DNA from: an uncultured Chthonomonas sp. | GTDB taxonomy: Bacteria; Armatimonadota; Chthonomonadetes; Chthonomonadales; Chthonomonadaceae | NCBI GenBank assembly: GCA_903859705.1 | Contig: CAIONQ010000163.1 | Location: 186,001-250,000 of the forward strand | Reading direction: 5' to 3' | Length of the DNA: 64,000 nucleotides | Shown here: positions 1 through 64,000 of the stretch, one piece after another | How the letters are laid out: each line of letters starts with the position of its first letter | Numbering within the stretch: the first letter of the stretch is position 1 | Translations under genes and position numbers: made by a program | Notes under the pieces: generated by a model | Seen by the model: the letters and a program-made list of their open reading frames with translations, nothing else | What the model was told of the DNA's origin: nothing | Database searches by the model: none

Positions 1-707
1 TCACCGCCCTTGGCTTTGGCTCTGAATACAACGAAGAGCTGATGGCCGGCATCGCCCGCCGAAGCGGTGGCAACTACTACTATATTCAGCGCCCGGATCT
101 GCTGCCAGAGGTTTTCCGCAGAGAGCTGGAAACCCTGATGACGATTGTTGCAAAAAACGTGCGCGTGCGTTTTCAGCTGGCACGCTGGGTACAGGGCCGG
201 CAGGTTTATGGCCAGCAGCCGGCCTTTGCGGGCCGCACCATGGAGGTTACCCTCCCGGATATTGAGCGTGGCACCGTTCGCACGGTTCTGGCAGAGTTTG
301 AGTTGGAGCGGCACCCGGTAGGCACCTTCCGAATTGCCAAAGCGGAAGTGCTGTACGATGATGTGGTGAACAATCGACCGGGCTCGGCCTCTGCAGATTG
401 CGTATATGAGTTTGTAAACGATAGAGCCCTGGTGGCATCCGGGGTAAATGCGGTGGTGCGCAACGAACTGGATATCGCCCAGGCCTCACAAAACCTGCAG
501 CGTACCATGATGGGCATGCGCACTCAGCAGATTACCGCCATGGGCGCGCTAACAGAGCTTCAGAAAACCAGAACCATCATGATGCAGGCCGGGCAGGCAG
601 GCAAGGCGGCCGAAATAACGGCCGCCATTCAGGCAATCCAGGGCGGCGGCGATGCAGACAAAACCCTGATGGGCACTGTGCTTAATCTGGATCGCGGCAA
701 ACGGTAA
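1..707 (+). CDS. vWA-domain protein, C-terminal part (5' end outside window)
   Basis: The frame is open from the first complete codon at base 3 and no start is visible, so the gene begins upstream. The first residues (TALGFGSEYNEELM, then a Gly-Gly-Asn-Tyr-Tyr-Tyr stretch) look like the last strand and helix of a von Willebrand A domain. About 200 residues of beta-rich sequence and a Gln/Ala-rich helical tail follow. The vWA fold normally binds a ligand through a metal site, but those residues would lie upstream. The FHA gene starts 14 bp downstream and PP2C and kinase genes follow, so this is probably the first visible member of a phospho-signalling operon. The family is inferred from a fragment. 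Confidence 0.75.
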   Translation, partial: TALGFGSEYNEELMAGIARRSGGNYYYIQRPDLLPEVFRRELETLMTIVAKNVRVRFQLARWVQGRQVYGQQPAFAGRTMEVTLPDIERGTVRTVLAEFELERHPVGTFRIAKAEVLYDDVVNNRPGSASADCVYEFVNDRALVASGVNAVVRNELDIAQASQNLQRTMMGMRTQQITAMGALTELQKTRTIMMQAGQAGKAAEITAAIQAIQGGGDADKTLMGTVLNLDRGKR

Positions 708-721
708 AGAGGGAAAAACCA

Positions 722-1717
722 ATGAGCAACATCGAGGCTACGCAGGTGCTTGGCTCGCCTCTTCTGGCCGGCGCAACACAAATGGGGGGCGACCCTTATC
801 GAACGCAGCTTGGCGGCACCACCACATGCCCCATCTGCAAATCTACCACTTCTCTGATGGACCCCTTCTGCGGCGATTGTGGCTTTATGCTGGCTTCTCA
901 GTCGGCCACCGAAGCGGATGCACCCATCGAACTGCCCGCCGAAGTGGCGAGCCCGGCAACCCTGGTAGATGAAGCCGCTGGCCGAAGCTACAAACTGCAC
1001 GCCGGGGTCAACACCATTGGCCGACAGGGCACTGATATTCTCTCTTCTGAAGGCACCGTCTCCCGCAATCATGCCAAGGTCACGGTTTCGGAGAGCGGCG
1101 TTCTGGTGGAAGACCTGGGAAGCTCCAATGGTTCTCGAGTGGGAGATCGCAAACTGGCGGCGGGCGAAAGCGCCCCGGCAGTTTCTGGCGATCAACTTCG
1201 GTTTGGCAACTGGAAGCTGAAGCTGGAAGTGTCTGCAGCGGGCTTCGCCCCCGTAGCTGCCGAGCAAACCATTCTGGCCGCAGAGGCCACCATCATGGAG
1301 GCCGCTCCGGTTGCAGCAGAAGCTGAGGATATTAGCGCCGACTATCCTGAAGCCGCCGAAAAGCCGGTTGCAACAGCTGTTGCCGCGCTGCTGGTTAAGC
1401 TGGAAGGCCCCGGCGAAGATCTCCCGATTCCCGCCACAACAACTACCTTCGGGCGTAAAGCCGGCTGCGATGTTGTAATCGCAGATCCTTATCTCTCTGG
1501 CAAACACGGCGTGTTTACGGTTGCCGATGGGGCCGTAACCATCACCGATACTGGCAGCACCAACGGCACCTCCGTAAATGGCACAAAGCTGCTGGCCAAT
1601 GCGGCGCAGAGCCTGGTGGATGGTGATGAAGTGCAACTGGGACAAACCAGATATCGCTTCGAAGCTGCCGGCCCCGCAACGGAGCCAGAGCCCCTTGTTG
1701 AAGGGGAAGAAGGATAA
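722..1717 (+). CDS. Double FHA-domain protein with N-terminal zinc ribbon
   Basis: This 331-residue protein has a four-cysteine zinc ribbon (C36, C39, C50, C53) and two forkhead-associated domains. FHA1 (about 95-170) shows GRQG, SRNHA and SSNGS; FHA2 (about 230-315) shows FGRKAG, SGKHG and STNGTSVNG. FHA domains bind phosphothreonine peptides. The N-terminus ahead of the ribbon contains three Thr-Gln pairs (ATQ twice and RTQ), which could be sites for the kinase encoded two genes on; that is inference. An Ala/Glu-rich linker joins the domains. The start follows a GAGGG ribosome-binding site. The PP2C gene begins 5 bp after the stop, so translation is probably coupled. Confidence 0.92.
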   Translation: MSNIEATQVLGSPLLAGATQMGGDPYRTQLGGTTTCPICKSTTSLMDPFCGDCGFMLASQSATEADAPIELPAEVASPATLVDEAAGRSYKLHAGVNTIGRQGTDILSSEGTVSRNHAKVTVSESGVLVEDLGSSNGSRVGDRKLAAGESAPAVSGDQLRFGNWKLKLEVSAAGFAPVAAEQTILAAEATIMEAAPVAAEAEDISADYPEAAEKPVATAVAALLVKLEGPGEDLPIPATTTTFGRKAGCDVVIADPYLSGKHGVFTVADGAVTITDTGSTNGTSVNGTKLLANAAQSLVDGDEVQLGQTRYRFEAAGPATEPEPLVEGEEG

Positions 1718-1722
1718 GATCT

Positions 1723-2700
1723 ATGACGCTGAATGCAGACATGGATCCTGCAGCGAACTCCTCTGATGATGACAGCACAGCAAAGTTTGATCGCGATGAA
1801 CTTGTTCGCGGTTGGCGAGAGTATGAGAGCCGCCAACCACGCGCTGTGCCCGTGCTGAAGTACGCTGCCAAAACCGATATGGGGCAGGTACGAGAAAATA
1901 ACGAGGATAAGTTCGACTGGTATGAGCCCGAAGATCCGGCCCTGCTGGCTGCACGCGGTTGCCTGTTTCTGGTGGGCGATGGCATTGGCGGTGCACAGGC
2001 CGGCCAGATTGCCAGCGAAATGACGGCCAAACTGGTTATCTCCGGTTACTACAACGATGGTGCCGAAGAGGTACAGCTTGCCCTTTACAACGCAATTACC
2101 TCTGCAAATGACAGGGTTTACCACCTGGCTCAAATGATCCCGGAGCGCAACGGAATGGGCACAACCCTCACTGCCGTTGTGTTTCAGGAAGAGCGTGCCA
2201 TAATCGCGCAGGTTGGCGATAGCCGGGCCTACCTTATTCGGCAAGGCGCCATCCAGCAGATTACGCACGATCATTCCTGGGTAGAAGAGAATGTTCGCGC
2301 AGGGTTGATGACCCGTGAAGATGCCGAAACCTCGCCTTTCCGCAATGTTATCACGCGCTCGGTTGGGGCAGCTTCAGAAGTTTATCCGGAGTTCTTCGAG
2401 GCACATCTCATTCCCGGAGATACCTGGGTGCTCTGCTCCGATGGCCTCACAGGTTACGTTAAGGACGATGAACTGCTGCAGATTGCCGGAGCCAGCGCGC
2501 CTTCCGAGGCAGTACGCCAGTTTATAGAGCTGGCCAATTCCCGCGGTGGCAGAGATAATATTACGGTGTTCATAATACGTATAGATGATATCTTGCGTCC
2601 GGTGGCAAGTGAGGCACCAGGCCAACTGGATTCTACGCCCGATTCAACATCTGCAAAACCGGCATCTGGCCTTCGCCGTCTGTTTGGCAGGGCTGGCTAA
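1723..2700 (+). CDS. PP2C-type Ser/Thr protein phosphatase
   Basis: This 325-residue protein carries the PP2C/PPM motifs in order: NNEDKF, VGDGIGG, GMGTTLTA, VGDSRAYL, ITHDHS, CSDGLTGYV and GRDNITV. The metal-binding aspartates in NNED, VGDG, CSDG and GRDN are all present, so activity is expected. About 45 acidic residues precede the domain and a short Ser/Pro-rich tail follows it. It should dephosphorylate targets of the kinase encoded 40 bp downstream, perhaps including the FHA protein upstream. The family is certain and the partner proteins are inferred from gene order. Confidence 0.95.
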   Translation: MTLNADMDPAANSSDDDSTAKFDRDELVRGWREYESRQPRAVPVLKYAAKTDMGQVRENNEDKFDWYEPEDPALLAARGCLFLVGDGIGGAQAGQIASEMTAKLVISGYYNDGAEEVQLALYNAITSANDRVYHLAQMIPERNGMGTTLTAVVFQEERAIIAQVGDSRAYLIRQGAIQQITHDHSWVEENVRAGLMTREDAETSPFRNVITRSVGAASEVYPEFFEAHLIPGDTWVLCSDGLTGYVKDDELLQIAGASAPSEAVRQFIELANSRGGRDNITVFIIRIDDILRPVASEAPGQLDSTPDSTSAKPASGLRRLFGRAG

Positions 2701-2740
2701 TCCCAATTAACTCGTACCCGCCCATAGTTGGAGTGTTCAT

Positions 2741-4630
2741 TTGCCGGATTTAATAAAAGGCAAATATCAGATTGTCCGTGAAATTGCGCGCAGCAATGAC
2801 ATTGTTTACGAGGCAATCGATACCACTTTTGGGCGCAAAATAGCGGTCAAAGAGCTGAACATCGCCCCAACGCTTACCGGGCAGGCCCGCCGGGACAGAA
2901 TTGAGCGGTTTAACCGTGAGGCGCGCGCGGCGGGCAAGCTCAGCCACCCCAACATTGTTTCGGTTTTTGATTTTGGCGAAGAAAACGGCCGGTACTTCAT
3001 CGCGATGGAGTTTCTTGAAGGGCAATCTCTTCGAGATGCGCTTCAGGTGCGTGGTGCCTTCCCGGTTAGTGATGCCATTCAGATAACATGCCAGTTGCTG
3101 GATGCACTCACATATGCGCACTCCCAGGGCGTTGTTCACCGGGACATTAAGCCAGATAATATACACATTCTGCCCGGTGGCCAGGCGAAGCTCACTGATT
3201 TTGGAATTGCGCGCCTCGGGGAAGAGCCCGCCCTTACCAGCGATGGGCAGGTGTTCGGTACTCCCAGCTATATGTCTCCCGAACAGATTGAAGGCAAAGT
3301 GATAGATTTCCGCTCCGATCTGTTTTCGACCGGCGTTCTTTTGTATGAGCTGTTGGCTGGCCGCAAGCCTTTTACCGGCGATAGCGTTATTGCCATAACC
3401 TACACCATTATGAATGCGGAGCCACCGCCTATAAATGGCATACCCCAGGGTGTAGAACAGGTTATTCGCAGGGCGCTTGCAAAACAGCCTGCCCGGCGGC
3501 ACGCCTCAGCGGAGCAGATGAAGTACGATCTGAAGGCCGCCGAATCAACCCCGGCTATCTTTCTGCAGAACCAGTCTATGCAGCCTATGCCGGGCCTCAA
3601 CAACACGGGCTCACAAAACGCCTATGGCTACTATGGCAACACGCCGCCGCCGCCATCCATGGTTATCTATCCGCAGCAAAACACACAGTACAGCCCTGGG
3701 CCAGCTCCCGCATACCCGCCCGCACAACCACAGGGTGGGGCCCTGCCATGGGCATGGAACAACAGCGGCTCTGCGCCACAGGCGCCGGGCACTGTCTACA
3801 CCAACAGCCAGCTGCCGGGCGTGCAGGCTCCGCAGGGATCGGGCATCCCTCCACAGTATGCTGCCGCTCCCCCGTATCCCGTAGTACCTCCCAAACCCCT
3901 GATTACGTTGAGCCCGGCCGGGCGCTCGCTGCTCATAGCATTCGGTGCAGCCATAGCGCTTGGCACCGTAATTGGCCTGAGCGTTATCGCCGTGCAAAGC
4001 AGCTATGAAAAGTTTCAGCAAACGGTGAAGCAAGATGCCGGTGGCCGCCTCATGTCTCAGGGGGCAGAAGCCTACGCAAAAGGGGATTACAACACCGCAA
4101 TAGATAGATTTCAGGCGGCCTGGAAGGGCAATCCTACCCCCGGCCAGCAGAACAACCTGAAACAAAACCTGGCTTACAGCTACGTTCAGCGGGGCAATGC
4201 CGAAAAACTTGAGGGCAATCTGGCAAAAGCGAGGGCAGATTATGAAGCCGCGCTCAACGTATGGCCAGATTGTGCGCTGGCACATCAGGAGTTGGCGAAG
4301 ATTATGGCTGCCGCCGGCGAAACCCGTGGCGCACAAGAACATTCTTCCGCCGCCAAGCAGGCCTCTCCTGGCGGTACCGTAGAGCTCCCGGGCAAGCTGG
4401 ATATCTCCGCTCCCCCGCCAACGGCCGGCACCAATGGCAATGCCACACGCGAGCTGGAGGCGCAGCAGATCCAGGCTCAGCAGGTGTTGCAGGAGGGCGA
4501 TCGCCTGAGAGATCAGGGCGATATCGATGGCGCGCGTGATAAATGGCGCACTGCAGCCGGGATGGCACCTGGCACGGATATAAGTAGTGCAGCACAAGAG
4601 AGGCTGCAACAATCCGAACCGAGTCCGTAA
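2741..4630 (+). CDS. Transmembrane Ser/Thr protein kinase with extracytoplasmic TPR region
   Basis: The start is TTG. Residues 1-270 form a Hanks-type kinase domain: Lys37 (AVKEL), HRDIKPDN with catalytic Asp135, DFG at Asp153, and an APE-like SPEQ. The glycine-rich loop is atypical, because residues 13-25 lack the usual GxGxxG. A Pro/Gln/Tyr-rich linker (about 285-385) leads to one membrane helix (about 397-420). The C-terminal part contains TPR-like repeats (about 430-560), presumably extracytoplasmic and sensory. The 629-residue layout of cytoplasmic kinase, membrane helix and exterior domain matches bacterial PknB-like receptors. It sits in an operon with FHA and PP2C genes. Confidence 0.93.
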   Translation: MPDLIKGKYQIVREIARSNDIVYEAIDTTFGRKIAVKELNIAPTLTGQARRDRIERFNREARAAGKLSHPNIVSVFDFGEENGRYFIAMEFLEGQSLRDALQVRGAFPVSDAIQITCQLLDALTYAHSQGVVHRDIKPDNIHILPGGQAKLTDFGIARLGEEPALTSDGQVFGTPSYMSPEQIEGKVIDFRSDLFSTGVLLYELLAGRKPFTGDSVIAITYTIMNAEPPPINGIPQGVEQVIRRALAKQPARRHASAEQMKYDLKAAESTPAIFLQNQSMQPMPGLNNTGSQNAYGYYGNTPPPPSMVIYPQQNTQYSPGPAPAYPPAQPQGGALPWAWNNSGSAPQAPGTVYTNSQLPGVQAPQGSGIPPQYAAAPPYPVVPPKPLITLSPAGRSLLIAFGAAIALGTVIGLSVIAVQSSYEKFQQTVKQDAGGRLMSQGAEAYAKGDYNTAIDRFQAAWKGNPTPGQQNNLKQNLAYSYVQRGNAEKLEGNLAKARADYEAALNVWPDCALAHQELAKIMAAAGETRGAQEHSSAAKQASPGGTVELPGKLDISAPPPTAGTNGNATRELEAQQIQAQQVLQEGDRLRDQGDIDGARDKWRTAAGMAPGTDISSAAQERLQQSEPSP

Positions 4631-4727
4631 CGGCCCACCTATCCAGTACAATAAGGTGGATGTCTGTAATGCCCGCATCTAAAGCCATGCAGACGCAACT
4701 ATTGTTCCCGGAACAGAGGCCCCTCAC

Positions 4728-5762
4728 TTGCCAGATATCGATCTCGAAACGATAAATACTCTCGCCTCCACTCCCGCTGTTACCTCTGCGGATACCCTGC
4801 AGGAGCTGGAAGCCCAGACCTCCGATCGCGGGCTGCGCAAGGCCATCCGTAAAGCACTTTACACACTCAGCCAGCGCGGTGTGGTGCCATCGCGCAAGCC
4901 TTCGGCGGCAATCTCCACCGCTCCCCGCCCCAACATTCACGCCTATAGCAGCGCCTACGATGGTGCCGGCAACCGCATGGTTATCCTGCACTTTCTGGAT
5001 GATACAGGCGGGGCAAGCACCTTTGCCCTGGTGTTGGTGAACGATATCGCTGGCCCTGTTACCTTCAGTACCTTCAAAGTGGCCAGAAAAGAGCTTGCCG
5101 CTTATCTGGCAAAACTCACGGGTGGAGCAAACACCGGGCTGGCCATTGCACAGATAGACCCAGACTATGCACGTTACGTTATTGCCGTTGGCCGCAAACG
5201 CATCGCTGCTAATAAGAGCAAACTGCCGGATGATATGCTTGCATGGATGCCACGAATAGGGGACCCCACTGCAGAGCACGTACCGGGCATCTATGCGCAT
5301 ATGCAGAATTGGCCCGAGAACTGGCACCACAACACGGATGCGAACCCACAATCGGTGTTCGGCACCGTTTGGTTCGACCCCTGGTTCCTGGATGCCACAG
5401 ATACCGTGCCGTGGCTTCAACGGTGGGAGCAACTCATCTCACCCAACTCTACACTGGATGTGGATGCTGCTGCCAATCTGAGGAATGAGCTGATTGCAGA
5501 CGCCATTAATGGACTGATTACGCCCGATGTGCGAAAACAGTACACAGAAAGGCTGGAAGAGAGCGCCGATGTGATGGTGCGCTGTGGCAACCATGAGGTA
5601 GCGCAGCAGCTAATGCTGCATGCCGGTGCCATGCACTCTGAACAGCTCTCGACAGAGGTACCGTTTTTACGAGAACTTGTTAACCGCAGCCTTACCGCTG
5701 GAGTTGAGATGATCTGGCTGCGCCAGAAGCAGAGCGAGGAGCAGGACGGAAGTGAAGGCTAA
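4728..5762 (+). CDS. Conserved-looking hypothetical protein of signalling operon
   Basis: I do not recognise the family. The 344-residue product has no signal peptide or membrane helix. The N-terminal 60 residues are helical with Leu-rich heptads, the middle (about 80-160) looks like an alpha/beta domain, and the C-terminal third is helical and charged. The TTG start follows GAGG, and translation uses the same base composition as the neighbours. It lies 97 bp after the kinase gene and overlaps the metallophosphoesterase gene by 11 bp, so it is probably cotranscribed and may be a soluble target or regulator of the kinase/phosphatase pair. That role is inferred from position only. Confidence 0.8.
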   Translation: MPDIDLETINTLASTPAVTSADTLQELEAQTSDRGLRKAIRKALYTLSQRGVVPSRKPSAAISTAPRPNIHAYSSAYDGAGNRMVILHFLDDTGGASTFALVLVNDIAGPVTFSTFKVARKELAAYLAKLTGGANTGLAIAQIDPDYARYVIAVGRKRIAANKSKLPDDMLAWMPRIGDPTAEHVPGIYAHMQNWPENWHHNTDANPQSVFGTVWFDPWFLDATDTVPWLQRWEQLISPNSTLDVDAAANLRNELIADAINGLITPDVRKQYTERLEESADVMVRCGNHEVAQQLMLHAGAMHSEQLSTEVPFLRELVNRSLTAGVEMIWLRQKQSEEQDGSEG

Positions 5763-6567
5763 GCCTGGCGCAGAAAGCCAGACCAGAATCCTGGATACAT
5801 TCATTTGTAAAACGGGCCACCCGCGCCCGTATGAAACGCAGGTTGTGGAGCACATCGTAAAGGTAAACGGCCTCCCAGCTGGCACCAAAGAGGTTACCTT
5901 TGTGCACCTCAGCGATATTCATGCTGGCTACGGCGGCACAGAGCCCGTTTATGAAGAGACGATTCGGCGGGTTAATGAGCTCAATCCCGATTATCTGCTG
6001 GTAACGGGCGATTATATTGATGATCACGCCCCGGATGAGCACGCTCTGCCGGATCTGCTGCATCGCATTTACCCTAAGTACAACACCTATGTATCATTGG
6101 GTAACCACGATCATCGGCGCGGAGTATCCCGCGTAACACGCATGCTGGAAAGATCCGGCGTTTGCGTGCTTAATAACGGCAATGTTCACACCGCAAAGGG
6201 TTTATGGATAGCGGGGGTAGACGACTACTACGAGGGCAAGCCAAACGTTGAAAAGGCCTTTAAGGGCATTCCACCCGGCGTAACCAGCATTCTGCTATCG
6301 CACAACCCCACCATGCTCGATTTTATTAAGGAGCACGATTCCATTCAGCTATCCGGCCACACCCATGGCGGCCAAATTGCCATCCCATTTCCCAATCCGC
6401 GCATTGTGGTTAAACTGCACCTGCGCTGCGATTATGTGGCGGGCTGGTACCACTATGGCAAAGCGAAACTTTATGTAAGCCGTGGGCTGGGAGTAACCGG
6501 CAAACCCTACCGCATAAATTGCCCCGCAGAAATCGGTTACTTCCGGCTGCAGCCGAAGAACGAATAA
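5752..6567 (+). CDS. Calcineurin-like metallophosphoesterase
   Basis: This 271-residue protein has every signature of the metallophosphoesterase superfamily: HLSDIH, GDYIDD, LGNHDH, LLSHNP and SGHTHGGQ. Together these coordinate a two-metal centre. The order resembles the YkuE/YaeI subgroup, but no N-terminal membrane anchor is present. The GTG start lies inside the preceding gene (11-bp overlap). The substrate cannot be read from sequence; phosphodiesters or lipid-like phosphates are typical of the subgroup. It is the last gene before a strong terminator. Confidence 0.92.
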   Translation: MKAKPGAESQTRILDTFICKTGHPRPYETQVVEHIVKVNGLPAGTKEVTFVHLSDIHAGYGGTEPVYEETIRRVNELNPDYLLVTGDYIDDHAPDEHALPDLLHRIYPKYNTYVSLGNHDHRRGVSRVTRMLERSGVCVLNNGNVHTAKGLWIAGVDDYYEGKPNVEKAFKGIPPGVTSILLSHNPTMLDFIKEHDSIQLSGHTHGGQIAIPFPNPRIVVKLHLRCDYVAGWYHYGKAKLYVSRGLGVTGKPYRINCPAEIGYFRLQPKNE

Positions 6568-6605
6568 CACACTTTGATGAATGGATCTATGGTTTGTAAC
6601 GTTTG

Positions 6606-6643
6606 TAGTAATGGCCCGGATCTACTGATCCGGGCCATTACTA
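6606..6643. terminator. Bidirectional terminator hairpin
   Basis: A perfect 17-bp stem (6606-6622 with 6627-6643) has a 4-nt loop. It lies between the convergent phosphoesterase and M50-type peptidase genes. A short TTTC follows on the + strand. Confidence 0.85.
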
Positions 6644-6687
6644 TTTCTACGCACTGTTTTGAAACCTGTGTGTTGTCAGGTCAAAGC

Positions 6688-7842
6688 CTATTGACTCAGT
6701 TGCTGCTGCATCTCCTCCCATTGAGCCTTTGAGTGCAGTACAGCCTGGCTTGTTGGCAATTTAGCCCCCACATCGTCAATCAATTGCCTTGCGACCTCAA
6801 CATCACCTGTTCGGATTGCGATCGCCGCCTGGGCTCGTTTTCGATCCCAATTGTATCGCCGCTGATTGGCGGCAGTACCCGCCTCTTTCAACAGTGCTTG
6901 CGCAGCCGCCGGATTGTTGTTGTGCCATGCTTCAAACCAGGCAAGTTCAATCATATAGTTAACAGCCATTGGCCGGTACTTCTCAACCGCCATCTGGTAA
7001 GCGCGCTTAAGGTGTTCTCCCGCCTGGGGCACCCTTTTCGTATCCAGCAGATTTCTATAAGAGAAGTACAGCCCGGCAGCCTCAAACATACTTTCGTCTG
7101 AAACTGCTAAGGTCCGCGCAATTAACTCCTCGCTCCACAGTGAGGGTGCTTTTCCAGAGTTCAGATACGAATAGAGGCGCAGCAAAGCCTCATCACGTTC
7201 CGCCAGTGGGCCGCCTCTTTTGAGCCTGAGCCAACGCGCTCCATCCGTGAGAAACGCCCCGTTTGGCATCGGAATAATGGTGAATATTCCGATCATTAGC
7301 GATGTAGCAGCCAGCATCTGCATCTCGAATCTTGGCAATCCATTGCTTACGAAGGGTGCCATAGCCCCCGCAAAGGCCAGAAAGCTCAGGATGAGGCTTG
7401 CAACTGGGCCACAAACAATGCTGAAGGCAAAACGGTTGAGTATGTCGGCATCATCGAGAGGAATACTGCCGCACATACCTCCGTAACTCGGGAGCTCTTT
7501 GTTAAAGCTAATCTTTAACCTGTCGTCCTCCGCACGATCAATCCGCAGTGGCCCGGCTGTAAACAGATACAGCCGGAAGCCCACAATCTGCCCACCTATG
7601 AGGTGGCCAAGTTCATGCACTACAAGCGAGACGAATACGGCAAGCCCCATAGCTATTAGCAGTTGGGCCGTTGCCTGCCCACGCGTGATGCCATGCAGGC
7701 CATGCATCGACCCACGAATTGTATGCACAAACAGCCGTGTAGAAACTATTCCAAGGCCCATTCCAATAAGGGCTCCCACACCGGCCCCAATCATTTTTCG
7801 GGCCGTTATCTTAACAGTTTTGCTAACCATCTGTGCTGTCAT
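6688..7842 (-). CDS. Membrane M50 (site-2-protease-like) metallopeptidase with helical C-terminal domain
   Basis: The N-terminal half has several membrane helices and the zinc motif HELGH (about residue 75). The second M50 signature lies near residue 200 (MPNGAFLTDGARW, giving Asn and Asp-Gly). The C-terminal half is a soluble alpha-helical, TPR-like region. I chose the ATG at 7842 because GAGG lies 9 nt upstream; a GTG at 7857 has no site. The gene starts 32 bp after the M13 peptidase gene ends, so both may share the operator-controlled promoter. Site-2 proteases cleave transmembrane substrates such as anti-sigma factors; the substrate here is unknown. Confidence 0.87.
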   Translation of the reverse strand: MTAQMVSKTVKITARKMIGAGVGALIGMGLGIVSTRLFVHTIRGSMHGLHGITRGQATAQLLIAMGLAVFVSLVVHELGHLIGGQIVGFRLYLFTAGPLRIDRAEDDRLKISFNKELPSYGGMCGSIPLDDADILNRFAFSIVCGPVASLILSFLAFAGAMAPFVSNGLPRFEMQMLAATSLMIGIFTIIPMPNGAFLTDGARWLRLKRGGPLAERDEALLRLYSYLNSGKAPSLWSEELIARTLAVSDESMFEAAGLYFSYRNLLDTKRVPQAGEHLKRAYQMAVEKYRPMAVNYMIELAWFEAWHNNNPAAAQALLKEAGTAANQRRYNWDRKRAQAAIAIRTGDVEVARQLIDDVGAKLPTSQAVLHSKAQWEEMQQQLSQ

Positions 7843-7874
7843 CCTGTTGTGCCTCACCTTCTATTGCGGGCAAA

Positions 7875-9902
7875 CTACCAGATTCGAACTTTGCCGGTTT
7901 CTGCGTTGCTCTTTCCGAATGCATCGGCAAACTCCGGTACGTTGGCCAGAGTGCCGAGCACACGCCATCTTGCCGGCGAGTGCGCATCCACCTGGGCAAG
8001 CAGGGCGGCATAGGCAGGAGAGCCCTTGAACCGCCATATCTGCGCGAAAGCAAGGTAGAAGCGCTGGTCTGCCTTAAGTCCATCGATTGGTGCTGGCATC
8101 ACTCCTCCTTTCCAGGTCTTTTTCCATGCATTGTAGGCAACGGTTATGCCGCCGAGATCTGAGATGTTTTCGCCAAGTGTTAACGCTCCATTTACCTTTG
8201 TATCACCCGTGGCAATGTACTGGCCATACTGAGCCACAAGCGCCTCAGATTTTTGTTTAAAACCCTTTTCATCGCTGGGCGTCCACCAGTCGCGCAAGTT
8301 TCCTGCGGCGTCAAATCTCCGGCCCTGGTCGTCAAAGCCATGTGTCATCTCATGTCCCATTACCATTCCAATGGCCCCGTAGTTAGAAGCATCATCTGCA
8401 AGAGGATCGAAGAAGGGCGCCTGCAGTATGCCTGCCGGGAACACGATCTCGTTGTTCATCGGATTATAGTAGGCGTTAACTGTCTGCGGGGTCATACCCC
8501 AATCCGATCTATCTACCGGCTTGTTCAAGCGCTTTAACTCACGCTTGTAGGCAAACTCGGATGCGGCAAGCACGTTGCCTGCGTAACTATCTGCACCGCA
8601 TGGAACATCGTCCGAACTCTTCCAGCGGTCCGGGTACCCAACCTTAATTTTCATGGTATCCAGCTTGGCGAGTGCCTCTCGCTTTGTCTCCGGACCCATC
8701 CAATCCAGCTTTTGAATGCGTTCTCGCAGGGATGCCTTCAGGTTCACGATCATTGTGTAAGCCCGCTTTTTTGCCTGCGGCGAAAAGGCCTCGGCTACAT
8801 AGAGTTTCCCCAGAGAATCTCCCAGCACCGATGCCTCCGTTGTCATCACGCGCTGCCAGCGCGGGGCGCGCTCCTTCTGGCCAGTTAACTGGCTGCCGAA
8901 ACGAAACGCTTCTTCTCCAATAGCTCTTGTGAGGTAGGGGGCATAAGCATTGATGGTTTGCCAGCGCAAGTACGCCTTCCAGTCAGAGAGGGGAGTAGTC
9001 TTCACCACCGGATACAGAGCAGTGAAGAATTCTGGAGTTGCAACATTAACGTTGGCACTTCGGTTGAGCCCAACTTCCCGGAAGAAGGGTGCCCACAGTG
9101 GGCCACCTTCAGCATCCAGCAGCTTGCCTATCTGGGTCTTGTTGTACAGGGCAGCCACATCTCGCATCTCAACGTTGGATCGGGAGCCACGCGCCAGTCG
9201 GGTTTCAATTTCTAAAACGGCCCTGGCCCTTGCCGTGGCTATCTCTGGTGCATCCCCCGTTATTGTGAAGGTTCGCTGCACATGCCTGGCAAAACTATCT
9301 CTCAGGGCTTTAAATTGCGCATCGTCTTTCAGATAGTAGTCCTTATCAGGCAGGCTTAGCCCGCCCTGGGCAAGGATAAACATCTTGTGTTTGCTATCTT
9401 TGAAGTCTGACATTACGGCAGCCGTAAAGCCCGAGGGGATGCCGAATCGGTGATGTACCGCAAGCACTTTCATCAGGTCGGAGGCGTTTGTTATGGCATC
9501 TATCTGCTTGAGAAGTGGAAGCAGCGGTTTGATGCCTGCGTCTTCTGCACGTGCTTCATCCATTCCAATCCGGAAGAACCTTCCTATCTTAGCCTCCTCA
9601 CTGTTGGCATCTTCCGATTGCAAATCGGCTAGGCGTTCGACAATGCGCTTCAGGATGGCTTCATTGCGGATGGATACTTCGGTAAAGGCATCGATTGCCG
9701 GTTTGTCTGCCGGGATCACCGTGCTATCTAACCATCCACCGTTTGCGAACCTGTAGAAGTCGGTAATGGGGCTGGCAGATTTATCCAGAACGGATGCATC
9801 TACCCCGTGTTTCTGAACGCCTTGCCCGAGTGCAGGCATAGTTGGTATTGTAATAGCCATTGATATTCGCAGGCCAAGTATCAAGAGCTGGGTTGGTTTC
9901 AT
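7875..9902 (-). CDS. Exported M13-family (neprilysin/PepO-like) metallopeptidase
   Basis: The product is about 675 residues, a normal M13 length. It has the zinc motif HEMTH followed by GFDDQGRRFD, the third ligand in ENISDLGG, and the substrate-binding NAYYNP sequence. A signal peptide (about residues 1-25, ending near ALGQG) directs export. I chose the ATG at 9902 because GGAGG lies upstream. A longer frame from 9974 would start inside the operator and lacks a site. M13 enzymes cut short peptides. Regulation by the neighbouring winged-helix protein is suggested by a shared inverted repeat 67 bp upstream. Confidence 0.95.
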   Translation of the reverse strand: MKPTQLLILGLRISMAITIPTMPALGQGVQKHGVDASVLDKSASPITDFYRFANGGWLDSTVIPADKPAIDAFTEVSIRNEAILKRIVERLADLQSEDANSEEAKIGRFFRIGMDEARAEDAGIKPLLPLLKQIDAITNASDLMKVLAVHHRFGIPSGFTAAVMSDFKDSKHKMFILAQGGLSLPDKDYYLKDDAQFKALRDSFARHVQRTFTITGDAPEIATARARAVLEIETRLARGSRSNVEMRDVAALYNKTQIGKLLDAEGGPLWAPFFREVGLNRSANVNVATPEFFTALYPVVKTTPLSDWKAYLRWQTINAYAPYLTRAIGEEAFRFGSQLTGQKERAPRWQRVMTTEASVLGDSLGKLYVAEAFSPQAKKRAYTMIVNLKASLRERIQKLDWMGPETKREALAKLDTMKIKVGYPDRWKSSDDVPCGADSYAGNVLAASEFAYKRELKRLNKPVDRSDWGMTPQTVNAYYNPMNNEIVFPAGILQAPFFDPLADDASNYGAIGMVMGHEMTHGFDDQGRRFDAAGNLRDWWTPSDEKGFKQKSEALVAQYGQYIATGDTKVNGALTLGENISDLGGITVAYNAWKKTWKGGVMPAPIDGLKADQRFYLAFAQIWRFKGSPAYAALLAQVDAHSPARWRVLGTLANVPEFADAFGKSNAETGKVRIW

Positions 9903-9968
9903 TGGTATAAGATCCTCCACTAATCTGCATAGCAGACAGATTGGTTGATTAATCGCGTTTATGTGTTT

Positions 9969-9986
9969 ATTCACATAATTGTGAAT
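9969..9986. promoter_or_regulatory. Operator inverted repeat upstream of M13 peptidase
   Basis: The perfect 7-bp arms ATTCACA and TGTGAAT flank the 4-bp spacer TAAT. The same arms and spacing recur at 10619-10636 in the promoter of the winged-helix regulator. The site is probably the binding site of that regulator. Confidence 0.75.
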
Positions 9987-10047
9987 GGTTGAGTAAAAAA
10001 AATGAGATTATTGGTGTTAAGGGGTTATGAACAAGTTGGGGCTGGTA

Positions 10048-10608
10048 TTAATCTTCCGGGTCTCCTAAACTTGCAAGTTCTGGATCCGGGGCAGAAAAGT
10101 AGCCCACCATACGTCTCTCAAGCCCTGGCCCGGCGGATCTGCCCGCTTTGCCAAGCAGGGTAACCATATGGCCCCGAAACTCCATATACTCCTCATGAGT
10201 AAGGTAGAGGGATTTTGCCACGAACGATATGTCTCCGGGCTTAGGTGGCAGTTCTGCGTGTTGCACGTAACGGGCGAACCCGGATTGAATCACGCCAGAC
10301 ACTGCAGACACCAGCCCCATAATGTCTTCGCCCGTAAGGGCTTCCATCTCCTTATCGTTGATGAATGTTGCGGCTTCCACCACAGCAAACTGGCGCTCAA
10401 GGGTGCCCTTAACTCTTCTTTCACCTACCACTTTGAGCAGGCCAGCATCGTGCAGAATATTGATATGCCTGTATACGGTACCCAGTGGAATATCCGGTAA
10501 GGCAGCGGCTATTCTACGCGGTGTAAGTGGGCGATCGTTAAGCGTAACCAGTATTCTTGCTCGCACTGGATGCAAAATCGCCTTTGTTTTTGATCCTGTT
10601 TCATTCAT
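10048..10608 (-). CDS. Winged-helix (ArsR-like HTH) transcriptional regulator
   Basis: This 186-residue protein has an N-terminal winged-helix domain (about 8-75). A helix-turn-helix runs through TPRRIAAALPDIPLGTVYRHI, followed by a beta wing with ERRVKG. The C-terminal half is helical, without a metal-binding cysteine cluster. The mRNA may be leaderless, because the promoter's -10 hexamer ends only 5 nt before the ATG and no ribosome-binding site is present. The operator between -35 and -10 implies autorepression, and the same site precedes the M13 peptidase gene, so the two form a probable regulon. The effector is unknown. Confidence 0.87.
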   Translation of the reverse strand: MNETGSKTKAILHPVRARILVTLNDRPLTPRRIAAALPDIPLGTVYRHINILHDAGLLKVVGERRVKGTLERQFAVVEAATFINDKEMEALTGEDIMGLVSAVSGVIQSGFARYVQHAELPPKPGDISFVAKSLYLTHEEYMEFRGHMVTLLGKAGRSAGPGLERRMVGYFSAPDPELASLGDPED

Positions 10609-10613
10609 GGGTA

Positions 10614-10643
10614 ATTATATTCACATTTTTGTGAATAATGCAA
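10614..10643 (-). promoter_or_regulatory. Promoter and embedded operator of the winged-helix regulator
   Basis: On the - strand, TTGCAT (10638-10643) and a perfect TATAAT (10614-10619) are 18 bp apart. The spacer is essentially the inverted repeat ATTCACA-TTTT-TGTGAAT (10619-10636). A bound repressor would block polymerase directly. The start codon lies about where transcription should begin. Confidence 0.75.
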
Positions 10644-10740
10644 GGCATGTGAAATCTTGCACTGAAACGCGACGGGTATGTAGCCTGCTTGCTGGGGTGC
10701 AAACACCTTCTCCGCATTTGCAGCTTTCCTCTTCATCACA

Positions 10741-10941
10741 ATGTGCGTACTGTGTACACCGGTCAGGGCTCAGACATTTATGTGCCAATTCGGCGGCGGT
10801 GTTGGCCAACAAGGGTATGGTGCTGCCCCATTACACAACGGAATGAAAGTAATCGGGGGCACTACATTCCCGTGGTACGGCTGCACCGGGAATGGCCCGG
10901 CCAATTCATTTATCTCGCGGATCTGCAATCCTGCCCGTTGA
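10741..10941 (+). CDS. Possible remnant of a small secreted Gly/Cys-containing protein
   Basis: Up to 66 residues are open from ATG 10741. The same frame is open upstream to a stop at 10681 and reads like a signal peptide (FAAFLFITMCVLCTPVRAQ), but no ATG, GTG or TTG precedes that stretch. The predicted mature part has Gly-rich sequence and three cysteines. This looks like a decayed or mis-started gene rather than a confident coding region. No homologue is recognised. Confidence 0.25.
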   Translation: MCVLCTPVRAQTFMCQFGGGVGQQGYGAAPLHNGMKVIGGTTFPWYGCTGNGPANSFISRICNPAR

Positions 10942-10984
10942 AGTTGTCGTGTTTTTAATGAAACCTTTTCTCAGGAGATGACCT

Positions 10985-11668
10985 GTGCATAACTTAGTTA
11001 TAAAACGAACAACAGCATTGATAAATGGCTGCATCCATATAGTGGTCCTATTTCTGGTAAATCACTCGGTTTCTCGGGCCGATGAATTGAAACCGCCGCT
11101 TCCAGTTCCGGCCCCGAGAATGGGCCATGAAAGTGCTACATACTGCAGCAGCCCTGACGGACTTATCATTCTGAACGAGCATGAGACTTCGGTTTTGCTG
11201 TGCCAGGCAACCGCCGTGACACCACTCAACCCTCCCACCCCTCTGTTACGCTACCAAGATGCACGTGTTACTTCTGCCACATTTACAGTGCTGAAGACCC
11301 TGAATGGTGCTGAGATGAAGGGCACCTTGACGATTACACATCCTAAAGACGATTTCAAATTATCGTTCGGACACGCGCTTCCAGCAATTTCGGCGGTGCG
11401 CAAAGGTGAGTTATGGCTGATCAGGTACAACAACAGGAGGAATGCTGTTGAAACCCATAATTGTTACCTTATCCGAGGACTTTCCGATCCAATGTACCTT
11501 TCGCTGAGGCAAATCCAGACTGTAATGAAACGTACAGATGTGGTTAATGTTATAAGCGAGTTGTCCTCTTCCATTATATCGAAATCGACCGATACGGCGC
11601 AGAAACAGCAGTATATGCAGACACTCAAATTGTACTATGCGCGAGCAAGCCGAAGCAGCAACCGGTGA
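10985..11668 (+). CDS. Secreted hypothetical protein, probable 5' fragment of a frameshifted gene
   Basis: The GTG start follows AGGAG with 7-nt spacing. A hydrophobic stretch near residues 10-28 (ALINGCIHIVVLFLVN) acts as signal peptide or anchor. The rest looks like a beta-rich exported domain of no family I recognise. The last residues (ARASRSSNR) look out of frame. From 11637 the next frame reads a convincing helical segment (REQAEAATGDAQITQQLYKQ) up to a stop at 11763, and a third frame then continues to 12141. The original protein was probably about 385 residues. The frameshifts are either real decay or sequencing errors. Confidence 0.65.
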   Translation: MHNLVIKRTTALINGCIHIVVLFLVNHSVSRADELKPPLPVPAPRMGHESATYCSSPDGLIILNEHETSVLLCQATAVTPLNPPTPLLRYQDARVTSATFTVLKTLNGAEMKGTLTITHPKDDFKLSFGHALPAISAVRKGELWLIRYNNRRNAVETHNCYLIRGLSDPMYLSLRQIQTVMKRTDVVNVISELSSSIISKSTDTAQKQQYMQTLKLYYARASRSSNR

Positions 11669-12141
11669 TGCCCAAATTACACAACAGCTTTATAAGCAGG
11701 CAGTGCTCGAGGTGCTGCAAGAAAGGTGCGTACTCGGCCACTATGGGACAGGAAATAGTCTTTGACTTACCGCTTGACCTGTCACATGAACTTACACCGG
11801 AGTCGATCGATACCAGGCTGGTGCAAGCGCTAATCAAGCTCACAGTTAGTTCAAGCGATTACACTCTGGCCGGAAATGCCGCGTTTAAGCTGTTTAAGGC
11901 TATGTACAACGGCAAGCGGATAGGCACTAAAGAAGGGTATTTCTTCATTCCTGAAGCGTATAATGCAATCTATACGCGTAAGTCCATGGATGATGCCGCG
12001 GGTGCCCTCAGTCCAATGGAAAAAACACTCACTAACATGAAGTTTCTCAACCGACGTACAGTGGAAGAAATAAGAGATAACTATCCTGGTGCTGCGGTAG
12101 TGATCCGCCATCTACCTGCGCTGAGGGAGCGTGCAGACTAA
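11665..12141 (+). CDS. Hypothetical protein, probable 3' fragment of the same frameshifted gene
   Basis: The reading frame is open for 158 codons and overlaps the upstream frame by 4 bp. Residues from about 32 onward (DLPLDLSHELTPESI and beyond) read like an ordinary helical C-terminal domain. The first 30 residues, with a run of Cys, Arg and Lys, look like an out-of-frame translation. The true protein probably enters from the overlapping frame that ends at 11765. No family is recognised. A 13-bp-stem hairpin follows the stop and suggests the transcript ends here. Confidence 0.5.
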   Translation: MMPKLHNSFISRQCSRCCKKGAYSATMGQEIVFDLPLDLSHELTPESIDTRLVQALIKLTVSSSDYTLAGNAAFKLFKAMYNGKRIGTKEGYFFIPEAYNAIYTRKSMDDAAGALSPMEKTLTNMKFLNRRTVEEIRDNYPGAAVVIRHLPALRERAD

Positions 12142-12153
12142 TGTAATCGATAT

Positions 12154-12189
12154 GCATCCTCCTGAATAGAAATTAGTTCAGGAGGATGC
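12154..12189 (+). terminator. Terminator-like hairpin
   Basis: A perfect 13-bp stem (12154-12166 with 12177-12189) has a 10-nt loop. It lies 12 bp after the stop of the split hypothetical gene. No long T-run follows. Confidence 0.6.
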
Positions 12190-12419
12190 GTATCTACCTC
12201 TGTACTAACTCCTCACAATGTTGAGCTGAGGGATCACATTACTGAATTTGAGACGCTCACTACAAGTATAGTTACCGCGTCTATGCACCCGCTGTGTGCT
12301 ACAGGTGCCTCAGCATCTTTTCTTAACCTGCATGGTGTGTTAAAATAGCAAACGATCCTGGCAGTTGCAAGGCCGCAATTTTACAACACCGGGAAAACCG
12401 TTTGAGAAAGAGCCACACT

Positions 12420-13421
12420 ATGCTTCGTGTGTGCGTTATCGGCATGGGTCATATCGGGAACCTGCATGCCGACATTCACCGATCAAACCCCGGTGCAGAA
12501 CTGGTTGGCGTGTGCGATATCTTGCCGGATCGCGCAGCACGTGCAGCAGCAAGGCACGATGTACCTGCATTCGCAGATGCGGCAGAGATGCTGGCGCAGC
12601 TGAAGCCGGATGTATGCAGCATTACTACTGGCGGCTTCGAATACTCCAGCGATCACTACCTGCCTACGATGCAGGCCATTGCTGCAGGCTGCCATGTGCT
12701 GTGCGAAAAGCCCATCTGTAACGATATTGCGCTTGCTGCCGAGATGGTGCAGGCTGCGCACGATGCAAACCGGTGCTTCGGAATCGATTTTAACCACCGA
12801 TTTACGCCCGCGGCCTATGCCGCGAAGAAGTGGCAAAACCAGGGTTTGCTTGGTGAGCTGCTTTTTGTGAATGTAGCCCTCTGGATTGGCAGGCCAGGCG
12901 GTTTTGATTCGCCCAATTACCACATGAAGGCGCTCAACCCACACTCCATAGACTTGATACGCCACTTCTGTGGAGATATTACAGAGGTACACTGCTTCGC
13001 AATGCAGGCAGAAGGGCGCAACTTCTGGTCTACCGCCTCTTTCAACTTCAAACTTGCCAACGGCATGGTGGGGCACCTTACCAGCAGCTACGATATAGAG
13101 CGCGGCCACCCCATGGAGCGCGTTGAGGTGGCCGGAGTTAAGGGCCGGCTTCTTATTGAAGACATGTGGCGAGAGGCAACCCTTTTCCCGGCAGGGCAGG
13201 GAATTAAACAGGTGTACACCAACCCTGTGTTTGGCGGGTATCGGGATTTTGATGATACCTTCCGGGCGCGCATCAATCGGTTTGTGGAACAGGTAGATCA
13301 GGGTGCAAAGCCAGAGGAAATCGATGGCTCTGGAGCAGATGGTCTGGCGGCGCAAAGGGTAATTGCTGCGGCCATTCAATCGCTTAACACCGGCGCTGTT
13401 GTTCGGGTGGAAGACGTGTAG
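12420..13421 (+). CDS. Gfo/Idh/MocA-family NAD(P)-dependent oxidoreductase
   Basis: About 333 residues begin with a Rossmann motif of the GxGxxG type (VIGMGHIGNLHA). The sugar-dehydrogenase signature follows near residue 95 (CEKPICND, with Glu-Lys-Pro), and the C-terminal domain has the HSIDLIRHFCGD motif with the catalytic-type His. These enzymes oxidise or epimerise sugars, inositols or related polyols; the substrate cannot be told. The ATG at 12420 is preferred, with TTG 12402 as alternative. The DUF1080 gene lies 61 bp downstream, a common pairing in carbohydrate-degrading bacteria. Confidence 0.92.
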   Translation: MLRVCVIGMGHIGNLHADIHRSNPGAELVGVCDILPDRAARAAARHDVPAFADAAEMLAQLKPDVCSITTGGFEYSSDHYLPTMQAIAAGCHVLCEKPICNDIALAAEMVQAAHDANRCFGIDFNHRFTPAAYAAKKWQNQGLLGELLFVNVALWIGRPGGFDSPNYHMKALNPHSIDLIRHFCGDITEVHCFAMQAEGRNFWSTASFNFKLANGMVGHLTSSYDIERGHPMERVEVAGVKGRLLIEDMWREATLFPAGQGIKQVYTNPVFGGYRDFDDTFRARINRFVEQVDQGAKPEEIDGSGADGLAAQRVIAAAIQSLNTGAVVRVEDV

Positions 13422-13482
13422 TAACTGCGAGACAAGCTGCTCCAGGGGCACACCGTGGAGACAGAAAGAGGGAGTGCAGAAG

Positions 13483-14316
13483 ATGAATTCGGCAATGCGC
13501 AAGATAGCGGGCATCGGGGCCGTGGTTATGCTAAGTGCAGCCATCGGTGCCGGCATCGCATCATACGCTCAGGAGCACAAAGGGCTGGGGTATCAAGATA
13601 CCCCCTTGCTTCCGGGCGGCAAATGGCATGTACACGATGGCAACAGGCCCCAGCCAAAGGTAGTGGACCCCGGCAGCTTTAGCAGCCAGGAGCAGCCCGG
13701 CAAACCACCGTCGGATGCGGTTGTGCTGTTTGATGGCACCAACCTGGATCACTGGCGAGATGGTAATGGACCAGCAAAGTGGAAGATAGAAAACGGATAC
13801 ATGGAGATCACTCCTAAAACCGGCTCCATCACTACTACAGATCAGATAGGCGATTGTCAGCTTCACATCGAATGGCAGGAACCTCGCCGCCTGCCAGGCA
13901 ACGGCCAGGAGCGCGGCAACAGCGGCGTAATCTTCTTTGGCCGTTACGAAGTTCAGGTTCTCGATAGCTACGATAACCCCACCTATGCCGATGGCTCTGC
14001 CGCTTCCATCTACGGCAGCTGGCCGCCCCTTGTCAACGCCACACGCAAGCCTGGCGAATGGCAGGTATATGATATCCTGTTCACCGTTCCGCGCTTTGAG
14101 GCAGGCAAGCTCGTAAAGCCCGGTTACTTTACCGTATTCAACAACGGCGTGGCAGTACACAACCATGTAGAACTGCTGGGTAACTCCAACCACCGCCAGC
14201 TGCCAAACTACGAGCCCCATCCGCCGCGCGGCTCCCTGCTACTGCAGAACCATGGCAACCCGGTTCGCTACCGCAATATCTGGTACCGCGATCTGAAAGA
14301 CTACGAAGAGAAGTAA
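13483..14316 (+). CDS. Secreted DUF1080 (3-keto-disaccharide hydrolase-like) protein
   Basis: The 277-residue product starts with a signal peptide (residues 1-30, ending SYAQE). It then has a DUF1080 jelly-roll domain recognisable from VLFDGTNLDHW, WKIENGYMEI, the paired Trp/Gly strands, RGNSGVIFFGRYEVQVLDS and the C-terminal NIWYRDL. The start at 13483 gives the signal peptide its proper N-terminus; a longer frame upstream is not supported. Members act on or bind carbohydrates, and some hydrolyse 3-ketoglycosides. The oxidoreductase just upstream could make or use keto-sugars. That link is inference. Confidence 0.9.
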   Translation: MNSAMRKIAGIGAVVMLSAAIGAGIASYAQEHKGLGYQDTPLLPGGKWHVHDGNRPQPKVVDPGSFSSQEQPGKPPSDAVVLFDGTNLDHWRDGNGPAKWKIENGYMEITPKTGSITTTDQIGDCQLHIEWQEPRRLPGNGQERGNSGVIFFGRYEVQVLDSYDNPTYADGSAASIYGSWPPLVNATRKPGEWQVYDILFTVPRFEAGKLVKPGYFTVFNNGVAVHNHVELLGNSNHRQLPNYEPHPPRGSLLLQNHGNPVRYRNIWYRDLKDYEEK

Positions 14317-14559
14317 ATCTCCTCCGTTAACAACCGGCCCCGGCAGCAAGCAGCTCACCCTACATTTGCTGATTGCATTCCATGCTTATTGTTAACTATT
14401 ACCATGTTGCGTTCATCCGTTCCTGAGCGCATATCATACCCAAAACCGCTGGGCCCTGCCGCGGTTGCCCCGTGAGGGGCGAGCGGCGGGGTATCGGGGT
14501 GCGGGGCGGAGCCCTCCGGTAAACAAATAAATCACGTCAAAGCAAACAGAAAACGCGCA

Positions 14560-15408
14560 TTAAGCGCGCGCTTTCACTATAACCTTTGTCCCCGCAGGGC
14601 CTACCCAACTGGGCACACCCGGATACTTCGCATTCAGGAACTGAACAAACTTATTGGGATCTTCCTGATTTCCGATAAACATATCGTAATGTGCTGGCAC
14701 AACCAGCCCTGCCCCCAGATCACCCGCCAGTTCTGCTGCTTCCTGGAAGGTGAGGTTGCCCAGGCAGTTTCGCAGAAAGCGCTCTGCGTCGCGGCCATTA
14801 ATTGGCAGGAACATGGCATCAAAGTGCGGCCATGCCTGCAGTGTTGTAAGCAGTCCCTCGTATGGAATGGTATCGCCGGAGTGGTAGAAGGTAACCCCGT
14901 TAATCTCCACAACATAACCCAGAAATGGGAAGCCAAGGATGGGGTGCTCATCAAATGATTCATGCTTGCTCTTAATTACCGTTATACGGGCATCCTGAAA
15001 CGTAAGCGTTTCGTTTGCGCTCACGGTGTGCAGCCGGTCCGCCGGTATCTGGCAGTCGCCCAGTAACCGCTCGGTTGCTGTGCGTGGACCAACGAAAAGT
15101 GCATTGGGCGATGCCGTTACCATATGCGGCAGCGTTTCCGGGCACAGGTGGTCTGCATGGTCATGCGTAATCAGCACCAGGTCTGCCAGAATCGCTTCTT
15201 GCGGCGTTATTAAAGGACGTGTTTGCCGGGAGGGCCAGTTAGGAAACCACGGATCAATGTAGATTACGGTTTTGCCGGCCTTAACAATAAACGTGTGCTG
15301 TCCCATCCACCAGAATGCGGCTTCGCCCGGGCCGGTTTCGGTAGCTGCAATATCCTCAAGCAGGGCATCATGCTCCTGCGCAATCTCTGCCCCACGCAAT
15401 CCACTCAT
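14560..15408 (-). CDS. MBL-fold metal-dependent hydrolase (UlaG-like)
   Basis: The product, about 282 residues, has the metallo-beta-lactamase motif THDHADHLCP and later ligands in SKHESF, HSGDT and PAHYDMF. The Trp-Trp-Met-Gly-Gln-His start of the domain is typical of the UlaG/YtnP-like branch. UlaG is an L-ascorbate-6-phosphate lactonase, but the branch covers other substrates. The ATG at 15408 is chosen because GGAG lies 7 nt upstream. It is followed by a GC-rich non-coding stretch (about 14440-14520) holding a small hairpin. Confidence 0.92.
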   Translation of the reverse strand: MSGLRGAEIAQEHDALLEDIAATETGPGEAAFWWMGQHTFIVKAGKTVIYIDPWFPNWPSRQTRPLITPQEAILADLVLITHDHADHLCPETLPHMVTASPNALFVGPRTATERLLGDCQIPADRLHTVSANETLTFQDARITVIKSKHESFDEHPILGFPFLGYVVEINGVTFYHSGDTIPYEGLLTTLQAWPHFDAMFLPINGRDAERFLRNCLGNLTFQEAAELAGDLGAGLVVPAHYDMFIGNQEDPNKFVQFLNAKYPGVPSWVGPAGTKVIVKARA

Positions 15409-15479
15409 CACAAAATCTCCTTCGCGTACTGCCACGCATTTGTTAGCCTGGGAAATCTCCGGTTAGGTTTCTATAAAGA

Positions 15480-15935
15480 TTATGCCGGAGATTTCCACTC
15501 TGCGAAGCGTCGACGCTCAAATTGAGCATAGCTTCGCATCAATTCCAAGGCATCTGATGTTTGTATGCGGGTAGGGATGGCTTCTATAGGGCAGGGCATC
15601 CACTCCACATGCCCCAGCAGGCGGCATACCAGTGGGCGTGCAGGGTACACCATACAGCGGCCCGCCTCCATATCCCGGTACTGGCAGAGCTCAACAGTTA
15701 CCTCATCACCCAGGTCCACAGTTTTATCCTGCGCCATTACTCGTTCAAGCTCCTGCTTATCTTCCGGGTTCATCGCGGCAATGAATGCTTGCAGTTCTCC
15801 CCACTCTTCTGCCGAGCAGGGAACATCGTTTGCGCACCGCAGACCGCACTTATCGCACCCGCTGCAAATATCCAGCCGCATCTGCTTTGTGCAGCGCTGC
15901 TTCAGCTCAATGTAGGTCACTGGTATTTCTGTCAT
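15480..15935 (-). CDS. YkgJ-family cysteine-cluster protein
   Basis: This 151-residue protein has a CSGCDKCGLRCANDVPC cluster (about 23-40) plus further cysteines in ELCQYRD, GRCMVYPARPLVCR and MPCP. The pattern CxxCxxC with a later C-x-x-Y-x-x-RPxxCR is the zinc- or iron-binding signature of the YkgJ (UPF0153) family. Its function is not firmly established. The start overlaps the end of the upstream membrane-protein gene by 4 bp (ATGA), so the two are translationally coupled. Confidence 0.87.
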   Translation of the reverse strand: MTEIPVTYIELKQRCTKQMRLDICSGCDKCGLRCANDVPCSAEEWGELQAFIAAMNPEDKQELERVMAQDKTVDLGDEVTVELCQYRDMEAGRCMVYPARPLVCRLLGHVEWMPCPIEAIPTRIQTSDALELMRSYAQFERRRFAEWKSPA

Positions 15936-16972
15936 CCGTCGGTACCAATTATTATGTCCGCACCACTCATTGTGCGCAAAAGTTCATCATTTACAGGGGA
16001 TAAGGCGGCTGGTTTCAGCAGGCTGCACGCAATATCCTGCGCGGCAGCGTACGCTCCACCTGCGCGCAATAATGTCTCTGGTTCGCGCTCCTGCAGGCGG
16101 CGCTTGCGCAGGACTTCGGTTACATGGCTGGCCCGCTGCCTCACCTGCTCATTCCTGGCACGTTGAGATAGGCGTAACACTGCGGTGGCAGCGGTGCCAT
16201 CTCCAGCGCGCTCAAGGGCACCCAGCGCAGCCAATGCAGTGGCCGGCACAACCGAACAGCTTAGAGTGGTTAACACATGGGTAGCGCCACGTGGTAGGCG
16301 GCCGCACCATTCCACTCCAATGGTGGGCAGAAGTTCGTTCAAAGCCACATCTGCCTTTATGCGTAAGGCGCTCATCCGGCGCCGCGCCTGCCTGTAGATA
16401 GGTACCAGGCATTCTGGACCGCCGATGATCACCGCGCTTTCCAGGGCTGCCTGCAAGACAATTGTTTTAGCTTCGCGCTCACGCGGCGCCAATACTGCAA
16501 GAAACACCAGAAAGGCTGCGCCAACTGCGGGATACATGCCTGCAATGGGCGACTGGTAACTCATGGCCTCGCGGTTTGCAAGCAGGCTGGTAAGGTACAC
16601 ACACAGAACGGCACACACGGCGTTGATTGCGGCAACAACAGCACTCGCGGCGATACCGCCCAGCATGGCAAATGGAGAGTTAGAGGGGGTAAGCGCAGTG
16701 GCCAAAACTCGGGTGGCGCGCTCGCGCTCATAATCTGTAAGCTCCAGCTCACCAAGCAGCCGAAATCCAACAGTCCGATCCATCCTTCGTGTGGCAAACG
16801 GGCCCTCAAGCAGATCCAGAAGTACATCCGCCGTGGCGCCTTCCGTGCCATTCTCCTGTCTGCGCAGCCACTCCCTTATTGGGGAGTGCCGGCTCAGGCG
16901 GCGCTCTGATAGCGTGCGATAGGGGCCTGATAGCCGATTGGAGGTTGTGCTAATCGGGCAGCGATGGTTCAT
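15932..16972 (-). CDS. Membrane protein with helical repeat region, function unknown
   Basis: The product, about 346 residues, has two membrane helices in the middle (about 105-160). A C-terminal region rich in Ala, Leu and Arg may form HEAT-like helical repeats. The ATG at 16972 has GGGAG 8 nt upstream. A GTG at 17035 would overlap the ankyrin gene by 32 bp and has no site, so it is less likely. It is coupled to the YkgJ-type gene downstream and follows the ankyrin gene. No family is recognised. Confidence 0.72.
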   Translation of the reverse strand: MNHRCPISTTSNRLSGPYRTLSERRLSRHSPIREWLRRQENGTEGATADVLLDLLEGPFATRRMDRTVGFRLLGELELTDYERERATRVLATALTPSNSPFAMLGGIAASAVVAAINAVCAVLCVYLTSLLANREAMSYQSPIAGMYPAVGAAFLVFLAVLAPREREAKTIVLQAALESAVIIGGPECLVPIYRQARRRMSALRIKADVALNELLPTIGVEWCGRLPRGATHVLTTLSCSVVPATALAALGALERAGDGTAATAVLRLSQRARNEQVRQRASHVTEVLRKRRLQEREPETLLRAGGAYAAAQDIACSLLKPAALSPVNDELLRTMSGADIIIGTDG

Positions 16973-17003
16973 GAACAGGGCTCCCGCAAACAAGAAACAG
17001 GCA

Positions 17004-17807
17004 CTATCGAAGTATAGCAGTACGAGGTCTGGCACTATTCGCCGTCAACGCCACAATCTCCTTGCTTCCGGTCCTTTTCGCGAGGCTCCCCGCTGTTTCG
17101 CCATCGGCACCGCGGATATCGGTACGAGCACCGGCTTGCACAAGCATCTTCACGCTGCGTAAGTCGCGCATATGTACACCCATCATCAGGGCAGTGTATC
17201 CGTTCCACACGCTTGTGGGATCATCAATACGATCATTGACGTGGCAACGTGCGTGCAGCAGGGCAATTACTCCCGTTGGATTAATGGCAAGAGTTGAAGC
17301 CATCAGCGGCGTACAGCCGAGCGGCTTGTTCCATGCTACCTTGCTCACCACATTCGGGTTGGCACCCGCCTGCAGTAATCTCGCCATCATCGGGGTGTTC
17401 CGCTCGCTTGCAAGCTCCAACATCAAAGGCACCAATCCTCTGGTATGCGCATTCGGGTCTGCACCTGCCTTCAATAACGTATCCACCATTTCAGAGTCGC
17501 CGCGCAGCGCCGGGGCCGCAATATCATCCAGTGCCGGGCGTTCGCCCCGTTTTAGTAGGGCAGCAAGTGTTTTGTTAGCTCGCGCAGAGGCCGCCAGGGA
17601 TATGGGTGCAGCGCCACGGGGCTTTGCCCGCCTTGGATCTATGCCTCTGTCCAGCAGTCTTATGACTTCTGGCGCATCATCACGTCCCACCGCCTCCAAC
17701 ATCGCACGCTGGCCAGCGCGTTCGCTGGCATAACGCCCCAGCATCACACAGGCAATAACAACCGGTATGAGTAAAACAGCCTTTTCAATAGCTCCGCGCC
17801 GTTCCAT
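17004..17807 (-). CDS. Ankyrin-repeat protein with N-terminal membrane anchor
   Basis: The 267-residue product has an N-terminal hydrophobic segment (about 9-25) serving as anchor or signal. It then has about five to six ankyrin repeats, seen as VIRLLDRGIDP, VDTLLKAGADPNA, MARLLQAGANPNV, TPLMAS, TALMMGV and VKMLVQAGARTD. Ankyrin repeats mediate protein-protein binding, and partners are unknown. The second of two close ATGs is chosen because GGGAG lies 8 nt before it. A strong terminator separates it from the histidine kinase gene upstream. Confidence 0.9.
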   Translation of the reverse strand: MERRGAIEKAVLLIPVVIACVMLGRYASERAGQRAMLEAVGRDDAPEVIRLLDRGIDPRRAKPRGAAPISLAASARANKTLAALLKRGERPALDDIAAPALRGDSEMVDTLLKAGADPNAHTRGLVPLMLELASERNTPMMARLLQAGANPNVVSKVAWNKPLGCTPLMASTLAINPTGVIALLHARCHVNDRIDDPTSVWNGYTALMMGVHMRDLRSVKMLVQAGARTDIRGADGETAGSLAKRTGSKEIVALTANSARPRTAILR

Positions 17808-17860
17808 ATGCATGGCTCCCGCTCAGGGCATCATCGCTGCAATGGCAGGATGTAAAAGTG

Positions 17861-17899
17861 TGGCTCGCCACCCGGCTGTTAAAGTCGGGTGGCGAGCCA
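17861..17899 (-). terminator. Terminator of the GAF histidine kinase gene
   Basis: A perfect 14-bp stem (17861-17874 with 17886-17899) lies 50 bp past the kinase stop. On the - strand it is followed by ACACTTTTA. Confidence 0.78.
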
Positions 17900-17949
17900 T
17901 TCACACAAATACCGTATTGCTGTTACTTCGGCGCTTTGTGCCGCCGATA

Positions 17950-19194
17950 CTAATCTGCGCTGCTAATGGGCAGGCGCACGCGGAATATAGTGCCGCTGCC
18001 CGGGGTGCTATCTCCCTCAAGCGCTCCACCGTGCATTTCGGCCACTTCTCTTACAATAGAGGTGCTGAGGCCGGTTCCGCCGGATACACCGCCGCCGGTG
18101 CTCCAGTTCAATATGCGGGCCAGAACATTGGGCTGAATTCCGAAGCCTGTATCCTGAACGCTGAGCACTGCCGACTCGCCTTCCTCATAAACACGCACGG
18201 TAATGGTTCCACCGGGCGGTGTGGCCTTTAGTGCATTGTTTACCAGGTTGTAGATGGCGCGCTCAATCAGGAAGCTATCGAAAGCAAACGCAATAGAGGT
18301 TGAAGTATCGTAGTCGCGCACAAGGGTTACCCCGCGCGCCGCAACAACCGTTTCCAGCAGGTTTAGCTGTCGCTCTGCCGTGCCAGTAAGGTCGCCAAGT
18401 ACGCGCTGAACATCTACGGGTTGTCCCTCAATGGCGCCTGTCATAAACTCTGTGTACCGAAGCAGATCGCTGATACCCGCTTTGATGTTGGTAACGCGCT
18501 CTTTAAGTTCTGTTCGTGCCTCATCAGAAGCACTGAGCGATTCAAGCACACTGTCTTGCGAATCTGCCAGGCTCTCCAACGGTGAGGTAAGCTGAGAAAC
18601 TTTGTTGGTTACATCGTGAATGATGCGGCCAAGGTAATCCAGGGCCTTTGTGCGGCGCGCTTCGTTGGCGAGGTTGGCATTGTAAACGTTCATTGCCGAG
18701 ATATTGGCAACAATGTCTATAACCATCAGGTCCTCGTCGGTGAAGTCGCCTTCTTTTTTGTTCACGAGTTGCATCACGCCGAATGGCTGCCCACCAGGGT
18801 AGACCAACGGAACGGTGATGAGGCTGCGTGTTTCAAAATCAAACTCTTCATCGATTCGGCGAGCATGCTGCGGATTGGCAGCCGTCTTGTTTTCGATTTG
18901 AGGCGTTTGAGATTGGAACACCTGGCCTGCAATGCCCTCGTCATCGTTTATGGTTACGCCATAAAGCCCGAAGCCTGCTGCCAGGTGGCTGCCCTGAGCT
19001 TCGCCTCCAAGCACGAGGCTGAACCACAGCTGCTTCTTTTCTGCATCGTGAAGCAGAATAGAGCCGCCGCTTGCATCCACTGCCTGTATTGCGGCTTCCA
19101 GCATGAGACGGAGCGCGCCATCTGGATTAACCGAGGAGGAGAGCAGACGCGTTACGGTATGCACTGAGGAAAGCAAACGGTTTTCGTGTGACAT
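17950..19194 (-). CDS. GAF-domain sensor histidine kinase
   Basis: The 414-residue soluble protein has an N-terminal GAF sensor domain (about 5-170, with ASGGSILLHD and SLITVPLVYPGG). A dimerisation/phosphoacceptor helix follows near residue 195 (RIIHDVTNKVSQL, probable phospho-His in HDVTN). The C-terminal HATPase domain has an N box (ERAIYNLVNNALKA), G1 (DTGFGI) and G2 (GTGLSTSIV). The H box differs from the common HE-x-R-x-P form. No response-regulator gene is adjacent, so it is an orphan kinase. It ends in a terminator and has its own upstream gap. Confidence 0.93.
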   Translation of the reverse strand: MSHENRLLSSVHTVTRLLSSSVNPDGALRLMLEAAIQAVDASGGSILLHDAEKKQLWFSLVLGGEAQGSHLAAGFGLYGVTINDDEGIAGQVFQSQTPQIENKTAANPQHARRIDEEFDFETRSLITVPLVYPGGQPFGVMQLVNKKEGDFTDEDLMVIDIVANISAMNVYNANLANEARRTKALDYLGRIIHDVTNKVSQLTSPLESLADSQDSVLESLSASDEARTELKERVTNIKAGISDLLRYTEFMTGAIEGQPVDVQRVLGDLTGTAERQLNLLETVVAARGVTLVRDYDTSTSIAFAFDSFLIERAIYNLVNNALKATPPGGTITVRVYEEGESAVLSVQDTGFGIQPNVLARILNWSTGGGVSGGTGLSTSIVREVAEMHGGALEGDSTPGSGTIFRVRLPISSAD

Positions 19195-19307
19195 AGAGGA
19201 TTCCCTGATCCGACGACGCCGATAGATTCTGTAAATTCGCGGCCATGCGGCGGAACAATTATATCATAATGGAATGAAACGCACCATCCCCGGTTTTGCG
19301 ATGGGCC

Positions 19308-22300
19308 TTACTGCTTCCAGCCCACTCTTATTACCACTCCATCCGGATCATTTGGATATCGCAGCAGCACGGTTTCACCCTCGGTGGTAACCTGTACCTC
19401 CAGTGGCCTTCCAAGCCTATCAAACGCTTTCACGCCCGCAACACCATGGCCGCCAGCATGTAGCCTGGCAGCTCCTGTGGTGGCAAGTGTACCACGCACA
19501 AAGAATGCAGTGCTCAAAGCTGCCTCTACTTTTGCCTCCACTCGGCCAGATACGAACCCGATATGGGGCGGATCGTCGGAATCGCCTATGTCGTAAAGCA
19601 GCGCCTGGCTGTTCGGCGGGATAACGCGATCTTCCGCCACATTCAACGTTGGGGAGAGAACATCTATAGTTCGGCCCTCTACCTGCTCTTTGCCCTGGAA
19701 GGTATGGATGATAGTAAACCTTCCGCGCCGCAGACGCAGCGACCCCGGCTCACGGTACTGGCCGCCAGCTCTCTGATGCCCGTACTGAACCAGTGCCCTC
19801 AGCAGCCCCGCCGAGCGCGAGCTGGATGTAAAGAACCCGGGCGCTACTCCCGCATAAATCACCAGTCCATCGCCAGATTTCTGCATCCAGGCGGCTGTGC
19901 CTCCAGAGCGCAGGGTATACAGCGGGTTGGGCGGGCCAGCGGGCTGCTTTCTTGCTGCACCAGGCGCTGCAGGCGCTGGCGGTGTGGTTGGTACGCCAGG
20001 ATAAACCGTTGCAGGGTAATCGGCACCTATACGCAGCCGCGGAAACGCTTTCTTTAGCGAAGTCGAGCTGCTGGTGCTGATAAGCGTGTGGCCAAAAATC
20101 GGCTCCGCAGGCGATGCCGAGATCACATACCCATTGGCGATATCTACGGTTAGCTGTACGGAAGCACGTACCGGAATGTTATCAAACTGATAGGTAAAGC
20201 TGGATCCTCTGTCTGCATAACGTGCCTCGCCATTGAACTCGGAGCCATGATCGGAAACCATAAACCGGCTTTCCAGATCGGAGCCCGAGGCAAACGATGC
20301 CGCCAACTGTCCGTTAACGCGCAGTTCTGTCGCGGTTACATACGGCCCCCAGCCATCCTGCGGGGTAGCATCGGTAAATCGTATCGCCACACTGCCAGTA
20401 TCCGCACAAAAACGTGTCAGGTCCACCGTAACCCGGTTCCGGTTCTTCATATCATGAACAGAACCATCCGTTTTGGCCACCGCCTCATATCCGGCCCCAT
20501 CATCTTCTGGCGCTCGAACTGTTTTGGCAGGGGCACCCGCTGTAATTCCAAGCTTCTGCCACAGGTCATCCAGCGGGCTCTTAAATCCGGCCTTCGTCCA
20601 CCATGCATCGGTCAACGCATTACCCGGGTCGGAGCCTCCCATTACAATCAGGGTTCCGCCGCGCTTTACCCAGTCAACAAGGGCCGCGTGAGTGCGTGCA
20701 TCGGTCGGCTTCTGGTAATCCGCACTGTATAACAGTGTTTTGAATGGTTTCAGATAGCCGGGATCGGCGGCCCTGTCCAACGAAACCGCCTGCACGGGCA
20801 CGCCGCGCTCCAGCAACGGCAACGTAAGCCCGAATACGCCGTCAAAGTCGCTATGCAGAGCCTTTGAGCGTTGGTACTGCATGGAGTCGGAAACAAAGGT
20901 GCCGATATTGGCCGCCGTGGCAGGTGAGCCTTCCACACCCTTTTGTTCGTGCATCAACTGAAGCGCCTGCACAGCGCTCCCAATTTCTGTGCTGTACTCT
21001 GCCGGAATGTGGCCAAAAATCCGATCTGGCCAGGGCATCACTTCGTAGCTATCTATTTCAGGAAACAACAGCGCGGCAATCAGCGTCTGCTCGTAGTGGC
21101 TCTTGTAATCTGCCTGAGCCCGCGAGGGATCATCCTCCAGCGGGTCCATCAAAAACCACATGCGCTTACCAGTTCCGCGGGTTAAATGGTACAGGCTGGA
21201 GTACTCCAGGTAGGCAAGTGAAAACGTTCTATCAGCCCGAATACCGGCATATCGCACCGCGGAGCGTGCCGTGCCAGTCCACACCTGCCCAACCACATCC
21301 TGAACCTGAGGCAGCGAGGTTATGGCGTACTGGGGTGCCACTATGCTCCACATCGCATAGTTTATTGGGCTGTGCAATGCCACCATGCGCCGCACGCCCG
21401 GCTTGCCATCGGCGGCTTTCAATACCGATGATACATGCTCGGTTTCCATAGATGCCATCAGCTGTGCACTGCGATAAGCGGCATCTATGCTGGAGGACGG
21501 AGACTGCCAGTCGGTGCGATATTTCTCTTTCCAGGCGCGCTTAAAGGCCTCGGAGTATCCTGCATCCGCAAAAAACTCTGGCTCTTCCGGGCAAACACCC
21601 TCCGAGCCCGCCGTAAGCGCAGCGTCGTAGTAGGCGCGCTCGATCGAGTTACGATTGGCCGAAGGCGTAAGGTAGTAGCTTGTGCCTTCTATTACGCGCG
21701 GCGTTCCGTCTTCACGAACCTGCATCTCATCTTTGTGCTGGTCCACATACGCCTTGTCGCTGCGGCTTCCGCCCATTGTCCAAACAGTGTAGCCCCGGGT
21801 TTTCCATCCCTGTATAGCATCAGCAGAGGTGGTATACGCAAACACTGCGTCCACCGGCACTTCAACATTTTGCTGTGGGGCGCTCGGTGTTTGCAGGGCT
21901 GTGTAGGGTCTATCTGGCTGGCGACCGGGTAACGCTGTCACCTTTGTGCCGGCCGGCGCGCCCTGCAGCAATAGCTGCTGAATAGCCGGGGGTATCCCGG
22001 TTCCATCTTTATCTGGCAGGCGCACAGAAAACACAGCGCGGGTAACCCGAACGGGCTCGGTTTTAGCCGAAATTGCCACCGAAACGCGGGTACCGGGTGC
22101 AAAACTATCTGGCACAGTCCATGCAGCCTGCGCGGCACCATTGGGCGCACGGGTAACACGTACTGGTATCGGCTTGCCATCCGGGCCAGAGGCCGAGATG
22201 GTGGGCAACGCCGGAAGCACCTTGTTTGCATCCGCAGCCGCATTAGGTGCAAGTGCAGCATCCGTAATAAGGGTAAGCAGGCAGCTCTCGCCAGGGTTTA

Positions 22301-22508
22301 CGGTAAACCAGTAGGCCCACCACTGCCCAATATCGGCAATGCGTGCCCCATTAACAATGGTTGTGCCGTTATTCTTCAGCAATCCGCCCTGTTCGGCATC
22401 TGTGCCAGCATCCAGCGTTACGGGGTAGGGAACCGGCGGAGGCGATGCGATGCTCTCTACGCCGAAACCGGTAAGCAACAAACAGGATGCAAGAATTACA
22501 CTCTTCAT
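19308..22508 (-). CDS. Very large secreted glycosidase-like protein
   Basis: The 1066-residue product starts with a signal peptide (MKSVILASCLLLTGFGVESIAS). I do not recognise a single named family. Residues about 225-560 look like a TIM-barrel glycosidase (CPEEPEFF, a possible acid pair; YLEYSSLYHL; MDPLEDDPSR). About 565-660 resembles a beta-galactosidase trimerisation-type domain (SADYQKPTDARTHAALVDWVKRGGTL). Beta-rich modules follow, including a possible carbohydrate-binding domain. A role in polysaccharide degradation outside the cytoplasm is likely. It is monocistronic, flanked by an oppositely oriented furA. Confidence 0.75.
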   Translation of the reverse strand: MKSVILASCLLLTGFGVESIASPPPVPYPVTLDAGTDAEQGGLLKNNGTTIVNGARIADIGQWWAYWFTVNPGESCLLTLITDAALAPNAAADANKVLPALPTISASGPDGKPIPVRVTRAPNGAAQAAWTVPDSFAPGTRVSVAISAKTEPVRVTRAVFSVRLPDKDGTGIPPAIQQLLLQGAPAGTKVTALPGRQPDRPYTALQTPSAPQQNVEVPVDAVFAYTTSADAIQGWKTRGYTVWTMGGSRSDKAYVDQHKDEMQVREDGTPRVIEGTSYYLTPSANRNSIERAYYDAALTAGSEGVCPEEPEFFADAGYSEAFKRAWKEKYRTDWQSPSSSIDAAYRSAQLMASMETEHVSSVLKAADGKPGVRRMVALHSPINYAMWSIVAPQYAITSLPQVQDVVGQVWTGTARSAVRYAGIRADRTFSLAYLEYSSLYHLTRGTGKRMWFLMDPLEDDPSRAQADYKSHYEQTLIAALLFPEIDSYEVMPWPDRIFGHIPAEYSTEIGSAVQALQLMHEQKGVEGSPATAANIGTFVSDSMQYQRSKALHSDFDGVFGLTLPLLERGVPVQAVSLDRAADPGYLKPFKTLLYSADYQKPTDARTHAALVDWVKRGGTLIVMGGSDPGNALTDAWWTKAGFKSPLDDLWQKLGITAGAPAKTVRAPEDDGAGYEAVAKTDGSVHDMKNRNRVTVDLTRFCADTGSVAIRFTDATPQDGWGPYVTATELRVNGQLAASFASGSDLESRFMVSDHGSEFNGEARYADRGSSFTYQFDNIPVRASVQLTVDIANGYVISASPAEPIFGHTLISTSSSTSLKKAFPRLRIGADYPATVYPGVPTTPPAPAAPGAARKQPAGPPNPLYTLRSGGTAAWMQKSGDGLVIYAGVAPGFFTSSSRSAGLLRALVQYGHQRAGGQYREPGSLRLRRGRFTIIHTFQGKEQVEGRTIDVLSPTLNVAEDRVIPPNSQALLYDIGDSDDPPHIGFVSGRVEAKVEAALSTAFFVRGTLATTGAARLHAGGHGVAGVKAFDRLGRPLEVQVTTEGETVLLRYPNDPDGVVIRVGWKQ

Positions 22509-22682
22509 ATCCGAAGCAAAACCTCCCGCAATTGCCTTCGAACCGAAGGCGTTGCGATTAAGAAAGCAGACTATAGATTATACACGGTCGGAAAGATGAG
22601 GGCTGCCATAAAGCCGCTACGGAGCTCTATATGGAGTTAGTCTGTAATTTGAAAATATCGTTTTATAGATTTAACCGTATTA

Positions 22683-22720
22683 TTGACTTATTCCAGAAAA
22701 AACAATATAATGCTAGCATT
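22683..22720 (+). promoter_or_regulatory. furA-katG promoter with palindromic operator
   Basis: TTGACT (22683-22688) and TATAAT (22706-22711) are 17 bp apart, an almost ideal housekeeping promoter. A perfect 12-bp palindrome, AATGCTAGCATT (22709-22720), overlaps the -10 element and is probably the FurA operator. The furA start lies about 35 bp downstream. Confidence 0.78.
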
Positions 22721-22754
22721 GGAATGCAGGATTGCGAAGGGAACATGTTGACCT

Positions 22755-25437
<2,683 letters not shown>

Positions 25438-25452
25438 ATCCGGCCCGCATTT

Positions 25453-25473
25453 CCGGGAGATCCTGTCTCCCGG
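25453..25473 (+). terminator. Hairpin after katG
   Basis: A perfect 8-bp stem (CCGGGAGA/TCTCCCGG) has a 5-nt loop and lies 16 bp after the katG stop. There is no T-run, so it may stabilise the 3' end rather than terminate strongly. The rest of the 300-bp gap up to the next gene shows no gene. Confidence 0.5.
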
Positions 25474-25737
25474 AGATGCAGTCACCTGATCTTAGCCCTT
25501 CCTCAGCAAGCATTACAACCAACATAATCCCTCTGTGCCCGGCATACATTTCGCTTCTTAGCACCCGCCTACGGTATCCATGGAACTTCACAACGCCTCC
25601 ACTGCGTCTGCGCCTCAGTTAGTAAATATAGTGAACTGTCCCTAAATTCAATAACAGCAATAACCGGGATCTCGTGACCCCGGGTGCCAGTCTGTGTGGC
25701 AGCAGTAACTACCATTTGCAACAGGAGGCCTCCTACT

Positions 25738-27459
25738 TTGAAAAACTACGATCGTATCAACCAGCTTCCACCCGAAGGCATTAAAAACCAGCACGCTCAC
25801 ATAATTGGTGGCGGCATCGCTGGCCTTTCTGCGGCAGCTTTCCTGGTTACCGATGCAGGCATGCCAGCCGAAAATGTAACGATTTACGATACTCTGCCAC
25901 TTATGGGTGGATCCATGGATGCCTACGGAAACGCCGTAACGGGCTACACCAGCCGCGGAGAGCGAGAGCTGGAATCCTACATGGAGTGCCTCTGGTACCT
26001 TTGCAGCAAAATCCCTTCAATTCAAACCCCCGGCCTCACAATTCTAGATGAAACCCATCAGGCCAACATCCGTGAGCCCATTTATAGCCACTTTCGGTTG
26101 ATGGAAAATCAGGGACAGCTGTATAACTACTGTGGTCCGCTAATGTCTGTTGAAGATGCCCGCAAAATGCAGCAACTTGCACTCACGCCAGAGTGCGAGA
26201 TTGAGATGAAGACGGCCGCCGATTGGTTTAGCACGGAGTTTACAAAATCGGTGTTCTGGCTCTGCTGGAGTAGCATGCTTGCTTTCCGCGATCATCATTC
26301 ACTAATTGAAGTAAAACGTTACATGAGCCGGTTCATCATGCACGATTCGGGCATGATACACCTCAGCGGAATACTCCATACCGAGTTTAATGAATACGAT
26401 TCTATTATCAAACCCATGCAGGAGTGGCTCAACTCTCTTGGGGTACACATCAGGGCCGGCACCACAATAACCGAAATTGTCACCGCAGATATAAACGGCG
26501 AAACGCTTGCAACAGAGCTGACGCTGCATGCCGCAGATGGCATGCACCACCGTGCCCTAACTCGCAACGATCTCGTATTCTTTACCAACGGCTCCCTCAC
26601 GCAAAACGCAAAGATGGGCAACAGCGAAGCCGCACCAGAATTGGACAAACAAACCGCTGAGCGAGGTTGCTTCTCTGTTTGGGAGAGACTGGCCGCTAGA
26701 GATCCTAAATTCGGCCGGCCAGACGCGTTTATCTCAGACATTCAAAAATCCAACTGGATTAGTTTCTTCCCCACCATCACCGCCGACCCAACTTTCTTTA
26801 ATTATATGGAAGTAAAAACTGGTGATAAGGCAGGTACAGGCGGGGCCATCACCATTGTGGATTCAAGCTGGAAAATCAGCTTTGTGCTCTACAACAAGTA
26901 CTTCCCAAACCAGCCGGCAGATGTAAATGTGTTATGGGCATACGGGCAATGCAGCGAGGCAATTGGCGATCACATCAAAAAACCCATGCGTGATTGCACA
27001 GGCGCCGAGATGTTTGCTGAGTTGCTCTACCATTGCGGGCTAAAAGAGCAGGCAGAAGAGATCCTCACGCATTCTTTTGTATCAACATGCATGATGCCCT
27101 ACATCACCAGCCAGTTTATGCCGCGCAAAATTTCCGATCGCCCGGCAGTGATCCCGGATGGTTGTGTAAACCTGGCGTTTATCGGCCAGTTTGTTGAACT
27201 ACCCGGCGATGTGGTTTTCACTGTAGAAACCTCGGTACGAACTGCCATGATGGCCGTATGGGGGCTTACGGGCCTGCAGAAGCCAATGATCCCAATGTAC
27301 GAACCAATGTATGATCTGCGCGTAATCGTCTCCTCTATGAAGGCAACGCTCGGTATTGATGTGTTTACGCAAGATAACCTGCACACCATCGTCAGCGCCA
27401 GCGTATCTCCACCTGCGCTCCTTGCCTTCCTCAATCACCTGCCGGAGCCCGTTATTTAA
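25738..27459 (+). CDS. ohyA: Oleate hydratase (fatty acid double-bond hydratase)
   Basis: This 573-residue FAD protein belongs to the oleate hydratase (myosin cross-reactive antigen) family. Diagnostic segments are HIIGGGIAGLSAAAFL (FAD-binding), YDTLPLMGGSMDAYGN, GYTSRGERELESYMECLWYL, a Trp-rich core near FWLCWSSMLAFRDHHS, and FTNGSLTQNA. The enzyme adds water to the double bond of oleate to give 10-hydroxystearate, which can help tolerance of unsaturated fatty acids. The TTG start has AGGAGG 9 nt upstream; a longer frame upstream is unsupported. The alcohol dehydrogenase gene 95 bp downstream could oxidise the hydroxy acid. Confidence 0.95.
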   Translation: MKNYDRINQLPPEGIKNQHAHIIGGGIAGLSAAAFLVTDAGMPAENVTIYDTLPLMGGSMDAYGNAVTGYTSRGERELESYMECLWYLCSKIPSIQTPGLTILDETHQANIREPIYSHFRLMENQGQLYNYCGPLMSVEDARKMQQLALTPECEIEMKTAADWFSTEFTKSVFWLCWSSMLAFRDHHSLIEVKRYMSRFIMHDSGMIHLSGILHTEFNEYDSIIKPMQEWLNSLGVHIRAGTTITEIVTADINGETLATELTLHAADGMHHRALTRNDLVFFTNGSLTQNAKMGNSEAAPELDKQTAERGCFSVWERLAARDPKFGRPDAFISDIQKSNWISFFPTITADPTFFNYMEVKTGDKAGTGGAITIVDSSWKISFVLYNKYFPNQPADVNVLWAYGQCSEAIGDHIKKPMRDCTGAEMFAELLYHCGLKEQAEEILTHSFVSTCMMPYITSQFMPRKISDRPAVIPDGCVNLAFIGQFVELPGDVVFTVETSVRTAMMAVWGLTGLQKPMIPMYEPMYDLRVIVSSMKATLGIDVFTQDNLHTIVSASVSPPALLAFLNHLPEPVI

Positions 27460-27554
27460 ATCGTGCCGATGCAACGGTGTTTGTGTTGCCTGCTTGCGAC
27501 AATCTCGGCTGCCAGGCAGGCAATGCTCTCCGGCAAGGAAGTGAGCATAGATTA

Positions 27555-28562
27555 ATGAAAGCAATGGTATTGCAGTGGCCAGGTCCGATAGAAACCGCAC
27601 CACTGCAACTAATGGAGCTGCCGGTTCCTGAACCAGGCCCCGGTGAAATCTTGATAAAGGTGGAAGTGTGTGGCGTTTGCAGAACGGATCTGCACATAAC
27701 CGAAGGCGAATTGCCCCCACATCTGCAGCCCATCATCCCCGGCCATGAGATTGTAGGCACCATTGCAAAGTGTGGGCCTGGTATTCACCGGTACTTCGGC
27801 GGAGAAAGGGTTGGGGTTGCCTGGCTCGGTGGCACAGATGGCACCTGCACATACTGCCTTCGAGGCAACGAAAACCTGTGCGAAAACCCTATCTTCACCG
27901 GTTACGATGTTCCGGGTGGATACTCCGAATACACAGTTGCCCGTGAAGATTTTGTATATCCATTGCCAGGTGCCATTGCATCCGGCGAGGCCGCACCTTT
28001 TCTCTGTGCGGGCATCATAGGGTATCGGGCACTACAGCGCGCAGAGCTGCCTATAGGTGGCGCCCTGGGGCTATACGGTTTTGGGGCATCCGCCCATATC
28101 CTCATACAAATTGCTCAGCACCTTGGCAGCGAGGTGTACGTTTGCACCCGAGAAGAGCACCACCAGAGGCTGGCCAAAAAAATGGGAGCGCACTGGGTTG
28201 GTGGGGCAGATGCAATCCCACCCAAAAAGCTTCAGAGCGCCATCATGTTTGCTCCAGCTGGGCCACTCATTCTGCCCGCGCTAACCGCGCTGGATAAAGG
28301 CGGAACACTGGCGCTTGCTGGAATATACATGACCCCCATTCCAGAAATGGATTACAGCAAGTACCTGTTTCTGGAACACACACTGCGCAGTGTAACCGCC
28401 AACACCAGGCAGGATGGGCGAGAGTTGCTCCAGCTTGCATCAACCATTCCACTGCACACGCACACTCAGGAATTTCCGTTAGAGCTGGCCAACGAGGCCT
28501 TGCTGGCCCTCAAACAGGATTGCGTTAACGGTGCCGCCGTTCTACGGATCAGCGCACCGTAA
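27555..28562 (+). CDS. Zinc-dependent alcohol dehydrogenase (AdhP/AdhA-like)
   Basis: This 335-residue medium-chain dehydrogenase has catalytic-zinc ligands in CGVCRTDLH, PGHEI and LCAGIIGY, and a nucleotide-binding GLYGFGASAH loop. In the structural-zinc lobe the usual four cysteines are reduced to three, because the first is replaced by Asp (GTDGTCTYC, then ENLC). Position and orientation suggest cotranscription with the oleate hydratase gene. Oxidation of hydroxylated fatty acids is a possible role, but the family usually oxidises short alcohols. The ATG at 27555 begins the canonical MKAM N-terminus. Confidence 0.92.
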   Translation: MKAMVLQWPGPIETAPLQLMELPVPEPGPGEILIKVEVCGVCRTDLHITEGELPPHLQPIIPGHEIVGTIAKCGPGIHRYFGGERVGVAWLGGTDGTCTYCLRGNENLCENPIFTGYDVPGGYSEYTVAREDFVYPLPGAIASGEAAPFLCAGIIGYRALQRAELPIGGALGLYGFGASAHILIQIAQHLGSEVYVCTREEHHQRLAKKMGAHWVGGADAIPPKKLQSAIMFAPAGPLILPALTALDKGGTLALAGIYMTPIPEMDYSKYLFLEHTLRSVTANTRQDGRELLQLASTIPLHTHTQEFPLELANEALLALKQDCVNGAAVLRISAP

Positions 28563-28627
28563 CATGTCACGTTCATGCACCATAGCCAGTAACGGGGTTG
28601 GCTGCCCGAGCAAGAGCAGGCAGCAAC

Positions 28628-29950
28628 ATGCAATTTAAACAACTCTTCAAACACGTATTCACGATAGCTCTTTTTTGTATCTCCTTCGTTCCAGGTTTTG
28701 CTCAGGTGCCAGGCACGAACCCTCCGCCAATACCCGGCGCCGCAGCTCCAACCTATGCTCCGGTAAAACTAGATGGTAGAACGCTCTTCGAGTTGATGGG
28801 AACAAGCGGCCTATCGGCAGCCGAACGGGCAGACAAAGTAAACCGCAGACTACTGAGCCTTGTCTCGCGTGATGAACCGCTCCCACTCTTCAGCAGGCGG
28901 GATATCGCCACGCACAGCGATGAAACAACGATACTGATAGATGGCGATACCATTCTGGCTGTTACCGATGCGGATGCCCAGGATGCACTCACAACCAGGG
29001 ATGATCTTGCCCTGCTGTGGGGCCAGAAGATGGTCTCCACCGTTAACGACGAATATACCGTTCACGCCAACTTTATTTCAGGCGCTGGCATACTCATCCG
29101 TAACTCAATTTCAGATTTTGAGGTATCCACCATTAAGTGGCTGCCAAAGCTGGCCGGTGCATTGGTTATACTGGCAGTTTTCTCGCTCATAGGCAGATTA
29201 AACCTGCGCGCCATCATGCCTCTTATCGAACGCGCACACTTTGATAGTAACCGCAGGCACCTGGTAAGGACCGTTGTTTATCATGGCACCTGGGGCATCG
29301 GGCTGCTGGCAGCGCTTTCCACGCTTGGGTTGAATAGCGCCAGCCTTGCCGCAACCATCGGCATATCTGGCATCGTGTTGGGTTTCGGGTTTAAGGATAT
29401 CCTATCGCATCTGTTCGCCGGCTTCATGCTGCTTCTTGGCAGTCAGTTTCATGTGGGCGATCAGATTGTTGTGAAGGAGTTTGAAGGCACCGTTGAACGG
29501 ATTGAACTGCGTGCACTCTATCTGAGAACTTACGATAATAGGCTCGTGATTATCCCAAATGGGGATGTGTTTACCTCAGCCGTTATATCCAATACCGATA
29601 GCGCATTTAGAAGGCGAGAGTTCATTGTAAGAATTAGCTACCAGGATAACCTTGAAAGGGCACTTTCAATCGCTCTCGAAGCTATAGGCACAGTGGATGG
29701 TGTTGCCGAAGTACCCACACCGGATATCCTTGTAGATGAGCTCGCCCTCACCACCGTCAACCTCAAGGTCCGCTTCTACACCCACTCGCAACGTGCTGAT
29801 TATTTACGAGTTGGCAGCCAGTGCATGGCAAAAGTTAAAGAGGCGTTTGAATCAAACAATATGTGGATGCCTTCAGATATCCAATCGTTAAGTATCGAAA
29901 ATCTCGATAAACTAGTTCAACCCCGAACCATCACGCACCAGGGTTCGTGA
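28628..29950 (+). CDS. MscS-family small-conductance mechanosensitive channel
   Basis: The 440-residue product has a signal-peptide-like N-terminus (about 5-24), an exported region to about 175, and membrane helices at about 180-260. The MscS core follows: the pore-lining helix with Gly/Ala spacing (ATIGISGIVLGFGFKD), then the beta domain with VGDQIVVKEFEGTVERI and LVIIPNGDVFTSAV, and a cytoplasmic alpha/beta cage domain. Such channels release solutes on membrane tension. The ATG at 28628 gives the best signal peptide. It lies 65 bp after the dehydrogenase gene on the same strand, so it may belong to a membrane-lipid stress operon. Confidence 0.92.
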   Translation: MQFKQLFKHVFTIALFCISFVPGFAQVPGTNPPPIPGAAAPTYAPVKLDGRTLFELMGTSGLSAAERADKVNRRLLSLVSRDEPLPLFSRRDIATHSDETTILIDGDTILAVTDADAQDALTTRDDLALLWGQKMVSTVNDEYTVHANFISGAGILIRNSISDFEVSTIKWLPKLAGALVILAVFSLIGRLNLRAIMPLIERAHFDSNRRHLVRTVVYHGTWGIGLLAALSTLGLNSASLAATIGISGIVLGFGFKDILSHLFAGFMLLLGSQFHVGDQIVVKEFEGTVERIELRALYLRTYDNRLVIIPNGDVFTSAVISNTDSAFRRREFIVRISYQDNLERALSIALEAIGTVDGVAEVPTPDILVDELALTTVNLKVRFYTHSQRADYLRVGSQCMAKVKEAFESNNMWMPSDIQSLSIENLDKLVQPRTITHQGS

Positions 29951-29974
29951 TATAAGCTGCAGCGCGGCAGCCAA

Positions 29975-31912
29975 TCAAAGGTCGTGAATCACCCTCGGTG
30001 GGAAGGCAGCCCGCAAGGCATTCAGCACCGCGAGCACGTCTATCACTTCCTGAATAATAGCGCCGCTCACCGGGGTCAAGTGCCCCGTGGCGGCAAAACC
30101 CATTCCAATTATGCTGAGCCCCATGCCACCTACCGCGCTCTGCAGCGCAATCCCGCGCATCTGCCGGCTGATATGCATAAACTCATCCACCTTCTTAAGC
30201 GAGTTATCCATAATCACCACGCCCGCTGCCTCGGCCGTTACATCGCTATTTTGCCCTATTGCCATGCCCACAGTGGCTGCCATCATGGCAGGGGCATCGT
30301 TTATGCCATCGCCAACATAAAGTGTTTTGGCAAGTGCCGTCTCTTTACGAACAATGGCAAGCTTCTCTTCCGGGCTCTTCTGTGCATAAATCTCGGTGAT
30401 GCCTACCTGATCGGCAAGATAGTGCACCTCAGATTCTCTGTCACCAGAAACAAGCATCACACGTTCAAAGTGATGCTTTGGCTCAAGGTGGCGTACAAAC
30501 GATCGGCTATCGGCACGTGGCGCATCTCTAAACCGGAGCGTTGCGGCGTAGTGCGCATCAATCACAACCATGCACTCAAGCCCGCCAGCAATGGGCGGCA
30601 TTAGGTCTACCTCAACTCCCTTTTGTGTTGTAAGCTTGGTGCGGCTGGTAACCTGCACAGCATGTTGGCCCACAGTACCGCATAGCCCCAGCCCCGGTGC
30701 CTCACTCACCTCTGTAACCTCTTGCAAAACCGCGCCTTCCGTCTTCGCCTCAGCAAGGATAGCCCGTGCCAGCGGGTGTTTAGAGTACCGCTCCAGGCTC
30801 GCTACAAGCATCAGTACTTCCTTCTGATTGAAGCCAGGGGCAACAAGTTGCTCCGTCAGCTTTGGCGCACCATATGTAAGCGTTCCCGTCTTATCAAATA
30901 TCGCGGTTCTGCATTCGGCAATCTGCTCCAGTACTATGGGGCTCTTGACAATAATGGCCCGGCGCGCACACAGGGATATCGAACCTATGATTGCAATGGG
31001 GATACCAAGAAGTAGCGGGCAGGGCGTTGCGATCACCAGAACAGCCAGAAACCGAACAGGTTCCCCGCTAAAGGCCCACGCCAGCGATGCCACTATCAGG
31101 GCCAACGGTGTGTAAAATGCTCCCAGTTGATCGCCTAAACGCCGAAGTTGTGGCCGTTGATTTTCAGATTCGCGCATTACTTCCATGATTTTTGAGTAGC
31201 GCGAATCAGCAGCAAGTTGGGTTGTACGAACCGTAAGAGCGGCCTCTCCGTTGATCGCTCCCGAAATAACGTTGGATCCAGTGGTTTTGCTAATCTGAAA
31301 CGGCTCGCCGGTTAGGTACGATTCGTCCATCGAGCCTCGCCCCTCAATTACCGTGCCATCCACCGGGCAGATATCATGTGGGTAGATCACAAGTGTATCT
31401 CCCACCACAACATCCTCCAGTTTTACATCTGAAATCTCCGCTTCACGTTTCCGGTGGGCTATTGAAGGCATCCTCTTCGCAAGTGCAGCCAGCACAGAGG
31501 AGGCGCTGCGCAACGCATAGCTCTCCAACGCTGCACCGCCTGAGAGCATCAGAACTATAATGGAACCCGCTGCATATTCGCCCAGCATAAGCGAAGTTAC
31601 AATGGCGATGCCGCCCAGCAGATCAGATCCAAAATCGCGCTTCATAACTTTTCGCAACAGGTCGTAAAGCAGTGGCGGGCCACCAATAGCAAGCTCCACA
31701 AACAACGGTATCTGAAATACCACTGCCGTTGTGTGAAACACAAATCGCAGCGTAACATAGGTCAACAGCGCAATTATCGAAAGTGCCGCAATAACTGTGG
31801 TCTTGCGTTGCCACACACCAGAAAGCGAGTTCCACGGCCTTTGTGGCTGCATCGCCTCATTCTTTTCGGACTTCAGCGCTTTTTCCAGTTTGTGCACCGG
31901 CGGATGCTCCAT
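29975..31912 (-). CDS. P1B-type metal-transporting ATPase with TPC motif
   Basis: About 645 residues hold the P-type ATPase set: actuator loop TGEP, phosphorylation site DKTGT, GDGIND hinge, and a nucleotide-domain SKHPLA motif. The metal-site helix reads TPCPLLLGIPIA, so the first residue of the usual CPC is Thr. TPC is described for the P1B-5 group, linked to Ni/Fe export, but the hemerythrin domain often fused to that group is absent. No N-terminal heavy-metal-associated domain is present. The start is uncertain: ATG 31912 or TTG 31969. It follows the exported rubrerythrin gene closely on the same strand, suggesting iron handling. Confidence 0.9.
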   Translation of the reverse strand: MEHPPVHKLEKALKSEKNEAMQPQRPWNSLSGVWQRKTTVIAALSIIALLTYVTLRFVFHTTAVVFQIPLFVELAIGGPPLLYDLLRKVMKRDFGSDLLGGIAIVTSLMLGEYAAGSIIVLMLSGGAALESYALRSASSVLAALAKRMPSIAHRKREAEISDVKLEDVVVGDTLVIYPHDICPVDGTVIEGRGSMDESYLTGEPFQISKTTGSNVISGAINGEAALTVRTTQLAADSRYSKIMEVMRESENQRPQLRRLGDQLGAFYTPLALIVASLAWAFSGEPVRFLAVLVIATPCPLLLGIPIAIIGSISLCARRAIIVKSPIVLEQIAECRTAIFDKTGTLTYGAPKLTEQLVAPGFNQKEVLMLVASLERYSKHPLARAILAEAKTEGAVLQEVTEVSEAPGLGLCGTVGQHAVQVTSRTKLTTQKGVEVDLMPPIAGGLECMVVIDAHYAATLRFRDAPRADSRSFVRHLEPKHHFERVMLVSGDRESEVHYLADQVGITEIYAQKSPEEKLAIVRKETALAKTLYVGDGINDAPAMMAATVGMAIGQNSDVTAEAAGVVIMDNSLKKVDEFMHISRQMRGIALQSAVGGMGLSIIGMGFAATGHLTPVSGAIIQEVIDVLAVLNALRAAFPPRVIHDL

Positions 31913-32013
31913 GTTTGTCTTTATGTTTTGCAACGCAATCCCACTTCCAGGCAATTCAGTTAAGTGCAATAGGCCTCATTTACGGCCAGAATATGCAATT
32001 GGTTGATTTAGAA

Positions 32014-32649
32014 CTACTTCACCAGATTGAATTGGGACTTAGGTGTTCCGCACACCGGGGATACTGCTGGCACATTGTGGGTTGTGTAGGTTGCTCCGCA
32101 TACCGGGCAAACGTAAAAGCCTTCTGGCGCGGGCTTTTTATTCAGATTTTTAAGCGCTGCTGTGTAAAGCACCGCATGCTGCCTCTCGGCAGAAAGTGCA
32201 AATGTCATCGCACGCTCGGCATCCGCCTGGCCCTCCGCCTTTGCCTGCTGTATCATAAGCGGATACATCGTATCCCGCTCATAGGATTCGCCTTTAAGCG
32301 CATCTGTCAGGTTGTGTTTTGTAGTGCCCGGGGTGCCAGTATACGTGCCTGCTTTAGGGTCGGTAACTCCCAGCAACGCCAACGCAAGCCGATGGTTCTG
32401 AGCGTGGGCCATCTCCGCCCTGCATACCGCCCGAAACAATTGAGCAACTTCTCTATAACCGGCATTGTCTGCGCTCAGCGCATAGGCCGCATACTTTGCG
32501 CGAGCCGATGTTTCGCCCGCGTAAGCAGCCCTCAGATTTACAATAGTTTTAGTAGGTGCATCCGGGCTGGCAGGTATTGCGAAAGCTCCAGGTGCGATAA
32601 GCGCAGTTCCAACCAACACAAAAGTGGATGCCAGTGCTTTGAATTTCAT
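32014..32649 (-). CDS. Exported rubrerythrin-like diiron protein with rubredoxin-like tail
   Basis: The 211-residue product has a signal peptide (about 1-24, ending PGAFA). It is followed by a ferritin-like diiron domain with Glu in AYAGETSARAKYAAYA, EMAHAQNH, KGESYERD and AERQHAVLY. The C-terminal rubredoxin-like domain has YVCPVCGATY but a degenerate second half, SPVCG, so only three of four iron-ligand cysteines remain. Rubrerythrins reduce hydrogen peroxide; most are cytoplasmic, so export is unusual. The start has AGGAG 6 nt upstream. The metal ATPase gene follows, and the leader contains an attenuator-like hairpin. Confidence 0.9.
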   Translation of the reverse strand: MKFKALASTFVLVGTALIAPGAFAIPASPDAPTKTIVNLRAAYAGETSARAKYAAYALSADNAGYREVAQLFRAVCRAEMAHAQNHRLALALLGVTDPKAGTYTGTPGTTKHNLTDALKGESYERDTMYPLMIQQAKAEGQADAERAMTFALSAERQHAVLYTAALKNLNKKPAPEGFYVCPVCGATYTTHNVPAVSPVCGTPKSQFNLVK

Positions 32650-32703
32650 GTGTTTCTCCTTGCGAAAGTGCTCTCGCCACCCACACCGCATTGCAGGCAA
32701 ACC

Positions 32704-32815
32704 AAAAAGCCATGTGGAACCTGACAGATGTCAGTCCCACACGGCTATGGTCCCGCAGCTCGAGGGCCAGGCCCTGGTGCACCTGTAATAGATGCTGCCT
32801 GATCTGAAAGGCGAA
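32704..32815 (-). promoter_or_regulatory. Structured leader with attenuator-like terminator ahead of rubrerythrin/ATPase operon
   Basis: Between any upstream promoter and the rubrerythrin start lies an 18-bp RNA hairpin (32708-32746). Two of its pairs are G-U only when transcribed from the - strand, it has one bulge, and a run of five T follows (32704-32708). No - strand gene precedes it, so it is not an ordinary gene terminator. Upstream bases 32747-32815 contain further GC-rich inverted segments. A CCACAC on the - strand at 32829-32834 could pair with the GTGTGG of the hairpin's left arm as an antiterminator. A metal-sensing riboswitch or attenuator is inferred. Confidence 0.55.
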
Positions 32816-32874
32816 ATGTGCGGCGTAAGTGTGGCTACTGTAAAGCGTGTATGGGCAAAGACGCAGCATCAAAG

Positions 32875-32906
32875 AAAAAGGTTGCATCCATATCGCCTAT
32901 GCAACC
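32875..32906 (-). terminator. Second terminator-like hairpin in the leader region
   Basis: An 8-bp stem (GGTTGCAT/ATGCAACC) has an 11-nt loop and TTTTTC follows on the - strand. It lies about 130 nt before the attenuator-like hairpin, again with no - strand gene upstream. It could end a small RNA or be a first checkpoint. Confidence 0.45.
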
Positions 32907-33017
32907 GCAACACAATGCTTCGTCTACCGGAAGAGAGCCAGCACCCAATCACCTTTGCTGCAAAGTAGTTTCCCAGGGCCATCGGTATCAACTCCCAGGT
33001 AACCTCACAACAAACAC

Positions 33018-33377
33018 ATGCCATCATCCAAAAACACGCAACACAAAACACGTAACCCTATCGATCTTCAGCGGCAAGATAAACGGAGACTCTGCCTAAC
33101 TATTGCGGGGTTTGTCATCCCCATTGCAACCTGGATAGTATTCTCAGTCACACTTGGAGACGACCTTGAGATGATGCAGGGAGCAGCCGTAACACGCCTC
33201 GTCCTCCTTTTCGGAATTCTCTTCCAAACAGAGATTGCTTGTCTTATCGGGGCGTGCAGGTTTCCAAATACAAAAATGGCACGTTTCACTGGCATACTCT
33301 CAGCAGCGCTACTGCTGCTTGCAGGGCTATTTGCTAATTACATATATCACAACGTACATCGGGATTTCCCCGGATAA
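33018..33377 (+). CDS. Small membrane protein, function unknown
   Basis: The 119-residue product has a basic N-terminus (about 1-25) and three hydrophobic segments (about 28-46, 60-80 and 88-108), typical of a small integral membrane protein. Start ATG 33018 has only weak ribosome-binding sequence. It is divergent from the rubrerythrin/ATPase operon. No family is recognised. Coding bias looks like the neighbours. Confidence 0.6.
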   Translation: MPSSKNTQHKTRNPIDLQRQDKRRLCLTIAGFVIPIATWIVFSVTLGDDLEMMQGAAVTRLVLLFGILFQTEIACLIGACRFPNTKMARFTGILSAALLLLAGLFANYIYHNVHRDFPG

Positions 33378-33668
33378 GCCAACAGCAATAATATATTGAT
33401 AAATAACGGCTTTCAGTTCTTATACTTCCAACCAGTCACAAGGCGTGCATAGGGATACTTGTGCTACTCAGTTGCCATATGGCAGGGCTAACCTTGCAAA
33501 AAACAGATTAATATCGCAGCCCACGGGTGGCTTTCTGTAAACACGCCCGCTTTGTTCATAAACTGGGTATGATGTGGAGTAGGTATTGAGTTCACTCAGG
33601 TTGCATGCATTGGCTCATTGGGAGCATAGCACGCGTTTTTTAGGGCGCGTGGTTAAGAGGCAGTTGGT
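33378..33668 (+). other. Intergenic region, no gene seen
   Basis: The stretch is A/T-richer than its surroundings. A small 6-bp hairpin lies near 33630-33652 (CACGCG and CGCGTG arms). No convincing promoter, gene or RNA was recognised; the promoter of the KaiC-like operon should be here. Confidence 0.4.
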
Positions 33669-34121
33669 ATGGGGGCTACTAGTACAAAAGATCTGGCAAC
33701 AATGCTGCTCTCAGCCAAACTCCGCCGCTTGATCGCTGGCCGGGACTCACCGGATGCAGCCCTGGTCTTGGAGACGACACAAACCGCCTGGTTAGAATTC
33801 CGACTAAGCCTTGAAACCATGGTGGGGCGGGAAGGCTGCCGCATTGTATTTTCCCGGGCTTTGGCGCTCTCCAAGAAAGATATTGCCTGGCTTTCGGCAC
33901 TCACCGTTAACGCGGATGGGCTGTTGGCATGGTCCTCAGAAGCCACAAAGATTACCAACACAGAAGCCCTGGAGGGTTGCGTGGCGCTTTTTGAGCAGTT
34001 GATATCACTGCTGAACACGTTCATTGGCAGTTCGCTCACACTGCGCATCATTGATGGAGTTTGGCCTGGTCTGCGTGTGGAAGAGCTGGCAGCAGCCACG
34101 GCGAAGGAGATTGCGGAATGA
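33669..34121 (+). CDS. Small helical protein encoded with a KaiC-like ATPase
   Basis: I do not recognise the family. The 150-residue product is soluble, mostly helical, with Leu/Ala-rich segments and a conserved-looking Trp in VWPGLRVEEL near the C-terminus. Its stop overlaps the ATG of the KaiC-like gene by 4 bp (ATGA), which shows translational coupling. An adaptor or regulator of that ATPase is the natural guess, but nothing resembling KaiB was seen. It is probably the first gene of a three-gene operon. Confidence 0.78.
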   Translation: MGATSTKDLATMLLSAKLRRLIAGRDSPDAALVLETTQTAWLEFRLSLETMVGREGCRIVFSRALALSKKDIAWLSALTVNADGLLAWSSEATKITNTEALEGCVALFEQLISLLNTFIGSSLTLRIIDGVWPGLRVEELAAATAKEIAE

Positions 34122-35596
34122 GTGAACAGGATAAGGTGAAGATCACTCGACTCCTAACGGGCGTGCCCGGGCTGGATTCTGCACTGGGCGGTGGTCTGCC
34201 CGAGTACTCGTTCAATATCATTGGCGGCGCTCCGGGATCAGGCAAAACAACCCTGGCACACCAGTTTATGTTTGCCAACGCCACCAGAGAACGCCCCGCG
34301 ATATACTTCACGGTACTGGGCGAGCCAGCCCTCAAGATGCTGCGCTATCAACAACAGTTCGCATTCTTTGATTCCGATCAGGTCAACGATTCAATTCGCT
34401 TCGTCAACCTGAGCCAGGTTGTACTGGATCATGACCTGGATGCCGTGCTGGCCGAAATTGTAAGGTTAGTAGAAACAACCAATCCTGCCATTGTAATCGT
34501 CGATTCATTTCGATCAGTTGTTCGTAAAGCGCAATCTGGCCCGAACTCTGAGTTTGAGCTGCAGAGCTTTGTCCAGAGGCTGGCGCTTAACCTCACAAGC
34601 TGGCAGGCTACCACCTTCCTTGCAGGTGAGTATACGGAAGTAGACATGCGAGACAACCCTGTCTTCACCGTTGCAGATGGCCTGATATGGCTCTCTCAAA
34701 GTGTAGAAAGAAATTCGGTTGTCCGCAAACTACAGGTCGTAAAGCTGCGCGGTCAGGCTCCAATGCCGGGTCTACATACATTTCGAATTACAGATGCTGG
34801 ACTGCAGGTGTTTCCTCGTACTTTTGGCCTCTCGGCAAGAGATCCTCATCCCGTTTCTGGGCTCCGACTTTCAACGGGAGTCCCAACGCTGGATGAGATG
34901 CTGGGCGGTGGTATCCCCGCCGGCGATTCCATTCTCGTGTCCGGGCCGTCTGGGGCCGGCAAGTCCGTTCTGGCAACTCAGTTCATTGCAGATGGGCTCA
35001 AGCGTGGAGAACCAGGCGTTATCGCAGTATTTGAAGAGCGCCCGCAGGAGTACATCAACCGCAGCGACAAATTCGGGCTGTGCCTGAATGCCGAAGAAAG
35101 ACAGGCTGACTTAAGAGTTATCTACCTTCGGCCCCTGGATCTTTCGGTGGATGAAACCCTGCACGAGATTCTGGCCGCTGTTGGCGAAACAGGCGCTAAA
35201 CGCGTTGTTATCGACTCACTTTCGGGTTTTGAGATGGCCCTGGCACCCGCATTCCGCGATGATTTCCGAGAGTCTCTTTACCGTATGATTGGTGCCCTTA
35301 CCGGCCGGGGTGTTACCGTTCTCAGCACGATGGAGATCGTTGAGGCCTTTACAGATATGCGCTTTAGCCCGCATGCCATATCGTTCTTAACAGATGACAT
35401 TATTCGCGTACGCTATGTAGAAATAGATGGGCAGCTACGCAAAATTCTTACCGTTGTTAAGATGAGGGGAGGAGACCACAGCAAGGACATTCGAGAGTAT
35501 GACATTACTTCCGACGGCCTGGTGCTTGGCGAAAGGCTAGTTGGGTATGAGGGGCTGACCACCGGTATTCCCAGCAAATTTGTGCCGGGTACGTAG
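34118..35596 (+). CDS. KaiC-like double RecA-domain ATPase
   Basis: The 492-residue product has two RecA-like domains of the RAD55/KaiC superfamily. Each begins with a LxTGVPxLDxxLGGG(L/I)P signature. Walker A motifs are GAPGSGKT (about residue 38) and GPSGAGKS (about residue 276). Walker B strands are IVIVDSF and RVVIDSL. The second domain has the paired catalytic-type Glu-Glu (FEERPQEY), whereas the first has a single Glu (VLGEPA). The length is close to cyanobacterial KaiC (about 520). The start has AAGGAG 8 nt upstream. Neither kaiA nor kaiB is present, and a histidine kinase gene follows, so signalling rather than a clock is likely. Confidence 0.92.
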   Translation: MSEQDKVKITRLLTGVPGLDSALGGGLPEYSFNIIGGAPGSGKTTLAHQFMFANATRERPAIYFTVLGEPALKMLRYQQQFAFFDSDQVNDSIRFVNLSQVVLDHDLDAVLAEIVRLVETTNPAIVIVDSFRSVVRKAQSGPNSEFELQSFVQRLALNLTSWQATTFLAGEYTEVDMRDNPVFTVADGLIWLSQSVERNSVVRKLQVVKLRGQAPMPGLHTFRITDAGLQVFPRTFGLSARDPHPVSGLRLSTGVPTLDEMLGGGIPAGDSILVSGPSGAGKSVLATQFIADGLKRGEPGVIAVFEERPQEYINRSDKFGLCLNAEERQADLRVIYLRPLDLSVDETLHEILAAVGETGAKRVVIDSLSGFEMALAPAFRDDFRESLYRMIGALTGRGVTVLSTMEIVEAFTDMRFSPHAISFLTDDIIRVRYVEIDGQLRKILTVVKMRGGDHSKDIREYDITSDGLVLGERLVGYEGLTTGIPSKFVPGT

Positions 35597-35637
35597 TGTC
35601 GATATGAACAACTCGCGAAAGTGGGCTAAGGGTTGTA

Positions 35638-36798
35638 GTGGTGAATAACGCAAACGAGATTAATTTTGTTGAAGTCTGCGGATTGGAACACTCACCACTC
35701 GCGATAGCCATTACTGTAGGCGAAAACCACGTCATACATTGCGCTAACGATGCTTTCGGACGTCTCTGCCAATGCCCACCTAGAGAACTTGTGCGACAGC
35801 CTTTCCATAAGGCAATCCACGGCAACTCTCAATTGAGTGCCGCTTTAGATCGTGTTTATGTCTCCGGAAATCCCGAAACCCTGCTCAACCATGAGCATTT
35901 AACAACTAGCCAGGGCCTTGAATACTGGTCATTTGTCATCTGGTCTGTTAACAGTAATACGGAAGAGCCACCACACCTTATGGTTCAGGTTACCAACACC
36001 ACCGAGGCAATGGCCCTACAAGCGCAGGCCGAAGCCGCCCGAGCCCATGTTCGGGATATCAACGAAGCGCTTTTGAAATCTATCCTTAAACAGCAGGAGC
36101 TTGCCGAGGAAGCGGCGGAAGCAGCGCGGATCCGCGCAGAAGACCAGGCTCGAATTGCACGGCAAGCTCAACTTGTCGCCATTGCAGATGAGCGGCGCCA
36201 ACTCGCATGTGAAATTCACGATACAATGGCGCAGTCCTTCACCGGCATCCTAATACAGGTGCGCGTAGTTAAACGAATTGCCAGCCTGGAGCCAGCGTTG
36301 GCCGCCAATCTCGTTGATCTCGTAGAGGCACTTGCTCAAGAAGGTCTCTCAGAAGCAAGAATGTCTATTGCTGCGCTCCAACCAGATGCAGCACAATTCC
36401 GGGATGTAGTAGCGGCGCTTCATGCAACCGTAGAACGCAGCCAGTCTCGCACGCAGGTGCAAATTCAGTTAGAAACGGCAGATGCGCCTGAGTCTATCCC
36501 CCCGCATATTGGAATGTACTTACTGCGGATAGCCAGTGAAGCACTCGCCAATACCATTCAACATGCAAGTGCAAATACTATACGAATTGAGTTGGCCCAG
36601 GTAAACGACCGATTAGAACTGCGCATAAAAGACGATGGATGTGGCTTTGATATCGAGGACAACACCAACTCTGGATTTGGCCTTACAAGTATAAAACATC
36701 GCGCAGAGCGCCTGGGTGGCAAACTGGTGGTAACAACCGCGCCCGGGCACGGCACAGAAATAGCCGTTTCAATCCCGATACCGCGTTCAAAATTCTAA
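35638..36798 (+). CDS. PAS-domain sensor histidine kinase (NarL-type partner class)
   Basis: The 386-residue soluble protein has an N-terminal PAS domain (about 12-115), a coiled-coil Ala/Glu-rich linker (about 120-180), and a HisKA_3 helix with ERRQLACEIHDTMAQSF (phospho-His in EIHDT). The C-terminal HATPase domain has an N box around SEALANTIQHA, DDGCGFD and GFGLTSIKHRAERLGG. This class phosphorylates LuxR-type response regulators, but none is encoded in the window. Start is GTG. The gene lies 41 bp after the KaiC-like gene, so it may be its signalling output or input, as SasA is for KaiC; that analogy is inference. Confidence 0.9.
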   Translation: MVNNANEINFVEVCGLEHSPLAIAITVGENHVIHCANDAFGRLCQCPPRELVRQPFHKAIHGNSQLSAALDRVYVSGNPETLLNHEHLTTSQGLEYWSFVIWSVNSNTEEPPHLMVQVTNTTEAMALQAQAEAARAHVRDINEALLKSILKQQELAEEAAEAARIRAEDQARIARQAQLVAIADERRQLACEIHDTMAQSFTGILIQVRVVKRIASLEPALAANLVDLVEALAQEGLSEARMSIAALQPDAAQFRDVVAALHATVERSQSRTQVQIQLETADAPESIPPHIGMYLLRIASEALANTIQHASANTIRIELAQVNDRLELRIKDDGCGFDIEDNTNSGFGLTSIKHRAERLGGKLVVTTAPGHGTEIAVSIPIPRSKF

Positions 36799-36850
36799 TA
36801 TCTTCGTCCAAGTTAATGCTATGTGCACGGCCTCACATCATATATCTACC

Positions 36851-37429
36851 TTACGCACCCATCCCACACTTATAAGCCTTACTCAACCACTTCTCCCGTT
36901 GCTGTTGGGTGGAGCGCTTTACTGGGCCAAAGTTAGTAATTGCTACAGGCTTTACGCCGCTGAATTGCAGAATCGCGCGTTTCATTTCATTGTGGCCGGG
37001 CATACGCACCACCCACCGGTAATACCAGGGCGGGCTGCCCATGGTCGCAAACAGATGGGCCGTTCGCCCCGCAAGTAAACGATCCCAGAATACGGATCCC
37101 TCCCGATATTTAAATGCAAAGCCAGGCAGAAACACACGATCTATAAAGCCCTTTAGCAAAGCAGGCGTGGCGCCCCACCATATTGGATAAACAAAAACGA
37201 GGTGCTGAGCCCAGGATATTGCCTCCTGTGCTGCAACCAGATCAGGCTCCAGCGGCTGAATTTTGGCGTAACCTTCGTGGAGTATGGGGTCAAACAGCAA
37301 TTTGCCCAGGGAAATGAACTGCACTTCGTTCCCGGCAGCCTCTGCACCTTTTATATAGGCATCTGCAATTGCCCGACAAAAGCTGTTGTCATTAGGATTT
37401 CCCAGAATTACCAGAATACGCTTGCTCAT
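36851..37429 (-). CDS. NAD(P)H-dependent flavodoxin-fold oxidoreductase
   Basis: The 192-residue product has a flavodoxin-like fold. The phosphate-binding loop is NPNDNSFCRAI, and the quinone-reductase family motif VYPIWWGATPALLKGFIDRVFLPGFAF lies near residues 75-101. The family (KefF, YwrO, NQO-like) reduces quinones or related compounds with FMN or FAD. The ATG has GAGGAGAG shortly upstream. It is convergent with the PAS kinase gene (52-bp gap) and has no partner gene nearby. Confidence 0.92.
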   Translation of the reverse strand: MSKRILVILGNPNDNSFCRAIADAYIKGAEAAGNEVQFISLGKLLFDPILHEGYAKIQPLEPDLVAAQEAISWAQHLVFVYPIWWGATPALLKGFIDRVFLPGFAFKYREGSVFWDRLLAGRTAHLFATMGSPPWYYRWVVRMPGHNEMKRAILQFSGVKPVAITNFGPVKRSTQQQREKWLSKAYKCGMGA

Positions 37430-37659
37430 AAATGCTCTCCTCATCTGGCCCCAAATTACAGTTTCCCGATGCGCCACAATCTAATTTAGAAAATTGTACG
37501 CCAGGCTGCACAAGAGACGCGATTTTGGTGTTGCCAGTTCTATTTATTCTACTGCTGAGAGTGCAGGTAGTACTTCCGCTCCAAACGGAGCAACAGCTCC
37601 CAACCTGTGCAGGTGAGGAGCTGTTATAACGAGTGCTCGAGCAAACATCTATACTGAAA

Positions 37660-38244
37660 TCAGGCTCTGCGGCGCCGTTTTGCAATTGTTCCGCCAGCTA
37701 CCATGCTGCCCACAATTAGTGCCAGTGTGCCAGGCTCAGGAGTGTGGGTTGGCGGCGGAACACCGTCGCCACTTGTTCCGTAATAGTCGTTTGGCCCAAA
37801 AGCGTGGAATACAAACGAACCGTTGGATTCAATTACAGATCCAGGGTTTCCCAATCGCAAGTTAGCGGGCAGGCCCGTGTCTGCCAGGTCGGTTCCACCA
37901 TCTGCAGAATAATAGAGCATTCTGTCGCCATAAGAGCCAGACATCACACCTGCGGCATTTGTAAACCGTATGGCATCACTTACCGTTGTTCCATCTTCAT
38001 TCAATACAAGAACGGTTCCACATCCAATGCCAGTTTGAAATGCACTCAAGTTGTATGTGAGCACATTGAAACCGGGGTTCGTTGGGTCCGCCAGCATTGT
38101 GCCCGTAATAACGTGCACAGAGCCATTGTTATAGAGCCCGTAGCCGTTCTCGTCAAAAGTAAATGTAAACTGAGCATGTGCGTTAGGCGCGACCAGGAAC
38201 GCCAGCGTTCCAATCAACGCTGCTCTGGTAACCGATTTAAGCAT
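37660..38244 (-). CDS. PEP-CTERM-anchored exported protein
   Basis: The 194-residue product has a signal peptide (about 1-25, ending PNAHA), a beta-rich body with little Lys or Cys, and a C-terminal PEP-CTERM tripartite tail: TPEPGTLAL, a hydrophobic stretch and a terminal RRRR cluster. Exosortases recognise this tail and deliver such proteins to the outer surface or biofilm matrix. AGGAT precedes the ATG. No exosortase gene is in the window. The body's function is unknown. Confidence 0.9.
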   Translation of the reverse strand: MLKSVTRAALIGTLAFLVAPNAHAQFTFTFDENGYGLYNNGSVHVITGTMLADPTNPGFNVLTYNLSAFQTGIGCGTVLVLNEDGTTVSDAIRFTNAAGVMSGSYGDRMLYYSADGGTDLADTGLPANLRLGNPGSVIESNGSFVFHAFGPNDYYGTSGDGVPPPTHTPEPGTLALIVGSMVAGGTIAKRRRRA

Positions 38245-38268
38245 CTGGTATCCTCGACTGTTGTTTGA

Positions 38269-38661
38269 TTAAACTGCGAGAGGTTTAAGATACTAGCGGT
38301 AGGATCAGAATGCAGCTCGCTACATTCGGAAATATCGAAGTACATTTAACACAGTAGCAATTCCACCCTGTCCTAACCATAAGATGGTAAATTGTCAATA
38401 GCAAGTTAATGAAATTGAAGTCGGTTTAAGTTCCTGTTGCTGATATCGTGCAGGTAGTTATCCTTCACTATTCGTTCAGCGCAAACAACTAATATCTGAA
38501 AACGGCTCAAACAACCAACGTTAACCGGCGATCAATAGATTTCTATTCAAAAACCAACAAATTATCCAGAATTCTGTCTCCTGGTGAGGGGAAGCAGTGC
38601 TAAAAAAGGCGGCATCCCTCTGATTCTCCTACGCACAGTTGCCCACTGTAGGAACTAACCC
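38269..38661. other. A/T-rich intergenic region
   Basis: About 390 bases without a coding frame lie between the PEP-CTERM gene and the rhamnosidase terminator. Apart from the candidate promoter at 38370-38398 nothing is recognised. Confidence 0.5.
38370..38398 (-). promoter_or_regulatory. Candidate promoter for the PEP-CTERM gene
   Basis: On the - strand a perfect TTGACA (38393-38398) lies 17 bp before TAGGAC (38370-38375). The -10 is poor, so support is modest. The start codon is about 125 bp downstream. Confidence 0.3.
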
Positions 38662-38699
38662 AAAAACTCAGGGGCGTCTGGCCCACGCCAGCCACCCCT
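38662..38699 (-). terminator. Terminator of rhamnosidase-like gene
   Basis: A 12-bp imperfect stem (two mismatches; 38671-38682 with 38687-38698) has a 4-nt loop. On the - strand GAGTTTTTGG follows. It lies 18 bp past the stop. Confidence 0.75.
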
Positions 38700-38716
38700 G
38701 TTCTGTTTCCCACACC

Positions 38717-40504
38717 CTATTTAGTAACTACCTTAACGCCACGCGGGGCAGTAAATGTAGTTTTGATGCTGCCATCCGCCTGCTTTTCGTGCCGAACTTT
38801 TACCACACCCTTCGGGGTTGGGAAAGTGCCTTCTGCCCAGCTTAGGTCGCCAAGGTGAGGCGTTATCCGTATCTGAGCGCAGCCCGGCTTAATCACCTGT
38901 ACTCCCAGCACATGCTCCGTTAGCCATGGGGTGGGGCCAGATGCCCATCCATGGCACAGACTATGCCGAAATCCCAGGTAGCAGTAGTTGCCGTAATCAC
39001 CGTGGATATCTACTTGGCCCGCTGGCACCAGTTCATCAATTCGGGCCGCGTTTTTCATCCAATCCAGGTCAAAATCTTCCCAGAAGGTGGTTGCGCCCAT
39101 ATCCAGCATGCCGCCCCAGTACTGCCGAATGGCATCCAGGCAGCCCTGGTAATCGCCCGCCTGTGCTCGGGCCTGCAGCACGTAGTATCCGTAGAATGTT
39201 GATAGTCGTTGTGCGCCATCCACCGCCATTACCTTACGGTTTAGTTCCGCGGCATCGCCAAGGCCAGCAAGTGCCATAAGCGCGGCGGCCTGCTTGCTGT
39301 TGTTTGGGTCCGGCACATGCTTCTTTAGCTTTGCGACACCTGCCTTGCACTCGGCGGCAAGGGGTTTATCTCCCAGCCAATTGGCCATATCTGCACCCGC
39401 CTGCAGGCTCAACACAAGCAGGGCATGCAGGCCAGCATGTATGGCGGTCTTGTTTTCAGAGCTCGGCCAATCCAGAAAGCGACCCTCAGGCAACGTTTCA
39501 GAACCATCCGGGCCAATGTGCTTTACCAGCTCCGTTAATAGCGATGTAAGGTACGGCTGCTGCTGCTTGAGGTAGCCCATATCGCCACCATGTTCGTACC
39601 AGCTCTTGTGAATCAATATCCACCATAGCGAGTAGCTGCTAATGCCGTTCATCCACGCAGGGGTGGGCGTTTCATTCCGAATTAAATCCAGGCTGGATGG
39701 CACAATATCCATGCCTGCCGTGCCAAACACCGCGCTTATGGTGGAGGTCTCCGGGTGCATATCACCAATCCACACAAGCCGGTCGCGCTTTATGCCATCC
39801 CAAAGGTAGTCCTGCATATTAAGCTGCACTGTGTAGGCGCCCGTTTGCCAAATCTTGTTTAATCTATCATCGCTGCACTTAAAGCTGCCGAGATAGGGCA
39901 AATCCCGATGGAGATAGATGGCCCGAACAGAGTGAAGCGCTATCATTGCCCCCGGCTCTGTGAGATCTATTCGTACAAATCGAAAGCCCGTATTGCCAAC
40001 CTCTACCGTGCCCAGCCAGGGTGCTTCGCATACTTGATCGCGCACGGCATGGTCTGTTTGAGAGTTCTTCTCGCCCAGCTCACTCATCGCTTCGCTTACG
40101 GATTCTCCGAATCGAACTCTCAGATGGACCGTCTTGCCTCTATCGCCCACTGGCTTTAGGTCGGTAACCGCAATCTGCACGCCACCATGAATCTCACGCC
40201 CAAAGTCCAGCAAAATGCCTGGCTTTGAGGTGGTACTGCGCATAACGCAGCTTGCCGGGTGGCTCAGGGTTACCTGGCCACTGCCAGGTATCAGCAGCTT
40301 CTCCGGGGTAGCAACCGAAGAGCCATCGTCAGCGCTCTTCCAAACAACGCGTGTTGGCACCAGATATTCCCGAATGCGTGGATCGCGCTTTACAGATGCG
40401 CTTGCCTGGGGCGCCGCATCTGCCCGGTTCTGAATTGGCTCTGTCATGGCAATTGCCGCCTCCAGCAAGAGAGCAGTAAGGGTTACGATAATCAGTTTTC
40501 TCAT
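38717..40504 (-). CDS. Secreted alpha-L-rhamnosidase-like glycoside hydrolase
   Basis: The 595-residue product has a signal peptide (about 1-19), an N-terminal beta domain (LLDFGREIHGGVQI, VRFGESVSEAM), and an (alpha/alpha)6 barrel like GH78 alpha-L-rhamnosidases. Core motifs are QTGAYTVQLNMQDYLWDGIKRDRLVWIGDMHPE and GATTFWEDFD, which hold the acidic residues expected in the active site. The C-terminal domain has the usual SLCHGWASGPTPWL stretch. Such enzymes release L-rhamnose from plant or bacterial polysaccharides. The length is at the short end for GH78. The DinB-like gene lies 7 bp upstream on the same strand. Confidence 0.9.
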   Translation of the reverse strand: MRKLIIVTLTALLLEAAIAMTEPIQNRADAAPQASASVKRDPRIREYLVPTRVVWKSADDGSSVATPEKLLIPGSGQVTLSHPASCVMRSTTSKPGILLDFGREIHGGVQIAVTDLKPVGDRGKTVHLRVRFGESVSEAMSELGEKNSQTDHAVRDQVCEAPWLGTVEVGNTGFRFVRIDLTEPGAMIALHSVRAIYLHRDLPYLGSFKCSDDRLNKIWQTGAYTVQLNMQDYLWDGIKRDRLVWIGDMHPETSTISAVFGTAGMDIVPSSLDLIRNETPTPAWMNGISSYSLWWILIHKSWYEHGGDMGYLKQQQPYLTSLLTELVKHIGPDGSETLPEGRFLDWPSSENKTAIHAGLHALLVLSLQAGADMANWLGDKPLAAECKAGVAKLKKHVPDPNNSKQAAALMALAGLGDAAELNRKVMAVDGAQRLSTFYGYYVLQARAQAGDYQGCLDAIRQYWGGMLDMGATTFWEDFDLDWMKNAARIDELVPAGQVDIHGDYGNYCYLGFRHSLCHGWASGPTPWLTEHVLGVQVIKPGCAQIRITPHLGDLSWAEGTFPTPKGVVKVRHEKQADGSIKTTFTAPRGVKVVTK

Positions 40505-40511
40505 AAATGTT

Positions 40512-41090
40512 CTATTGCCCCAGTGTAAATCCGCTGCCGCGCAGCCTATCTTCTATCTGCAGCCAGTGGTAACGCTCGTGCTGAACCATGGCGGTAATAT
40601 ATGCTCCCACACTCAGTTTGAGCAGCGGCGATATGGGGGAAGGTATCTTCTCCTGGCTCAGATCCATGCCGTTACCAAGCCGAATACACTGCAGAAACCG
40701 GCTTTGCAGATCCAGAAACTGGGCCAGTTCAACATCTGGCGATAGCCCGGATGCGGGCGGTGTTAGCATCTTTGGGGCTGGGGGGTTAAAGCTGCTTTCC
40801 GGGCTCACTACCTTTATAAACAGCTTCTCAAGCACTGAAAGCTTAAAGGGCGCATCGCCAATAGCGCCCTTGCCGCTGCTGCTAATCTTCTGGATTGCTG
40901 CCTCAAACAGGGGCATCAGCGGGCTTGCGCTGGCGTTGAGGTGCCACAGTATCTCCACAGCACTCCAATCGGTAGGGGCCGCTTTCCAGTTCCACTGCTC
41001 GGGGCTCAGCCCGCCCAGTTTCTCTGCCTGTGCTGTAATCGCAGCAATGGGCTGTTCCAGTTTCGCCATCTGTGGCGATAGTACCAACAT
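40512..41090 (-). CDS. DinB-like four-helix-bundle protein
   Basis: The 192-residue protein fits the DinB/YfiT superfamily. N-terminal LSPEQWNWKAAPTDWSAVEILWHL holds the first helix and a His, and the C-terminal AMVQHERYHWLQIE holds two more His, giving the usual three-histidine metal site. Members include thiol transferases and proteins of unknown function. GGAG precedes the ATG by 7 nt. It lies between a rhamnosidase-like and a dehydrogenase gene, with 7-bp and 18-bp gaps, so the three are probably cotranscribed. The function is not predictable. Confidence 0.83.
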   Translation of the reverse strand: MLVLSPQMAKLEQPIAAITAQAEKLGGLSPEQWNWKAAPTDWSAVEILWHLNASASPLMPLFEAAIQKISSSGKGAIGDAPFKLSVLEKLFIKVVSPESSFNPPAPKMLTPPASGLSPDVELAQFLDLQSRFLQCIRLGNGMDLSQEKIPSPISPLLKLSVGAYITAMVQHERYHWLQIEDRLRGSGFTLGQ

Positions 41091-41108
41091 CTACGGCTCC
41101 ATCTCTTA

Positions 41109-42143
41109 TCAAACGGTGAGCATAATCTTCATTACCGCACCAGGATCAGTGGTGAGGCGGGTAAATGCCTCATGCCCGGCCTCCAGTGGCAGCGTTTCGG
41201 TCCATGGAGAAAGGTCTATGTCGCCGCTCTCTATCAGTGCCTTAGAGCGGGCGAAATCGGCCTCAGTAAAGGCATAAGAGCCCTGTAGCCGAATTTCGTT
41301 ACGCACAACTGTGGCAAAATCCACCTGGCTGTTTCCTTCGTGCAGGCCCAACAGCATCACCTGGCCACCTTTGCGAACAGAGGCCACGCAGGCATTGCGT
41401 ACGGCCTGGTTTCCATGGGCATCCACCGCTACATCCGCGCCGCCCGGGAACAGCTTTCGCACTTCGGCGGGCGCATCGGCGGTGCGCGGGTTAATAAGAT
41501 GTGTTGCACCCAGTCGCTTCGCCACTTCCAGCCGATCTGCATTAAGATCCACAATGGCAATATCACGGTAGCCAAGCAGCCGTGCCAGAGAAAGCATCAG
41601 GCAACCCTGTGTACCGGCACCATAAATAACCAGGCTGCCCGGTGCACTTCCAGTTATCAGGGTAAACAGATGCACGCCATTTGCAAGCGGCTCCACCATG
41701 ACTGCGCGGTTATCCGGCAAAGAATCCGGCAGCGGAAACACATTCGCAGCCCGTATACACACATACTCTGCAAAAGCGCCATCCACATTATCCAGGCCAA
41801 GCAGGTTCCAGCTTTCGCAAATGTTTACCTTGCCTGTGCGGCATGCCAGGCAGCGCCCGCAGGGCGTTACCGGGTTTACCACTACGCGGCTGCCAATCTG
41901 AAATGGCCACTCTGCACTGTAATCCGGCGCGGCGGTGGGCATCTTCACCACATCGCCAATTGCCTCATGCCCAAGCACAAGGCCCGGCTGTCGGCGCGGG
42001 CTCAGGCCAAGAAATCCCGCCATATCAGAGCCACAGATACCGGTGCCGCGCACCTTTAGCAGCACCTGGTCTGGCTCGGGCTCGGGAATAGGGCGGGTGC
42101 CCAGGGTCATGGTTTTGAGGTCGGAATAGATCAGGGCTTTCAT
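41109..42143 (-). CDS. Zinc-dependent medium-chain dehydrogenase (polyol/alcohol)
   Basis: The 344-residue product has catalytic zinc ligands in GICGSD and GHEAIG and a complete structural four-cysteine lobe (CGRCLACRTGKVNIC). The coenzyme-binding domain has GAGTQGCL, and an acidic residue (VDLNADR) favours NAD. The family covers sorbitol, threonine and galactitol dehydrogenases. The ATG at 42143 has GGGAG 6 nt upstream. Next to a rhamnosidase-like gene a sugar-alcohol role is plausible but unproven. A terminator separates it from the rpoZ operon upstream. Confidence 0.92.
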   Translation of the reverse strand: MKALIYSDLKTMTLGTRPIPEPEPDQVLLKVRGTGICGSDMAGFLGLSPRRQPGLVLGHEAIGDVVKMPTAAPDYSAEWPFQIGSRVVVNPVTPCGRCLACRTGKVNICESWNLLGLDNVDGAFAEYVCIRAANVFPLPDSLPDNRAVMVEPLANGVHLFTLITGSAPGSLVIYGAGTQGCLMLSLARLLGYRDIAIVDLNADRLEVAKRLGATHLINPRTADAPAEVRKLFPGGADVAVDAHGNQAVRNACVASVRKGGQVMLLGLHEGNSQVDFATVVRNEIRLQGSYAFTEADFARSKALIESGDIDLSPWTETLPLEAGHEAFTRLTTDPGAVMKIMLTV

Positions 42144-42204
42144 AGCCATCTCCCGGTGTGGATTTTGCGCAGAGCAGTTGTTGGCGCAGGGGCACAAAAG
42201 GTAT

Positions 42205-42245
42205 TGGCCCACAACCGGTGCAGGCAATGCATCGGTTGTGGGCCA
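42205..42245 (-). terminator. Terminator ending the rpoZ-dnaK operon
   Basis: A 13-bp stem (42205-42217 with 42233-42245) has a 15-nt loop. On the - strand it is followed by ATACCTTTTG. It lies 15 bp past the stop of the TPR gene. Confidence 0.78.
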
Positions 42246-42259
42246 TATTTGTTTGGTGT

Positions 42260-43675
42260 TTAGAAGCCGAGCTTGGGGCTCTTAATTGGCGAGTGGGTAA
42301 CCAGCGGGCGGCGGATAAGTGTGCCATCGCGGTGGTCGATGATAAGATCGGTGCAGGGCTCGTAAGCTGCCAATAGCTCATCTGCCACTTCGTCGCACTC
42401 GTCATCTTCCGGGAACTGGTCTGCAATCTGCTTTGCAACCTCTTCCGGGGTTCTCGTTTCCTCTACGCGGGTAACGTCCTGGTTTTCCTGATCAACCAGG
42501 AACCGTGTTTCCCATGGCAGGTAGCACTGCTGGCTCAGGAAGCCACCAATATCCGGTGTAAGCGGCTGGCGCTCTGTCCAGCGTACATCCAGAGCAAATG
42601 TCACCAGGCCGGCGCGTGCCTGCGCAAGGTCTACAAATGCCGCTTCATCTTCCAGGTGCATCACATCATATGAGTGCGCAAGAACAAGCAGGGCAAGGTC
42701 CTCATCGCTCTCAGTGTTGTCGCCGTGCTGATAGGGCCGAATATTCTCTGGCTCAACTTCCCACCACTCTGCAAACAGGCGGGCAAGAGGCTCAGAGGTT
42801 GGGCCCAGCCACAGAATGCGTGTGGGAGCCAGTTCCTTCTTATCCAGAACAGCGGCGGTGGTGCCAACAATGTAGGCAACATCCTCTTCGTTGGGTTGGA
42901 AGAATACAAACCGCTCACCGGGCAGGTTCTCATCCGGGTTGGTTTCTACCAGCATAGAGCGGGTCTGCACATAGTGCCAGTCGCGCAGGGTCATTTCTTC
43001 CTGGCCATCAAAATCCCGAACTCGGGCAATCAGGTCGCCAACCTCTTCGCGCACTTCTTCCATACCGGGGAACTGGGAAGCAGCCTCTGGCGGCGCAATC
43101 TGGTACACGGCTTCGGCCTCATCCAGCTGGCGAAGCAGGGCATAGCACTCACCCATCTCCAGCACCAGCCAAATCGGCAATCCGCCATACACATCGTTCA
43201 GGCCATGGAAGGCGTTGATCGCCTCTTCATAAGCGCCGAGATCCATTGCCGACTGTGCGATGTCTACATCCACGGCCTGCGTAAATTCGGTAAGCTGATT
43301 GCCTACCAGCTGGCGAGCACGCTTAAGGAAGGGGCGGCCCACAAATGGCTGCTGCAGCTGGCAAAAACGGTTTCCAATCTGGTAATACAGGCTTGGCTCC
43401 GTTCGGTTCTCAAGCAGGTTCTTAAACAGATCAAGTTCGTCGCTGTTATCTGCCCCGTTGAGCTGAGCCATTTTGGTTAGCAGATCTACTGTGGCACCTA
43501 TTACCAGGTCCGAAGTTACATCCTGCTGAAAGGCAAACACAAGCTGCTGCAGTCCGCTTGCCGGGTCGCCACCCTCTTCAGAAGCCTGGCGAGCGCGCTC
43601 TACAAACTGCCTTACTTCGTCACTGATGCCTTCATCATTTGCAATCGGGTTGCCGTCTGGGCCTAAAATTCGCAT
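42260..43675 (-). CDS. TPR-like acidic protein encoded with chaperone operon
   Basis: I do not recognise a named family. The 471-residue, strongly acidic soluble protein has TPR-like helical repeats at about 90-210 (EPSLYYQIGNRFCQL, AMDLGAYEEAINAFHGL, LVLEMGECYALLRQLDEAEAVYQ). An alpha/beta domain follows at about 230-400. The sequence has no signal peptide. It is the last gene of the rpoZ-dnaK-dnaJ-prmA-rsmE run, 24 bp after rsmE. TPR proteins often act with Hsp70, but a co-chaperone role is only a guess. Confidence 0.78.
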   Translation of the reverse strand: MRILGPDGNPIANDEGISDEVRQFVERARQASEEGGDPASGLQQLVFAFQQDVTSDLVIGATVDLLTKMAQLNGADNSDELDLFKNLLENRTEPSLYYQIGNRFCQLQQPFVGRPFLKRARQLVGNQLTEFTQAVDVDIAQSAMDLGAYEEAINAFHGLNDVYGGLPIWLVLEMGECYALLRQLDEAEAVYQIAPPEAASQFPGMEEVREEVGDLIARVRDFDGQEEMTLRDWHYVQTRSMLVETNPDENLPGERFVFFQPNEEDVAYIVGTTAAVLDKKELAPTRILWLGPTSEPLARLFAEWWEVEPENIRPYQHGDNTESDEDLALLVLAHSYDVMHLEDEAAFVDLAQARAGLVTFALDVRWTERQPLTPDIGGFLSQQCYLPWETRFLVDQENQDVTRVEETRTPEEVAKQIADQFPEDDECDEVADELLAAYEPCTDLIIDHRDGTLIRRPLVTHSPIKSPKLGF

Positions 43676-43699
43676 CCTGTTGTCTCCATGCTGAAAGAT

Positions 43700-44461
43700 T
43701 CACATTTCAAATTCGTACAAAATCTGGCTTATGGCCACCAGCGCTGCGGTTTCCGTGCGGAGCACCCTTGGGCCAAGCCCCACCAGGTGCCAACCAGCAT
43801 CCGTTGCCGCCTGCAGCTCCTGCTGGCTCCATCCGCCCTCCGGGCCAATAGCTATCACAATCCGCTCACCTGCCGAGCCTTCGCTTTGATATTGTGATAC
43901 CACCTGTTTCAGTGGCTGCTCGCCGGGCTGTAACAGCATTCGAAGTCCCGCGGCATGGTGCGGGTTTGCCAGCAACGCCTGCACTCGCACAGGCGCTTCC
44001 ACCTCAGGCACTCGTCTGCGGTGGCTTTGCTCGGCAGCGCTGCGTGCTATCTGGTTCCACCGTGCCACCTTTTCGGCGGCGCGCCCGGGCTCTTTTGGCA
44101 TGTCTGCCACGGTTCTGTCGGTTCTCAACGGCACAAACGCACAGGCTCCCGCCTCTACGCCATGCTGAATCACCTGCTCAAACTTATCACCCTTGCCAAG
44201 CGCCTGCGCCACGGTTACAGTAACCGCAGGCTCCGGAGCTGTAAGGTGATCTGCCCGTTCCTCCAGCCGAAAATGCGTGCGGCTCTTCTCCACACTGGTA
44301 ACGCTACACCGCCACGTTTCCCCATTGGGAGCCACTACCACCGCTTCTGTGCCCGGCTGTGCTCGCAGTACTTTTGCCAGGTGCAGGTGATCTTGCCCCT
44401 CGGCAAATGCGGCACCTTCCGCAAGGTGTATCTGAGAATCCGGTAAGAACAGGTACTGCAT
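43700..44461 (-). CDS. rsmE: 16S rRNA (uracil-1498-N3)-methyltransferase RsmE
   Basis: The 253-residue SPOUT methyltransferase begins with a PUA-like domain (HLAKVLRAQPG). The knotted C-terminal domain has GPEGGWSQQEL and GPRVLRTETAALVAI, which bind S-adenosylmethionine. It methylates U1498 of 16S rRNA in the decoding region. The gene starts 6 bp after prmA, the common prmA-rsmE order. Confidence 0.95.
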   Translation of the reverse strand: MQYLFLPDSQIHLAEGAAFAEGQDHLHLAKVLRAQPGTEAVVVAPNGETWRCSVTSVEKSRTHFRLEERADHLTAPEPAVTVTVAQALGKGDKFEQVIQHGVEAGACAFVPLRTDRTVADMPKEPGRAAEKVARWNQIARSAAEQSHRRRVPEVEAPVRVQALLANPHHAAGLRMLLQPGEQPLKQVVSQYQSEGSAGERIVIAIGPEGGWSQQELQAATDAGWHLVGLGPRVLRTETAALVAISQILYEFEM

Positions 44462-44467
44462 TTGCCG

Positions 44468-45412
44468 TTAGCGGATTTCGCCGGTGCCACCAACCGGGGG
44501 CAACTCCGCTGCGGCCCGTGCCAGAGCGTCCGGATCCGCCGGCGGTTCTGCAGATTTCCTGGTAACCAGGCATACCCATATGTCTTCACGCTTGGTATCG
44601 ATGTGCTGCAGGCCAACGGCGGCAAGCGCGTCTCGCACCAGGTCGTGATGATCATCTACAATGCCAGAGCCAATAAATATGCCGCCCTCTTTAACGCGGG
44701 GCGCAATGGAGGGTGCAAGCTCTATAATGGTGTTGGCTACGATGTTCGCCACAACAACGTCTTGATCCTGTGCAGCCTTATCGAATTCATCCATCTCAAG
44801 GATCTGTACCGTATGCTCCAGTTCATTGCGTGCAATGTTCTGCCGGGCAATTTTGCGCGGAAGCAGATCAATATCGGTGGCAACCACTTCGGATGCGCCA
44901 AGCAGAGCGGCGGTAATGGAGAGAATACCGCTTCCGGTACCTATATCTCCTACCTTAAAGCCGGGCTTCACATGCTCTTCCAGGGCTTCCATACACAAAC
45001 GGGTGGTGGGGTGGCCGCCTGTTCCAAAGGCCATTCCAGGATCGAGATCAATCACGAGTTCCCCTTCGGCCGCATCGTACAATTCCCAACTGGGTTTAAT
45101 TACCAGGCGCTGGCCAATATGCAGCGGTTTGAAGTACTTCTTCCAGGCGTTGGCCCAGTCTTCATCCTCCGCATAGCGTATGGTCATACGCTCCACAAGC
45201 GCTGGCAACCCAAACTCTTCAAGCCGATCCAGGTGAGAAACAAGGCCCTCAATCCGCATGGTGAGTTCATCGGTAACCGGCAGGCTTCCCTGAATCTTTA
45301 CAGGGGAATCGCCCGTTATCATCACACCGCCACAGCCCGCACTTATATAGGCGTAACTCACTGCGTCCACGGCTGCAGGATCGCAGGATACGCTCATTTC
45401 TGCCCAACGCAT
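44468..45412 (-). CDS. prmA: Ribosomal protein L11 methyltransferase PrmA
   Basis: The 314-residue protein has the PrmA N-terminal domain (WANAWKKYFKPLHIG) and a Rossmann methyltransferase domain with DPGMAFGTGGHPTT and VGDIGTGSGILSI. The NPPF-type motif is replaced by a NIVANTI stretch, as is usual for this family. It trimethylates ribosomal protein L11. It lies between dnaJ and rsmE, the classic order. Confidence 0.95.
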   Translation of the reverse strand: MRWAEMSVSCDPAAVDAVSYAYISAGCGGVMITGDSPVKIQGSLPVTDELTMRIEGLVSHLDRLEEFGLPALVERMTIRYAEDEDWANAWKKYFKPLHIGQRLVIKPSWELYDAAEGELVIDLDPGMAFGTGGHPTTRLCMEALEEHVKPGFKVGDIGTGSGILSITAALLGASEVVATDIDLLPRKIARQNIARNELEHTVQILEMDEFDKAAQDQDVVVANIVANTIIELAPSIAPRVKEGGIFIGSGIVDDHHDLVRDALAAVGLQHIDTKREDIWVCLVTRKSAEPPADPDALARAAAELPPVGGTGEIR

Positions 45413-45470
45413 ACTCGCTTATTTGTCCTTCCAGTGGGCGGGGTTCGCCCCGGCGCAGCTACTCGCCAGG

Positions 45471-46586
45471 CTAACCGCCAAATAATCTTCCAAACAGGCC
45501 GCGGTTCTCATGCTCATTGGGTTTTTCGCCCATAGAATCGGCAAACTGGCGCAGTAGCTCTTTCTGCTCCTGGGTAAGGCGGGTAGGCACAACCACGTTC
45601 ACAATTACGTGCTCATCGCCCTTGCCCCTGCCATGCACATCGGGAACGCCCTTGCCTCGCAGCGTAAATCGGTGGCCACTCTGCGTTCCTTCCGGTATAC
45701 GCAGCTCTTCTGTGCCATTTATCAGTGGCACCTGCACCGTGGATCCCAGGGTTGCGGCTGCAAAGGATATATCTACTTCGCAAATCAGATCCCGGTCCTG
45801 GCGTTCAAACACATCATGCTCTTTTACATGAAACACCAGGTACAAATCTCCCGCTGGCCCGCCGCGCTCACCGGCATCACCCTCGCCATGCAGCGGCATC
45901 TTCATGCCCGTATCCACACCTGGCGGAATTTTCACCGTGCGCTCGCGCACTTTTCGGGCACGGCCCTGGCCATTACAGGCAACACATGGGCTGGCAATAA
46001 CGCGGCCAACTCCACGGCAGCGTGGGCATGTTTGCCGAGCCGTCATTCGGCCAAGCATCGTTTCCTGCACAACCCGCACATGGCCATCCCCACCGCACTG
46101 CACGCAGGTAGTGGCCTCGGTTCCCGGCTGGGCGCCGCTGCCTGTACAGGCATCACAGCTCTCCATCCTCTGAAACTTAACAGGTTTATCCACCCCAAGC
46201 ACAGCCTCTTCCAGCGTTAGCTCCAGATCGTATCTCAGATCATCGCCACGCATGGGGCCGCCACGGGTGCGACCACCGCCCATAGGCTGGCCAAAAATGG
46301 TTTCGAAAATATCTACAAATGGGCTATCGCCGCCAAAACCGCCGCCAAAATCTGGCTGGGAAGGCGCATCGTGGCCATATCTGTCGTACTTGGCACGCCG
46401 AGTTTCGTCGCTGAGAACCTCATAGGCCTCATTGATCTCTTTGATGCGGTCGGCTGCATCTGCATCCTTGCAAACGTCAGGATGGTACTTCATTGCCTGC
46501 TTGCGGTAGGCACGTTTGATGCTGGTAGCATCTGATTCGCGCTCCACACCCAGAATTTCGTAATAGTCTCGCGGTTGTGCCGCCAT
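45471..46586 (-). CDS. dnaJ: Chaperone protein DnaJ
   Basis: The 371-residue protein has a J domain (about 5-70, with the HPD motif in KYHPDVCKD) and a Gly/Phe-rich linker. The four zinc motifs CxxCxGxG are CDACTGSG, CVQCGGDG, CPRCRGVG and CVACNGQG. The two substrate-binding beta domains complete it. It stimulates the ATPase of DnaK. The length is normal. It is separated from dnaK by 60 bp. Confidence 0.97.
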   Translation of the reverse strand: MAAQPRDYYEILGVERESDATSIKRAYRKQAMKYHPDVCKDADAADRIKEINEAYEVLSDETRRAKYDRYGHDAPSQPDFGGGFGGDSPFVDIFETIFGQPMGGGRTRGGPMRGDDLRYDLELTLEEAVLGVDKPVKFQRMESCDACTGSGAQPGTEATTCVQCGGDGHVRVVQETMLGRMTARQTCPRCRGVGRVIASPCVACNGQGRARKVRERTVKIPPGVDTGMKMPLHGEGDAGERGGPAGDLYLVFHVKEHDVFERQDRDLICEVDISFAAATLGSTVQVPLINGTEELRIPEGTQSGHRFTLRGKGVPDVHGRGKGDEHVIVNVVVPTRLTQEQKELLRQFADSMGEKPNEHENRGLFGRLFGG

Positions 46587-46646
46587 ATTGCTCCTCGCTG
46601 CCCTATCGAAACTGCCCGCAGCGCGTTGTACGCCGCTGGCCGGTTA

Positions 46647-48137
46647 CTACCTGCCGCTGCCTGTGGCAAACGACTTCTGAAGTTGTGCTATCTCTTCGGG
46701 CTGCAGGGCGCGGTGGCTGCCAATCTTAATCTGCTGCTTTATGCCCGTTTCGGTCTCTATAGCTTCTACGCGCAAAATGCCGTTGGCGTCTACATCGAAG
46801 CTTACTTCAATCTTCGGAACCCCTTTCGGGGCTCTCGGCACGCCAATTAGTGAGAAGGTGCCAATAAGCGTGTTGCCGGTGGCACTCTTAGATTCTCCCT
46901 GATAAACGCGGATATTTACTACCGTTTGCCCATCTAAAGAGGTAGTAAAAATCTGTTTGTTCTGGGCAGGCACCGTGGTGTTCTTCTCTATGATAGAGGC
47001 AACCACGCCGCCAATGGTTTCTATTCCCAGCGTAAACGGCGTTACATCCAGCAGCAGTACGCCCTGAACCTCTGCGTTGAGTACGCCTGCCTGGAGGGCC
47101 GCCCCACGCGCCACCGATTCATCGGGATCTACGCCCTTAACTGGCTCTTTGCCGAGAACGCGTTTCACCAGATCTTGCACTGCCGGCATGCGTGTTGAAC
47201 CGCCTACCAGAATAATACTGTCTATCTGCGCCGGGGTTAGCTTCGCATCTCGCAGAGCTGTAAGTGTAGGGGGAACCAGCCTGTCCAGCAGATCTGCGCA
47301 AAGCAGCTCCATTCTGGATCGCGCCAAATCAATATCCATATGCAGCGGCCCTTCTTCGCCAGAAGTTAAAAAGGGCAGGTTAATATTGGTAGAGATGAGG
47401 CTGCTTAGCTCAACCTTGGCCTTCTCGGCGGCCTCTTTAAGGCGCTGCAGTGCCATACGGTCTCGAGTTAAATCGATGTTGTGATCGGCCTGAAAGCGCT
47501 CGGCCATCCAGGCTACAATGCGTGCGTCCCAGTCATCTCCGCCAAGGTTCATGTCACCACTGGTGGCCAGTACTTCAAATATTCCATCGGTAATATGCAG
47601 GATGGAAACATCAAAAGTGCCGCCTCCCAGGTCCCACACAAGCAGCGTTTGATCCTGAGTTGCTGTTATTCCATACGCAAGCGCAGCAGCGGTGGGTTCA
47701 TTTATGATCCGCACAACTTCAAGGCCAGCTATGGTGCCGGCATCTTTTGTTGCCTGCCGTTGAGAATCCGTAAAGTAGGCGGGCACCGTAATAACGGCGC
47801 GGGTCACCGGTTCACCAAGGTAAGCCTCGGCATCTGCTTTGAGCTTTTGCAGAATACAGGCAGATACCGCCTGTGGCCGCATCTGTTCTCCGGCAAGGCT
47901 TACAAACTCAGAAACCCCCATATGGCGTTTTACGCTACTGAGGGTTCTATCCGGGGCCGCTACAGCCTGGCGTTTTGCCATGCTGCCAACCAGGCGTTCG
48001 CCGGCACGAGTTATGCCCACCACCGATGGGCAAAGGCGTGCGCCTTCGGCCAGAGTGATGACAGTTGGCTCCTGTCCCTCAACCACCGCAACAACGGAGT
48101 TTGTGGTCCCGAGGTCAATTCCAACAATCTTCGGCAT
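46647..48137 (-). CDS. dnaK: DnaK-type Hsp70 chaperone lacking the C-terminal lid
   Basis: The 496-residue protein has the complete nucleotide-binding domain: [37 protein letters not shown] and [12 protein letters not shown]. The beta substrate-binding domain ends near [25 protein letters not shown]. Typical DnaK is 600-640 residues; the alpha-helical lid (about 110 residues) is missing. No continuing frame lies between its stop and dnaJ, so it is not a simple frameshift. Lid-less Hsp70s bind substrates more weakly and release them faster in general. It is cotranscribed with rpoZ, dnaJ, prmA and rsmE. Confidence 0.95.
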
Positions 48138-48163
48138 GGTCTATGCGTTCTGTCAGACACAGT

Positions 48164-48200
48164 GGGACCCGCGACAGCGGTTAGAGCGCGCGCGGGTCCC
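48164..48200 (-). other. Hairpin between rpoZ and dnaK
   Basis: A perfect 10-bp stem (GGGACCCGCG/CGCGGGTCCC) has a 17-nt loop and lies between the rpoZ stop and the dnaK start. No T-run follows, so it may be a partial terminator, a processing site or a translational control element. Confidence 0.5.
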
Positions 48201-48214
48201 GAAATGCAGTTGGA

Positions 48215-48697
48215 TCAGTCTTCGTCTTCGTCGATCTGGGTGATCATGTCGTCTTCGTCTTCGTCCATCCGGCCCGAAAGCGGAGAGTCGAGTGCGAAGG
48301 CATCAGAGGAGCTTGCTCGCTCTTCCGCGTCACCAAGCAGATCATCATCGTCCGCATCCGGCTCGGCGCTTCGGAAGGCTGCCAGCTGTGCTGCGGTGCT
48401 ATCGGCTTCGCTCTCAAGCGCGAGAACGGGGCCGGCCCCAATAATGTCTTCCAGGCTCGGCTCGGCAGGGCGCAGTGCGGCCTGATGTGCGGCAACGGTG
48501 GCATCTTCCACAATTCGCGGGATAATGGCACCGGCGGCAATCTCTTCCAGAGCAACGGTGAGAGGGTTGGTCGAGCGGGTATCTACCAGCTTCCGAGCGT
48601 TATCTTTAATCTGGCGCGCGCGCTTGGCGGCGAGGATCACCAGAGCGTATTTGCTTTCCAGACTATCCAATTTGTCTGGTGACGGGTAGATACTCAT
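48215..48697 (-). CDS. rpoZ: RNA polymerase omega subunit with acidic extension
   Basis: The 160-residue product begins with the omega domain (about 1-60): DKLDSLESKYALVILAAKRARQI, then KLVDTRSTNPLTVALEEIAAG. Typical omega is 70-110 residues; here an additional tail of about 95 residues is very acidic (DADDDD, MDEDEDD, DEDED). AGGAG lies 9 nt before the ATG. It is the first gene of the chaperone operon. Confidence 0.93.
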   Translation of the reverse strand: MSIYPSPDKLDSLESKYALVILAAKRARQIKDNARKLVDTRSTNPLTVALEEIAAGAIIPRIVEDATVAAHQAALRPAEPSLEDIIGAGPVLALESEADSTAAQLAAFRSAEPDADDDDLLGDAEERASSSDAFALDSPLSGRMDEDEDDMITQIDEDED

Positions 48698-48777
48698 AAG
48701 CGATCAACTCCTAAAAACGGGTATCGGGCAGCGGCAGGCACAGTGAACCCTGCCTGCGGACGCTGCGAGTGCGCTTT

Positions 48778-48807
48778 ATTGTGGTGGAAGAGCGGCGAGT
48801 TTGTCAA
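48778..48807 (-). promoter_or_regulatory. Candidate promoter of rpoZ operon
   Basis: On the - strand a perfect TTGACA (48802-48807) lies 18 bp before CACAAT (48778-48783, four of six consensus bases). The rpoZ start is about 80 bp downstream. No CIRCE (HrcA) inverted repeat is seen. Confidence 0.6.
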
Positions 48808-48984
48808 GAAGGGCGTAATCGTGTGGAACCGATTCCATCTAAGTTCGCGTCTATTATTAAGGGTATAGACGGAGGGGGATGGATACTGTGCCGAGATGCA
48901 GATGCTGCGCTGGCACATACACCCCGGTTTCGTACTTTTACGTGTGCAACATCTATGGCCTATTTGCAGGAAGGCGGAATGTGA

Positions 48985-49194
48985 TTGGGTGAACCCGAAA
49001 GCAGGCCTGCACATAAGCTTGTAAAGTTTGCACAGCGCTTATGGCAGATGGCATTTGACCCATTTTGTGAAGCGTGTGGCACGCAGCACATGCGCGGAGT
49101 ATTACCAGGAAGGAAACAGCTATGCACGGAGTGCGAACAGCAGCCGGAGTGCCGAAGTAGGCTTGCGGAAGATAATGAGAGCATCTGGCCCTAA
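48985..49194 (+). CDS. Small zinc-ribbon-like protein
   Basis: The 69-residue product has a CEAC...CTEC pair (about 28-50), a plausible zinc ribbon, and basic surroundings. The TTG start has AGGA and GGCGG upstream. In the same frame a TGA directly precedes the TTG, and 71 codons upstream are open from 48769, so the frame reads through as about 140 codons with one TGA. A perfect terminator follows the stop, which supports a transcript. It is short, so confidence is moderate. Confidence 0.5.
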   Translation: MGEPESRPAHKLVKFAQRLWQMAFDPFCEACGTQHMRGVLPGRKQLCTECEQQPECRSRLAEDNESIWP

Positions 49195-49205
49195 CACATA
49201 TATGT

Positions 49206-49237
49206 AGCAAAAGCCGGGCAATTGCCCGGCTTTTGCT
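49206..49237. terminator. Bidirectional terminator, perfect palindrome
   Basis: A 32-bp perfect palindrome (16-bp arms) carries A-rich and T-rich ends. It lies between the small zinc-ribbon gene and the convergent dehydrogenase gene and can serve both. Confidence 0.85.
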
Positions 49238-49259
49238 GTTTTACTTATAACGCTCTGGC

Positions 49260-50291
49260 CTATGGCTTAAGCACACTCTTGGCAATTTCCAGGCTATCCA
49301 TGGTCTTGAATGCCAGCTCCCAATCATCCAGGGAGTAGATGCGGCGCATAGGTTCCAAATTAAGCTGTCCACCCGCCATCAGGCCAATAACGCGCTCCCA
49401 GGTTCGGTAGTTGTGGCTAAAAGAACCCTGCAGGGTAACTGCCTTCTGAACCAGCGGATCCAGCGAAAAGCCCACTGGCTCGCGGCCCCAGCCAACCTTT
49501 GTAATCTGGCCCATGGGGCGCACCATCTCGAGGCAAGATTTTAAGGCTGCAGAAATACCCACGCAGTCAATAACAAGGTGGGCACCAAAGCCATCCCCTA
49601 TGCTTTTAACGCGCTCTACTACATCCTCTTTGTCTGCCATAAGTGTGGTGGTTGCACCCAACAGGCGGCCCGTGGCCAGCCGAGATTCGTCCTTAGAGGT
49701 ACCCACCAGCACCAGCTCACCAGGGCTACCCAGCCGGCACATCTGCAGCACCATTAGGCCTATAGTGCCGGGGCCCAGCACAACCACGGTATCGCCCGGG
49801 GTAATGCGGGAAAGCTCCATGGCAGCATTGCAGGCAACGCAGCCTGGCTCCGTCATAGCGGCATCTTCAAACGGAACATTATCCGGCAGATTGTGCAGGC
49901 ATCGGGCCGGTACCTTTACATAATCTGCCATTGCGCCATCCAGGCCATATCCAAAGCCAAGGCGGTTGGGGCACACATTGTAGTTGCCAGATCGGCAGTA
50001 AACGCACTCGCCACAAATAGAGGCAGCGGTTTCGCTCACAACGCGGTCGCCCTCTTTAAAGCGCTTAACATTCTTGCCAACCCCGGCAACAACGCCTGCA
50101 AACTCATGCCCCAGCGTAACCGGGTAGTTAACTGGCCAGGAGTGAGAGGCATGCCACTGATGCAGATCCGATCCGCACACACCAACTCCCTTAGTTGCCA
50201 GCAGAACATCATTGTCGCCAATCTCCGGGATCGGCTTTTCACGCATCTCCACCTTACCAGGTGCGCGTTCGTAGTTTACAAGAGCACGCAT
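49260..50291 (-). CDS. Zinc-dependent dehydrogenase (sorbitol/threonine type)
   Basis: The 343-residue product has catalytic zinc ligands in GVCGSDLHQW and GHEFAG and a structural lobe CGECVYCRSGNYNVC. The coenzyme-binding domain has VLGPGTIGLMVLQ. It resembles L-threonine or polyol dehydrogenases. The ATG at 50291 has GGAGG 7 nt upstream. It is a single gene between intergenic gaps; the substrate is unknown. Confidence 0.93.
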   Translation of the reverse strand: MRALVNYERAPGKVEMREKPIPEIGDNDVLLATKGVGVCGSDLHQWHASHSWPVNYPVTLGHEFAGVVAGVGKNVKRFKEGDRVVSETAASICGECVYCRSGNYNVCPNRLGFGYGLDGAMADYVKVPARCLHNLPDNVPFEDAAMTEPGCVACNAAMELSRITPGDTVVVLGPGTIGLMVLQMCRLGSPGELVLVGTSKDESRLATGRLLGATTTLMADKEDVVERVKSIGDGFGAHLVIDCVGISAALKSCLEMVRPMGQITKVGWGREPVGFSLDPLVQKAVTLQGSFSHNYRTWERVIGLMAGGQLNLEPMRRIYSLDDWELAFKTMDSLEIAKSVLKP

Positions 50292-50751
50292 GCTCACACC
50301 TCCGTACACAAATTGTATTGGGCTGCAGGCCCACGCCCGTTATCGGATGCGTGCAAACCACCGGGTTTGACGGCACCGAAAAGAATGCTTGTGATATAAG
50401 CCGTAAGCCAGCCCGCAAGGGCAACGCTGCCGGGTCATCTCTGCACTATTATAGCGTATCTGAGCTTCCTGCTGGCACGCATTCGGCGCCAGGCCCGGGA
50501 TTAGGTGTTGGTGTGCCTGCGGCACGAGATGCGGACAAGCCAACTTCCTTATCCACACCACTACTGGCCGAAATTGTCGTCCGCCAACTAACACCAACCT
50601 AACTTCCGCCTGGCGGCATCCCGGCATCCCACCTTTTCCCTCCCCAGACCCCGCTTGTGGTAGACTGTTTGCATCACCCGGCCGGATCAAAACACCCGGC
50701 TGGCACCGTACTAACTGTATAGCTGAACTTTGCCGAAAGGGATTAACTCTG
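50292..50751. other. Intergenic region between divergent genes
   Basis: A 460-bp gap. A TATAAT on the - strand (50448-50453) could be the -10 of the dehydrogenase promoter, but no good -35 accompanies it. The right part has a short GC-rich repeat (CACCCGGC, twice within 50678-50701). Nothing else is recognised. Confidence 0.4.
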
Positions 50752-51342
50752 TTGTTGCGCCGTGTGCCGATTTATGCTGTTGCAGGTGCTGCACTTGCGG
50801 CCCTGCTAACACCACAGCACACAATGGCGCAAGTGTTACGCCCGGATGGCTGCGAACTGTTTTCCCCCATCCCCGGCACCGCAGGCTATCAGGCTCCCGA
50901 TCCCAGTTTCAGCGTTTGCGATTCCCTTTCAGAGTTGGCCAACCACTGGCTGGAAGTTACCGATGATCTGCCAGATCCTACTCTGCCACGCCTTACAGAT
51001 TTCCCAAAACGCATGCCAGATGATAGCGATGCCATACTACGAGGTGGTCGGTGGCGCTCAGATCTGGAACAATCTATGACTGCCGATTACTTGAAGGCAA
51101 CAAATGGCAGCACAAATGTTGCCGCCAGGTTGCCCGCATCTATCGCTGAACGCACTTCCCTGATAACTTTTTCTGGCCTGCTACCAATGCCAGCGCCCGG
51201 AACAGAGCTATTCGCTGCCTCTCCTCCAGAACTTCCACTGGCGCCTCTCGCCTCCCCAGAACCCGGATCTGCCGCCATCGCCGCCTCCTTTGCTGCCGCC
51301 TGTTGGATGCTCTTGCGCCGCCGCCGGCCCATGCGTCCTTAG
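50752..51342 (+). CDS. PEP-CTERM-anchored exported protein
   Basis: The 196-residue product has a TTG start, a signal peptide (about 1-26, ending TMAQ), a proline-rich body with two Cys, and a C-terminal PEP-CTERM tail: SPEPGSAAI, a hydrophobic stretch and RRRR near the end. It should be exported and sorted by an exosortase not encoded here. It shares no obvious body similarity with the other PEP-CTERM protein in the window. The function is unknown. Confidence 0.8.
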   Translation: MLRRVPIYAVAGAALAALLTPQHTMAQVLRPDGCELFSPIPGTAGYQAPDPSFSVCDSLSELANHWLEVTDDLPDPTLPRLTDFPKRMPDDSDAILRGGRWRSDLEQSMTADYLKATNGSTNVAARLPASIAERTSLITFSGLLPMPAPGTELFAASPPELPLAPLASPEPGSAAIAASFAAACWMLLRRRRPMRP

Positions 51343-51453
51343 CGCGACTACATAAAACCTTTCATTCCGGTACTTGTGCTCATCCGGCACGCGGTACGCG
51401 GCATCGTTCGCTTGTTCCCTCTGCATTTCCACAACCCCGGGCGCGAAGCGCGC

Positions 51454-53847
51454 TTAATGCGCTTCCGGCACCGGGCCTTTAAATCGGTTTAGTCTCCAAA
51501 TTTTCAAATTCATATCCAGCCCAACACTTCCCAGTAACTTCGAATCTGCCGAAAAAACCAGGCCAGTAATCCGCTGAGAATGGCCCGGAAGCGTGGTATA
51601 TGGCAACGTGCTGCCTACGGTATACATCCCAATGTGCGCAAACTCCGCCTGGTCTCCCATCGGGTCATAGCCAACGGCCAGCAGCTTTCCATCTCTCGAA
51701 AAGCAGATGGCGGTTACTCTCGATGCATCTGCCTCAATGCACAGGCCCGGCTCGCCAGTTAAGGCATTTCGAAACTGTACAGCTCTGTTTGCACCGCCAG
51801 TAACCACCTCGCTGCCATTCGGAGCAAAGGCCAGGGCGGTTAATGCGTTGCCGTGGCCCTCTTTCTCCCATAATTTGTTACCGGTTGTTGCGTCTACCAT
51901 AGTAATTGCGCCAGATCGGATCCCACCCGGCGGAGAGCCCGTGCCTATGGCAAGCTGCTTGCTGTTCGGCGCAAACGCCAGCGCCAGAACCTCACCCTTC
52001 AGTCTCAATTTGTTCACCACATGTTGGTTAGCCGTTGAGATAACCAGCACGGTGCCATTGAGCATGCCCATGGCCGTATAGCGCGCATCCGGCGAAATCG
52101 CGCCACACACCTGCCCAGTGCCTGTAACTATCTGTGGAAAGTGGGAGCCCGTGTAGCGCGCCTTCAACAGCTCCATACGGCACTCTTCCATGGGGGAAGA
52201 AACCGCCGCTGCAAGCGTCTCATCATCGGCAGCGCTTTGCAGGCTGTACACACTGCCAGGATATTCGGCAAGCATGCCAATATACTTGCCCGTGTCCGGG
52301 TTCCAGGTTTGAACCCGCCCGCCAAGCAGGCGTTGATCTTCCGCACGTTCCGTTGCGGTTACAAACCTGCCTGCAGCAAATGCAATGGCACGCGGTGGGC
52401 TAACAAGCGGCACCGTCTTCACCGGCAGAGGGGATACCACATCTCTAAAATCGATGGCGCCATCTATCCCGGCCCACAGCGCCAGAATAAGTGCGCACGA
52501 TGCCACTATCTTTCCTGAGCCCTTCCAACGTGGAGCTACAAAATATGCCAGCAGTGAAACGGCAGCTGCGGCTATCGCGGCCCCTAGTGGTATTGGTGGG
52601 GAAGTTACTACAAGCGACCAACATGCCGCCAGCGCCAGGCCCGCTGCAGCCCAGCTCACCGGGTTAACAGGCGGCGGCGGCACCGGCGGTGGAAGCGAAA
52701 CCGAGCTCCTACCATAGTAAATGCCGGAAGAGGAGCTTACAGATGGCAGCGGAGTTTTGCGCCTTCGGGGTGGCGGATTGTGCTCGCCACGGGCTACAAC
52801 GTCCTTGGCCGGAAAAGGGTCTCGCCCACCCAGCATACCTCTGCGTTCACACCACGGGCAGGCCTCAAGGTGCCCGGAATACACATGCTGATCATTCTTT
52901 TCACACTCAACCAGCGCCTCTTCGGCCGCTTTCAGGGCTTCCATCCACATGGTTGCCGAAGGCCGTAATGCAGGGCGCGCATGCCCATCTTCAAAACACC
53001 GCAGCATCAGTGCCCCCACACCAGGGTGCATTATCCCTAATGGTGGAGATATCTTGAGTGGCCGGTAGGGAGTACGCTTTGCTCCATGCGGAAAGTGCCC
53101 CGCAGCAATCCTGTCGGCATAGGGTGGGGCATCTCCTGGCCCTGTATACTCGCCCGCAAAGGGGTGGGCGCCCTCCATTAGTATCTGGTAGATCAATACG
53201 GCCAGGGCAAAGTTATCGTGTGTTTGATTGCGGTCTATTTCACCAAACGAAATGCCGCTTAACTCCGGCGCAGTGAACTCTGGCTTGCCAACTGTGCACC
53301 GGTAAACACCCGTAACATCGCTGCCTGCAGTAGGCACCTGAAAAGAATCGGTATCTACCAGCGTTACTAGCGCCGAAGGGGCAACCAGAATATTGCTCTC
53401 ATTTAAATCGCCAATAACATACCCGCGCTCATGCAGGGCATTCACAGCAGCGCACAAATTGCGTGCGGTGCGTAACAGGTATTTATAAGAAAACAGGGGC
53501 GCGGTGCGCCGCCGGGAAGAGGGGTTGCAATACTCAAAAAGCGGATGCACGCCCGTTACACGGGGCATCAAATAGCCGGCAAAAGCCCGGCGCGCATCGG
53601 CGGTAACCAGCCTATCCAGGGGCCAGGCAATAGAAATGGCATGCTCTGCCGCCATCGGGTCCACCGGCGGGTTTTGTAGCATTGCCTGCAGTTTGCGCCA
53701 CTGAGTGGGTTCCGGATTGTGGTAAATCTTGGCGGCTAGCCCGGGTTCAGAAAGCACGGGCAGCACAACCGCTTCGCCGCCCGCGCCAATCTGGGCATCC
53801 ATAGCAAGCACTATCTCTTCGCCAGAGGTTACACGCGAGAGGCGCAA
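51454..53847 (-). CDS. Protein kinase-like/WD40 protein of TerY-associated type
   Basis: The 797-residue product has an N-terminal kinase domain (about 1-300). The HRD motif is altered to IGDLNESN, with the catalytic Asp and Asn kept, and DFG is replaced by DTDSFQ, a form seen in kinases linked to TerY vWA proteins. A short Cys/His cluster (CEKN...ACPWC) follows near 310-335. Two to four membrane helices lie near 390-460, and C-terminal WD40-like repeats (about 475-790) follow. Start TTG has AGGA 7 nt upstream. The vWA gene 106 bp upstream is its likely partner. Confidence 0.87.
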   Translation of the reverse strand: MRLSRVTSGEEIVLAMDAQIGAGGEAVVLPVLSEPGLAAKIYHNPEPTQWRKLQAMLQNPPVDPMAAEHAISIAWPLDRLVTADARRAFAGYLMPRVTGVHPLFEYCNPSSRRRTAPLFSYKYLLRTARNLCAAVNALHERGYVIGDLNESNILVAPSALVTLVDTDSFQVPTAGSDVTGVYRCTVGKPEFTAPELSGISFGEIDRNQTHDNFALAVLIYQILMEGAHPFAGEYTGPGDAPPYADRIAAGHFPHGAKRTPYRPLKISPPLGIMHPGVGALMLRCFEDGHARPALRPSATMWMEALKAAEEALVECEKNDQHVYSGHLEACPWCERRGMLGGRDPFPAKDVVARGEHNPPPRRRKTPLPSVSSSSGIYYGRSSVSLPPPVPPPPVNPVSWAAAGLALAACWSLVVTSPPIPLGAAIAAAAVSLLAYFVAPRWKGSGKIVASCALILALWAGIDGAIDFRDVVSPLPVKTVPLVSPPRAIAFAAGRFVTATERAEDQRLLGGRVQTWNPDTGKYIGMLAEYPGSVYSLQSAADDETLAAAVSSPMEECRMELLKARYTGSHFPQIVTGTGQVCGAISPDARYTAMGMLNGTVLVISTANQHVVNKLRLKGEVLALAFAPNSKQLAIGTGSPPGGIRSGAITMVDATTGNKLWEKEGHGNALTALAFAPNGSEVVTGGANRAVQFRNALTGEPGLCIEADASRVTAICFSRDGKLLAVGYDPMGDQAEFAHIGMYTVGSTLPYTTLPGHSQRITGLVFSADSKLLGSVGLDMNLKIWRLNRFKGPVPEAH

Positions 53848-53953
53848 CTGATTATCCTGCTCTCTGCTGGCATAGAATTAGTGAGTGATACGTAAGCGTT
53901 TGCCGATAGGTGGGGCCTTCAAACGCGGCCCCCGGTGGTATGCACAAAATACC

Positions 53954-54622
53954 CTATACTGCTCCCCAGCCGGGCGGCGGCAGTGCCACCTGATCATCCA
54001 CGCGGGATTGGGAAACGCGCTGCATACTGGCTGAAAGCCAAACAAACATCTCAACAAAGTTTAGGCCAATCAGGCGAACAGGGGCCCTCACAGAAATTTT
54101 AGATAGCCGGTCCATATCTGCGCCCTCAACGCCAACGGCAAAGAAGGCAACGCGGCGCGCAGTTTCGTCCTCCGCAATGCGGCGGGCCGCTTCCTCCACC
54201 ACGGTATCCGCTTCGCCCTGCGGGGCCCCATCGGTAATCAGGAATATCCATGGCCGATAGTACATAACACCATTTGCCCGGTACTGAGCTTTGCGGGCGT
54301 TTAGCAGATCCAGCGCACGGTTAATTGCGCCGCCCATATGCGTTAAGCCCTGTGCCTGCAGTTGCGGAGGCGTGAACTGATCCACCGTTACAAAGTCCTG
54401 CTCAACCTTCACCTCATTGTTAAACGTAACAATCGCCACCTCAACCCGGCGGGCAGCCAGTGCATCTTTGCTTAACTCCTGCTGAAAAGCATTCAGGCCA
54501 GCCTGCAGGGCATCCAGCGGCGCACCACGCATAGAACCAGAAATGTCCAGCAGCAAAACGCACGGGCATCGAGGATCGGGATTATCCGCAAACTCAACAA
54601 GATCTTCAAGCGCAGTAGACAA
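53954..54622 (-). CDS. TerY-like von Willebrand A domain protein
   Basis: The 222-residue protein is essentially one vWA domain with an intact metal-ion-dependent adhesion site: LLDISGSM (DxSxS), a Thr in GLTHMGG and ITDGAPQGE. The length and layout match TerY proteins of the tellurite-resistance/stress systems, often encoded with a PP2C phosphatase and a kinase. Here the kinase gene is adjacent, but the PP2C member is absent and the only PP2C gene is at 1723-2700. Start is TTG with AAGGAG 6 nt upstream. Confidence 0.9.
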   Translation of the reverse strand: MSTALEDLVEFADNPDPRCPCVLLLDISGSMRGAPLDALQAGLNAFQQELSKDALAARRVEVAIVTFNNEVKVEQDFVTVDQFTPPQLQAQGLTHMGGAINRALDLLNARKAQYRANGVMYYRPWIFLITDGAPQGEADTVVEEAARRIAEDETARRVAFFAVGVEGADMDRLSKISVRAPVRLIGLNFVEMFVWLSASMQRVSQSRVDDQVALPPPGWGAV

Positions 54623-54880
54623 AGTAAACTCCTTTCGGGCCTCAGGTTACCCTCGGCCCAACTGGAGTATTACCTTATAAATCGGCGGTTGAGAAGTACG
54701 CACGGCATCATAGGTTAGAAAACGGAGTGCTGTGCCCGCAAAGTGCATATTGCATGCGCCTTCGGCGCGGTGTTGGGCTTGAGTGCTGGGGTGTGGTAAC
54801 GGCTGTAGCCGTGGGCTGCCGCACCATAGCGCTGAAGGCACGGTATATGATAGCGAAGGGCGATAGCCCTGGTCGACCGA

Positions 54881-55927
54881 TCACACAAATACAAACGGCC
54901 TTTGCCTGTAATCTTTAATGCCATGCGCCTCAGCGAGTTCGCGCGACCGGCCGGTATCTGCTACGCTGGCATAGTACATCCCAAGGCTTTTGAGTGTTGG
55001 CAGCGTCATCAGCCAGGCGTGGTCGTCTGCGGTTCCAAACTTAATGCCGGAGAAGTACAGCTCTTCAAGCGCCGGGGCTGTGGCGAGAGCAGAGATGTCC
55101 TGCAGGCCTTTCATTGTATCCAGATAGACTCTACGCAGGGCCGTTAGTGCATTTAGATCGGGCAGTATCTTTACGTTAATCAGCGATTGCAAAAACAGGT
55201 ATTGCAGCCCGGTTAAGGTGGAGATCACGCTGATATCACTCAATCCCTTGATCTGCCACAGTTCGAGATACTTGATCTGAGACATGCCTGCGATAGGGGA
55301 GAGGTCAACTGTACCTCCGAGCTTGATATCGAGAGATGTCAGCCGAGGAAGGGACTGCAGAATACTCAGATCGATTTTAGAGAGCGACCGCAAGGTCAAG
55401 TCCTCGATGCAGGGTACCTGCGCAAGGACCTCTATCCCCTTTTGATGCCCTTCGATGTACAGTTTCTTCAGGTTCGTAAAGCGGGATATGGCGCTGACAT
55501 CTGGCTTTTTAGACTCCGTGGCTTCCAGCGAAAGAGTATGAATCTGCTCCGCCGGAAGCGTTTTCAGAAACTCAAACGAGTTGAGGCCATAGACTCCAAC
55601 TGTCAGCGCCTCTAATTGCGGCATGCTGCCGATGGCTTCGATGTTGGTAACCGTTTGCATGCAGTTAACCGAAAGCTGGCGCACATTCGACATCTGTTCC
55701 AGAAACAACAGATCACAGACTTCGTTGAAGAACCCGTAGGCACGCAGTTCAATATCGGGCCGGCGTGAAAACAACTCCGAGTTCAGCAATCCCCAGGCAG
55801 CCGGATCGGGCATTGACTTCGTCTGAACGACCTTAACGGCCGTATCGTCGACGATCGCCGGAATCTCGGCGGGATCAATGGTGTCGGTGAAGTCTACAAT
55901 GTGCGAGAAAGAACGGATGAAACCCAT
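54881..55927 (-). CDS. Leucine-rich-repeat-like protein
   Basis: The 348-residue product has about ten repeats of roughly 23 residues from about residue 75 onward, such as LTSLDIKLGGTVDLSPIAGM, IKYLELWQIKGLSDISVI and LQYLFLQSLINV, forming an LRR solenoid. The N-terminal 70 residues are not repeated. No signal peptide is seen. The gene stands alone between the vWA locus and a repeat-rich gap. LRR proteins bind other proteins; the ligand is unknown. Confidence 0.87.
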   Translation of the reverse strand: MGFIRSFSHIVDFTDTIDPAEIPAIVDDTAVKVVQTKSMPDPAAWGLLNSELFSRRPDIELRAYGFFNEVCDLLFLEQMSNVRQLSVNCMQTVTNIEAIGSMPQLEALTVGVYGLNSFEFLKTLPAEQIHTLSLEATESKKPDVSAISRFTNLKKLYIEGHQKGIEVLAQVPCIEDLTLRSLSKIDLSILQSLPRLTSLDIKLGGTVDLSPIAGMSQIKYLELWQIKGLSDISVISTLTGLQYLFLQSLINVKILPDLNALTALRRVYLDTMKGLQDISALATAPALEELYFSGIKFGTADDHAWLMTLPTLKSLGMYYASVADTGRSRELAEAHGIKDYRQRPFVFV

Positions 55928-57165
55928 GACTGGAAGTCCCCCGAGTAATGAAAGTTTTGAAAGGGAAAAGGGAAGACGGAAGAGTTGGGAAGTTTCGAAA
56001 GTAGGATTGAGGGGTCATTTCGATGGCAATTAGGCGTTTACCTGCGATAGACGTAAACCGCGTAAGAACAAACACCGTGTTGTTGGCGAAGTTAGAAAGA
56101 ATTGCCACTCCTGGTTTCTTAGTCGCCGAGCGCAGCGAAGACACAGGGGGATGGGCGAGAAACGGATTTCCATTCATAACCTTCCACTTCCATCCACCAC
56201 GAGCCTCGGTTCAGAAATGCAATTCTCGCGCAAGCAAGCGTAGCGCGGTAGATATTGCTTTTCATGAAGATCCGCTTCTGCGTTGCGCGAAGTAATGCAG
56301 TGAAGAGGGAGGTGTGCTCAAGCTGCCTGTCGCTTAAGCAGAGCTACGTTCTGAAATGCAATGTCTCGCAAGCAAGCGTAGCGCTGTAGAAATTGCTTTT
56401 CATAAACATCCTGTTATGCGTTGCGCGAAGAGATGCAGTGAAGAGAGAAGTGGTACTGCTGTAGCTGCCTGTCGCTCAGGCACAGCTATGTCATGAGATG
56501 CATTTGTCGCGCTAAGGAAATGCAAAGCACGCGAAGAGATGCATCTAAGAGGGAAGTGGTACCGCTCAAGATACCCTCCGCTTAAGCAAAACGTTGATCT
56601 AACAGATCCAGATGAGAGCTTCGCGGTCTTCGCGCGCCAAATGAAAAGCTCCCGGTTAGCACTGTTTTCCAACAAAAAGAACCAGCAAGCGCAGCGCGGT
56701 AGAAATCGCACTTCATAAATTTCCTTTCTCCCGCTCCCCGCATCTCTTCGCGGCCTCCGCTCCCTTCGCGCGAGAAAAACTAAATAGCTTCCACCACGCA
56801 CGAACCTGTCAACTACCAGTGCACATTCCACGGGAAACCGACGGCCGTTCCACGGGAATCGATAGCCTGTGTGGACTGATTTCCTGCTGTTTTGTTAATG
56901 GGCTTGTTTGGACAGTCACCGTGCACTTGCCTCACTGTCCGGGGTAAGCACCGGCAGAGCAGCCCGGGACGATCAAAACAGATACAAACCGCCGCAATCC
57001 GCCAGCAAAACAATTCAGGTAATATCACTTAGAGCTGTCGAAAACCACAGTCTGAGACTGCGCAGATATAACCAGAATTGCTCCGCATTTTCACCAGAAT
57101 GCGCACTAAGCGAGCGTCTTCGCCTCTTTGCCAATTGCAAAATTCCTTTTTCCTGAGAAAACAAC
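55928..57165. other. Long non-coding region between LRR protein and small hypothetical gene
   Basis: About 1.24 kb carries no credible gene. It contains the tandem-repeat block (56214-56600) and further copies of TTCGCG-rich short motifs at 56620-56780. Frames open here use repeat-derived residues. Confidence 0.6.
56214..56600. repeat. Degenerate tandem repeat, about 140-bp period
   Basis: Three consecutive copies begin at 56214, 56353 and 56495 (periods 139 and 142). Shared elements are GAAATGCA, GCAAGCGTAGCGC, TAGA(A/T)ATTGCTTTTCAT, GTTGCGCGAAG and AGTGAAGAG. The third copy is more diverged. A partial fourth copy lies near 56690-56745. Confidence 0.8.
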
Positions 57166-57408
57166 ATGCCTACACTAACAGCAAGCTTTGTAAGAGAAGA
57201 GTACAGTGCCTGCGGGCCACAGGGCTGGGTTGTATTGCTGGAACCCAACGGTGATGAGTTCGAATGCCGCTGCCTTGCCCGCCCGGAAGGCAAGGTAGAG
57301 ATATACGGTGATTCACATACTATTGCCTACCTGGAATCGCGATATGGGCGCGCGGCCGTCGCATTAACTGCCCAGAAAGCGGTGCTGGACCATTTCCGTG
57401 GCCAATAG
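57166..57408 (+). CDS. Small hypothetical protein
   Basis: The 80-residue product is soluble, with a mixed beta/alpha look (VREEYSACGPQGWVVLLEPNGD, then GRAAVALTAQKAVLDH). The base composition resembles genuine genes. Start ATG has a weak ribosome-binding site. No family is recognised. It stands alone between two long gaps. Confidence 0.55.
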   Translation: MPTLTASFVREEYSACGPQGWVVLLEPNGDEFECRCLARPEGKVEIYGDSHTIAYLESRYGRAAVALTAQKAVLDHFRGQ

Positions 57409-57870
57409 TAGTGAGTTGGCACCGTTGAGGGCTGGTGGGGAACTGTAATGTAGCCCGTATGTGTCCTGAAATACCGATTAATCAGCACAACTCTGCTATA
57501 CAGATGACATACGGGAACCATTATACTTTTCAAATTCTTGAGAGCATCGCTGTGGCCCATTAGGAACGGCAGTAATAGGCACCTCGCAACTGCGACTACC
57601 GAGCCGCGATGTCCATGCTGCACAGCCTGCGCTGTGTCGTGGCGCGAATGTTGGCACTCGCTATTGGTTGTCTGTCGGCCCAGATCAGCCGTATAGAGCG
57701 ACCCGATGTCCGGCAGCATCAAAGCTTCCCGCGATGCTGTGGCTAAGACTACATGGTGACGTGGCCGGGCGCGAGGGATCAGACACACTGGAACTTCTTG
57801 CCCTTACAAGATTACGGTCATAGCTGTGAGTTCAATAGGACCTGGAAAGTCCTGCCCAACCACTCATGGC
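57409..57870. other. Intergenic region left of the restriction locus
   Basis: About 460 bases with no convincing gene. The - strand frame at 57327-57788 overlaps the small gene and looks non-coding. No attachment site, tRNA or insertion sequence was recognised at this island boundary. Confidence 0.5.
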
Positions 57871-60546
57871 TCATTTCGAAACCCTCACCGTGTAATGGGC
57901 CGCAAGTCCGGCCAGGGTCATGGTAGAGTTGATACCGTTGTCTGGAATTAATAAATAGTGCCAGGGCTTGCCACTATTCTGCTTCTCGTGGTCAGAAGCA
58001 TGTTTGCACCATCGAACGGCGGCATCGGCCTTTGCAAGCACGTCGGGATCGTTCATAAGATCACTGCGCTTGGGTTCGGCAAGGTACTTTGCTGTGTTCG
58101 TCTCAATAACGAAATCAGGCTCGTAACCGCCATCTCTAAGGTGAATGCGGAATTGGCCCACAGCGGGTTTGAACCACTTTAGCACTTCACAATCATTTTC
58201 CAGTACCACGCAGAGTCTGCGCTCAGTATCGCTCTGGAATTTCTGAACAGGATAGAGGCACTTCTGAAATCCAGTGAAGGACATGCCACGGATGAGCAGC
58301 CTATCATCAACAGGATTGCGGAAGTCTCGTGCAGTCTCCGTTTCCAGCGCATCGAAGCTCGTGGATTTGAGAGTAGTAAAGCCCCGAGTAACCTGCACAT
58401 CGTATTCAAACGCTGCAACAAACTGATGGGCCTGCATCTGAGCGTGAACCAGGTCTATTAGGGGTCGCTGGAAACTCAGGATCACCTTTAGAACCTGATC
58501 ATCATCTCCCAGATAAGACTGAAGCTTGCTTACTGCTTGTCCAGCAAGCTTGTAGAGCAGGTCGGAATGGCTGCCATAATCAACATCTGGTTTGTCGATC
58601 AGCCCCCTAACGATGTAGTTTTCCAACCGCTCCTCAACAGCAATTGAGACTCCACCAGCAAGTTTCCATCGCCGTCCTGATGATAGTCCTTCAATAAGCA
58701 GATCCTGGGAAATCGGCGGATAGTTGATGCTGGATGTATCGAGGTCAAAGTCGGAGAAACGGATTACGGTTTCACCTGTTGGCTGCAGCACTATCTTCGG
58801 GATGTCGATGGTAAGCTCAACAACCTTGTTGGTTACCTGTTCAACAATCTGTTCTACGCTTATTTCTGGTTTCGATACCGTTCCATCCAGTGTCTGCTGC
58901 GGGACAGCGCTGTATGCCATAGCGCGTTTAACTTCCGCAACCAGTTGCGCTCTGACCTCGGGTTTCTTAAGGTCCGCTGAACGCGGCAGATATTCAAACT
59001 GCTTCACTACTTCCACTGCAACCTGAGCGACCTGGCGCTCTTCCTCTGTCTTGAAGCAAAGTGCCTGCGGCGGCGGTTGTTGGCCTGGCACAGAAACCTG
59101 CGGTGTGAAGCCAGGCTGCACCGTCACGGCTACCTTCCGCTCGATAGGAATATCCCGCCCGATTACCACACCTTTTCTGATGATCGAGTTCGGATTTCTG
59201 GCAGCGTCAATTATCGCCTGGAATTTATCGTGAGCCACGATATGCAGCGTGTCCACAGCATCATTGCCAGTGCGTCTGCCGTAAGGCAATCGCAGACCAC
59301 GACCAAGCGTCTGTTCCGTAAGGATATCAGCTACAAACCGCCGCAGCGGAACAATGGTGTACAGGTTGGTGACATCCCAGCCTTCGCCAAGCTTATTAAC
59401 ATGGATCACGATCTCTGGTGCGCGATCATCGTGAGCCTGCTCAACCACAAGAAGGCGCTCAACGGCATCATCGCGTAGTTCGCCAGACTGGTTTGAATGC
59501 ACAGTAATTACTTTATTGGCGTAGCGGCCTTCAAAGAATGCGTCGCTCTTGATCAACGCTTCCAGAGTATCGGCGTGAGCGGTATCCTGGGCTACGACCA
59601 GCATAAAGGGCCTTACGAGAGGCTTGTCGTTCTGTAGGGCGTAGGTTTCAAGTTCGACCTTTGTGTGTTCGTGAACTCTTACTCCGTCTTCCAGCTTTAT
59701 TGTTTCAAGAGCAGCATCGTCGTAATCCTGAGCTCGGAAGTTCTCCTTGGTCACCACGGCAGGTTCTTTGACAAAGCCATCCGTCATTGCTTCGGACAGC
59801 GGATAGCTGTAGATCACATTCTTGAAATTGGCACCGTTCACGCCAGCGACCTTGGGAGTTGCTGTGAGTTCAAGGCCAAGTATTGGCTTCAGTTCATTGA
59901 TCGCTCGTACACCAGCGGATGCACGGTAACGATGGCTCTCGTCCATCAGCATTACGAGATCATCTAAGCTGGCGAGATATTCGAAGTAGCTGGTACCCAG
60001 GTATTCCGATAAGCGTTTGATCCTTGGTGACGCCCCGCCACGTACCTCGGTGTTGATCTTGGAGATGTTGAATACATTGATGTGCACACCCTCTTCCAGA
60101 TTGCGAAACAGGGACTTACCTTTGTCATAGTCGTCGCCAGTGATTACTTCGGGTGGGTTACTGGCAAATTCAGAGATGCCGTGGAACACATACTTCGGGT
60201 GGTTCGGCTGGCTAAACTCAGCAACGAGTTTGTTGTAGATCGTGAGGTTCGGAGCGAGTACAAAGAAGTGTCGCAGGTTATGGACCTGATACAGATAGGA
60301 AATGAACGCACCCATGAGTCTCGTCTTGCCAACGCCAGTAGCCAGGGCGAAGCACAGGGACGGGAAGTCGCGTTCAAAATCGCTTACAGATGTGAATTCA
60401 GATTTTATAATTTCAAGGCAGCTTGCTACATCCTGGTCCTTTGACAACGGCAGGATTTCACCCAGTCTGGCAAGGATTTCCAATGATCGGCGTTGGGGTG
60501 GACGAAGGCTCAGCCTTCCGCTAATGGAGTTGACGGCCTTGTTCAT
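57871..60546 (-). CDS. Type III restriction enzyme, Res subunit
   Basis: The 891-residue protein is a DEAD/DEAH-type translocase with a C-terminal nuclease. Walker A is ATGVGKT (about 71-77), Walker B LVMLMDESHRY (about 195-203), and a helicase motif VI-like QTLGRGLRLPYG lies near 405. The nuclease motif is PDFVIET...AEPK near 830-847, giving the PD-ExK arrangement. The type III Res/Mod complex cuts DNA with two inverted unmethylated sites. Its start overlaps the rhuM-like stop by 4 bp (ATGA). It is the last gene of the operon. Confidence 0.94.
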   Translation of the reverse strand: MNKAVNSISGRLSLRPPQRRSLEILARLGEILPLSKDQDVASCLEIIKSEFTSVSDFERDFPSLCFALATGVGKTRLMGAFISYLYQVHNLRHFFVLAPNLTIYNKLVAEFSQPNHPKYVFHGISEFASNPPEVITGDDYDKGKSLFRNLEEGVHINVFNISKINTEVRGGASPRIKRLSEYLGTSYFEYLASLDDLVMLMDESHRYRASAGVRAINELKPILGLELTATPKVAGVNGANFKNVIYSYPLSEAMTDGFVKEPAVVTKENFRAQDYDDAALETIKLEDGVRVHEHTKVELETYALQNDKPLVRPFMLVVAQDTAHADTLEALIKSDAFFEGRYANKVITVHSNQSGELRDDAVERLLVVEQAHDDRAPEIVIHVNKLGEGWDVTNLYTIVPLRRFVADILTEQTLGRGLRLPYGRRTGNDAVDTLHIVAHDKFQAIIDAARNPNSIIRKGVVIGRDIPIERKVAVTVQPGFTPQVSVPGQQPPPQALCFKTEEERQVAQVAVEVVKQFEYLPRSADLKKPEVRAQLVAEVKRAMAYSAVPQQTLDGTVSKPEISVEQIVEQVTNKVVELTIDIPKIVLQPTGETVIRFSDFDLDTSSINYPPISQDLLIEGLSSGRRWKLAGGVSIAVEERLENYIVRGLIDKPDVDYGSHSDLLYKLAGQAVSKLQSYLGDDDQVLKVILSFQRPLIDLVHAQMQAHQFVAAFEYDVQVTRGFTTLKSTSFDALETETARDFRNPVDDRLLIRGMSFTGFQKCLYPVQKFQSDTERRLCVVLENDCEVLKWFKPAVGQFRIHLRDGGYEPDFVIETNTAKYLAEPKRSDLMNDPDVLAKADAAVRWCKHASDHEKQNSGKPWHYLLIPDNGINSTMTLAGLAAHYTVRVSK

Positions 60547-61571
60547 CGCGTCTCCTCCTGGTCAGTATTGCTCCCCGTCGATCCGCCAGCGATTCGCTTC
60601 ACTTCACGCTCGAAATCACTTTCAAAGTTATTGTCCTGGATCACTCTGAATTGGGTAAACTGCTCCTCCGCCAAATGTCGTGCGACCTCCGCCGACACTT
60701 TCCCAGCGTTTGTCAGCACATCGTACTCATTGAACCTGAGGAACGAATCGAGCCTGGTTACCCAATCAGCCATGTTCATGGGTATTTGTCTGGCGGCCTG
60801 CCCTTCTGCATATAGCAGGTACTGTTCCACAATTCGATTGAGCTCCGTTACTTCCTGCTCGATCAAGTAGTTCTTCGCGGTGCCAATGTCGGTCTTAAGG
60901 ATCTTACCCTGCGGCGCGTTTTTCCAAGTAGTCAACCCCATGCTTGGCTTGGCAGCGTCGGCACGGTTTGCAATAATTTCAGCGGCAGTCATGCCGCTGA
61001 CAGCCCAGTGAAGTTTGTTCTGGACTGTAGCGAAGAAAGTCTTCGTGATTTCCGCCTTTGGGTCATAGTCGATACTGGCCTGCTCGTAAATGTCGGTGAT
61101 CTTCAGGTAAAAGCGCCGTTCGCTTGCCCGGATCTCCCGAATACGTTCGATGAGCTCATCGAAGTAGTCCTTACCAAAGCGCCTATTCAGCTTTAGTCGT
61201 TCATCATCGAGGATGAATCCCTTGATGATGAGCTCCTTAAGCGCGGCTGTGGCCCACATGCGAAATTGCGTTGCTTGCCTCGAGTTAACCCGATAGCCTA
61301 CGGCAATGATGGCATCCAAAGAGTAGTGGTCGAGTTCGCGCTCTACGCTTCTTCCGCCTTCATTTTGAACTATTCGGAATTTCCGAATAGTTGAGTTGCG
61401 ATCCAGTTCGCCCGTTTCGAATATGGCGCTCAGATGCTCATTCACGGTTGGCACGGTAACGCCGAAAAGCTCTGCAATTCGTCTTTGGACCAGCCAGAGT
61501 GTCTCGTTTTCGAACTGAACTTCGACCTTCGTGGCGCCATCGGGCGATGTATATAGCAGGATCTGGTTCAT
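60543..61571 (-). CDS. rhuM: RhuM-family protein inside type III restriction operon
   Basis: The 342-residue protein matches the virulence-associated RhuM family: WLVQRRIAELFGV, STIRKFRIVQNEG, ELDHYSLDAIIAVGYRVNS, TQFRMWAT and IIKGFILDDERLK. The N-terminal half looks like a DNA-binding phage antirepressor-type domain. RhuM genes are often found within restriction or mobile loci; the molecular role is unknown. It overlaps both mod and res by 4 bp, so all three are translationally coupled and this is not a passing insertion. Confidence 0.93.
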   Translation of the reverse strand: MNQILLYTSPDGATKVEVQFENETLWLVQRRIAELFGVTVPTVNEHLSAIFETGELDRNSTIRKFRIVQNEGGRSVERELDHYSLDAIIAVGYRVNSRQATQFRMWATAALKELIIKGFILDDERLKLNRRFGKDYFDELIERIREIRASERRFYLKITDIYEQASIDYDPKAEITKTFFATVQNKLHWAVSGMTAAEIIANRADAAKPSMGLTTWKNAPQGKILKTDIGTAKNYLIEQEVTELNRIVEQYLLYAEGQAARQIPMNMADWVTRLDSFLRFNEYDVLTNAGKVSAEVARHLAEEQFTQFRVIQDNNFESDFEREVKRIAGGSTGSNTDQEETR

Positions 61572-63199
61572 ATGTCCAGCCTCCCCTGCGGCGATCCTGC
61601 TATGCTCGGTGATTGATTCCGCACTGGAAGATTCTCAACCTGCAGACTGTAGTCGTCATGACCGAATTCACATCGGGTTAGGATTGCATTTGGTATCTTT
61701 GTAAGTGTTAGGTTTTGGAAGCTATCAGGTTTGCCGTTCCACGCGGAACAGCAGACCAAGAGTGTTCGATTGTCGCCAACCTCTTCGCTCAAATGAGCAA
61801 GAGCTTCATGGGTAAGTGTCTGCGCCGTTACAAAGATGAAATCTGATTCAGTTGAGTGGCCGTGCATCCAATAGGCTTCATCACTTGGAGCATACTCAAA
61901 ACCCATATGCTTACACATCGCTTCTGCCAGCATCTCCGCATTGTAGGCGTCGTTTACTACCCATTGGCGATATTTATCTTGCTTCAACAGCGAAGGCGCA
62001 AGCCTGTAGTATCGGAATCCACCACCGCCATTCCAGTCGACGCTTTTGCTAATTCCACCATCGTCAGATCCGTCAATCACCTTTTTGAGCCTCGGAATGA
62101 TGTGGGTGTGGCAATGCTGACCTAGCTCAACCATGATCCAGCGGCGGCGCATCTTATGAGCGACCGCGCCTGTAGTGCCTGAGCCTGCAAAGGAATCAAG
62201 GACTAGATCACCTTTAACAGTTGCCAGTTCCAGAACACGTTTGATGAGCCTCTCTGGTTTTGGTGTATCGAATGGGCTTTCGGGGTTTGCTGCTTTGACT
62301 TCCTCTCTTGCTTCGTGATTGTGACCCACCTCGGTATATAACCAAATTGTTGGTGAGGGTGGTCCTTCTTGACCGATCTCACACAAAAACGTCTTCCTTG
62401 AAGGCGTCGCTTTTCCGTCCGTCCCAAACCAAATCTCATTATTGTCGTCCATCTCATTGAGTTTGTGGGCAGGAAATCGAGGAGACGATCCTCTAGGTGC
62501 GGACCAGACAACGCCATTTTTGAACGTAAAAGTGAATGCCTGCTCCTTCTCTGATCCAATTCTCTTCGCATATAACGGTGTCGATTTCCAGGGGCCTTTG
62601 GGATGATTGTCAGGATTGCTGTATCTTGCGTCCATTTCACTGCTTCGTCCAAGTCGATTGGGTCGCCAAGTTGGCTTGTTCTTTGCATAAACCAGAATGT
62701 GGTCGTGATTTTCGGAGAGCCACTTTGCGTCATTTGCCAGTGTGTACTTTTTCTGCCAGATCGCATTGGCGACAAAATTTGTCCGACCGAATATCTCATC
62801 ACAAAGAACCTTCAAGTAATGAGCTTCGGTGTCGTCAATTGTGATCCATATCGAACCATCTTCGGCCAGGAGTCTGTAGGAGATTTCCAATCGGTCTCGC
62901 ATCATACCTAACCAGATTGAGTGCTCAATACCATCATCATAATGTTCAAATGCTGATCCCGTATTATATGGTGGGTCTATAAAGATGCATTTTACTTTGC
63001 CAGCAAACTCCTGCTCCAACGCCTTAAGAGCAAGAAGGTTGTCCCCAAATATCAACCGATTATCAAAAATGTCAGCCTCAGTCACTCGTTCGGCAGCGTG
63101 ATACGACAGTGCAGGGTCTTCCAGCAGTATCCTCGGTTCTAATCGAGGGCGCAGCTCTTTACCGATCCAGGTTAGTTCGAGTCTGTTGGGGGTTGGCAT
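61568..63199 (-). CDS. Type III DNA methyltransferase, Mod subunit
   Basis: The 543-residue protein is a beta-class adenine methyltransferase: motif IV DPPYNTGSAF (about residue 75) precedes motif I DSFAGSGTTG (about 338-347). That is the order of type III Mod. The N-terminal part and the region between the motifs (about 120-300) should hold DNA recognition. Mod alone methylates its site and, with Res, specifies restriction. It begins 7 bp after the PIN-like toxin gene. The region is visibly more A/T-rich than the left 55 kb, consistent with transfer. Confidence 0.95.
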   Translation of the reverse strand: MPTPNRLELTWIGKELRPRLEPRILLEDPALSYHAAERVTEADIFDNRLIFGDNLLALKALEQEFAGKVKCIFIDPPYNTGSAFEHYDDGIEHSIWLGMMRDRLEISYRLLAEDGSIWITIDDTEAHYLKVLCDEIFGRTNFVANAIWQKKYTLANDAKWLSENHDHILVYAKNKPTWRPNRLGRSSEMDARYSNPDNHPKGPWKSTPLYAKRIGSEKEQAFTFTFKNGVVWSAPRGSSPRFPAHKLNEMDDNNEIWFGTDGKATPSRKTFLCEIGQEGPPSPTIWLYTEVGHNHEAREEVKAANPESPFDTPKPERLIKRVLELATVKGDLVLDSFAGSGTTGAVAHKMRRRWIMVELGQHCHTHIIPRLKKVIDGSDDGGISKSVDWNGGGGFRYYRLAPSLLKQDKYRQWVVNDAYNAEMLAEAMCKHMGFEYAPSDEAYWMHGHSTESDFIFVTAQTLTHEALAHLSEEVGDNRTLLVCCSAWNGKPDSFQNLTLTKIPNAILTRCEFGHDDYSLQVENLPVRNQSPSIAGSPQGRLDI

Positions 63200-63206
63200 G
63201 TGGCGG

Positions 63207-63686
63207 CTAATCCATTAGTTTCATTTGGGAGAGAGGATGCTTGTTTGACGCTGCCTTTGGATTACGCGGCGAAATCGTACGTCTTCGTGGCGGGCGAGCT
63301 GTTACTTTACCGTCCCATCTGACGAACCGAACCTCGCCTCGTTGCAAATTTGCGGTCTGTGCTTTGATGCCGGGCCAGTATTTCAGCAGCCAGAGCGCCT
63401 GGTCCCAACGTCCTGTTCTCGAAAATCTTGCCGAGAGGAATACTGCACGCGCGCGGGCGTTCAGCAATACGCGAGACACGCTCTCATCGGCCAACTGGTT
63501 TCGATCCAGAGTAATAAAGATATAGCCGTACTCGGCAGCACGCGGTATCCAGTCCTCGTCCTTCGCGCCGGGTTCGAATTTCTTAACTACGGTATCTAGC
63601 CCTTTTTCTCCGAGGAAACGCAATATACTCACGAGCTTCGGAGAGAAGTTCTCGTCGAACAGATATCCTATGCTGCCTTCAGCCAT
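63207..63686 (-). CDS. PIN-like toxin (DUF5615/VapC45-type)
   Basis: The 159-residue product has the acidic residues of the PIN-like fold: FDENFSPKL, KDEDWIPRAA and FITLDRNQ. That combination is typical of the short DUF5615-type toxins that act as RNases. A basic tail (RPPRRRT) follows. Its start overlaps the upstream DUF433-type gene by 19 bp, as in toxin-antitoxin pairs. It sits directly before mod, so the restriction operon and this module may be cotranscribed. Confidence 0.8.
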   Translation of the reverse strand: MAEGSIGYLFDENFSPKLVSILRFLGEKGLDTVVKKFEPGAKDEDWIPRAAEYGYIFITLDRNQLADESVSRVLLNARARAVFLSARFSRTGRWDQALWLLKYWPGIKAQTANLQRGEVRFVRWDGKVTARPPRRRTISPRNPKAASNKHPLSQMKLMD

Positions 63687-64000
63687 GTTTCCTCGAAGTT
63701 GATCGCGTCGCGGACCGCTTCGGCAGGGACTTCATACCAATCGGCAACAGCGGCAATATCTTTTTCGGCCTTAAAAGCCTTGTATAGAATCTCAGTCCGG
63801 ACTCCCGTCCGGACCTCGATCGGTGCGCCAAAGGCACGGTGACGATCGAGAACAACCAGATGCTCACGGCCCATAGGCCACCATTTTTCAGCCAGACCGT
63901 CAGCGTCAACGTCGATATCTTTAAAGAATTCATCAGCAAATGCAAAGACTTGCTGACAGGTTGCAACCTGCCGATATTGCGCGCCGGCGTCGAGCAAAAG
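63668..64000 (-). CDS. DUF433-type antitoxin, partial (5' end outside window)
   Basis: The frame is open to the end of the window, so the start is not seen; at least 110 residues are visible. The C-terminal part (RTEILYKAFKAEKDIAAVADWYEVPAEAVRDAINFE) is the helix-turn-helix-like DUF433 domain usual in antitoxins paired with DUF5615 toxins. It overlaps the toxin gene by 19 bp. The N-terminal part, with an Asp/Glu-rich stretch, is unassigned. Confidence 0.8.
   Translation of the reverse strand, partial: LLLDAGAQYRQVATCQQVFAFADEFFKDIDVDADGLAEKWWPMGREHLVVLDRHRAFGAPIEVRTGVRTEILYKAFKAEKDIAAVADWYEVPAEAVRDAINFEETWLKAA

Follow-up and report, generated by a model that had tools for sequence, protein, structure and literature searches.

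The window, a stretch of 64,000 nucleotides from an uncultured Chthonomonas sp., carries two neighboring genes of interest on its minus strand. Positions 53954-54622 encode a TerY/YegL-like vWA protein (222 aa, TTG start), and positions 51454-53847 encode a membrane Ser/Thr kinase with a C-terminal WD40 propeller (797 aa, TTG start). Both open reading frames lie where the first-pass annotation had placed them; the vWA, kinase, and WD40 domains it proposed were confirmed with Pfam, and the membrane helices were predicted again. The same annotation had likened the pair to TerY-kinase-PP2C triads, a likeness that is upheld by the vWA protein, which, across 96% of its length, is 54% identical to an E. 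coli protein bearing the annotation YegL and encoded beside PphC. The order of the genes in this E. coli record is YegL, PphC, an IS1 element, YegI, and YegD. Furthermore, the vWA protein matches PF00092 (1.5e-14), and its MIDAS is intact, with D26, S28, S30, T94, and D131 being invariant in 10 aligned sequences. A search of solved structures with the vWA sequence gave no match, nor did PADLOC.

The vWA and kinase genes are separated by a gap of only 106 bp (53848-53953, minus strand), which contains the motif GGGGCC-N9-GGCCCC and corresponds to the position of the PP2C gene in relatives. The open reading frames and domain matches at the locus revealed no PP2C gene between or adjoining the two genes, in agreement with the first-pass annotation.

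A wider operon was considered and rejected, as the neighbors of the pair are mostly not common to the loci of relatives. The shared ones are a downstream ADH gene with rpoZ, and dnaK/dnaJ, each found at one other locus, and the most widespread family of non-triad neighbors occurs at five loci, that of the window not being among them. An LRR gene (54881-55927, minus strand) is located 258 bp upstream of the vWA gene; a congener has a different gene at this place. The Hsp70 gene (46647-48137, minus strand) encodes 496 aa, which is short for DnaK, and adjoins dnaJ; at another locus, L049, a dnaK-dnaJ pair directly adjoins the triad. An open reading frame of 196 aa on the plus strand (50752-51342) has no Pfam or NCBIfam match and ends in a PEP-CTERM-like tail. 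The region 57871-63199 comprises genes for a Type III restriction enzyme and a methyltransferase with a PDC-S05 candidate defense gene between them (PADLOC). At three loci of a single genus, L045 (9216-12476), L046, and L121, MreB and MreC genes are found upstream of the triad; the gene that separates them from the vWA gene (168 aa) has no Pfam match and might, as a guess, encode MreD. A role in the envelope was considered on account of these neighbors, which were seen in this one genus only.

Catalytic part, predicted membrane helices, and modeled propeller of the kinase

The first 336 residues of the kinase (52840-53847, minus strand) comprise the catalytic domain and a Cys/His module, as supported by conserved residues and by 39% identity to the kinase of another, complete vWA-PP2C-kinase triad, which this genome carries on contig C14; they are predicted to be cytoplasmic. 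The PF00069 match (2e-7, 31.1 bits) falls slightly below the cut-off of 31.7 bits. All 15 aligned sequences retain the catalytic residues K40, D147, N152, and D165, and an inactive kinase, which the first-pass annotation had named as a possible objection, is therefore unlikely as judged from the alignment. The kinase also matches Escherichia plasmid records. The residues C315, H321, C330, and C333 (52849-52905, minus strand) occupy the place of the TerY-P zinc ribbon; all four are invariant in two alignments of 15 sequences each and form a candidate zinc site. By its sequence the enzyme is a Ser/Thr kinase of the YegI/TerY-P kind. PADLOC returned weak matches for it, none of them carrying the name TerY.

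Three transmembrane helices are predicted within residues 396-471 (52435-52662, minus strand) from hydropathy, a structural model, and loop charges. They are followed by a seven-bladed WD40 propeller, residues 476-785 (51493-52422, minus strand), which is predicted to be extracytoplasmic and was identified by the model, by Foldseek, and by Pfam (3.1e-18). The AlphaFold model has a mean pLDDT of 81 and a pTM of 0.63. It contains a kinase domain, helices at 396-414, 420-441, and 445-471, the first with low confidence, and 28 strands between residues 476 and 785, which make up seven four-stranded blades. The linker 362-401 and the stretch between helices 1 and 2 are modeled with a confidence below 50. 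Top Foldseek matches of the model are WD40 propellers, including a Thermomonospora protein named PkwA.

In 14 of 15 sequences, positive residues equal or outnumber negative ones in the linker preceding the helices. The first loop, connecting helices 1 and 2, has no charge in 14 of 15, and the second, connecting helices 2 and 3, carries K/R in 13 of 15. A topology with three crossings, the kinase inside and the propeller outside, fits these loop charges. It remains a prediction, since a hydropathy scan alone finds three segments in the window kinase, whereas most relatives show only two membrane segments that exceed the threshold. This hydropathy result would suit an alternative arrangement in which two helices leave the propeller in the cytoplasm and the protein serves as a scaffold instead of a sensor. 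However, the three helices of the model, as well as the uncharged turn within the hydrophobic stretch followed by a positive loop, fit the kinase-in, propeller-out orientation, and we grant the cytoplasmic propeller a minor, though real, chance of being correct. Such an arrangement would alter the sensor part alone and could coexist with the partnership proposed below.

C-terminal tails were scanned for 71 kinases, drawn from 80 loci of which nine were left out as incomplete or short. WD40 repeats were found in 14 tails and TPR families in 28-29. This variation between WD40, TPR, and other domains suggests a conserved kinase core with exchangeable sensors.

Gene order in relatives

The distribution of the three genes was surveyed in 61 genomes, 17 of them from the own family and most of them draft metagenome assemblies. 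Kinases with at least 47% identity to the domain in the window were counted as WD40-type. Such a kinase was present in 12 of the 17 family genomes, and the arrangement of the genes differed among these 12. The order vWA-PP2C-kinase was contiguous in six (G002, G003, G005, G009, G012, and G016), so that relatives do carry a PP2C gene between the two others, an arrangement that the first-pass annotation had named as speaking against its reading. The vWA and kinase genes lie together with the PP2C gene elsewhere in this genome (G000) and in the congener (G001). In one genome (G015), whose PP2C gene is broken into two pieces at contig ends, vWA and PP2C genes are together and the kinase gene is elsewhere. 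The remaining three genomes (G007, G008, and G011) have all of the genes apart; the PP2C of G008 is the weakest match, with 38% identity and a stop within the match. Sister genome G016 of G015 (kinase tree, 100/99) has the contiguous order; hence, the split in G015 is separate from that in the genus of the window.

Among the other family genomes, G014 (74% complete) has vWA and PP2C genes at a contig end, its only kinase being of another kind and on a different contig, G006 contains a triad of the C14 type only, and G004, G010, and G013 yielded none of the triad genes in this survey. Outside the family the three genes are contiguous in G046 and in G022, the kinase tail of the latter not being WD40. 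Pairwise identities across 12 genomes correlate with r = 0.91 for vWA and kinase and, less strongly, with r = 0.62 for PP2C and kinase, a difference that counts against the partnership proposed below; relatedness alone could suffice for such values.

A wider sample consisted of the best 80 of 378 kinase relatives in GTDB genomes, some of them on the same contigs as in the survey. The fetched stretch contained a TerY-type PP2C at 62 of these best 80 loci. A vWA gene was present at 51 of them, and 50 of these 51 had the PP2C gene as well. Where a vWA gene and at least 4 kb upstream were available, PP2C was found at 46 of 47 loci, the exception, L129, being the congener's contig. The remaining loci devoid of PP2C also had no vWA gene in the stretch, and several of them are short contigs. 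Additionally, a search of the phylum detected the vWA protein at E ≤ 1e-60 in 25 of 291 genomes, fifteen of which belong to the 61 surveyed. All 25 also gave matches to a TerY-type PP2C and to a kinase, the kinase in G014 being the one of another kind on another contig; in all ten additional genomes, kinase and PP2C genes lie near the vWA gene on the same contig.

The pair might also have no phosphatase at all and constitute a one-way or remnant switch that has been decaying since the PP2C gene was lost. The locus is indeed without PP2C in both genomes of the genus, but the catalytic and MIDAS residues are kept, and a TerY-type PP2C together with the vWA protein occurs in 12 of 12 family genomes with a WD40-type kinase, whatever the gene order. 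We regard such a switch as quite improbable. The absence of PP2C from the locus is best explained by displacement rather than loss.

Candidate phosphatases in this genome and its congener

The PP2C gene at 1723-2700, about 49 kb from the pair, had been described as the only one. This holds within the window; the whole genome, in contrast, contains six PF13672 matches, five of them above the cut-off, including an orphan TerY-type PP2C on contig C133, which is unlinked to the vWA-kinase pair, and the PP2C of the complete second triad on C14 (L007 7885-11397). A transposase-like open reading frame is located immediately upstream of the C14 triad.

Cross-talk between the pair and the PP2C encoded at 1723-2700 in its FHA/kinase operon had been suggested. 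This protein is a PP2C by Pfam (PF00481, 9.8e-14) and is encoded on the same contig as the pair. However, its gene adjoins kinase and FHA genes of its own, and in a PP2C tree it falls together with two of the genome's ordinary PP2Cs, apart from all TerY-type enzymes (100/100). Being of the ordinary type, with a triad-type PP2C present elsewhere in the genome, it lends no support to cross-talk, which we consider highly improbable. Resolution of the tree is otherwise poor, with stars on 5 of its 21 inner branches and mostly weak inner branches on the triad side. It places the C133 PP2C among the triad-type enzymes, away from that of the window, but recovers no sister relationship between the C133 protein and the PP2C of the congener. 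The C133 protein shares 38-53% identity with the matches obtained for it in genomes with a WD40-type vWA/kinase, and PP2C motifs are intact.

The pair could instead use the PP2C of the C14 triad, which is of the TerY type and encoded in the same genome. However, the tree groups this enzyme (99/97) with that of G006, a genome with a C14-type kinase, and it shares only 33% identity with the C133 protein; moreover, the sole TerY-type PP2C found in the congener is that on contig C323. Sharing of the C14 phosphatase thus appears improbable.

In the congener, the C323 PP2C gene is followed by a second kinase gene (L056 6808-9045), whose 474-aa product lacks a propeller. An FAD-oxidase gene (84% identity) lies upstream of both the C133 and the C323 PP2C genes. 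A counterpart of the second kinase is missing from this genome, where, apart from the kinases of the window and of C14, the kinase search yielded only one weak match. The common FAD-oxidase neighbor and the missing second kinase indicate that separation of the PP2C gene from the vWA-kinase locus probably predates the divergence of the two congeners, as far as can be judged from gene content; in this genome the PP2C gene persists with no kinase gene beside it. Since the congener's PP2C gene adjoins that of the second kinase, the C133 PP2C may derive from the former partner of this lost kinase, which counts against the partnership proposed below.

Relation to known systems and proposed function

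TerY-P triads are reportedly owed to Anantharaman 2012 and Gao 2020. The E. coli proteins YegL, PphC (YegK), and YegI are of the same three types as those considered here, encoded in the order yegL-pphC-yegI; YegI of E. coli is not known to carry a WD40 propeller. In E. coli the PP2C gene adjoins the vWA gene, whereas in the window's genome it is unlinked. YegI is described as a membrane kinase that autophosphorylates and is dephosphorylated by PphC (PMC13232886). The TerY-P triad is described as a TerY-like vWA protein, a PP2C-like enzyme, and an STK with a C-terminal zinc ribbon (PMC11090510), and activity of such triads against phages is reported (PMC7699616, PMC10889362). As compared to TerY-P, the window kinase adds C-terminal membrane helices and a WD40 propeller, and the pair has no adjoining PP2C, which would be provided in trans. 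Cyanobacterial triads with a WD40 kinase are exemplified by plasmid A of Trichormus variabilis, where genes for a VWA protein, a PP2C, and a 'WD-40 repeat-containing serine/threonine protein kinase' are contiguous in that order; the cyanobacterial kinase shows 38.8% identity over window residues 24-335. PknD of M. tuberculosis is a Ser/Thr kinase with an extracellular beta-propeller sensor (PMC2877116), to which we liken the window kinase by description. The PknD propeller is six-bladed as compared to seven blades modeled here; unlike PknD, the window kinase is of the YegI kind with vWA and PP2C partners, and its extracytoplasmic propeller is predicted from helices and loop charges.

With PP2C absent from the locus, clustered in relatives, and present elsewhere in the genome, the pair is a split relative and not a full triad at this locus. 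We consider it fairly likely that it represents a split triad of the TerY-P/YegL-PphC-YegI type, in which a membrane receptor kinase with a WD40 sensor is reset in trans by the C133 PP2C. We infer its topology, the trans partnership, the direction of phosphotransfer, the ligand, and the output as follows. The kinase would be a membrane receptor with a cytoplasmic catalytic domain and three helices across the membrane, and its seven-bladed propeller would face the periplasm as a sensor. Upon binding of an envelope ligand or partner, the kinase would phosphorylate itself and/or the vWA protein, whose metal-dependent binding face may relay or scaffold the signal. The TerY-type PP2C from C133 would then reset the switch.

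It seems possible, though this is tentative, that in this one family the genes scatter repeatedly, as a pair plus one or all three apart, yet always stay in the same genome, with a PP2C freed from its operon serving as common reset for more than one kinase and the WD40 propeller being a periplasmic sensor that can be exchanged; the congener, with one vWA protein, one PP2C, and two kinases, would be an example. The vWA-PP2C-kinase triad itself is already known, and the split form is a variant of the TerY-P/YegL-PphC-YegI kind. Gene order, rather than biochemistry, probably accounts for the phosphatase that appears to be missing. Genomes in which the genes are contiguous, half-split, or fully split provide a clean comparative set for the question of whether YegL/PphC/YegI-type proteins work as one unit.
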